A DNA stretch of 32,388 nt from Promicromonospora citrea (lineage in GTDB: Bacteria > Actinomycetota > Actinomycetes > Actinomycetales > Cellulomonadaceae): contig NZ_JABEMG010000045.1 in assembly GCF_013004695.1 (NCBI RefSeq), forward strand, positions 1-32,388, given 5' to 3'. Of the stretch, positions 1 through 32,388 are shown one piece after another. The position numbers and the translations under genes are program-made. The number at the start of each line of letters is the position of its first letter. The stretch's first letter is position 1. Below the pieces are notes generated by a model that saw only the letters and a list, made by a program, of their open reading frames with translations, had not been told where the DNA came from and did no database searches.

Positions 1-474
1 TCGCCGTTCGGCACGCGTCCGGGGGGTCTCAGCCAGCAGCGCCCGGGCGCCGGTGCGCCCCCTGCCCCCGCCCTGCCGTGGGAGGCCGCGAGCCCGGCCT
101 CGGCGCCGCAGTCGCTGCCGCAGTCCGTCCCGCCGGCGGGTGCCCCGGCCGAGCCCGACTCGCCGTTCCCGCCCCGGCCCGGCTCCGGGCCCGTCGGCGG
201 ACCCGGTCAGCCGCCGTTCCCCGCACCCGCCGCCGCCCCCTCCCGGTCGGCGCGCCGCGAGGTCGAGGACGAGTGGGACGAGGAGGAGGACGAGGGTCCG
301 CAGTACACCTGGCTGCACTACATCATCCTCGTCGTCGTCGCGTTCGTGCTGGGCCTGCTGGTCTGGAAGCTCGTCCTCGAGGGCGACAGCTCCGTCACCG
401 ACGGCCAGGCGGCCGCCTGGCTGAACACCCTGCCAGGCCTCGCCTCGGCAACCGTCCCGGGAGGACTCGTATGA
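1..474 (+). CDS. Membrane-anchored Pro-rich hypothetical protein (5' partial)
   Basis: The frame is open from the window edge to the TGA at 472-474, giving 157 visible residues; the start lies upstream. The first ~80 residues are rich in Pro, Ala and Gly and look disordered. A strongly acidic stretch follows (EVEDEWDEEEDEG), then one hydrophobic helix (YIILVVVAFVLGLLVW) and a short tail of about 35 residues. This suggests a single-pass protein with a cytoplasmic Pro-rich arm, but topology is inferred. Its stop overlaps the rsfS ATG, so the two are probably translationally coupled. In related bacteria this slot lies between nadD and rsfS. I do not recognise a named family and assign no function. 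Confidence 0.75.
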   Translation, partial: SPFGTRPGGLSQQRPGAGAPPAPALPWEAASPASAPQSLPQSVPPAGAPAEPDSPFPPRPGSGPVGGPGQPPFPAPAAAPSRSARREVEDEWDEEEDEGPQYTWLHYIILVVVAFVLGLLVWKLVLEGDSSVTDGQAAAWLNTLPGLASATVPGGLV

Positions 475-908
475 CGGCGACCGAGCGCGCCACCCAGCTC
501 GCCGTGGTCGCGGCGCGCGCCGCGAGCGACGTCAAGGCGCAGGAGATCATCGCGCTCGACGTGAGCGAGCAGCTCGTCCTCACGGACGTCTTCCTCATCG
601 CGTCCGGTGCGAGCGAGCGCCAGGTCTCCGCGATCGTCGACGCCGTCGAGCGCGCCCTGTTCAAGGAGGGCGCCAAGCCCATCCGGCAGGAGGGCAAGGC
701 GGAGGCCCGCTGGGTCCTGCTCGACTTCGGCGACGTCGTGGTGCACGTGCAGCACGCCGAGGACCGCACCTACTACGCGCTCGAGCGGCTGTGGAAGGAC
801 TGCCCGGCCATCGAGCTGCCCGAGGACGCCCGCGGCGGTGGCGACGCCTCCGAGTACCGCGAGCCGGACGACGGCGCGATCCACCTGGCAGGAGACCCGC
901 AGCGGTGA
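471..908 (+). CDS. rsfS: Ribosomal silencing factor RsfS
   Basis: 145 residues, the usual length for RsfS (Iojap/DUF143). The family binds ribosomal protein L14 (uL14) on the 50S subunit and blocks joining of the 30S subunit, lowering translation in starvation. The diagnostic core is present: EGKAEARWVLLDFGDVVVHV followed by the ERLW segment. The first half carries the expected IALDVSEQ and TDVFLIASG strands. The ATG overlaps the previous stop (ATGA) and its own stop overlaps the next gene's GTG, so it is the middle of a tightly coupled operon. The family and the actinobacterial gene order (nadD, rsfS, phosphatase) are established; regulation is not visible here. Confidence 0.95.
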   Translation: MTATERATQLAVVAARAASDVKAQEIIALDVSEQLVLTDVFLIASGASERQVSAIVDAVERALFKEGAKPIRQEGKAEARWVLLDFGDVVVHVQHAEDRTYYALERLWKDCPAIELPEDARGGGDASEYREPDDGAIHLAGDPQR

Positions 909-1570
909 CAGCGGGGACCATCGTGCTGCTGCGCCACGCGCGCACGGCCTACAACGCCGGGCTGCGCCTGCAGGGCCAGATCGACATCCCGCTGGACGAG
1001 GTCGGCCGGTGGCAGGCGGAGCAGGGTGCCACGGCGCTCGCGGCGTCGCACAAGGCGACCCTCGTGGTCTCCAGCGACCTGGAGCGCGCCCGGGACACGG
1101 CCGCGGCGTACGCGCGGCACGTGGGCCTGGACGTCCTGACCGACGCCGGGCTGCGCGAGCGGTCGTTCGGCATCTGGGAGGGCCTGACCGACGCCGAGAT
1201 CGCCGAGCGGTGGCCGGCCGAGCACGCCGTGTGGCGCAGCGGCGGCGAGCCGCCGGTCGAGGGCGTGGAGTCCAAGGCCACGGTGGCGCGGCGCATGGAG
1301 GAGTCGGTGCTGCGGCACGCCGAGACGCTGAGCCCGGGGGACACCCTGGTGGTGGTCTCGCACGGGTCGGCGATCACACAGGCCGTCACCCGGCTGCTGG
1401 GTCTCGACCCCGCCGTGTGGCGCGGCCTGCACGGCCTGCACAACGTGCACTGGTCGCACCTGCGGGCCTCGGGCCCCGGGGCCACGCCCGCCTGGCGGCT
1501 CGTGGCGCACAACGTCGGGGCCGGCTACCCGCTCGACACCTGGCAGTCCGGGCCGGAGGCGCGGCAGTGA
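905..1570 (+). CDS. Histidine phosphatase (phosphoglycerate mutase-like)
   Basis: 221 residues from a GTG that overlaps the rsfS stop by four bases (GTGA). The N-terminal signature LRHARTAYN holds the catalytic His at residue 11 and phosphate-binding Arg residues. The second catalytic His lies in VVVSHGSAI, and the intervening ERSFGIWEG supplies the usual acidic residue. The enzyme should be a cytosolic phosphomonoesterase. In Mycobacterium tuberculosis the gene after rsfS is GpgP, a glucosyl-3-phosphoglycerate phosphatase of this family. That makes a sugar-phosphate or phosphoglycerate substrate a reasonable guess, but sequence alone does not fix it. It is the last gene of the operon before a tRNA unit. 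Confidence 0.9.
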   Translation: MTAGTIVLLRHARTAYNAGLRLQGQIDIPLDEVGRWQAEQGATALAASHKATLVVSSDLERARDTAAAYARHVGLDVLTDAGLRERSFGIWEGLTDAEIAERWPAEHAVWRSGGEPPVEGVESKATVARRMEESVLRHAETLSPGDTLVVVSHGSAITQAVTRLLGLDPAVWRGLHGLHNVHWSHLRASGPGATPAWRLVAHNVGAGYPLDTWQSGPEARQ

Positions 1571-1591
1571 CCGAGCCCACCGGATTCTGAT

Positions 1592-1620
1592 TTGGTCCCT
1601 GGCGTCGGTCTGCATAGACT
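1592..1620 (+). promoter_or_regulatory. Sigma70-type promoter of tRNA-Ala
   Basis: A -35 element TTGGTC (1592-1597) and a -10 element TAGACT (1615-1620) are separated by exactly 17 bp. They lie about 45 bp before the mature tRNA 5' end, leaving room for a short leader. Confidence 0.65.
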
Positions 1621-1662
1621 GACGACGCTCGCCCGGCCGGCAAGGCTGGGGGAGACCATCTC

Positions 1663-1735
1663 GGGGCTGTGGCGCAGCTGGTAGCGCACCTGCATGGCAT
1701 GCAGGGGGTCGGGGGTTCGAGTCCCCCCAGCTCCA
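1663..1735 (+). tRNA. tRNA-Ala (anticodon GGC)
   Basis: A full cloverleaf of 73 nt. The acceptor GGGGCTG pairs with CAGCTCC, including the G3-U70 wobble that marks alanine tRNAs. The D arm is GCGC-loop-GCGC. The anticodon arm is CCTGC-ATGGCAT-GCAGG, giving anticodon GGC. The T arm is GGGGG-TTCGAGT-CCCCC, and the discriminator base is A. CCA is not encoded. An identical gene lies on the opposite strand at 9593-9665. Confidence 0.97.
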
Positions 1736-1765
1736 CCCAGAGATCATCGTCCGAGGCCGTTCCGG

Positions 1766-1784
1766 CCCTCGCGTCACGCGAGGG
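1766..1784 (+). terminator. Hairpin terminator after tRNA-Ala
   Basis: CCCTCGCG, loop TCA, CGCGAGGG: a perfect 8-bp stem 30 bp after the tRNA. There is no T-run, which is common in high-GC actinobacteria. Confidence 0.6.
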
Positions 1785-1830
1785 AGGGGCGGCCTTCGTC
1801 GTCCCCGGCCATCGCCTCCGATACCGTCTC

Positions 1831-1854
1831 AACCTCCGCGGGTCGCGGTGCGTG
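1831..1854 (+). promoter_or_regulatory. Possible ECF-type promoter of the sigma-fusion gene
   Basis: AACC (1831-1834) and CGTG (1851-1854) are spaced 16 bp apart, as in many ECF promoters (AAC-type -35, CGT-type -10). Initiation would fall at or next to the ATG at 1864, where only a weak GGA precedes the start; this fits a leaderless, perhaps self-activated transcript. The match is short and could be chance. Confidence 0.25.
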
Positions 1855-1863
1855 GACACAGGC

Positions 1864-3936
1864 ATGGAGACAGTTGTGGCAGATCGGGTCGAGGTCCGGG
1901 TGGGCGGCTCGTCGCGGGACGAGGAGTTCGTCGCCTTCGTGGAGGCGCACGGCCCCTACCTCTTCCGGACGGCGTACTTCCTCGCGGGCGACCGTACCCT
2001 GGCCGAGGACCTCGTGCAGGGCACCTTCGAGCGGGTGTACCGGCGCTGGGACAAGGCGCGGAACGGCGACCCGCGCGCGTACGCGCGCAAGGTGCTCGTC
2101 AACCTGCGCACGGACACGTGGCGGCGCACGAGGCTGACGGACGTCCCCGGCGACGAGCACCTCCCCGTGGCGCACGCCGACGACCACGCCGCACGGGTCT
2201 CGCTCCGCGACGAGCTCGCGCGGGCGCTGGGCTCCCTCACGCCGCAGCAGCGCCGCGTCGTGGTGCTGCGGCACGTCCTCGACCTGCCGGAGGCACAGGT
2301 CGCGCAGGAGATCGGGCGCTCCGTCGGCACGGTGAAGTCCGCGAGCTCGCGCGGGCTCGAACGGCTGCGCACCCTCCTCACCGACGTCGTCCCCGAGGCG
2401 GCGGACGAGCCGACCTTCGACGGCCGGGAGACACTGACCCGCAGCAAGGCGGCCGTCGCCCGCCGGGTGCGGCGCGACCGTGCGCTCGCCGCGGCGGCCG
2501 TCGCGGTGTGCGCGCTCGTGGCGCTGCTGGCGCACGGACCGACCGGCGTCCCGATGCTCGACGCCGTCACCGGTCCTGCGCACCGCTGGCTCGTGGCGAC
2601 GTTCAGCGTGCCAGTCGACACGGAGGCCGAGGGCCCGGTCCGTGACGTGAGCGCGGTGACGGCGCCGGACGACGCCGTCGGGCTGGGCGACGTCGACGTC
2701 CCGGCGGCGGCCGCCCTCCCCGCGGACACGTGCGCGGGCACGGACGTCCCGACGCCGGACCCGACGCGGACCGTCCCGGTCCCGGGCGACGCGCCGACCG
2801 GTGACTTCACGGTCGTCCGCACGCTGGACGCCGACGACGCGCGGCCGGCCGTCGAGTGCCTCGACCACGTCACCGAGCACCGTGCGGAGCTCGGCACCCC
2901 GCCGGCGGTGATGCTGAGCGGCGCCTACGGCTCGACCCTGCAGGTGCCGTTCACCGTCCGTGCGGACGGGACGCTGGCGGCGGCCCTGCCGCGCCCCGAC
3001 GTCCCCGCGGGCTCCGAGCCGGTGACGGCGCTCGTGCGCCCGGCCGCGGACGGTGACGGGTTCGAGCACTGGCAGCTCAGTGCCGCCGCGACCGGCCCCG
3101 CGGTGGAGCCGCGCCGCTACGCGGCGGTCCCCGACCCTGTTCTCACCGACACGCACGTCGCCTGGGTGGACGGCGACGTCGATCTCGGGCCCGCCTCCGT
3201 CCGTGTGCAGGACCCGGACGGCGGCGTGCGCACCGTGGCCCGGTTCGAGGGCGAGACGGAGGGAACCCTCTGGAAGATCGCGGCCGGCGGCCGGACCCTC
3301 GCGATCGTGCGCCTGACCGACGACCTCGGCGCCGTCGACCGGTGCATGGGCCGGGTCGACCTGGTCGACCTCGACGCGCCGGACGGCGCCGTCGAGCGGG
3401 ACGTGGTGACCGACGTGTGCGCCGTCTCGGACGGCGCCGACGGCGTGGTGGTGACGCGCAACCCCGCCGACGGGCCGAGCGAGGTCGGGCTGCTCACCGT
3501 CGAGGACGGCCTGCGGACGTTCGCCGAGGTCGACCAGGAGCTGGCGTGGAACAGCTACGCCTTCGCGTCGGGCGACACCGTGCTGTTCGAGGTCGGGACG
3601 TGGATGGTGGCACTGGACGCGGCCGCGCACGAGGCCACCGTCGTCCGCGAGGACGGCGGGTGGACGGTCGGCGCGACCCACGACGGCGTCGTGTGGGCCG
3701 ACGGCGACCGCATCCTCTTCCTGCGCCTCGCGCCGCGCGACGGCGTCCCCGACCCTGCCCTGACCGCCCTCGGTCCGGACGACGGAGCGACCTCGTGGCT
3801 CGACGTCGCCGCGGCGGGGGACCGGGTCGTGTGGGTCGAGCACGACCGCGCGGAGCTGGAGCAGCTGCAGAGCGGGGACTCGTTCAGCTACGGCGACCTC
3901 GAGCAGAGCCTGGTGACCGTGCGCACGTCGTGGTGA
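1864..3936 (+). CDS. SigE-family ECF sigma factor fused to a membrane-anchored sensor-like domain
   Basis: 690 residues from ATG 1864; the open frame continues upstream, but only through tRNA sequence. Residues ~20-90 are sigma region 2 (AEDLVQGTFERVYRRW) and ~118-170 are region 4 (LTPQQRRVVVLRHVLDL, then SVGTVKSASSRGLERLR). This is the SigE-type ECF group, usually ~170 residues. Here the chain continues without a stop through a basic patch (RRVRRDR, ~200-206) into one hydrophobic helix (~207-223). About 460 further residues follow, rich in short strand-like repeats resembling the beta-propeller proteins often encoded beside such sigma factors. Positive-inside topology puts the sigma part in the cytoplasm and the C-terminal part outside. 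Four Cys in the outer part could form disulfides. There is no separate anti-sigma gene nearby, so the tether may control activity; that is inference. Confidence 0.88.
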   Translation: METVVADRVEVRVGGSSRDEEFVAFVEAHGPYLFRTAYFLAGDRTLAEDLVQGTFERVYRRWDKARNGDPRAYARKVLVNLRTDTWRRTRLTDVPGDEHLPVAHADDHAARVSLRDELARALGSLTPQQRRVVVLRHVLDLPEAQVAQEIGRSVGTVKSASSRGLERLRTLLTDVVPEAADEPTFDGRETLTRSKAAVARRVRRDRALAAAAVAVCALVALLAHGPTGVPMLDAVTGPAHRWLVATFSVPVDTEAEGPVRDVSAVTAPDDAVGLGDVDVPAAAALPADTCAGTDVPTPDPTRTVPVPGDAPTGDFTVVRTLDADDARPAVECLDHVTEHRAELGTPPAVMLSGAYGSTLQVPFTVRADGTLAAALPRPDVPAGSEPVTALVRPAADGDGFEHWQLSAAATGPAVEPRRYAAVPDPVLTDTHVAWVDGDVDLGPASVRVQDPDGGVRTVARFEGETEGTLWKIAAGGRTLAIVRLTDDLGAVDRCMGRVDLVDLDAPDGAVERDVVTDVCAVSDGADGVVVTRNPADGPSEVGLLTVEDGLRTFAEVDQELAWNSYAFASGDTVLFEVGTWMVALDAAAHEATVVREDGGWTVGATHDGVVWADGDRILFLRLAPRDGVPDPALTALGPDDGATSWLDVAAAGDRVVWVEHDRAELEQLQSGDSFSYGDLEQSLVTVRTSW

Positions 3937-3970
3937 GGCTCGGTGTGGCGGGCGTCACGTGGGGCGGTCG

Positions 3971-4001
3971 TTGACCTCAACCTAGGTTCAGGTCCTAGCG
4001 T
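3971..4001 (+). promoter_or_regulatory. MerR/SoxR-type promoter and operator upstream of sod
   Basis: A -35 TTGACC (3971-3976) and a -10 TAGCGT (3996-4001) are 19 bp apart, longer than the optimal 17, as in promoters worked by MerR-family activators. The spacer carries a 20-bp dyad at 3974-3993: ACCTCAACC-TA-GGTTCAGGT, with one mismatched pair. The CCTCAA half resembles known SoxR boxes. No MerR-family gene is in this window. Confidence 0.65.
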
Positions 4002-4032
4002 CGTAGGACATCCACACGAGAGGACGAGGACG

Positions 4033-4659
4033 ATGCCCGTCTACACCCTGCCTGACCTGCCCTACGACTACGCGGCGCTCGAGCCGCACATCAGCGGGCG
4101 GATCATGGAGCTGCACCACGACAAGCACCACGCCGCGTACGTGGCGGGCGCCAACGCCGCGCTCGACGCGCTCGCCCAGGCGCGCGAGGCCGGCGACCTG
4201 GCGGCGGTGAACCTGCACGAGAAGAACCTGGCGTTCAACCTCGGCGGGCACACGAACCACACCGTGTTCTGGCACAACCTCTCGCCCGAGGGCGGCGGCG
4301 AGCCGGAGGGTGAGCTCGCCGCCGCGATCGCCGACCAGTTCGGGAGCTTCGCCGCGTTCCAGGCGCACTTCGCCGCGGTGGCGACCGGCATCCAGGGCTC
4401 GGGCTGGGCGGTGCTCGGCTGGGACGCGGTGGGGCAGCGCCTGGCGGTGTTCCAGCTCTTCGACCAGCAGGCCAACGTGCCGCTCGGGATCACGCCGCTG
4501 CTCATGCTCGACATGTGGGAGCACGCGTTCTACCTGGACTACCTCAACGTCAAGGCGGACTACGTGAAGGCGTTCTGGAACCTGGCCAGCTGGCAGGACG
4601 TCGCCGCGCGGCTCGAGCGGGCGCGGGCCGCGACCGGCGGGCTGCTCACGCCGGCCTGA
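4033..4659 (+). CDS. sodA: Superoxide dismutase, Mn/Fe family (probably Mn)
   Basis: 208 residues, full length, converting superoxide to peroxide and oxygen in the cytoplasm; no signal peptide is seen. Metal ligands are visible: His28 in LHHDKHH, the His of [10 protein letters not shown], and Asp and His in [12 protein letters not shown]. The segment [12 protein letters not shown] has Gln where the Mycobacterium tuberculosis Fe-enzyme has His145. That position is known to shift metal preference, so Mn is favoured. The ATG follows a good ribosome site (GAGAGGACGAGG). The gene is alone, between a MerR/SoxR-type promoter and a strong hairpin terminator. Confidence 0.95.
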
Positions 4660-4672
4660 CCCGGCGACGGAC

Positions 4673-4707
4673 GACGAGGGGCCCGGCCGTCGGCCGGGCC
4701 CCTCGTC
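4673..4707 (+). terminator. Terminator of sod
   Basis: A perfect 16-bp stem (GACGAGGGGCCCGGCC, loop GTC, and its exact complement) starts 13 bp after the sod stop. Confidence 0.85.
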
Positions 4708-4763
4708 CTGCCTACCCACGACGTGGTGTGGTACGCCGCCGCGGCAGCGCGAACGATGGACGT

Positions 4764-5441
4764 ATGACGATCTCTGTCCTCCCACCCACCGTCCAGGCCC
4801 CGGGCTTCGCCCGGACCCGGGTCGGCTCGACCGTCGTCACGACGGTCTGGGACGGCGCGCTGCCGATCCTCTCCTCGGACATGCACGGGGAACGGCCCGA
4901 GCGCCTCGCCGACCTCCTCGCCGACGGGTTCCTCCCGCCCGAGGGCGACCTGCTGACCGCGGTCAACGCCTTCCTGTTCGCGGCCGCCGGCCGCACCGTG
5001 CTGGTCGACGCCGGTGCGGGCACCTCCCTGGGCCCGGGCACGGGTCACCTGCTCGACAACCTCCGGGCGGCGGGCCTGACGGCCGCGGACGTCGACGACG
5101 TCCTCGTCACCCACCTGCACCCCGACCACGCCTTCGGTCTGGTGACCCCCGACGGTGCGCCCGCGTTCCTGCGGGCGGTCGTGCACGTGGCACGCCCCGA
5201 CGTCGCCCACTGGCTCGACCGCGACACCGCTGGGCGGGCCGAGGGCGTGCAGGCGCAGATCCACGCGTGGGCCGCTCAGGCGCTGGAGCCGTACCGGCGC
5301 GCGGGCCGCCTGCGCGTGGTCGAGTACGGGGACCGGCCGGTTGCAGGCGTCACCGCGGTCGACCTGCACGGGCACACGCCCGGCCACACCGGCTACGTGC
5401 TGGACGCCGGTGGCGCACAGGTCCTGTTCTGGGGCGACGAG
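4764..5441 (+). pseudogene. MBL-fold metallo-hydrolase, 3'-truncated
   Basis: From ATG 4764, about 226 residues match a metallo-beta-lactamase-fold hydrolase. They include the metal motif THLHPDHA, the next ligand in HTPGHTGYVL, and the bridging Asp in VLFWGDE. Family members of this type run some 80 or more residues further and use a final His near the C-terminus. Here the similarity stops right after WGDE and the frame runs into a piece of an unrelated regulator. The last metal ligand and the C-terminal part are therefore missing. The frame itself stays open far beyond, so a chimeric protein could be translated, but a working hydrolase is unlikely. Confidence 0.75.
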
Positions 5442-5603
5442 CGACCCCCGCGGGGCACGGATGACGGCCTCGGCGCGTTCCTGCGCGCCCGGCGCGCCGC
5501 GGTGACGCCCGAGCAGCTCGGCATCGCGCCGTCCTCCGGGACGTCCCGGCGCGTCCCCGGCCTGCGCCGGGAGGAGCTCGCCGAGCTGGCCGGTGTCAGC
5601 GTC
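5442..5603 (+). pseudogene. Fragment of an MmyB-type XRE-family regulator
   Basis: About 50 codons, in frame with the preceding hydrolase fragment, encode the start of an MmyB-like helix-turn-helix regulator. LGAFLRARRAAVTPEQLG is followed by RRVPGLRREELAELAGVSV. Intact relatives continue with a DYYTRLEQGR-type segment and a ligand-binding domain, in all about 270-300 residues. Here similarity ends abruptly at GVSV, where the sequence switches into an NmrA-like gene in another frame. No start codon or ribosome site of its own is clear. This is a relic between two deletion junctions. Confidence 0.7.
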
Positions 5604-5604
5604 C

Positions 5605-6270
5605 TACCCGGCGCACCTGCGCCGGGTCATCGACGCGAACGTCCGGGCGCTGCGGGACCAGCCCACGGTGCGCCGCGTCGTCACGCTCAGCGGCTGGGCC
5701 GCCAACCACGACGGCGCCAGAGGCCCGGTCTGGGGACTCCGGCGCCTGGAGGACGCCATCGACGCCCTCGGTGTCCCGGAGACCGTCCACCTGCGCCCGG
5801 GCTGGTTCATGGAGAACGCCCTGCCGCTCGTCGAGGAGATCCGCGCCACCGGGCGCGCCCACGGCCTGATCCCCGGCGACCTCCCGCTGCCTGCCATCGC
5901 CACCCGGGACATCGGGGCCGTCGCGGCCGACGTCCTCACCGGGCAGCGCGTGCCGCCGACGCGGGTGCTCCAGCTGCAGGGGCCGGCCGACATCACGCTC
6001 GAACAGCTCACCGCGGTCGCCGCCGCCCTCGGGATGCCGGACGCCGCCTACGTCCGCATCGACGCCGAGACGATGCGCGACGCGCTGCTCGCCGACGGCT
6101 TCTCGGAGCACATGGCGGCGGGCACCACCGCGATGACCCTCGACGTCGCCGAGCGACGGATCGCGATGCGTCAGCCGCGCGGCGCCGACACGTGCACCCC
6201 GACCACGATCGAGGCGTTCGTCCGAGACCTCGTGGCGCGGGTCGAGCGGCCCGGCGCGGCGCGCGGCTGA
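5605..6270 (+). pseudogene. NmrA-like NAD(P)-binding protein, 5'-truncated
   Basis: About 221 codons match the later part of NmrA/QorB-like atypical SDR proteins: VRRVVTLSGWAANHDG, then GLRRLEDAIDALG, LRPGWFMENALPL, LPAIATRDIGAVAADVL and LQGPADITLEQLT. The N-terminal Rossmann segment with GxxGxxG, roughly 80-90 residues, is missing. A GTG at 5593 could open this frame but lies in sequence belonging to the upstream regulator fragment. Without the nucleotide-binding motif the product should not act as an oxidoreductase. The stop at 6270 lies 6 bp from the end of the convergent monooxygenase gene. Confidence 0.75.
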
Positions 6271-6276
6271 CGGGTG

Positions 6277-7431
6277 TCAGGCGGCGCTCTGCGACCGTCG
6301 TGCCCGCGACGCGGCGCCCAGGCGCAGGATGCCCCGCCGGGCCGCCGCGGCCACCGGGCCGGACGGGACGAAGAGCTGCTGCTTGAGGCGTGCGACGCGC
6401 TGGTGGGAGCGGACGGCCGGGCGCAGCCCGGCCTCCCACACCGTCAGCGCGGCGCCGAGGTCCTCCGGGTGCTCGCGCAGTGCCCGGCCCAGGGCGGCGC
6501 CCCCGCGCAGCGCGGTGCTCGCGCCGTGGCCGGAGTAGAGCGTGAGGCACCAGGCGGCATCGCCCACCAGCACGACCCGGCCGGAGCTCCAGCGCGGCAT
6601 CCTCACCTGGTGCACCGAGTCGAGGAGGTGCTCGGGCGCCTGCTCCAGGCCCGTGAGGACGTGCCGCACCACGGCGTCGTCCATCCCGGCGAACGCGTCC
6701 CGCACCCGCGCGACGCCGGCCTGGCGGTCGGCCGGCCGCCCGGCGTCGCGGGTCCGCCAGGTGAGCAGCGCCGTCGGCGGGCGGTCCGCGAACGCGAACA
6801 CCCAGGCCGCCCGGCCCGGCCGGGCGCTGACGACGCTGTCCTGCGGGTGGAAGGCCGGTACCTGGTCCGGGAGCTCGAACGCGCAGATCATGGCGCCCCA
6901 GCGGGTCAGGTGGCCGTCGCCGAACACCGCGCGGCGGACGCCGGACCGCAGCCCGTCCGCCCCGACCACCAGGTCGAACGTCTCGCGGTACCGGTGGCCC
7001 GCGTGGTCGAGCAGCACCTCGGCGCGGTCGCCGTCGTCGTCGATTGCGGTGCACGTGGTCGCGAACCGCACGTCGGGCGGGTGCCGGCCCTCCGCGAGCG
7101 TGCGCCAGAGCGCTTCCTCGATGTCGCCGCGGAGCACCGCGGCGGGCCGGCCGGGCTGGTCCAGGAAGCCCAGGCCGGGCGCCCGGCCGCCCTGGCGGTC
7201 GAGCTCCCAGGCCTGCGCCTCGTCGGGCGGGTTGCGCACGTGCAGGTGGCGGGCCACGCCGAGCTCCTCGGCCGCCCGTCGGCCGTCCGGCATGAGCCCG
7301 ACGAAGTAGCCGCCCCGGCGTCGTGCGGCGGCCCGCTCGACGACGACCGGCGTCCAGCCGGCCTGCCGCAGCCCGATCGCCGCCGCCATGCCCGCGATCC
7401 CGAGCCCCACCACGAGGGCACGCCTCTCCAC
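6277..7431 (-). CDS. FAD-dependent aromatic-type monooxygenase
   Basis: 384 residues from a GTG 11 bp after the reductase stop, with TGAGGGCGG as ribosome site. All three marks of group A flavin monooxygenases are present: the GxGxxG dinucleotide fold at residues 9-14 (VVGLGIAG), the DG motif (DLVVGADGLRSGVRR) and the GD motif (RVVLVGDAAWCLTLYSG). Such enzymes use NAD(P)H, FAD and oxygen to hydroxylate aromatics or inactivate antibiotics (PHBH, TetX and Rox types). The substrate cannot be told from sequence. It is the second gene of an operon with an MDR-family reductase, divergent from a TetR gene, so a xenobiotic-responsive pair is likely. No signal peptide. Confidence 0.9.
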   Translation of the reverse strand: MERRALVVGLGIAGMAAAIGLRQAGWTPVVVERAAARRRGGYFVGLMPDGRRAAEELGVARHLHVRNPPDEAQAWELDRQGGRAPGLGFLDQPGRPAAVLRGDIEEALWRTLAEGRHPPDVRFATTCTAIDDDGDRAEVLLDHAGHRYRETFDLVVGADGLRSGVRRAVFGDGHLTRWGAMICAFELPDQVPAFHPQDSVVSARPGRAAWVFAFADRPPTALLTWRTRDAGRPADRQAGVARVRDAFAGMDDAVVRHVLTGLEQAPEHLLDSVHQVRMPRWSSGRVVLVGDAAWCLTLYSGHGASTALRGGAALGRALREHPEDLGAALTVWEAGLRPAVRSHQRVARLKQQLFVPSGPVAAAARRGILRLGAASRARRSQSAA

Positions 7432-7442
7432 CGTGGCCGCCC

Positions 7443-8399
7443 TCAGCCCGCGACCGCGCTGTCCGGCACGACGACGACGCGGTCGCGGCCCCGGTGCGCC
7501 CACGCCGCGCCGACCTCGCTCAGCGGGTAGGCGGTGTAGGGCACGTCGAACGTCCCGTCGGCGAACCGGTCGAGGATCGCGGGCGCCTCGGCGAGCAGCG
7601 CCTCGCGCGAGACCGAGCCGATGCCGCTGCCGGTGACCCGGATCCGGCGGCTGCGCAGCAGCGACGCGGGCACGGCCGCCGTCTCGCCGGCGAGCGAGCC
7701 GATCTGCGCGTACGCGGTCTCCGGTGCGCCGTCCGCCGGGCGGACCTGCGCGAGCGCGGCGAACGCGGCCTCGGCGACGGGCCCCCAGACGAAGTCGAGC
7801 ACGAGGGTGGGCGGCTCCTGGGCCACGGCCCGGGCCAGGTCGCCGCCCTCGCCGAGCGGCACGGGGACCACGTCGAGCGCGGCGAGACGCTCGAGCGCCG
7901 TTCGGTCCCGCCCGGCCGCCAGGACGCGGTCGGCGCCCAGCGCCAGCGCGGCCCGCACCGCGAGCGAGCCCGACATGCCGGTGGCGCCGAGCACGAGCAC
8001 GGTGCCGAGCCGGCCGACCTCGGCGCGGCGGGCGGTGAGGACCATCCAGCCGGACATGGCGGGGTTCATGCCCGCGGCGACCGCGAGCGGGTCGGCGCCG
8101 TCGGGCACGTCGAGCGCGAACGGCGTGACCAGCCGTTCGGCCATGGTGCCCCACGGGGCGCGCGGGAAGCCGGTGTAGACGAGCCGGCCGTCGGCGGCGC
8201 GGGCCACCGCGTCGACGCCGGGGACCAGGGGGTAGGCGTTCGTGCTCTCGTAGTGCCGCCCGGCGGCCAGCCCGCGGACGACGTGGTGCAGGCCCGCGCC
8301 GACCAGGTGCAGCGGCTCCTGCCCCGGCCGGGTCTCGGGCTCGGGGAACTCGGCGGGGGCCGGGGGCCGGTCGGGGGACGTGACGACGGCTGCGCGCAT
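7443..8399 (-). CDS. MDR-superfamily (quinone reductase-like) oxidoreductase
   Basis: 318 residues of the medium-chain dehydrogenase/reductase superfamily. The NADP-binding turn is at residues 138-144 (LGATGMSGS) and the N-terminal part has the GroES-like PLVPGVDAVA segment. The Cys and His ligands of catalytic zinc are absent, which points to a zinc-independent quinone/enone reductase. The ATG has a strong ribosome site (AAGGAG). The gene heads an operon with the FAD monooxygenase downstream. Operator copy 1 (8408-8424) starts 9 bp before the ATG and overlaps the ribosome site region, so the divergent TetR protein probably represses it. The natural substrate is unknown. Confidence 0.9.
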   Translation of the reverse strand: MRAAVVTSPDRPPAPAEFPEPETRPGQEPLHLVGAGLHHVVRGLAAGRHYESTNAYPLVPGVDAVARAADGRLVYTGFPRAPWGTMAERLVTPFALDVPDGADPLAVAAGMNPAMSGWMVLTARRAEVGRLGTVLVLGATGMSGSLAVRAALALGADRVLAAGRDRTALERLAALDVVPVPLGEGGDLARAVAQEPPTLVLDFVWGPVAEAAFAALAQVRPADGAPETAYAQIGSLAGETAAVPASLLRSRRIRVTGSGIGSVSREALLAEAPAILDRFADGTFDVPYTAYPLSEVGAAWAHRGRDRVVVVPDSAVAG

Positions 8400-8407
8400 C
8401 GGGATCT

Positions 8408-8424
8408 CCTTAACTAAGTTCAGG
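8408..8424. promoter_or_regulatory. TetR operator copy 1
   Basis: CCTTAAC-TAA-GTTCAGG, a 17-bp dyad with one mismatch between arms, directly before the reductase start. Its outer arms are the exact inverted image of the second copy at 8444-8460. Confidence 0.7.
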
Positions 8425-8443
8425 ACGCGATGTCCCCAGGTTG

Positions 8444-8460
8444 CCTGAACGTTGTTAAGG
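8444..8460. promoter_or_regulatory. TetR operator copy 2 overlapping the tetR promoter
   Basis: CCTGAAC-GTT-GTTAAGG, centred 36 bp from copy 1. It overlaps a likely -10 element TAAGGT (8456-8461) that lies 7 bp before the TetR ATG. Confidence 0.7.
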
Positions 8461-8468
8461 TGTCAACC

Positions 8469-9107
8469 ATGGCGAAGGGGATCACGCGGGAGCGGATCGT
8501 GGCAGCGGCGCTCGAACAGCTCGACGAGACGGGCATGGAAGGCCTCACGGTCCGGTCGCTGGCCGCCCGGCTCGACGTCCGGCCGCCCGCGCTGTACTGG
8601 CACCTGCGCAACAAGCAGGAGCTGCTCGACGAGATGAGCACCACGGTGATGCGCCGCGTCGCGGACGCCGTCGCGCTGCTCCCGCCGGGCGCGGGCTGGC
8701 GGGACGACCTCGCGGGCTACGCACGGGCGCTGCGGGCGGAGCTCCTGCGGCACCGGGACGGCGCGCGGACCTTCAGCGGCACGCGCCTCACCGACCCCGG
8801 GCTGGTCCGGCTCAAGGAGCCCTGGCTCGAGCGCTGGACGGCCGCGGGCATGACGCTCACCGAGGCGGACGACGCGATCGACCTCGTGGTGGCCTTCGTG
8901 GTCGGCTTCGTCATCGAGGAGCAGGAGCGCAGCCTGCCGCGCGAGTCCGACCCGGACCGGTACTCGACCGCCCGCCGCGACGAGTGGCTGGGGGAGGGGG
9001 TCCCGCTCGTGAAGCAGGCCGGGCACCTGCGCGACGACGGCGACCCGCGGTTCGAGCGGCACCTCGCCGTCGTCCTGGACGGGGTGGCGGCGCGAGGGCT
9101 CAGGTGA
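8469..9107 (+). CDS. TetR-family repressor (TetR_C_1-type C-terminus)
   Basis: 212 residues from ATG 8469. The open frame reaches back to 8430, but that stretch is operator DNA. The N-terminal helix-turn-helix is clear (LTVRSLAARLDVRPPALYWHLRNK, split by the usual turn). The remainder is helical, as in the class-A tetracycline-repressor-like C-terminal domain that binds a small ligand. No ribosome site precedes the ATG, while a -10-like TAAGGT ends 7 bp upstream, so the mRNA may be leaderless. It is divergent from the reductase/monooxygenase operon and should repress both directions through the two 17-bp dyads. Its stop overlaps the end of the convergent doxX gene. Confidence 0.92.
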   Translation: MAKGITRERIVAAALEQLDETGMEGLTVRSLAARLDVRPPALYWHLRNKQELLDEMSTTVMRRVADAVALLPPGAGWRDDLAGYARALRAELLRHRDGARTFSGTRLTDPGLVRLKEPWLERWTAAGMTLTEADDAIDLVVAFVVGFVIEEQERSLPRESDPDRYSTARRDEWLGEGVPLVKQAGHLRDDGDPRFERHLAVVLDGVAARGLR

Positions 9108-9474
9108 ACGGGACCACCGCGAAGCGGCCCCAGGCCACGAAGAGCATCGCGGCGAGGAAGGCGACGTCGCCGAGCAGGAGCGTCCACTCCGAGCGCCGGA
9201 CCCGCTCGGTGCCCGCGCCGGCCATGTAGAGGGCCATGCCCGAGGCGGCGAGCGGCACGAGGCCGGGCAGCACGCCGACCAGCGCGGGCAGGGTCATGCC
9301 GAGCCCGCCCAGGATCTCGAGCACGCCCATGGCGCGGACCTTGCCCGGCGTGAAGTCGTGCGCCCACCCGGTGGCGTCCGCGAACCGCTCGTACCGCCAG
9401 GCCAGCTTCACGGCGCCGCCGGCGACGAACCCGGTGCCGAACAGTCCTGCGACGACCCAGAGCGCGATGTCCAT
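9100..9474 (-). CDS. DoxX-family membrane protein
   Basis: 124 residues with four hydrophobic segments. The opening helix (ALWVVAGLFGTGFVAGGAVKL) and the GVLEILGGLGM segment are typical of short DoxX/DUF4267-like proteins. Members are integral membrane proteins, some tied to redox stress; their biochemical role is poorly defined and I assign none. The ATG at 9474 follows a strong ribosome site (GAGGAGA). A perfect 8-bp inverted repeat just upstream includes part of that site, so translation or transcription may be controlled there. The stop overlaps the tetR stop by 8 bp in convergent orientation. Confidence 0.85.
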   Translation of the reverse strand: MDIALWVVAGLFGTGFVAGGAVKLAWRYERFADATGWAHDFTPGKVRAMGVLEILGGLGMTLPALVGVLPGLVPLAASGMALYMAGAGTERVRRSEWTLLLGDVAFLAAMLFVAWGRFAVVPFT

Positions 9475-9481
9475 GTCTTCT

Positions 9482-9506
9482 CCTCGTGACGGGTGCTCTC
9501 ACGAGG
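9482..9506 (-). promoter_or_regulatory. Inverted repeat overlapping the doxX ribosome site
   Basis: CCTCGTGA, nine-base spacer, TCACGAGG: a perfect 8-bp dyad. In the mRNA the downstream arm contains part of the GAGGAG ribosome site, so a hairpin would bury it. It could equally be a protein operator. Confidence 0.45.
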
Positions 9507-9526
9507 TCCGACGAGGCGGCGGTGCG

Positions 9527-9543
9527 GGGATGTGACACACCCC
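9527..9543. promoter_or_regulatory. 17-bp palindrome upstream of doxX
   Basis: GGGATGTG-A-CACACCCC, symmetric around 9535 with one mismatched pair. It lies between the tRNA terminator hairpin and doxX. Candidate operator; no regulator is assigned. Confidence 0.35.
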
Positions 9544-9560
9544 GGAACGACGAACCGCGC

Positions 9561-9577
9561 CCCGCACGGTGTGCGGG
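9561..9577 (-). terminator. Hairpin terminator after the second tRNA-Ala
   Basis: CCCGCAC, loop GGT, GTGCGGG: a perfect 7-bp stem 15 bp beyond the tRNA 3' end. Confidence 0.55.
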
Positions 9578-9592
9578 ACGCGGTGTCTCGGG

Positions 9593-9665
9593 TGGAGCTG
9601 GGGGGACTCGAACCCCCGACCCCCTGCATGCCATGCAGGTGCGCTACCAGCTGCGCCACAGCCCC
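9593..9665 (-). tRNA. tRNA-Ala (anticodon GGC), second copy
   Basis: Base for base identical to the tRNA at 1663-1735, on the opposite strand. It has the same cloverleaf, G3-U70 pair, anticodon GGC and lack of encoded CCA. Flanks are unrelated to those of the first copy, so only the mature gene is duplicated. Confidence 0.97.
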
Positions 9666-9697
9666 GAGAATGTCCGCCCAGGTGGGCGAGCCCCCTG

Positions 9698-9727
9698 AGC
9701 ATAGACCGATCAGCGCCCGAAGGCCAA
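9698..9727 (-). promoter_or_regulatory. Promoter of the second tRNA-Ala
   Basis: Reading leftward, -35 TTGGCC (9727-9722), an 18-bp spacer, then -10 TATGCT (9703-9698), about 32 bp before the tRNA 5' end. Confidence 0.6.
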
Positions 9728-9807
9728 AGCGAGCCGTCGCCGCACGGACAGCCCCCGTTCCGGCGCGCGTCACCCGGACGTCAGCCCGTCCGTGGAGGCT
9801 GTGCGCC

Positions 9808-11655
9808 GTGGATCCTCAGCTCTCCCGCCGCTCCCTGCTCCGGGCGGCCGCCGCCGTCCCCGTCCTGTCGGCGGCCTCCGCCGCCTCCGCCGCGCCCGCG
9901 TCGGCCGCCGCGCCCTCCTCCCCGGTCGCGGGACGTGGTCCGGCCGAGGGTCGCGACCTGCGCTTCACGCTCGCCGTCGTGCCGGACACGCAGTACCTCC
10001 TCGACGAGGGCGGCTCCGACGCCGAGCCCGTCCGGGCGACGCTGCGCCACCTGGTGCGCGAGCGGCACCGCGACCAGATCGCCTTCACGGCCCACCTCGG
10101 TGACGTCACGGAGCACGGCACCGAGACCGAGATGCGCGCGGCGCGGGAGGCGTTCGAGGCCGCGGGCGGCCTGTCCTACAGCGTGCTGGCGGGCAACCAC
10201 GACGTGAGCGGTGACGACCAGCGCGGCGACACCCCCTACCTGCGCACCTTCGGCCCGCGGCGGTTCGCCCGGATGGCGACGTACCGGGGGTCGTCGCCCG
10301 ACGGGTACAACAGCGCGCACGTGGTGCGGGGAGGCGGGCGGGAGTGGCTCGTGCTGGCCCTCGACTGGCGGGTCTCGGACGCCGGGCTCGCCTGGGCGCA
10401 GCGCGTGCTGGACGCCCACCCGCTGCCCACCGTGCTGACCACCCACGATCTCGTGTGGGCGCAGGACGACGGGGTCGCCCAGCTCTCCGACCACGGGAGC
10501 CGGCTCTGGGACCGCCTGGTCCGCGGCAACGACCAGGTGTTCCTGGCCCTCGGCGGGCACTACTGGCCGTCGGGCCGCACCACGCTGACGAACGACGCGG
10601 GCCACGACGTGCACCTGCACGTCACCAACTACCAGGACCGCTACTACGGGGGCGCGGGCATGCTGCGCTACTACCGGTTCGACCTCGCGCGGAACGTGAT
10701 CGACGTCGAGACGTTCTCCCCGTGGTTGCGGGAGAGGCGCGACCCGACGCCGCTCGAGCGCGAGCACGTCGAGCTCACCGGGGACGTCGACCGGTTCACG
10801 GTCGAGATCGACTTCGACGAGCGGTTCGCCGCGTTCGCGCCCGCACCGGTGCCGCCGCCCCGCCCGCCGTCGGCCGTCCTGCCGCGCGGGACGGTGGCCT
10901 ACTGGCGGTTCGACGGCGCGGGCCTCGGCGCGGCCGGCGACGACGGCGCGCCGGTGCCGCCGGGAACGGTCGCCCGCGACCTGTCCGGCCACGGCAACCA
11001 CCTCACGGCGACGCTGCTGCACGACAGCGGTCCCGAGGCCCTCACCTGGTCCGCCGCACACCACGAGCGGCAGCCCGCGCACGCCAGCCTCCGGTTCGAC
11101 GGCGGCAAGGCGCCGGACCGCGGGGCCGTCCTGCGCACCGGGCCGGACGCGCCGGTCAACGGCATGACGTTCGAGCGCGGCTACACCATCGAGACGTTCC
11201 TCCGGCTGCCGGACCCGTTCGAGGGTGACCACGCCTGGATGGGCATCCTCGGGTGGGAGGGCCGGGCCGGTGACGCGGGCAAGCACAGCGGCTGGTCCGA
11301 CGACGACCCGACGTGCAGCCTCAACCTGTCCGGGGAACGGTTCCTGCAGTTCATCGCGTACCCGGTGCCGGTCGACGCCGATCCGACGTCGTGGAGCCAC
11401 GCCCTGCCCGTCGGGCGCTGGACGCACGTCGCCGTCGTGAACGACGGCCGGCACACGACCATGTACGTCGACGGGTCGAGGATCGTGCGCAACGCGGCCG
11501 AGGAGGGGCGGGGGATCGCGACGCTCGGCAAGCCGTTCGCGCTCGGCGGCACGCAGTCCGCCGAGCGCTACGGCCAGGGCTTCTACGGCTGGATCGGCGA
11601 CACGCGGATCGTGTCACGGGCCCTGCGGCCCGACGAGTTCCTCACCGGCCGCTGA
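9808..11655 (+). CDS. Tat-exported metallophosphoesterase with C-terminal LamG domain
   Basis: 615 residues from GTG 9808, chosen because it gives a compact twin-arginine signal (SRRSLLRAAAA, residues 6-16) followed by an Ala-rich region ending near residue 35. Calcineurin-type motifs follow: VVPDTQ (Asp60), HLGDV (98-100), AGNHD (128-132) and TTHD (211-214). The last motif, usually GHxH, reads GGHYW (249-253), so one His metal ligand appears replaced. Residues ~370-612 form a concanavalin-like LamG module, with VAYWRFD near its start and GRWTHVAVVNDG and YGWIGDTRIVSRAL towards its end. The product is probably a secreted or surface phosphoesterase with a carbohydrate-binding partner domain. 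Its stop directly abuts the stop of the convergent GH3 gene. Confidence 0.88.
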   Translation: MDPQLSRRSLLRAAAAVPVLSAASAASAAPASAAAPSSPVAGRGPAEGRDLRFTLAVVPDTQYLLDEGGSDAEPVRATLRHLVRERHRDQIAFTAHLGDVTEHGTETEMRAAREAFEAAGGLSYSVLAGNHDVSGDDQRGDTPYLRTFGPRRFARMATYRGSSPDGYNSAHVVRGGGREWLVLALDWRVSDAGLAWAQRVLDAHPLPTVLTTHDLVWAQDDGVAQLSDHGSRLWDRLVRGNDQVFLALGGHYWPSGRTTLTNDAGHDVHLHVTNYQDRYYGGAGMLRYYRFDLARNVIDVETFSPWLRERRDPTPLEREHVELTGDVDRFTVEIDFDERFAAFAPAPVPPPRPPSAVLPRGTVAYWRFDGAGLGAAGDDGAPVPPGTVARDLSGHGNHLTATLLHDSGPEALTWSAAHHERQPAHASLRFDGGKAPDRGAVLRTGPDAPVNGMTFERGYTIETFLRLPDPFEGDHAWMGILGWEGRAGDAGKHSGWSDDDPTCSLNLSGERFLQFIAYPVPVDADPTSWSHALPVGRWTHVAVVNDGRHTTMYVDGSRIVRNAAEEGRGIATLGKPFALGGTQSAERYGQGFYGWIGDTRIVSRALRPDEFLTGR

Positions 11656-13965
11656 TCAGCCCGGCAGCACCTCGAACCCCGCGCGCAGGAGGTCGGCGTC
11701 CCGGGACGACGGCCCCACCAGCAGCTCGAACGCGCCCGGCTCGACCACGCGGCGGCCCTCCCGGTCGACGATCGTGCAGGCGGCGACCGGCAGGTCCAGC
11801 TCGACCACGGTGCGTGCACCGGGCTCGAGGTCGACCTGCCGGTAGCCCTTGAGCTCCTTGTCCGCCCAGCTCGCCGACGTCACGCTGTCGCTCACGTACA
11901 CCTGGACGGTCTCGCGCACCGGGCGGGCGCCCGTGTTGGCGAGCGTGACCCGCGCGCGCACGACGCCGTCGGCCGCGACCTCGGGGTCGAGCACCTCCAG
12001 GCCCGCGTACTCGACGCTGCTGTAGGACAGGCCCTCGCCGAACACGAAGGCGGGCTCCTGCGTGAGGTCGGCGTACCGCGTGCCGTGCTGGCCGCGCACC
12101 TGGTTGTAGTAGGTGGGCTGCTGGCCCACGTGGCGGGCGAACGAGATCGGCAGGCGCCCGGACGGCTCGATCAGCCCGAGCAGCAGCTCGGCGATCGCCT
12201 GCCCGCCCCGCATGCCCGGGTTCGCGACCCACAGCAGCGCGTCGGCCGCCAGCGCGGAGGTGGGCAGCACGAGCGGCTTGGACGCCATGACGACGACGAC
12301 CAGCGGCGTGCCGGTCTCCGCCAGCGCGTCCAGCAGGGCGACCTGCCCGCCGACGAGCTCGAGCGTCGCCGTCGACTTGTACTCGCCCACCAGCTCGACC
12401 TGGTCGCCGACCACGGCGACGACGTAGTCGGCCTCCCGTGCCTGCGCGACCGCCTCCCCGATGAGCTCGGCGTCGGGCTCGCACGGCACCGCGATCTTGG
12501 GGCGCGGCTGGCCGTCGGGCAGGGTGTCGCCCTCGGGCGGCGTGACCAGCGTGACGATCTCCGCCCCGAGGGCCGACGTCAGGGTCCAGTCCTGCGGGGT
12601 CAGGTCGCGCAGGCCGTCGAGCACCGTGCTGATCATGTGCCGCGGGTGCCCGTCCGGCAGCCAGTCGGCCTGGCCGGAGCTGCCCGCCCAGTCGCCGAGC
12701 TGCGCCTGCGCGGCGTCCGCCAGCGGGCCGACGACGGCGACGCGCCGCGGCCGGTCGGCACCGGCCCCGGTGGCGCGTCCGGCGTCGTCCCGGGCGGTGA
12801 AGCCGCCGGCCAGGGGGAGGGCGCCGGTGTTGCGCAGCAGGACCAGCGAGCGGCGCGTGAGCTCGAGGTTGGCCTCGGCGTGCGCGGCGGAGCCGATCAG
12901 AGCGGCGTCGCGGTCGAGCGTGGGCCTGCGCGGGTTCTCGAACAGGCCGAGCTCGAACTTCAGCGTGAGGATGCGCGCCACGGCGCGGTCGAGGTCCGAC
13001 TCGGCGAGCAGGCCGCGGTCGATCGCCTCCTGGGCGCCCTCGAAGAACTGCGGCGTGGTCATCACCATGTCGTTGCCCGCGCGGACGGCCGCCGCTGCGG
13101 CGTGCGCGTGGTCGGGCTGCACCTTCTGCTCCCACACCATGCGGCCCACGTTGTCCCAGTCGGTGATGAGCGTGCCGGTGTAGCCCCACTCGCCGCGCAG
13201 CACGTCGTTGAGGAGCCAGTCGTTGATCGTGATCGGCACGCCGTCCATCGTCTGGTAGCCCAGCATGAAGGTGGCGCAGCCCTCCTTGGCCACGCGCTCG
13301 AACGGCGGCAGGAACCAGGAGCGCAGCTTGCGGCGGGAGATGTCGGCCTCCGACGCGTCACGGCCGCCCTGCGTCTCGGAGTACCCGGCGAAGTGCTTGG
13401 CGGTGGCAAGGACGGCGGTCGGGTCGTCGAACCCGGAGCCCTGGTAGCCGCGCACCATCGCGGAGGCGAGCTCGCCGATCAGGTACGGGTCCTCGCCGAA
13501 CGTCTCGTCGACCCGGCCCCAGCGCAGGTCGCGGGCGATGCAGAGCACGGGGCTGAACGTCCAGTGCACACCGGTCGCCGCGGCCTCGACGGCGGTGATC
13601 CGGGCGGCCTGCTCGACCAGCCCCGGGTCCCAGGACGCGGCCATGCCGAGCTGGGTCGGGAAGATCGTGGCGCCCTCGTAGAACGAGTGGCCGTGGATGC
13701 AGTCCTCGCCGACCAGCAGCGGGATGCGCAGCCGCGTCTGCTGCACCAGCTCGTGGGCACGCTCGAGCCGGTGGGGCGAGGTGTGCAGGATCGAGCCGAC
13801 GTGCTTGTGCAGGATGTCGCCCTCGTAGTCGCCGCGGGCGTCGAGCTGGAGCATCTGCCCCACCTTCTCCGCGACGGTCATCCGACCCAGCAGGTCCGCG
13901 ACGCGCTCGGGGACCGGCAGGGCCGGGTCGAGGTAGGCCGCCGTGGTCGTCGTCGCCTCGCTCAT
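11656..13965 (-). CDS. Beta-glucosidase, glycoside hydrolase family 3
   Basis: 769 residues without a signal peptide, so cytoplasmic. The N-terminal TIM barrel has GEDCIHGHSFYEGATIFP, the FSPVLCIARDLRWGR segment, the Lys190-His191 pair (TAKHFAGYSE), and the catalytic nucleophile Asp269 in LITDWDNVG. The alpha/beta sandwich domain follows (VVLVVG-type strands, VGEYKSTATLELVG with the probable acid/base Glu), then a fibronectin III-like end (FGEGLSYSSVEYAGLEV). GH3 enzymes of this layout release glucose from cellobiose and other beta-glucosides. No transporter or LacI gene is adjacent, but a nested LacI-like dyad lies about 170-195 bp upstream. The ribosome site is GAGGG. Confidence 0.93.
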   Translation of the reverse strand: MSEATTTTAAYLDPALPVPERVADLLGRMTVAEKVGQMLQLDARGDYEGDILHKHVGSILHTSPHRLERAHELVQQTRLRIPLLVGEDCIHGHSFYEGATIFPTQLGMAASWDPGLVEQAARITAVEAAATGVHWTFSPVLCIARDLRWGRVDETFGEDPYLIGELASAMVRGYQGSGFDDPTAVLATAKHFAGYSETQGGRDASEADISRRKLRSWFLPPFERVAKEGCATFMLGYQTMDGVPITINDWLLNDVLRGEWGYTGTLITDWDNVGRMVWEQKVQPDHAHAAAAAVRAGNDMVMTTPQFFEGAQEAIDRGLLAESDLDRAVARILTLKFELGLFENPRRPTLDRDAALIGSAAHAEANLELTRRSLVLLRNTGALPLAGGFTARDDAGRATGAGADRPRRVAVVGPLADAAQAQLGDWAGSSGQADWLPDGHPRHMISTVLDGLRDLTPQDWTLTSALGAEIVTLVTPPEGDTLPDGQPRPKIAVPCEPDAELIGEAVAQAREADYVVAVVGDQVELVGEYKSTATLELVGGQVALLDALAETGTPLVVVVMASKPLVLPTSALAADALLWVANPGMRGGQAIAELLLGLIEPSGRLPISFARHVGQQPTYYNQVRGQHGTRYADLTQEPAFVFGEGLSYSSVEYAGLEVLDPEVAADGVVRARVTLANTGARPVRETVQVYVSDSVTSASWADKELKGYRQVDLEPGARTVVELDLPVAACTIVDREGRRVVEPGAFELLVGPSSRDADLLRAGFEVLPG

Positions 13966-14133
13966 CGCGTGCCCTCGTTCCGGGTCGTCCGGTCCGTCCG
14001 GGCGCCCTCGGGGCGCACCCCCTGCTCGCGCTCCGCTGCCACGGCACTCCTCGGTCTTGTCGGTCTCGTCGTGCGGCCTGGTCGGTCACCCGGGTCGGCG
14101 CCCGATCGTACCCGCCGAACTTACAGGTCGGTA

Positions 14134-14159
14134 GGTTTCTTGGGAGAAACCGTTTCGCC
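14134..14159. promoter_or_regulatory. Nested palindromes, LacI-type operator candidate
   Basis: Two overlapping dyads share one arm: GGTTTCT-TGGG-AGAAACC (14134-14151, perfect) and GGAGAAAC-C-GTTTCGCC (14143-14159, one mismatch). The core GAAACCGTTTC resembles LacI-family sites. They lie between the divergent beta-glucosidase and lnt genes, and a weak leftward -10 (TACGAT) lies at 14105-14110. The rest of the 13966-14197 gap shows only a small GCGCCC-TCG-GGGCGC hairpin at 14002-14016. Confidence 0.45.
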
Positions 14160-14197
14160 CTGCGGTCGTTCCCAGCCCGGGGTGGGACACTGCGGGC

Positions 14198-15793
14198 GTG
14201 ACCCAGGCCCTCGCGCAGCCGACCCCCGGCACCGCCTCCGGCGACCCGACGCCCTCCGCCCCGCCCCTGCTGCCGCTGTGGGCCGCCGTGCCGGTGGCCG
14301 CGCTCGCGGGGCTCGCCCTCGATGCCGCGTTCCCGTCCCTGGGCTGGTGGCCGCTCGCCTACGTCGCCGTCGCGGCGTCGCTCGTCACGTTCGTCGGGCG
14401 GCGCGCCTGGGGCGCCGTGCTCGTCGGCGCGGCCTTCGGCGCGGCGTTCTGGTTCCCGCACGTGTCCTGGTCGTCGCGGTTCCTCGGCGACGACCCGCTC
14501 GGCTGGGTGCCGTGGGTCGCGCTGGCCACGTCCCAGACGCTCCTCACCGCCGCCGTGTCGCCGCTGATCGCGCTGGCCTACCGCTGGGTGCCCCGGTGGC
14601 GCGGCACGCGGGCCGTGCGGCTCGCCGTCCTGCCCCTCGTGGTCGCGGGCGCGTGGACCACCCGGGAGCTCGTGCTCGGCTCCTGGCCGTACGGCGGGTT
14701 CCCGTGGGGGCGCCTCGGCATGAGCCAGTCGGCGAGCCCCGTCGCGCCGGTCGCGTCGTGGCTCGGGGTGTCCGGGCTCACCTTCTGCATGGTGCTGCTG
14801 TGCGCCGCGGTCATCGAGGTGGTGCGGCACGCCGCGGCGGCGCCGTCGGCCGGGCGCGGCCGGTGGCTCACCGGGGTGCCCGCCGTGGCGCTCGCGGCCG
14901 TGCTGGTCGCCCTGCCGCAGTTCCCCACCACGCCGGCGGGCACGCTGCGCGTCGGCGCGGTCCAGGGCGACGGCCCCGCCGCCTACGTCGACGAGCGCGA
15001 ACCCGGCGACCTCCTGCGGGCCCAGCTCGACGCGTCGGAGCCCCTCGAGGACGAGCGCGTCGACCTCGTCGTCTGGCCCGAGGGCGGTGTCGGTGCCGAC
15101 CCCGTGGCCGACGGCGGTGCGGCCACCGCGCTGTCCTCGGCCGCCCGCCGCTACCAGGCCCCGCTGCTGGTCAACGCGGCGTCGTGGCGCGGCGACCGCA
15201 TGTTCAACACGTCCTTCCTCTGGACCGAGGGCGGGCCCACCGCCACGCACGCCAAGCGCCATCCCGTGCCGTTCGGCGAGTACGTGCCCGACCGCGCGTT
15301 CTACGGCGCCATCGTGCCCAGCCTCGTGAACCTGCTCGCCCGCGAGTACAGCCCCGGCAGCGACGCGCCCGTCGTCGACACGGGTGACGCCGTCGTCGGT
15401 CTGGCGATCTGCTTCGACGTCGTGTTCGACGACGTCGTCCGCGAGGGCGTGCAGGGCGGCGCCCAGGCGTACATGTTCCAGACCAACAACGCCGACTTCC
15501 GCGGCACCGACGAGAACCTGCAGCAGACGGCCATGGCGCGCATGCGCGCCGTCGAGACCGGACGTGCCGTGGTCAACCTCTCGACCACCGGCACCAGCCA
15601 GGTCTTCGGGCCCGACGGCGCACCCGGGCCCGCGCTGCCCGCCGACGAGGCGGGGATCATCGTGACCGACGTCGAGCTGCGCGACGGCGTCACCGCGGGC
15701 GTGCTCGTCGGGCCGTGGCTCCAGCGGGGGATCGTGGTCGGCACCGTGCTGGCGCTGGCGGCGCTCGCGGTGGCGGGGCGACGGCGGGCCTGA
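14198..15793 (+). CDS. lnt: Apolipoprotein N-acyltransferase
   Basis: 531 residues from GTG 14198. It transfers an acyl chain to the N-terminal Cys of lipoproteins at the outer face of the membrane. A Pro-rich start precedes about six membrane helices (residues ~25-235), then a nitrilase-like domain. The catalytic triad is visible: Glu295 in VVWPEGG, Lys353 in HAKRHPVPFGEYVP and Cys405 in AICFDVVFD. A final hydrophobic helix ends the protein. Lnt occurs in many high-GC actinobacteria. Two likely clients are encoded in this window: the AztD-like protein and the sugar-binding protein, both with lipoboxes. It appears to be transcribed alone. Confidence 0.93.
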   Translation: MTQALAQPTPGTASGDPTPSAPPLLPLWAAVPVAALAGLALDAAFPSLGWWPLAYVAVAASLVTFVGRRAWGAVLVGAAFGAAFWFPHVSWSSRFLGDDPLGWVPWVALATSQTLLTAAVSPLIALAYRWVPRWRGTRAVRLAVLPLVVAGAWTTRELVLGSWPYGGFPWGRLGMSQSASPVAPVASWLGVSGLTFCMVLLCAAVIEVVRHAAAAPSAGRGRWLTGVPAVALAAVLVALPQFPTTPAGTLRVGAVQGDGPAAYVDEREPGDLLRAQLDASEPLEDERVDLVVWPEGGVGADPVADGGAATALSSAARRYQAPLLVNAASWRGDRMFNTSFLWTEGGPTATHAKRHPVPFGEYVPDRAFYGAIVPSLVNLLAREYSPGSDAPVVDTGDAVVGLAICFDVVFDDVVREGVQGGAQAYMFQTNNADFRGTDENLQQTAMARMRAVETGRAVVNLSTTGTSQVFGPDGAPGPALPADEAGIIVTDVELRDGVTAGVLVGPWLQRGIVVGTVLALAALAVAGRRRA

Positions 15794-15815
15794 GCTCGGG
15801 CGTGCCGTGACCCGG

Positions 15816-15834
15816 GTGCCGGCTCGGTCGGCAC
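15816..15834 (+). terminator. Possible terminator after lnt
   Basis: GTGCCG, 7-nt loop, CGGCAC: a 6-bp stem 23 bp after the lnt stop, with no T-run. Confidence 0.4.
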
Positions 15835-15902
15835 GCGTGTCGGTGTCCTTCGCTACGGTGCTGGGACGGAGCCGGCGGCGGATTCTCGACACGGGGGTGC
15901 TC

Positions 15903-16526
15903 ATGGGTGGTGCCAAGGTCGACCTCAAGAAGAGCCTCGACGCGTACCGGGCACAGCGGGGCCGGTTCCGGCTGCTCGACGTCCCGGACCAGCAGTACCT
16001 CGTGGTCGACGGGCACGGCGACCCGAACACGGACGTCTTCGCCGCGGCGGTCGAGGCGCTCTACCCGGTGGCGTACGCGGTGAAGTTCGCGAGCAGGCAG
16101 CAGCTCGGGCGTGACTTCGTCGTCATGCCGCTCGAGGGGCTGTGGTGGGCGCGCGACCTGGACGTGTTCACCGTCCGCCGGGACAAGGCGCACTGGGACT
16201 GGACGCTCATGGTGCTGCAGCCGGACTGGGTCGGGCCGGACCTGGTCGCCGAGGCCGTCGAACGGGTGCGCGGGCGGGGCGCTCCCGCGCGGCTCGACGA
16301 CGTGCGGTTCGAGCGCCTCGCGGAGGGGCGGTGCGTGCAGACGCTGCACGTCGGCTCGTTCGACGACGAGGCGGAGGTGCTCGCGCGGATGCACGACGAG
16401 TTCGTGCCGGCGAACGGACTGCGCCTGGCGGGGCGGCACCACGAGATCTATCTGAGCGACGTGCGGCGGGTGGCGCCCGAGAAGCGGCGGACGATCCTGC
16501 GACAGCCGGTGGAGGTCGCGGAGTAG
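15903..16526 (+). CDS. GyrI-like domain protein
   Basis: 207 residues from ATG 15903, preceded by a G-rich ribosome site; an upstream in-frame extension to 15807 looks non-coding. The start KVDLKKSLDAYRAQRGRFRLL and then QYLVVDGHGDPN are typical of stand-alone GyrI-like (AraC effector-binding) proteins of about 200 residues. The fold binds small hydrophobic molecules; some members act as cyclopropanoid hydrolases or toxin sinks. There is no DNA-binding domain, so it is not a regulator by itself. Conserved Trp residues (GLWWARDLDVF, HWDWTLMVLQPDWV) fit the binding pocket. Substrate unknown. It ends about 50 bp before a LexA-type box. Confidence 0.85.
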   Translation: MGGAKVDLKKSLDAYRAQRGRFRLLDVPDQQYLVVDGHGDPNTDVFAAAVEALYPVAYAVKFASRQQLGRDFVVMPLEGLWWARDLDVFTVRRDKAHWDWTLMVLQPDWVGPDLVAEAVERVRGRGAPARLDDVRFERLAEGRCVQTLHVGSFDDEAEVLARMHDEFVPANGLRLAGRHHEIYLSDVRRVAPEKRRTILRQPVEVAE

Positions 16527-16576
16527 GGCGGGGCCCCGTGCAGGGTTGTCCACAGGGGTGTCGGCCGCGCAGCGGA

Positions 16577-16592
16577 TCGATCAGGTGTTCGA
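16577..16592. promoter_or_regulatory. LexA (SOS) box
   Basis: TCGATC-AGGT-GTTCGA matches the actinobacterial SOS box TCGAAC-N4-GTTCGA at 11 of 12 defined positions. A -10-like TAGGAT (16593-16598) follows at once, so LexA binding would block the DUF222-HNH promoter. Confidence 0.7.
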
Positions 16593-16634
16593 TAGGATGA
16601 TGCCACGACGGAGGCGATGTGCGAGGTGGGTGCG

Positions 16635-18125
16635 ATGGATGAGGTGCGCGAGCGCGTCGGCGTGGCAGCCGACCTGGCGCCGGGTCGCGCGCCCACGGAA
16701 CCCGGGCGTGGTGGTCCCGGCATGTCCGGCGCCGCCCCGGTGCTCGACGCCTCGCTCGTGGCGCGCCTCCGAGCGGTGATCGCGGACGGCGTGCTGCCCG
16801 GCGCCGGTGACCCGGTGCGCTCGGTCTCGCGCGGGACCGCGGCCGCCTGGGTCGATCTGCTGGCCGAGCTCGAGAAGGTGAAGCACTCGGTCGCGGCCGC
16901 GCAGGCGCGCGCGGCCGTCGCGCTGGACGAGGTGACCCGCGCGGCGGAGGCTGACCAGGGTGTCCGGGCGGAGCGCCGGGGCCGCGGCGTGCCGGCGCAG
17001 GTGGGCGCGGCGATGACCCGGTCGCCGCACGCGGGCGCCTCCTTCCTCGGCGCCGCCCGCGTGTGGGTGCAGCAGATGCCGTACACGTTCGAGGCGCTCC
17101 GGGTCGGGGCGCTGAGCGAGTGGCGCGCCATGATCCTCGTGCGCGAGACGTCGCACCTGAGCCCGGAGCACCGTGCCGTGGTCGACGAGGAGGTCTGCCG
17201 CGACCTGGCGGCGCTCGCCGGGCTGGGCGCCAAGCGGCTCGCCGCGCGGGTCCAGGCGATCGCCGCGCGGCTCGACGTGCACGCCACGGTGCGGCGGCTC
17301 GCGAGGGCCGAGGGGGAGCGGCACGTCTCGGTGCGCCCTGCACCCGACCTCATGGTGTACCTCACGGCCCTGGTGCCGATGAAGCAGGGCATCCAGGCCT
17401 ACGCCCAGCTGCGGGCCCACGCCGACGCGGCGCGGGCCGCGGGCGACGGGCGCTCCGGCGGTCAGCTGATGGCTGACGCGCTGATCGAGCGCGTGACCGG
17501 CCGTGACCGGGCCGACGACGTCCCGGTCACGGTCAACCTCCTCGTGTCGGACGAGACGCTGCTCGCGGGCGGCGCCGACCCCGGGGTGGTGCTGGAGGGT
17601 TCCTCGGCGGGTGCGGGCGTGGTGCCCGCACCGGTGGCGCGCGAGCTGGTCGCCGCCGGTGTCGACGCCGACGCAGCCTGGTTGCGGGCGATCTACGTGA
17701 GCCCGGCCGGGCGCATGCTGGCCACGACGAGCACGAGCCGGTTCTTCCCCTCCGGCATCTCCGCGGTGCTCCGCGCGAGGCAGCAGGGCATCTGCGCGAC
17801 GCCGTACTGCGACGCGCCCGTCCGGCACGCCGACCACGTGCTGCCGTACGGCGAGGGAGGCGCGACGAGCCTGGCGAACGCGCAAGGGCTGTGCGTCCGG
17901 TGCAACCACGCGAAGCAGGCGCCCGGTTGGGTGCAGAGACTGTCGGGCGAGGACGGTCCGGAGGTCGCCGAGACCGTGACCTCGACGGGGCACACGTATG
18001 CGTCGGTCCTGCCACGGCCGCCGCGCGCCCTCGGCAGGGCCGCGCCGCGCGGCGGAGCGATCCTCCGGCCCCGGCGGGGAACACCCCGGCGGTCCGGGTC
18101 AGGGTCGCATCCACCCGGGGGTTGA
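16635..18125 (+). CDS. DUF222 / HNH endonuclease domain protein (13E12 family)
   Basis: 496 residues from ATG 16635, which has GAGGTGGG at good spacing. ATG 16617 is in frame, but its GGAGG is only 2 bp away. The long helical N-terminal DUF222 region (ELEKVKHSVAAAQARAAVALDEV onward, broken by short loops) leads to a C-terminal HNH nuclease: CATPYCDAPVRHADHVLPYG, then NAQGLCVRCNHAKQAPGW, with zinc Cys pairs, the catalytic DH and the final CN..K. The family occurs in many copies in actinobacteria (13E12 repeat of Mycobacterium), and some copies are LexA-controlled. The box at 16577 fits that. Its cellular role is not established. The stop lies inside a 13-bp palindrome (18122-18134). Confidence 0.92.
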   Translation: MDEVRERVGVAADLAPGRAPTEPGRGGPGMSGAAPVLDASLVARLRAVIADGVLPGAGDPVRSVSRGTAAAWVDLLAELEKVKHSVAAAQARAAVALDEVTRAAEADQGVRAERRGRGVPAQVGAAMTRSPHAGASFLGAARVWVQQMPYTFEALRVGALSEWRAMILVRETSHLSPEHRAVVDEEVCRDLAALAGLGAKRLAARVQAIAARLDVHATVRRLARAEGERHVSVRPAPDLMVYLTALVPMKQGIQAYAQLRAHADAARAAGDGRSGGQLMADALIERVTGRDRADDVPVTVNLLVSDETLLAGGADPGVVLEGSSAGAGVVPAPVARELVAAGVDADAAWLRAIYVSPAGRMLATTSTSRFFPSGISAVLRARQQGICATPYCDAPVRHADHVLPYGEGGATSLANAQGLCVRCNHAKQAPGWVQRLSGEDGPEVAETVTSTGHTYASVLPRPPRALGRAAPRGGAILRPRRGTPRRSGSGSHPPGG

Positions 18126-18181
18126 CGCCGTCAAACCTCGGTCCGATGTGCGGTCCGGGCCGGGCGACCTAGGTTCGCGGT

Positions 18182-18808
18182 ATGACCACGGTTTCTCGGA
18201 CGCCGTCCGCCGGCGCACTGCTCACCCGCCCCCTCGTGCGCGCGCTGCTCGTCGTGCTCGCCGGCTTTCTCCTGGGCGGCCTGACGTCGTACGCGTAGGG
18301 CTTCCTGCCGGAGGCCCTCTCCTCGTTCGCGAACTCGTCGAGCGGGTGGATGATCCTCACCGTGGCGCTCGTCTTCTGGTCCCGCCTCCGCACCGGCCCC
18401 GCGGCGGCGCTCGGCACGGCGACCTTCGTGGTGCTCCTGCTCGGCTACAGTGTGGCCGCCCAGCTGCGCGGCTACTACTACGACCCCACGACGTGGCTCG
18501 TCATCGGCATCGTCGTGGGCCCGTTCGTCGGTGTCGCCGCGGCGTGGCTGCGGGGCACCGGTCTCGGTGCCGCCCTGGCCGCGGGCGTGCTCGCGGGCGT
18601 CGGCCTGGGGGAGGCGGTGTACGGCCTGACCGTGGTGCACGAGACGACCAGCCCCGTGTACTGGTCGGTGCTCGGCGTCGCGGCCCTCGCGCTGCTGGTC
18701 GGCATGCTGGTGCGCCGGGTCCGCGGCCCGCTGCCCGCGGCCGTCGCGGTGGTGACGGCGCTCGTCGTGACGGCGGGCGTGCCGGTGGGGTACGCGTCCC
18801 TGGGGTGA
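18182..18808 (+). pseudogene. DUF6518-like membrane protein broken by an amber codon
   Basis: One frame runs from ATG 18182 to TGA 18808 (208 codons) with a single internal TAG at 18296-18298. Before it lies a first membrane helix (VRALLVVLAGFLLGGLTSYA); after it comes GFLPEALSSFANSSSGW and four or five more helices. Relatives have Gln at this point (SxAQGFLP), so one C-to-T change (CAG to TAG) explains the break. No frameshift is needed. A restart at ATG 18350 would give 152 residues lacking the first helix. A -10-like TAGGTT ends 6 bp before the first ATG, hinting at a leaderless message. The family's function is unknown. Confidence 0.75.
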
Positions 18809-18879
18809 CCGATGAGTTCGCGGCGCCCGCGGCGTCGACAGGGTGTTCCCGCTTCCGTTCACACCGCAAGGAGCCCGGC

Positions 18880-19302
18880 GTGGCCGTCACCCAGATCTTC
18901 GTGAACCTTCCCGTCGCCGACGTGCAGGCGAGCAGGGCCTTCTACGAGGCCGTCGGCGCCTCGGTCAACCCGGAGTTCTCCGACGAGTCGTCGACGAGCC
19001 TCGCGCTGGGCGAGACCGTCTTCGTCCAGATCATGAACCACACGAGGTTCACGTCGTTCACCAAGCGGCCCGTCGCGACCGACGGCGTCGAGGTGATCAA
19101 CGCGCTGGGCGTCGGCTCGCGCGAGGAGGTCGACCGGATCGCCGACGCCGCCCTGCAGGCAGGCGGCACCGAGTCGAACGACGCCCAGGACCTGGGCTGG
19201 ATGTACAACCGGGCGTTCGCCGACCTCGACGGTCACCACTGGGAGGTCGCCTTCCTGGACGAGGCGGCGATGGCCGAGGCCTTCGCGGCCGAGGGCGCCT
19301 GA
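18880..19302 (+). CDS. VOC-family (glyoxalase-fold) protein
   Basis: 140 residues from GTG 18880 with ribosome site AAGGAG; a longer in-frame extension upstream lies over the DUF6518 gene and is discarded. The opening TQIFVNLPVADVQASRAFYEAVGA and the close of the module (FADLDGHHWEVAFLDE) show one vicinal-oxygen-chelate domain of the extradiol-dioxygenase-like, PhnB-like type. Such proteins are usually dimeric and metal-binding, or bind and sequester toxins. The mid-section (SREEVDRIADAALQAGGTE) matches the family. No partner gene points to a substrate. A metal-responsive promoter begins only downstream of its stop. Confidence 0.88.
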   Translation: MAVTQIFVNLPVADVQASRAFYEAVGASVNPEFSDESSTSLALGETVFVQIMNHTRFTSFTKRPVATDGVEVINALGVGSREEVDRIADAALQAGGTESNDAQDLGWMYNRAFADLDGHHWEVAFLDEAAMAEAFAAEGA

Positions 19303-19328
19303 CGACCGCCCTCCCTCTGATACCTGTT

Positions 19329-19343
19329 TGAGAATCGTTCTCA
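19329..19343. promoter_or_regulatory. Zur-type box 1
   Basis: TGAGAATCGTTCTCA fits the actinobacterial 7-1-7 zinc-uptake-regulator dyad and is a perfect 6-3-6 palindrome. It lies 8 bp before the -35 TTGACT (19351-19356) of the downstream gene. Confidence 0.7.
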
Positions 19344-19367
19344 GATCTGCTTGACTCCGGATCGACA

Positions 19368-19382
19368 TGAGAATGATTGTCA
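19368..19382. promoter_or_regulatory. Zur-type box 2 over the -10 region
   Basis: TGAGAATGATTGTCA, a 7-1-7 dyad with one mismatch, centred 39 bp from box 1. It covers the likely -10 (GATTGT, 19375-19380; 18-bp spacing from TTGACT). Confidence 0.75.
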
Positions 19383-19425
19383 TTCCAGAGGGAGGGAGTG
19401 GGCGGTCTCCGGCCGCCCGACCACG

Positions 19426-20709
19426 ATGAACCGACACACCACCCGCGCGGCCGCAGGACTCGGTGCCGCGCTGTCCCTGCTCCTGCTGAGCGCCTGTGCC
19501 ACGGACGGCGGGGCGGCGGCCGGCTCGCCGTCGCCGTCCGCCACGGACGCCCACGACGCCCACGACGACGAGCGCGAGGCGACCGAGGCGCAGGCGAGCA
19601 CGCCCCGTGTCGCGGTCACCTACGACGGCGGCGTGCTCGTCCTGGACGCCCTGACCCTCGAGCCCGTCGGTGACATCGGGCTCGACGGCTTCGCACGCCT
19701 CAACCCGGCGGGCGACGAGCGCCACCTGCTCGTCTCCACCACCGGCGGGTTCCAGGCCCTCGACCTGGGCACCTGGGCCGAGGGCCACGGCGACCACGAC
19801 CACTTCTGGACGGCCGAGCCGGCCCTCACCGACGTGCGGTACGACGCCACCGAGCCCGGCCACGTCGTCGTCCACGAGGGGCGCACCGCCCTGTTCGACG
19901 ACGGCACGGGCCTCGTCCGCGTCGTCGACTCCGAGCACGTGGCCGACCACGACGCCGCGGCGCGGGAGCACACGACCCCGGAGCCGCACCACGGCGTCGC
20001 CGTCCCGCTGTCCGACGACACGCTCGTCGTCTCCGAGGGCACGCCCGACGCGCGCACCGGCATCCGGGTGCTCGACGCCGCCGGCGAGGAGGTCGCGGCG
20101 TCGGACGAGTGCCCCGGCGTGCACGGCGAGGCCGTCGCGGCCGACGAGGCGGTCGTCATCGGCTGCGAGGACGGTGCGCTCGTCTACACCGACGGCGAGA
20201 TCACCAAGGTCGCCGCGCCCGACGCCTACGGTCGCATCGGCAACCAGGCGGGCACCGAGGCGTCGCCCGTCGTGCTCGGCGACTACAAGACCGACCCGGA
20301 CGCCGAGCTGGAGCGCCCGACCCGCGTGTCCCTGATCGACACCCGGGACGGGTCGCTCGAGCTGGTCGACCTGCCGTCGTCGTACACGTTCCGGTCGCTC
20401 GCCCGGGGCGCGGAGGGCGAGGCGCTCGTGCTCGGCACCGACGGTGAGGTCCACGTGATCGACCCGGAGACGGCAGAGCTGACGGCGTCGATCCCGGTCA
20501 TCGACGCGTGGGAGGAGCCGCTCGACTGGCAGGAGCCGCGGCCGGCGATCCTGGCGCTGGACGGGTCGGTGTACGTGACCGACCCGGCGACCGACTCGAT
20601 CCACGCGGTCGACGTCGAGTCGGGCGAGGTGTGGAAGTCGGCCGAGCTCGGCGTCACGCCGAACGAGCTGAGCGGCGTCACGGGCGCCGGCCACGGCCAC
20701 GACCACTGA
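19426..20709 (+). CDS. aztD: AztD-like zinc metallochaperone lipoprotein
   Basis: 427 residues from ATG 19426. The signal peptide ends in a lipobox (LLSAC, Cys24), so the mature protein should sit on the outer face of the membrane. The body is a beta-propeller like AztD, a zinc chaperone that hands zinc to the binding protein of an AztABC transporter in characterised systems. Matching segments include VLDALTLEPVGDI, RLNPAGDERHLLVSTTGGFQ and GRIGNQAGTEASPVVLGDYK. His-rich patches are present after the lipobox (DAHDAHDDE), in the propeller (HGDHDHFW) and at the very end (GHGHDH). Two Zur-type boxes flank its promoter, which supports expression under zinc shortage. No aztABC genes are beside it, so it would serve a distant transporter. 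Confidence 0.88.
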   Translation: MNRHTTRAAAGLGAALSLLLLSACATDGGAAAGSPSPSATDAHDAHDDEREATEAQASTPRVAVTYDGGVLVLDALTLEPVGDIGLDGFARLNPAGDERHLLVSTTGGFQALDLGTWAEGHGDHDHFWTAEPALTDVRYDATEPGHVVVHEGRTALFDDGTGLVRVVDSEHVADHDAAAREHTTPEPHHGVAVPLSDDTLVVSEGTPDARTGIRVLDAAGEEVAASDECPGVHGEAVAADEAVVIGCEDGALVYTDGEITKVAAPDAYGRIGNQAGTEASPVVLGDYKTDPDAELERPTRVSLIDTRDGSLELVDLPSSYTFRSLARGAEGEALVLGTDGEVHVIDPETAELTASIPVIDAWEEPLDWQEPRPAILALDGSVYVTDPATDSIHAVDVESGEVWKSAELGVTPNELSGVTGAGHGHDH

Positions 20710-20721
20710 ACACCGCAGAGT

Positions 20722-20768
20722 GCTGGATCCTCGCCCTCTCCGGCGGACCGGGAGGGCGAGGATCCAGC
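20722..20768. terminator. Bidirectional terminator, long hairpin
   Basis: A perfect 17-bp stem: the left arm is 20722-20738 and the right arm its exact complement at 20752-20768. An inner CCGG/CCGG pair extends it beyond a bulged T. It lies between the convergent aztD and epoxide hydrolase genes and could stop both. Confidence 0.8.
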
Positions 20769-20781
20769 GCTCGGCGAGGGG

Positions 20782-21930
20782 TCAGACGGTGCGGAAGAAG
20801 GTGCGGAGGTCGTCGACCACGGCGTCGGGCACCTCCATCGCCGCGTAGTGGCCGCCCTCGGGGTGCTCGGACCAGTGCTCGATGCGGGCGTTGTCGCGCT
20901 CGGCGAGGGAGCGGATGGTCTGGAAGTCGTCCGCGAAGACGGCGACGCCGATGCGGCCCGTGCTCACCACCGGCTCGGCGCCCGAGCGCAGCTCGGTGTG
21001 GTGGTAGCGCACGGCCGTGGCCGCGGTGTTGGTGAGCCAGTAGAGGCTGACCTGGGCGAGGATCTGGTCGAGCGAGACGAGGCTCGTGCCGTTGCCGAAG
21101 CTCTCGAACAGCTCGCTGTAGGCCAGCAGGGCCACGGGGGAGTCGCTGAGCCCCGCGGCGATCGTCTGGGGTCGCGAGCCGTTCATCGCGTTGTACCCGC
21201 CGACGCTCTGGAACCACTGCATGTGCTGCAGCGCCGCGAACTCCTTGGGGCCGAACCCGTCCATCTCGCCCTCCGCCCCCGAGGGGAACGAGAAGAGCTG
21301 GAGCACGTGGGCGCCGAGGAAGCCCTCGGGGTCGAGGACCGCGAGCTCGCGGCCGACCAGGGTCCCCGCGTCGGAGCCGTGCGTGCCGTAGGACTCGTAG
21401 CCGAGCCGCCGCATGAGGGTGTCCCACGTGCGGGCGACGCGCGCCATGGTCCAGGTGCCGCCGTCGGCCGGCTCGCTCAGCGGGGTGCTGAAGCCGAAGC
21501 CGGGGATCGACGGGATGACGACGTGGAAGGCGTCCTCGGCGCGGCCGCCGTGGGCGACCGGGTCGGTGAGCGGGCCGATCATGTCGAGGAAGTCGAGGAA
21601 CGAGCCCGGGTAGGTGTGGGTCAGCACGAGCGCCCGTGCGCCCGGCTCGGCGGACCGCACGTGCAGGAAGTGCACGGTCTGGCCGTCGATCTCGGTGAGG
21701 AACTGCGGGTAGGCGTTGGCCCGCTCCTCGACGGCCCGCCAGTCGAACGCGGTGCGCCAGTGCTCGACGGCGTTCCGCAGGTAGGACTCGGGCGTGCCGT
21801 ACTCCCAGGAGTCGCCGGGCGCGGCCGGCGCGAAGCGGGTGCGGGCGAGGCGGTCGGCCAGGTCGTCCAGGTCGGCCTGCGGGATCGCGATGCGGAAGGG
21901 GCGGATGTCGGTGCTCTGCGTGGTGTCCAT
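20782..21930 (-). CDS. Epoxide hydrolase (EHN-domain alpha/beta hydrolase)
   Basis: 382 residues. The N-terminal EHN region (FRIAIPQADLDDLADRLARTR) is the lid-anchoring segment of microsomal-type epoxide hydrolases. The alpha/beta-hydrolase core follows. The nucleophile is Asp187 in GTHGSDAGTLVG and the catalytic His is in EGGHYAAMEVPD near the C-terminus. The oxyanion segment reads THTYPGS where HGWPGS is usual, a variant also possible in active members. No signal peptide, so cytosolic. It is divergent from a WYL-type regulator and likely under its control. The substrate (epoxide or other ester-like compound) cannot be inferred. It ends 14 bp from the shared terminator hairpin. Confidence 0.88.
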   Translation of the reverse strand: MDTTQSTDIRPFRIAIPQADLDDLADRLARTRFAPAAPGDSWEYGTPESYLRNAVEHWRTAFDWRAVEERANAYPQFLTEIDGQTVHFLHVRSAEPGARALVLTHTYPGSFLDFLDMIGPLTDPVAHGGRAEDAFHVVIPSIPGFGFSTPLSEPADGGTWTMARVARTWDTLMRRLGYESYGTHGSDAGTLVGRELAVLDPEGFLGAHVLQLFSFPSGAEGEMDGFGPKEFAALQHMQWFQSVGGYNAMNGSRPQTIAAGLSDSPVALLAYSELFESFGNGTSLVSLDQILAQVSLYWLTNTAATAVRYHHTELRSGAEPVVSTGRIGVAVFADDFQTIRSLAERDNARIEHWSEHPEGGHYAAMEVPDAVVDDLRTFFRTV

Positions 21931-21950
21931 GTCTCCGACACTACGGAGGG

Positions 21951-21965
21951 TTCCGGAACAGTTCC
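21951..21965. promoter_or_regulatory. Palindromic operator candidate between epoxide hydrolase and WYL genes
   Basis: TTCCGGAA (21951-21958) overlaps the perfect dyad GGAAC-A-GTTCC (21955-21965). A rightward -10 TATTCT lies at 21972-21977. The 80-bp gap has no other dyad. Confidence 0.45.
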
Positions 21966-22010
21966 TTCCTGTATTCTCGGCGAACCAGAGAAAGATCGAA
22001 GGAGTCCTGG

Positions 22011-22964
22011 ATGACCGGCACCGCGGGTCGCCTGCTCGCCCTCCTGGGCCTGCTGCAGTCGCGCGCGGACTGGTCCGGCGCCGAGCTCGCCGCGCGGCTC
22101 GACGTCACCGACCGCACGGTGCGCAACGACGTCGCCCGCCTGCGCGACCTCGGGTACCCGGTCGACGCGGTGCGCGGGCCGGGCGGTCGCTACCGGCTCG
22201 GCGTGGGCGGCAAGCTGCCGCCGCTCGTGCTCGACGACGAGGAGGCCGTGGCCATCGCGGTGGGGCTGCGGGCCGCCGGGGCCGTCGCCGGCATCGAGGA
22301 GAGCAGCGCCCGCGCGCTCGGCAAGCTCGAGCACGTGCTGCCCGACCGGCTGCGCCGTCAGGTCGCCGCGCTGCGCGACGCGACGGCGGCGGGTCCGGAG
22401 AACACCAGCAGCAACGTCGAGGACCCGGCGGTCGACCCGGCGCTGCTCACCGAGCTGGCCGCCGCGATCCGCGACCACCAGGGCCTGCGGTTCTGGTACC
22501 GCGGCGAGCAGCCGCGCGAGGTCGAGCCCGTGCGGCTCGTGGCGTGGCAGCGGCGCTGGTACCTCGTGGGGCGTGACGTCGCCTCGGGGGAGTGGCAGCC
22601 GTTCCGAGTCGACTGGCTCGAGCTGCGCGTCCCGGGCGGACGGCGGTTCGTGCCCACGCCGCCGCCGTTCGACCTGACCGAGTTCGTGGTCCGCGAGGTG
22701 GCCCGGACGGGCTGGGCCGTGCACGCCCGCGTCCTCGTGCGCGCGCCCGCCGAGGTGGTGCTGGCCCGCATCAACCCGGCGGTCGGCACGGTCGAGCCGC
22801 GCGACGAGGCGAGCTGCGTGCTCGTCACCGGCGGCGACAGCCTCGAGACGGTGGCGGTGTGGATCGGCATGCTCGGGCTCGACTTCTCGGTCGACGGCCC
22901 GCCCGGGCTGGTGGAGCACCTCGGCGTGCTGTCGCGGCGGTACGCGGCGGCGACCGGGGCCTGA
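22011..22964 (+). CDS. WYL-domain HTH transcriptional regulator (YafY type)
   Basis: 317 residues from ATG 22011 with an AAGGAG ribosome site. The winged helix-turn-helix is at the start (SGAELAARLDVTDRTVRNDVARLRDLGY). The linker region follows, then a WYL domain (LRFWYRGEQPREVEPVRLVAWQ, split here, then RRWYLVGRD) and the C-terminal extension. WYL proteins sense ligands, in some cases nucleic acids, and many regulate the gene next to them. It is divergent from the epoxide hydrolase, sharing an 80-bp gap with a small dyad, so local control is likely. Its stop is 5 bp from the end of the convergent TetR gene. Confidence 0.92.
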   Translation: MTGTAGRLLALLGLLQSRADWSGAELAARLDVTDRTVRNDVARLRDLGYPVDAVRGPGGRYRLGVGGKLPPLVLDDEEAVAIAVGLRAAGAVAGIEESSARALGKLEHVLPDRLRRQVAALRDATAAGPENTSSNVEDPAVDPALLTELAAAIRDHQGLRFWYRGEQPREVEPVRLVAWQRRWYLVGRDVASGEWQPFRVDWLELRVPGGRRFVPTPPPFDLTEFVVREVARTGWAVHARVLVRAPAEVVLARINPAVGTVEPRDEASCVLVTGGDSLETVAVWIGMLGLDFSVDGPPGLVEHLGVLSRRYAAATGA

Positions 22965-22969
22965 GCGCC

Positions 22970-23635
22970 TCAGCCGGTGCGCTCGGCGAGCCGCCCGCGG
23001 AGCATCGAGGCGAGGATCCGGGTCAGCTGCGGCTCGACGTCGACCAGGGCGTGCGCGAGCCGCGGGTCGGAGCGGTAGAGCTCGGCCACGTCCGGCCCGG
23101 GCGTGGCGATCTGGTAGAACGTGCCGGCCAGCGAGGTGGCCGTCGCGACGGCGTCGACGCCGTCCTCGTCGGTCAGGGCGGGCAGCGCCGCACGGACGGC
23201 GGGCACGATGACGCCGAGCCCGTCGCGAGTCGTCAGCTTGAACTCCCGGACCTTCTCCGTCGAGACGTTGCGCTCCAGGTTGAGCGGCGTCTGGGCGAGC
23301 AGGTCGCAGAACATCGGCCGTCCGGCGAGCGAGGCCGCGAAGGCCGCGGCCACCGTGTCGGCGTCGGGCCGCTCGAGAGCGCGCACGTGCTGGGCGAGAT
23401 CGGGCGCCCAGTCCTGCCAGCCCTCCGCAGTGAGCCGCAGGAAGATCTCCTCGCGCGTCTCGAAGTACCGCAGCATCGCCGACTTGTGCATGCCCACGGC
23501 CTCGGCGATGTCGGTGAGCGTGACCTGCCGGATGCCGCGCGCGGCGCCGAGCCGCCGCGCGGCGTCCAGGATGGCGGCCTCGCGCAGACGCTTGGCCTCG
23601 GGGGACCGGGCCCGCTGGAACTCGCGTGTCGGCAT
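22970..23635 (-). CDS. TetR-family repressor
   Basis: 221 residues from ATG 23635; a GTG two codons upstream is possible. The helix-turn-helix reads VTLTDIAEAVGMHKSAMLRYF with ETREEIFLRL after it. The rest is a helical ligand/dimer domain (LAQTPLNLERNVSTEKVREF is typical of this subgroup). No ribosome site precedes the ATG, while a -10-like TAAGAT (23647-23642) ends 6 bp before it, so the message is probably leaderless. It is divergent from an SDR gene and separated by two tandem 17-bp operator-like units. It probably represses itself and the SDR gene. Confidence 0.9.
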   Translation of the reverse strand: MPTREFQRARSPEAKRLREAAILDAARRLGAARGIRQVTLTDIAEAVGMHKSAMLRYFETREEIFLRLTAEGWQDWAPDLAQHVRALERPDADTVAAAFAASLAGRPMFCDLLAQTPLNLERNVSTEKVREFKLTTRDGLGVIVPAVRAALPALTDEDGVDAVATATSLAGTFYQIATPGPDVAELYRSDPRLAHALVDVEPQLTRILASMLRGRLAERTG

Positions 23636-23647
23636 GGTCACATCTTA

Positions 23648-23664
23648 GCGCAACGGGGTTGCGC
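23648..23664. promoter_or_regulatory. TetR operator, perfect copy
   Basis: GCGCAAC-GGG-GTTGCGC, a perfect dyad lying right behind the tetR -10 element. Confidence 0.7.
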
Positions 23665-23670
23665 AAGTTA

Positions 23671-23687
23671 GCGAAACGGTGTTGTAG
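23671..23687. promoter_or_regulatory. TetR operator, degenerate copy
   Basis: GCGAAAC-GGT-GTTGTAG, a weaker version of the dyad at 23648, in direct repeat at 23-bp spacing with TTAGCG preserved at the front of both. It lies against the SDR start codon. Confidence 0.5.
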
Positions 23688-23694
23688 TAAAACC

Positions 23695-24558
23695 ATGCAG
23701 CAGACACAGGCATGGTTCGTCACCGGTTCCTCCCGCGGCTTCGGCCGCTCCCTCGTCCGCGCGGCGCTCGCCGCCGGCCACCGGGTCGCCGCCACGGCGC
23801 GGCGCCCCGAACAGCTCGACGACCTCGTGGCCGAGTACGGCCACCGGGTGCTCCCGCTCCGGCTCGACGTGACCGACCCGGAGGCCGTCCGTACGGCGCT
23901 CGCCGAGGCCGCGACCCGGTTCGGGCGGCTCGACGTGATCGTCAACAACGCGGGCTACGCCAACGTCAGCCCGATCGAGACCACTCCCGACGCCGACTTC
24001 CGCACGCAGTTCGAGACCAACTTCTGGGGCGTGTACCACGTGTCCAAGGCGGCGGTGCCGCTGCTCCGCGAGCAGGGCGGCGGCCTCGTGATCCAGTTCT
24101 CCTCGGTGGGCGGCCGGGTCGGCGGCTCGCCGGGCATCGGGTCCTACCAGGCGGCGAAGTTCGCCATCGACGGGTTCAGCCGCGTGCTCCGCACCGAGGC
24201 CGCGCCGTTCGGCGTCCGGGTGCTCGTCGTGGAGCCGAGCGGGTTCCGCACCGACTGGGCGGGCTCGTCCATGTCCGTGGCCGAGGTGCCGCCGGAGTAC
24301 GAGGCCACCGTCGGTGCGATGAACACGCGGCTGCGGCAGGGGGAGTCCGGCGTCGCGGGCGACCCGGACCGCGCCGCGCAGATCCTCGTCGCGCTCGCCG
24401 CGCACGACGACCTGCCCGACAACCTCCCGCTCGGGGTGAACGCCACCGAGATGTCGGTGGCTCAGGACCGCCGGCTGCTGGAGTCCGACCAGCGGTGGAG
24501 CGCCGTGAGCCGGTCCGCGGACTTCGGCGAGCCCTTCCCGGTCGGGCTCCCGGCGTGA
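23695..24558 (+). CDS. Short-chain dehydrogenase/reductase
   Basis: 287 residues of a classical SDR. The cofactor turn is TGSSRGFG (10-17), the NNAG motif is at 84-87, Ser 136/137 lies in FSSVGG, and the catalytic YxxxK is Tyr151/Lys155 (SYQAAK). Arg at position 14 and later Arg residues lean towards NADP(H). The length and the C-terminal part (DPDRAAQILVALAAHDDLP) match the oxidoreductases often encoded beside a TetR gene. The substrate is unknown. ATG 23695 lacks a ribosome site and lies just past a degenerate TetR operator, so transcription may start at the ATG. It is probably induced when the divergent TetR protein binds its ligand. Confidence 0.92.
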   Translation: MQQTQAWFVTGSSRGFGRSLVRAALAAGHRVAATARRPEQLDDLVAEYGHRVLPLRLDVTDPEAVRTALAEAATRFGRLDVIVNNAGYANVSPIETTPDADFRTQFETNFWGVYHVSKAAVPLLREQGGGLVIQFSSVGGRVGGSPGIGSYQAAKFAIDGFSRVLRTEAAPFGVRVLVVEPSGFRTDWAGSSMSVAEVPPEYEATVGAMNTRLRQGESGVAGDPDRAAQILVALAAHDDLPDNLPLGVNATEMSVAQDRRLLESDQRWSAVSRSADFGEPFPVGLPA

Positions 24559-24563
24559 CCTAC

Positions 24564-24594
24564 GCTCATCTGTGACCGCTCATCTGCTCATCTG
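24564..24594. promoter_or_regulatory. SorC-type operator of the polyol dehydrogenase gene
   Basis: Three copies of GCTCATCTG start at 24564, 24578 and 24586; the outer two are 22 bp apart. The whole 31-bp element, read on the other strand, matches 27163-27193 at 25 of 31 positions. Confidence 0.75.
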
Positions 24595-24645
24595 TTAGCC
24601 TGACGAAGGATTCAACCGGAGTCGGAAGGGCGGCGGAGCAGCACG

Positions 24646-26160
24646 ATGACGGCACTCAGCGAGAAGACCCTGGACGGTCTGGTGGGGTCCGCGCCGCGGG
24701 GCGCGGACCTCACCGTGCCCACCTACGACCGGTCCGGGCTCACGACGGGGATCGTCCACCTCGGCGTGGGCGGCTTCCACCGGGCCCACCAGGCGATGTA
24801 CCTCGACCGCCTCATGGCCGACGGCAAGGCCCGCGACTGGGCGATCTGCGGCGTCGGCGTGCTGCCGGGCGACGCGCGGATGCGGGACGCCCTGGCCGCG
24901 CAGGACGGGCTCTACACCCTCGTGCTCAAGCACCCCGACGGCACCCTGCGGGCGCGCGTCATCGGCTCGATCACCGAGTACCTCCTCGCGCCCGACGACC
25001 CGGAGGCCGTGCTCGAGAAGATGGCGTCGCCCGCGGTGCGCATCGTCTCCCTCACCGTCACGGAGGGCGGGTACAACATCCACCACGTGACGGGCGAGTT
25101 CGATCTCACGGACCCGGGCGTGGCCGCCGACCTGGCCGACGGCGCCGTCCCCGCGACGACGTTCGGGCTGGTCACCGAGGCCCTGCGCCGACGCCGCGAC
25201 CGTGGTGTGCCGCCGTTCACGGTGATGAGCTGCGACAACATCCAGGGCAACGGCGAGGTCGCGCGGCGCGCGTTCACCACCTTCGCGCGCGCCAAGGACG
25301 CCGACCTCGCCGACTGGATCGAGGCCGACGTCGCCTTCCCGAGCTCGATGGTCGACCGCATCACCCCCGTCACCACCGACGCCGACCGCGCGATGGTCGC
25401 CGAGCGGTTCGGCATCGACGACGCGTGGCCCGTCGTCGCCGAGCCGTTCGAGCAGTGGGCGCTCGAGGACACCTTCCCCACGGGCCGCCCGCCGTTCGAG
25501 GACGCCGGCGTGCAGGTCGTGTCCGACGTCGAGCCGTACGAGCTGATGAAGCTGCGCCTGCTCAACGCCAGCCACCAGGCCCTGTGCTACGTCGGCTACC
25601 TGGCCGGGCACCGGTACGCGCACGAGGTCGCGGGCCAGGACGTCTTCGCCCGCTTCCTGCGCGGCTACATGGACCGCGAGGGCACGCCGACGCTGGAGCC
25701 CGTGCCCGGCATCGACCTCGACGCCTACAAGGCCACGCTGGTGGAGCGGTTCGCCAACCCGCACGTCGCCGACACGCTCGCCCGGCTGTGCGCCGAGTCG
25801 TCCGACCGCATCCCGAAGTGGCTGCTGCCCGTGGTCCGGCACCACCTCGAGCACGGCGGACCGATCGAGCACGCGGCGCTGGTGGTCGCCTCCTGGGCCC
25901 GGTACGACGAGGGCGTGGACGAGGCCGGTGAGCCCATCGAGATCGTCGACCGGCTGGCCGACCGCCTGCACCAGGCGGCGCTCGCGCAGCGTGACGACCC
26001 GCTGGCGTTCCTGCGCGACCGCGAGGTCTTCGGCGACCTGGTCGACGACGAGCGGTTCACGGCCGCCTACGCCGCGGCGCTCGCGTCCCTGCACGAGCGC
26101 GGCGCCCGCGCCACGGTCGAGGACCTGGTGGCGCGGACGGGCGGTCAGTCGGCGCGGTAG
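24646..26160 (+). CDS. Mannitol 2-dehydrogenase-type polyol dehydrogenase
   Basis: 504 residues of the long-chain mannitol dehydrogenase family. The N-terminal NAD-binding part has IVHLGVGGFHRAHQA; then come the family marks SCDNIQGNGEV and, in the C-terminal domain, ELMKLRLLNASHQALCYVGY with the catalytic Lys and Asn. It should oxidise mannitol, or a related hexitol or pentitol, to the 2-keto sugar in the cytoplasm. Fructuronate and tagaturonate reductases are relatives; the NASHQALCYVGYLAGHRYAHE stretch (split by one turn) favours mannitol/arabitol types. The ribosome site is GGCGGAG. The promoter carries the 31-bp element shared with the transporter operon. The gene end overlaps the convergent regulator by 16 bp. 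No fructokinase is present here. Confidence 0.9.
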   Translation: MTALSEKTLDGLVGSAPRGADLTVPTYDRSGLTTGIVHLGVGGFHRAHQAMYLDRLMADGKARDWAICGVGVLPGDARMRDALAAQDGLYTLVLKHPDGTLRARVIGSITEYLLAPDDPEAVLEKMASPAVRIVSLTVTEGGYNIHHVTGEFDLTDPGVAADLADGAVPATTFGLVTEALRRRRDRGVPPFTVMSCDNIQGNGEVARRAFTTFARAKDADLADWIEADVAFPSSMVDRITPVTTDADRAMVAERFGIDDAWPVVAEPFEQWALEDTFPTGRPPFEDAGVQVVSDVEPYELMKLRLLNASHQALCYVGYLAGHRYAHEVAGQDVFARFLRGYMDREGTPTLEPVPGIDLDAYKATLVERFANPHVADTLARLCAESSDRIPKWLLPVVRHHLEHGGPIEHAALVVASWARYDEGVDEAGEPIEIVDRLADRLHQAALAQRDDPLAFLRDREVFGDLVDDERFTAAYAAALASLHERGARATVEDLVARTGGQSAR

Positions 26161-27080
26161 AGGTCCTCGAGGGCCGTGGCGGCGGCGTCGTCGATCACCA
26201 GGGTCGTGGCGACGCCGCCGTGCACGGCGGCCACCAGCCCGGGCGCGACGGCGGAGCCGTAGCCGATCGCGATCACCTCGGGGGTCGCGGCGAGCTGCTC
26301 GAGCGTGACGCCGACGACCCGCTCGTCGAGGCTCGTGCGCACCGGCCGGCCGACGGCGTCGAACAGCCGGCCCGAGCATTCGGCGACGGCGCCGGCTGCC
26401 GTCGCCGCCTGCTGCTCCTCGACGCTGATCTGCGGGAACACGGTCGAGGTGCGCTCGGACCAGTGGCCCACCGCGACGATCGCGACGTCGAGGTGGTCGG
26501 CCCGCGCCAGGGCGTCGGCGATCTCCGGCTGCCTGCGCATGCCCGCGGCGGTCGCGGCGTCGGCCACCAGGAGCGGGGACCAGACCGGCCACGTGCGCAC
26601 GCCCGGCATCTGGGCGAACGTGTTGATCAGCCCGAGCGAGTTGCCGCTGCCCTCGACGGGCAGCGCGCCGACGAGCTGGACGACGTCGCAGCTCGGCAGC
26701 TTGCCGATGTGCCGGACGGCGGCCTCGACGGTGCGCGACCAGGAGATGCCGACGGTCGAGCCCTCCGTGATGTGCCGCCGCGCCGTGTGCGCGAGCTCGG
26801 TCGCGAGGTTCTCGCGCGTCGTGACGGTGTCGTCGCCGCTGGCAGCGACGAGCACCTCGCGGACGCCGAGCCGCTCGGCCAGGCGCCTGCCGCGCTCGCC
26901 GTCGACCCGCGGGGGCGTGATCTCGATGCGCACGATGCCCTGGTCCTTCGCCTGCGTGAGCAGGCGCGCGACCTGGAAGCGGGAGATGCCGCGGTCCCGG
27001 GCGATCTCGACCTTCGACTTGCCGTCGATGTAGTAGTCGGTGCTCACCTCGACCAGGAGGTTCGAGTCGTTCTGCGTCAC
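26145..27080 (-). CDS. SorC/DeoR-type sugar-binding transcriptional regulator
   Basis: 311 residues from GTG 27080 (GAGGACGCAG upstream); the open frame continues far upstream only as antisense to the transporter. An N-terminal HTH (DGKSKVEIARDRGISRFQVA, ~19-38) is followed by the sugar-phosphate-binding domain of the SorC family (STVGISWSRTVEAAVRHIG, then VVQLVGALPVEGSGNS). Such regulators are tetrameric and respond to phosphorylated sugars or polyols. The gene lies between the dehydrogenase it converges on and the transporter operon it diverges from. A leftward -10 (TATGCT, 27142-27137) lies within the transporter promoter region, so the protein may also control itself. The 31-bp elements at 24564 and 27163 are its likely sites. 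Confidence 0.9.
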   Translation of the reverse strand: MTQNDSNLLVEVSTDYYIDGKSKVEIARDRGISRFQVARLLTQAKDQGIVRIEITPPRVDGERGRRLAERLGVREVLVAASGDDTVTTRENLATELAHTARRHITEGSTVGISWSRTVEAAVRHIGKLPSCDVVQLVGALPVEGSGNSLGLINTFAQMPGVRTWPVWSPLLVADAATAAGMRRQPEIADALARADHLDVAIVAVGHWSERTSTVFPQISVEEQQAATAAGAVAECSGRLFDAVGRPVRTSLDERVVGVTLEQLAATPEVIAIGYGSAVAPGLVAAVHGGVATTLVIDDAAATALEDLYRAD

Positions 27081-27125
27081 CTGCGTCCTCTGGGGTCGGA
27101 GCCGAGCACTGCTGAGCGCGGGCTC

Positions 27126-27154
27126 TTGCTCACTTGAGCATAGCGAACTAGTCT
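27126..27154 (+). promoter_or_regulatory. Promoter of the polyol ABC operon
   Basis: -35 TTGCTC (27126-27131), 17-bp spacer, -10 TAGTCT (27149-27154). A dyad GCTCA-CT-TGAGC (27128-27139) overlaps the -35, and the 31-bp operator begins 9 bp after the -10, a layout that suits repression. Confidence 0.6.
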
Positions 27155-27162
27155 GCGGATTG

Positions 27163-27193
27163 CAGATGAGCAGAGGATGAATCTCAGATGAGC
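27163..27193. promoter_or_regulatory. SorC-type operator of the ABC operon
   Basis: CAGATGAGC occurs at 27163-27171 and 27185-27193, 22 bp apart, with a degenerate copy starting at 27171. It is the inverse of the element at 24564-24594. Confidence 0.75.
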
Positions 27194-27227
27194 GCGGCGG
27201 AGAGGCTGCGTCGAGGAGAGGACGAGG

Positions 27228-28586
27228 ATGTTCCGACCGAGAGCGACGCCGGCCGCCGCGACGGCGGCCGTGGCGCTGGCGCTGTCCGGCTGTGCCGGCG
27301 CGGGCGCCGTGGGCGGCGGTGAGGGAGAGCAGATCGTCGTCGCGATCGTCTCCAACCCGCAGATGCAGGACGCGATCTCCCTGCAGGACGAGTTCCGGGC
27401 CGAGCACCCGGGGGTGGACGTCCGCTTCGTCTCGCTCCCCGAGAACGAGGCGCGGGCCAAGATCACCGCGTCCGTGGCGACCGGCGGCGGCGAGTTCGAC
27501 GTCGTCATGATCTCCAACTACGAGACGCCGATGTGGGCCGAGAACGGCTGGATCGAGAACCTGCAGCCGTACATCGACGAGACGGAGGGCTACGACGCCG
27601 ATGACTTCGTGCCCAGCGTCCGCGAGGCCCTCTCGTACGACGGCGACATGTACTCCGTGCCGTTCTACGGCGAGTCCTCGTTCCTCGCGTACCGCGCCGA
27701 CCTCTTCGAGGAGGCCGGGCTCGAGATGCCTGAGCACCCGACGTGGGACGACGTGCGCGAGCTGGCCGCCGAGCTGAACGCGCCCGAGGACGACTTCTCC
27801 GGCATCTGCCTGCGCGGGCTGGCCGGCTGGGGCGAGGTCATGGCCCCGATGACCACGGCGATCAACACGTTCGGCGGCGGCTGGTTCGACGAGGACTGGA
27901 ACGCCACGCTCGACTCGCCCGAGACGCGCGAGGCCGTGGAGACCTACATCGACACCGTCCAGCAGTACGGCCAGCCGGGCGCCGCGACGTCGGGCTTCGG
28001 CGACTGCCTCACGCGGTTCGCGCAGGGCCAGTCGGCCATGTGGTACGACGCGACGTCGATGGTCTCGACCGTCGAGGACCCGGCGTCGTCGACCGTGGCG
28101 GGCAAGGTCGGCTACGCGCCGGCGCCCGTCGCCGACACGGAGTCGGCCGGCTGGCTCTACTCGTGGTCGCTGGCCGTCCCGTCCACGAGCGAGCACAAGG
28201 ACGCCGCCTGGGACTTCGTCTCCTGGATGACCGACAAGGACTACCTGCGCCTGGTGGGCGAGGAGATCGGCTGGGAGCGCGTGCCGCCCGGCAGCCGCCT
28301 GTCCACGTACGAGATCCCCGAGTATGCCGAGGTGTCGCAGGCCTACGCCGACGCGACCCTCGAGTCCATGAACGGCGCCACCCAGGAGTCCGCGATGACC
28401 CACCCGGTGCCCTACCCGGGCATCCAGTTCGTCGGCATCCCCGAGTTCCAGGACCTCGGCACGCGGGTGGGCCAGCAGATGTCCGCGGCGATCGCGGGCC
28501 AGGTCACGATCGACGAGGCCATCGCACAGTCCCAGCGCTACGCCGACACCGTGGCCGAGACCTATCGGGCCCAGGAGGAGCAATGA
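27228..28586 (+). CDS. ABC transporter polyol/sugar-binding lipoprotein
   Basis: 452 residues. The lipobox LALSGC puts the lipidated Cys at 22, so the protein is anchored outside the membrane. The body is a family 1 (MalE/SmoE-like) solute-binding protein: FDVVMISNYETPMWAENGWI, then YSVPFYGESSFLAYRADLFEEAG (broken by one turn) and KDAAWDFVSWMTDKDY. Binding proteins with this pattern beside mannitol dehydrogenases usually take mannitol, sorbitol or arabitol. It is the first gene of the operon, with ribosome site GAGGACGAGG. Its stop overlaps the first permease start (ATGA). It is likely induced with the dehydrogenase through the shared operator. Confidence 0.92.
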   Translation: MFRPRATPAAATAAVALALSGCAGAGAVGGGEGEQIVVAIVSNPQMQDAISLQDEFRAEHPGVDVRFVSLPENEARAKITASVATGGGEFDVVMISNYETPMWAENGWIENLQPYIDETEGYDADDFVPSVREALSYDGDMYSVPFYGESSFLAYRADLFEEAGLEMPEHPTWDDVRELAAELNAPEDDFSGICLRGLAGWGEVMAPMTTAINTFGGGWFDEDWNATLDSPETREAVETYIDTVQQYGQPGAATSGFGDCLTRFAQGQSAMWYDATSMVSTVEDPASSTVAGKVGYAPAPVADTESAGWLYSWSLAVPSTSEHKDAAWDFVSWMTDKDYLRLVGEEIGWERVPPGSRLSTYEIPEYAEVSQAYADATLESMNGATQESAMTHPVPYPGIQFVGIPEFQDLGTRVGQQMSAAIAGQVTIDEAIAQSQRYADTVAETYRAQEEQ

Positions 28587-29530
28587 GCACCTCGACCATC
28601 GACCGGCTGGAGGGCTCGCGCCGCGCCGCGCGCGCCGCGGCGTCCGAGCGGGCCGTGAGCCGCGCGGAGGGCTGGCGCCGCCGCGGGCCGCTGCTGCCCG
28701 CCCTCGTCTTCACGATCATCGTCACGCAGCTGCCGTTCCTCGTGACGATCTGGTACTCGCTGCGCGCGCAGAACCTGCTGCGGCCCGGCGAGGACCTGTT
28801 CGTCGGCCTGGCCAACTACGTCGACATCGCCGCGGACTCCACCTTCCGTCAGACGGCGCTCAACTCCGTGGTCATCACGCTCGGCTGCGTGCTGGTCGCG
28901 ATGGTGCTCGGCATCGTGCTGGCGCTGCTGCTCGACCGGCCGTTCGCGGGCCGCGGCGTGGCGCGCACCATGCTCATCACGCCGTTCCTCGTCATGCCGG
29001 TCGCCAGCTCCGTGCTCTGGTCGGTCGCCCTGCTCAACCCGACCTACGGCCTGCTCAACTGGGCGATCGGGCTGCTGGGCATCGAGGCGGTCGACTGGAC
29101 CTCGACCTTCCCGGTCGTCGCCATCCTCATGGCCCTGGTCTGGCAGTGGACGCCGTTCATGATGCTGCTCGTGCTCGCCGGCCTGCAGGCCCAGCCGAAG
29201 GACGTGCTGGAGGCCGCGTCGGTCGACGGCGCGGGGCCGTGGCGCACCTTCACCTCGATCACGCTGCCGCACCTGCGCCGGTACATCGAGCTGGGCGTGC
29301 TGCTCGGCGTCATCTACGTGGTCAACACGTTCGACCAGATCTACCTCATGACGGCGGGCGGGCCCGGCACGGCCAGCGCCAACCTGCCGTTCTACATCTA
29401 CCAGCGCGCGTTCCTCGGGTTCGACATCGGGCAGGCCGCCGCCATGGGCGTCGTCGTCGTGATCGCCACGATCATCGTGGCCTCCGCCGCGCTGCGCCTC
29501 ATCTTCCGCAGCTTCGAGGTCAAGGAGTGA
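28583..29530 (+). CDS. ABC transporter permease 1 (MalF-type)
   Basis: 315 residues. A charged N-terminal arm (~35 residues) is followed by six membrane helices. The cytoplasmic EAA loop that docks the ATPase is clear (EAASVDGAGPWRTFTSITLP), as is the AGGPGTASANLPFYIYQRAF segment common in polyol/sugar permeases of the SmoF type. The start codon overlaps the binding-protein stop by four bases and the message continues into permease 2, so the three genes form one operon. The domain order matches the family and I see no disruption. Confidence 0.93.
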   Translation: MSTSTIDRLEGSRRAARAAASERAVSRAEGWRRRGPLLPALVFTIIVTQLPFLVTIWYSLRAQNLLRPGEDLFVGLANYVDIAADSTFRQTALNSVVITLGCVLVAMVLGIVLALLLDRPFAGRGVARTMLITPFLVMPVASSVLWSVALLNPTYGLLNWAIGLLGIEAVDWTSTFPVVAILMALVWQWTPFMMLLVLAGLQAQPKDVLEAASVDGAGPWRTFTSITLPHLRRYIELGVLLGVIYVVNTFDQIYLMTAGGPGTASANLPFYIYQRAFLGFDIGQAAAMGVVVVIATIIVASAALRLIFRSFEVKE

Positions 29531-29532
29531 GC

Positions 29533-30381
29533 ATGTCCGCCGATACCCGAACCTCGCTGCGCCCGGCCCGCGGCCGGGCGACCGGCGGCGTGCTGACCAC
29601 GCTGACCTGGTTGCTGGCCCTCGCGTTCTTCTTCCCCGTGGCCTGGATGGCCGCCACGGCCTTCAAGCAGGAGAACCAGGCGGCGTCCGACCCCCCGACG
29701 TGGTTCTTCTCGCCGACGCTCGACCAGTTCCGCGCCGTGATCGAGGGCGGCAGCGGCACGTACGTGGCCAACTCCGCGATCGCGACGGGCGTGTCCACGC
29801 TGCTGGTGCTGCTGCTCGGCGTGCCCGCCGCGTACGCGCTGTCGATCCGGCCGGTGGAGAAGGTCAGCGACGTGCTGTTCTTCTTCATCTCGACCAAGAT
29901 GCTGCCCGTCGTCGCCGTCATCGTGCCGATCTACGTGGTGGCGGGGCAGCTCAAGGTCCTGGACAACATCTGGACCCTCGTGGTCCTGTACACCGCGATG
30001 AACCTGCCGATCGCGGTGTGGATGATGCGGTCGTTCTTCCTCGAGGTGCCCGGCGAGGTGCTCGAGGCGGCGTCGGTCGACGGCGCGGGGCTGATGCGCA
30101 CGATGCGGTCGGTGCTCCTGCCGATGGTGGCGCCCGGCATCGCGGCGACGGCGCTCATCTGCGTGATCTTCGCGTGGAACGAGTTCTTCTTCGCGCTCAA
30201 CCTCACCGCGTCGCGGGCCGCGACGGTGCCCGTGCTCATCGTGTCGACCATGACCAGCGAGGGCCTGTTCCTCGCCCGGCTGTGCGCGGCGGCGCTCCTG
30301 GCCTCGCTGCCGGTGATCATCGCCGGCTGGGTGGCGCAGAAGCAGCTCGTGCGCGGTCTGTCGATGGGGGCCATCAAGTGA
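29533..30381 (+). CDS. ABC transporter permease 2 (MalG-type)
   Basis: 282 residues from ATG 29533, which has AAGGAG five bases upstream; an in-frame GTG at 29527 overlapping the previous stop is less likely because it sits on the ribosome site. Six helices are visible. The EAA loop reads EAASVDGAGLMRTMRSVLLP, and the extracytoplasmic start (WMAATAFKQENQAASDPPTWF, broken at KQ) is typical of the SmoG/MalG type. No ATPase gene follows. In actinobacteria such importers commonly use a shared ATPase of the MsiK/UgpC type encoded elsewhere, which I infer here. No clear terminator follows; only a small hairpin at 30432. Confidence 0.93.
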   Translation: MSADTRTSLRPARGRATGGVLTTLTWLLALAFFFPVAWMAATAFKQENQAASDPPTWFFSPTLDQFRAVIEGGSGTYVANSAIATGVSTLLVLLLGVPAAYALSIRPVEKVSDVLFFFISTKMLPVVAVIVPIYVVAGQLKVLDNIWTLVVLYTAMNLPIAVWMMRSFFLEVPGEVLEAASVDGAGLMRTMRSVLLPMVAPGIAATALICVIFAWNEFFFALNLTASRAATVPVLIVSTMTSEGLFLARLCAAALLASLPVIIAGWVAQKQLVRGLSMGAIK

Positions 30382-30431
30382 CCCGCCACGATGGTGAAAA
30401 CGTCCGATGAAGACAGATTTCACCCAGATTT

Positions 30432-30450
30432 AACTGAGGGACCTTCAGTT
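30432..30450. terminator. Weak hairpin between ABC operon and endonuclease gene
   Basis: AACTGA, 7-nt loop, TCAGTT: a 6-bp stem in the 147-bp gap. It could be a terminator or an operator. Nothing else stands out between 30382 and 30528 except the endonuclease ribosome site. Confidence 0.3.
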
Positions 30451-30528
30451 CGCCCGGCTCGCGTGCGAGCGTGGGTCCGGCACCGTGGCCCGCCGGGGGC
30501 CGTGGGCCGGGCGACACGGAGGTCGACG

Positions 30529-31338
30529 ATGCGCACACGTCTCGGACGGGCTTGGGCGAGCGGGGTGTCCGCGCTGGCGGTCACGGCGGGGGTGCTCGCG
30601 GCGCCGGGCGCCGCGGCACAGGACGTCGTGGCGCCGGGAGCGTCCGACGCCCCCGCCGGCTACTACGACAGCGCGGAGGGCCTGGCGGGCGAGGCCCTCA
30701 AGGCGGAGCTCAACGACATCGTCAGCGACGCCGACGCGCTGTCGTACAGCCAGGTGTGGGACGGGCTGAAGGCCACGGACGAGGACCCGGCGAACCCGGG
30801 CAACGTCATCCTGCTCTACAGCGGCGAGTCGCGGGCGAAGTCGCTGAACGGCGGCGACGTCGGGGACTGGAACCGGGAGCACGTCTGGGCCAAGTCGCAC
30901 GGCGACTTCGGCACGTCGACCGGGCCGGGCACCGACCTGCACCACCTGCGCCCCACGGACGTGCAGGTCAACAGCATCCGCGGCAACAAGGACTTCGACG
31001 ACGGCGGCAGCGAGGTCTCGGGTGCGCCCGGCAACTTCACGGACGCCGACTCGTTCGAGCCGCGCGACGAGGTCAAGGGTGACGTCGCCCGCATGATCCT
31101 CTACATGGCGGTGCGCTGGGAGGGCGAGGACTCCTTCGCCGACCTCGAGCCGAGCGACACGGTGGGCAACGGCTCCGCGCCGTTCCACGGCAAGCTCTCC
31201 ACGCTGCTCGAGTGGAACGCGGCCGACCCGGTGTCCTCGTTCGAGGCGCGCCGCAACGAGGTCATCTACGAGCAGTTCCAGCACAACCGGAACCCGTTCG
31301 TCGACCACCCCGAGTGGGCGGAGGCCATCTGGGGGTGA
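30529..31338 (+). CDS. Secreted endonuclease I (EndA/Vvn-type)
   Basis: 269 residues from ATG 30529 with ribosome site ACGGAGG. A Sec-type signal peptide (basic start, ALAVTAGVLAAPGAAA) ends near residue 30. The mature part is an endonuclease I domain. NREHVWAKSHG holds the metal Glu and the general-base His118, followed by TDLHHLRPTDVQVNSIRGN with the Asn ligand. In characterised members (Vvn, EndA) the enzyme cleaves DNA and RNA without sequence preference and is activated outside the cytoplasm by disulfides. Here the visible mature sequence has no Cys, so stability must come another way. Likely roles are nutrient scavenging or defence against extracellular DNA; these are inferred. Confidence 0.9.
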   Translation: MRTRLGRAWASGVSALAVTAGVLAAPGAAAQDVVAPGASDAPAGYYDSAEGLAGEALKAELNDIVSDADALSYSQVWDGLKATDEDPANPGNVILLYSGESRAKSLNGGDVGDWNREHVWAKSHGDFGTSTGPGTDLHHLRPTDVQVNSIRGNKDFDDGGSEVSGAPGNFTDADSFEPRDEVKGDVARMILYMAVRWEGEDSFADLEPSDTVGNGSAPFHGKLSTLLEWNAADPVSSFEARRNEVIYEQFQHNRNPFVDHPEWAEAIWG

Positions 31339-31434
31339 CGGGACCCGTGCTGCGTCCCTACGCTGGGGGCAGCAGGTCCGCACGGCCCGCCGCGCACGGC
31401 GGGTCCGGCGGGCGAGGGCACGCCGGAGGTCGCG

Positions 31435-31926
31435 ATGACTGGCGAGAGCACGTCCGAGACCAGGGCACCGCGCGTGCCGCCGCGCTGGTTCGTCCGGACG
31501 GCGTGGGTCGTGCACCGCAGGCTGTACGCGCTCAGCGGCGGGCGGTTCGGCCTGCGCCGTCCGCGGCCCGACCGCTGGGGCATGATGCGGCTCACGACGT
31601 CGGGCCGCCGTACCTGCCTGGAGCACAGCGTGATCGTCGCCTACGTCGAGGACGGGCCCAACCTCGTCACGCTCGCGATGAACGGGTGGGCCGAGGGGCA
31701 CCCGTCGTGGTGGCGCAACCTCGAGGTGCACCCCGACGCGACCGTGGCGACCGCGGACGGCGAGCGGCTCGTGCGGGCGCGCGCGGCCCACGGGCACGAG
31801 CGGGAGCGCCTGTGGGCCGCGTGGCGCGAGCGGGAGCCCGACGTCGACGCGCACGCGGCGCACCGGTCGACCGAGACGCCCGTGGTCGTGCTCGAGCCGC
31901 GGTACGAGCCGGACCGGCCGCGCTGA
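31435..31926 (+). CDS. Ddn-like F420-dependent oxidoreductase (nitroreductase family)
   Basis: 163 residues from ATG 31435 with ribosome site CCGGAGG. The segments LTTSGRRTCLEHSVIVAY, NLVTLAMNGWAEG and HPSWWRNLEVHPDATV match the deazaflavin (F420)-dependent Ddn family. Members reduce quinones or nitro compounds with reduced F420 and sit at the membrane or in the cytosol. The HPSWWRNL stretch lies at the F420 site. The gene implies that the host makes F420, a common actinobacterial trait. Its role is probably redox protection; the substrate is unknown. It converges on the next gene with a 9-bp gap. Confidence 0.9.
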   Translation: MTGESTSETRAPRVPPRWFVRTAWVVHRRLYALSGGRFGLRRPRPDRWGMMRLTTSGRRTCLEHSVIVAYVEDGPNLVTLAMNGWAEGHPSWWRNLEVHPDATVATADGERLVRARAAHGHERERLWAAWREREPDVDAHAAHRSTETPVVVLEPRYEPDRPR

Positions 31927-31935
31927 CCCAGCCGC

Positions 31936-32388
31936 TCAGAGCGTCGCGGACGCCAGCGCCTCGTCCTGCCCGTCGAGCGTGATCTCGATGCGCTCGACCT
32001 CCCGCAGCGGGAGAGCGGAGGACGCGTCGAGGCCGATCGTCGCGCCGCCCGACCACGACCACGTGCCCGCGACCGTGCGCGCGCCGTCCCGGGAGACGAG
32101 CACGAGGTCGTAGGTGATCGGCTCGGACGGCACGTAGACGCTCTCCGGCGGCCGGTCGCCGGGTTCCGGCGGGTAGTGGCAGCTCCAGCGCAGGCTCGTA
32201 CCCCAGGTGGTGGGGGTGACGACGAGCTCGGCGCGCATGTCGACCTCGCCCACCGGGAGCAGCTGGACCGTGCGCGCCCGGGCGACGGCGTCCGACGGCG
32301 CGGCGGCGACCGGGACGTCCGGCTCGCGGACGTCGGCGAGCAGCACACCGCCCGTGGCGCCGACCGCGAGCAGCGCCGACGCCGCGAC
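31936..32388 (-). CDS. Membrane-anchored hypothetical protein (N-terminus outside window)
   Basis: The frame is open from the right edge to the TGA at 31938-31936, giving 150 visible residues. It begins inside a hydrophobic helix (ALLAVGATGGVLLA), followed by an extracytoplasmic-looking domain of about 130 residues with short strands: QLLPVGEVDMRAELVVTPT, then YDLVLVSRDGARTVAGTW and ending in EALASATL. A GTG at 32346 would cut the helix, so the true start is upstream. The arrangement (cytoplasmic part, one helix, outer domain) would fit an anti-sigma factor or a small sensor, but no diagnostic motif is visible and I assign no function. Confidence 0.7.
   Translation of the reverse strand, partial: VAASALLAVGATGGVLLADVREPDVPVAAAPSDAVARARTVQLLPVGEVDMRAELVVTPTTWGTSLRWSCHYPPEPGDRPPESVYVPSEPITYDLVLVSRDGARTVAGTWSWSGGATIGLDASSALPLREVERIEITLDGQDEALASATL

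Follow-up and report, generated by a model that had tools for sequence, protein, structure and literature searches.

A SigE-family ECF sigma factor fused to a membrane helix and a probable beta-propeller in Promicromonospora citrea, with split relatives in the same genus

Architecture of the gene product

The window, the whole stretch of 32,388 nucleotides from Promicromonospora citrea analysed here, carries on its forward strand a gene (1864..3936) that reads as a single frame of 690 codons from an ATG at 1864 to a stop codon at 3934–3936 and yields a product of 690 amino acids. All features described below lie on the same strand. The ECF sigma domain with regions 2 and 4 covers residues 17–173 (1912..2382). 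Pfam Sigma70_r2 (PF04542) and Sigma70_r4_2 (PF08281) both match above their cut-offs, and NCBIfam TIGR02983 reaches 166.5 bits on these residues against a cut-off of 141.55, which assigns the domain to the SigE family; a TIGR02983 profile search of the whole genome also places it at 1912–2382. Neither residues 1–173 nor the following linker contain a cysteine. This cytoplasmic juxtamembrane linker (residues 174–206, 2383..2481) has the pattern FDxxExLxRSK...RRxRR, resembles the N-terminus of stand-alone membrane partners and carries the basic patch RRVRR ahead of the single membrane helix (residues 207–225, 2482..2538), which was located by hydropathy (mean 2.26). The basic residues preceding the helix predict a topology with the sigma domain inside and the C-terminus outside. 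Beyond the helix, the frame stays open for about 465 residues. A preliminary description of this locus had proposed a SigE-type sigma factor that runs without a stop into a basic patch, one helix and about 460 outer residues. This reading holds: the sigma domain, the helix as assigned by hydropathy and the outer domain lie in one uninterrupted frame, which makes the protein a membrane-fused ECF sigma factor.

The outer part consists of a stalk (residues 226–289, 2539..2730), which opens with a GPxxxP...P region and is otherwise weakly conserved with low pLDDT, and an outer domain (residues 290–690, 2731..3933). As the preliminary description had stated, the outer domain is not recognised by known families: neither Pfam nor NCBIfam gives any match in the outer part up to E 1. 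Structure prediction and structure comparison yield a beta-propeller-like model, with its strands between about residues 316 and 687, that agrees with solved propellers across most of the domain. We regard the outer domain as a probable beta-propeller, a fold proposed here for a domain that escapes both family collections. Four cysteines (C290, C332, C494 and C519) are invariant in all ten rows of alignment A1, which holds the window protein and nine intact orthologues. A full-length AlphaFold model computed from the 10-row alignment was set aside (pLDDT 47, pTM 0.36), and two matches found when the outer profile was searched against PDB sequences (E 0.27 and 0.34) were taken as chance.

Conservation and loss of the gene

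With the outer domain as query and a threshold of E 0.01, 14 of 150 family genomes give a match: 11 full-length copies, two fragments of a window-type gene (G031 and G123) and one chance match (L023 in G044), which by eye lies near a leuA-like gene. The full-length copies are the window's own, nine intact orthologues and an interrupted copy in P. sukumoe (G064, L016); one genome with an intact orthologue (G068) is classified in a different genus. In the wider order, with few candidates scored per genome, the window's own genome is the only one of 297 to match. The nine orthologues are collinear with the window gene at 66–69% identity (A1), and since nine other genomes carry intact full-length copies, an assembly artefact is excluded. 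A stop or frameshift between codons 170 and 205, which the preliminary description had named as a way in which the single chain could prove illusory, occurs neither in the window gene nor in these orthologues. The P. sukumoe copy, otherwise collinear, is interrupted later, by an in-frame TAG (L016 2179–2181) at codon 457 within the outer domain.

Uncorrected pN/pS among the nine orthologues is 0.18 for the sigma domain, 0.37 for the linker, 0.41 for the helix, 0.58 for the stalk and 0.50 and 0.43 for the outer domain; between the window gene and the nine, the corresponding values are 0.21, 0.33, 0.41, 0.71, and 0.54 and 0.60. The outer part evolves faster than the sigma domain, and pN/pS is below 1 in each region of the gene. 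Nine collinear orthologues together with pN/pS below 1 everywhere argue that the fused gene is more than a product of chance. The window-type gene is deleted, decayed, unmatched or interrupted in four of the 13 genus genomes (G031, G123, G087 and G064), which indicates that it is dispensable. In G031, what survives between tRNA-Ala and sodA is the promoter-like site and a remnant of the C-terminal part, and G087 has no window-type match. From these remnants in G031 and G123, the stop in P. sukumoe, the gap in G087 and the faster evolution of the outer part, one could argue that the C-terminal half is a mere passenger or surface protein attached to an inactive or decaying sigma factor. We regard this as very unlikely, as pN/pS stays below 1 throughout, the promoter-like site described below recurs, and 34 fused copies are found across 12 of the 13 genus genomes.

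A tRNA-Ala(ggc) lies just upstream of the window-type gene or of the G031 remnant in three genomes (window 1663–1737, L035 8365–8439 and L042 8577–8652); the stretches from six other genomes (L009, L036–L040) show none. The site beside tRNA-Ala may be a hot spot for gain and loss.

Fused and split relatives

The 34 fused copies come from a profile of sigma domain plus helix (A3), which gives 41 matches in the 13 genus genomes; those that extend through the helix number at most four per genome. Across 61 family genomes and 296 phylum genomes (at most eight candidates scored in each of the latter), all rows at E 1e-30 that extend through the helix are from this genus, in a scan that could miss more diverged fusions and does not list G068 among the 61. 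Gene calling yields 51 sigma genes, 31 fused and 20 unfused, four of the latter (two in L031 and those in L032 and L033) below the TIGR02983 cut-off. For 19 of the 20 unfused genes, a gene on the same strand starts −11 to +4 nt from the sigma stop, and the remaining one lies at a contig end. The overlap with the follower is 4 nt in 15 of the 20, and an overlapping same-strand follower is present in none of the 31 fused genes. In several of the overlapping followers, about 45 residues precede a predicted helix. The tree, cluster, promoter census and cysteine count comprise 30 fused genes plus the window gene, without the window-type copies of G077, G105, G128 and P. sukumoe; the A4 set of the cysteine count is also without L157, the other-genus pairs and the L031 fused gene, and a further split pair, L154 (G111), stands outside tree, cluster and census.

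With the split relatives in mind, the fused genes might also give two proteins, sigma factor and partner, through an internal start in the linker, and GTG or TTG codons are indeed present in the linker of several fused paralogues. The window linker, however, offers GTG 202 alone, inside the arginine patch and by eye with no evident ribosome site upstream, and there is no stop codon that would end a free sigma factor. We consider this possibility, which the preliminary description had raised against its own reading, highly improbable.

BLASTP with single linkage at 1e-5 joins the 31 fused outer domains, the window's included, and five stand-alone partners from five genomes (L129, L147, L153, L155 and L156) into one cluster, with ten other partners outside. 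Direct matches to 17–23 fused paralogues are seen for each of the five partners (best E 9e-12 to 1e-24, about 27–31% identity), and most of these matches span almost the entire outer domain. The window outer domain links below 1e-5 directly to its six orthologues in the set only, and the partners are reached via these. By tblastn against L129 and L155, it gives a single weak outer stretch (L155, E 0.005). Comparison by hhalign of a window-type profile with the five partners gives E 2.6e-5, a probability of 74.9 and 30% identity; the aligned part starts in the linker (FDxxExLxxS...RR), takes in helix and stalk and stops at the second cysteine, so that no more than the first third of the partner is covered and the rest of the propeller stays unaligned. 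We conclude that the C-terminal half of the fused gene probably corresponds to a stand-alone membrane partner, with direct likeness for the fused paralogues and weaker likeness for the window type. The preliminary description had suggested a search for outer-domain homologues as stand-alone genes beside SigE factors; such genes exist in the genus, directly downstream of the sigma gene, and for the window type the likeness is the weaker one seen in profile comparison. Its picture of a membrane-tethered ECF sigma factor with the function of a partner probably in the same chain is borne out to the extent that stand-alone partners are homologous to the fused paralogues.

Two fused sigma genes stand in tandem in G077, separated by a gap of 44 nt (L140 2341–6518). 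In the genome of the window, a SigE-family partner gene (L025 1987–3123) seems to end in a PASTA-like domain. Among 15 partners scanned, one has a Pfam PASTA match (7.8e-10), assigned by eye to this L025 gene, and one a weak NCBIfam 'antisigma' match (E 0.004).

Origin of the fused form

In a sigma-domain tree of 76 rows, the 31 fused and five split rows form one clade (96/88), and the split L157 falls outside. A single origin of the 31 fused genes is neither rejected nor shown (p-AU 0.194); the fused label requires three changes on the tree, two of them forced by well-supported branches. The same genome as the window holds a separate fused gene in L031 (8056–9786, 576 amino acids) beside a split pair (5738–7986) with near-identical juxtamembrane sequence. 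In the tree, two split neighbours from another subfamily form a group with this fused gene (100/100, with long branches and partly short rows). Because of this grouping and the near-identical juxtamembrane sequence of the adjacent pair, at least two fusion events have probably occurred in the history of this genome.

The single chain probably arose when a SigE-family sigma gene became fused to the membrane-partner gene downstream of it. As the split form is found in other genera, we infer that the direction was fusion and not fission. Eight other-genus loci comprise six split pairs with an adjacent partner (L130–L134 and L136), one with a stop after sigma and the partner uncalled (L137), and an ambiguous one (L135). 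In L135 (2697–3761, G032), the SigE-family sigma frame stays open for about 480 nt beyond the called start of the next gene, which uses another frame; this may be a frameshift, a start error or a real overlap. Given the 4-nt overlap in different frames, loss of the stop codon alone would be insufficient for fusion and an indel would be needed. Repeat-mediated deletion at the fusion point was considered but finds no support: of the 14 split loci, 13 show DNA microhomology that was equalled in at least 45 of 300 codon shuffles. The exception is L030, from another subfamily, with 3 of 300 shuffles as good.

Promoter-like site and search for a regulon

An ECF-type promoter-like site, CAACCT-N15-CGT, lies at 1830..1853, with the ATG 10 nt downstream. 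The motif has two matches in the window against 0.34 expected, and 6 of 100 shuffles reach two. Within a range of −150 to +110 around the called start, the broader pattern AACC[TG]-N14-17-CGT, which lies at −33 of the window gene, is present in 28 of 30 fused genes and 13 of 15 split ones, versus 170 of 3642 background windows of equal length; the counts are descriptive, since the motif was derived from the upstream sequences of the relatives themselves, and the background includes true sites. We take the site at 1830–1853 to be a probable autoregulatory promoter, and positive autoregulation is described as common among ECF factors (PMC5826349).

For a regulon beyond the own promoter, a search of the 13 genus genomes with CTCAACCTN{14,16}CGTG found no target gene. 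It recovers the window-type promoters and, judged by position, another SigE-family promoter, and many other recurrent matches resemble coding sequence by eye. The neighbouring sodA was considered as a target and rejected. Its upstream site at 3978–4001 fits CAACCT-N15-CGT but sits within an inverted repeat (3970–4010, between TTGACC and TAGCGT) that resembles SoxR/MerR-type operators and promoters. In a comparison of 30 sodA loci, with the start located in 26, a diverged inverted repeat precedes sodA in four other-genus loci (L191–L193 and L203). As the repeat thus persists in genomes without a window-type match and, by eye, the AACCT part is lost in L192 and L193, we dropped the site as regulon evidence.

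Relation to known membrane-fused sigma factors

Membrane-extended ECF groups in actinobacteria, to which the preliminary description had alluded, are on record: ECF48, ECF52 and ECF53 are described as membrane-fused, with a zinc finger and one or two helices (PMC8999054). According to the same source, some membrane-fused ECF sigma factors probably go back to ancient fusions with anti-sigma factors, and IutY is the sole case experimentally characterised for proteolytic release. Many extension-bearing ECFs are described as scattered over the groups (PMC8103513). Similar to the window protein, ECF52 (SCO4117), ECF53 and ECF48 join an actinobacterial sigma factor to a C-terminal helix and an outer region, and release by proteolysis has been proposed for them (PMC8999054); for SCO4117, autoregulation is suggested, as for the window gene. 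In contrast to these groups, Pfam and NCBIfam recognise no known anti-sigma domain or zinc finger in the window protein, and after the sigma domain a zinc finger is absent among Pfam families to E 1 and among the best 25 of 86 NCBIfam families. SCO4117 further has a proline-rich region and a carbohydrate-binding module; no such module is recognised in the window protein, the outer part of which is without a Pfam match and in its model fits propellers. ECF57 (Singulisphaera example) likewise joins an ECF sigma factor to a C-terminal extension, which in some members has WD40-like repeats, but in ECF57 two conserved cysteines are reported to link sigma2 and sigma4, whereas the window sigma domain has none, and organism and proposed mechanism differ (PMC8999054).

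IutY of Pseudomonas putida (ECF243), a sigma/anti-sigma fusion, resembles the window protein in that a cytosolic ECF sigma factor, one membrane segment and an outer regulatory domain form one chain (PMC5411451, PMC8999054). IutY, the best precedent, is reported to be cleaved by the proteases Prc and RseP and to become constitutively active when its outer part is truncated by premature stops (PMC5411451). It belongs to an iron-siderophore system with a TonB-dependent receptor, whereas the window protein is actinobacterial with a propeller-like model. The defining feature of IutY is, as we take it, its FecR-like outer domain, for which the window outer part gives no Pfam match.

In the literature searched, which was mostly open-access and represented by titles and abstract openings, no published description of this architecture was found. 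Among membrane-fused ECF sigma factors, the window protein is set apart from ECF52 by the zinc finger and carbohydrate-binding module described for that group, and from ECF57 by the cysteines. The split SigE-family operons of the same genus have a similar sigma domain, linker, helix, stalk, outer domain and promoter-like site, but consist of two genes that overlap by 4 nt, where the window type has one chain. Because the genus holds this family in both fused and split form, with the promoter-like site in common, direct comparison of these relatives can address whether the partner inhibits, what fusion costs and whether proteolysis is needed.

Proposed mode of action

We lean towards a single-chain transmembrane ECF sigma factor that arose by fusion of a sigma gene with its partner gene, is held by its linker, carries the propeller outside, is released by proteolysis upon a signal and regulates its own gene. 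The linker, counterpart of the cytoplasmic N-terminus of the stand-alone partner, would hold the sigma domain inside. The beta-propeller outside the membrane would bind a ligand or wall component, and the signal would turn the outer part into a protease substrate. Cleavage by a site-2 protease, within the helix or close to it, would then release the sigma factor to initiate at AACCT-N15-CGT promoters, including its own. Inhibition by the linker, sensing by the outer domain and proteolytic release are inferred by analogy to IutY and ECF52, and autoregulation would be exerted through the site upstream of the gene. M50 matches are present in the source genome and in all 14 control genomes, so that their presence says little.

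The distance from RLR to GPV is 52–56 residues in all 31 fused genes. It is 49 in five of six split partners, where simple joining of the pairs would give 70; the sixth value, 25, stems from a later RLR in that partner. Such a tightly kept length would suit conformational control, in which a signal at the propeller shifts helix and linker and the still-tethered sigma factor recruits RNA polymerase. ToxR/CadC-type one-component regulators are a parallel for activity in the tethered state, and no dedicated protease was identified. Conformational control nevertheless appears unlikely to us, because the membrane-fused IutY and SCO4117 are described as shown or proposed to require release, and a tethered sigma factor would restrict initiation to membrane-near DNA.

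Beyond proteolytic release of the window protein, a wider reading can be offered tentatively, and we hold it to be doubtful as a whole: a fusion in one actinobacterial genus may stand at the root of a growing family of sigma factors that serve as single-chain surface receptors. With up to four of them in a genome, each would have its own promoter and a fast-evolving outer propeller of its own, and some might be active while tethered. Since IutY is active with premature outer stops, one may also speculate that the P. sukumoe copy, interrupted at codon 457, is not dead but constitutively active.
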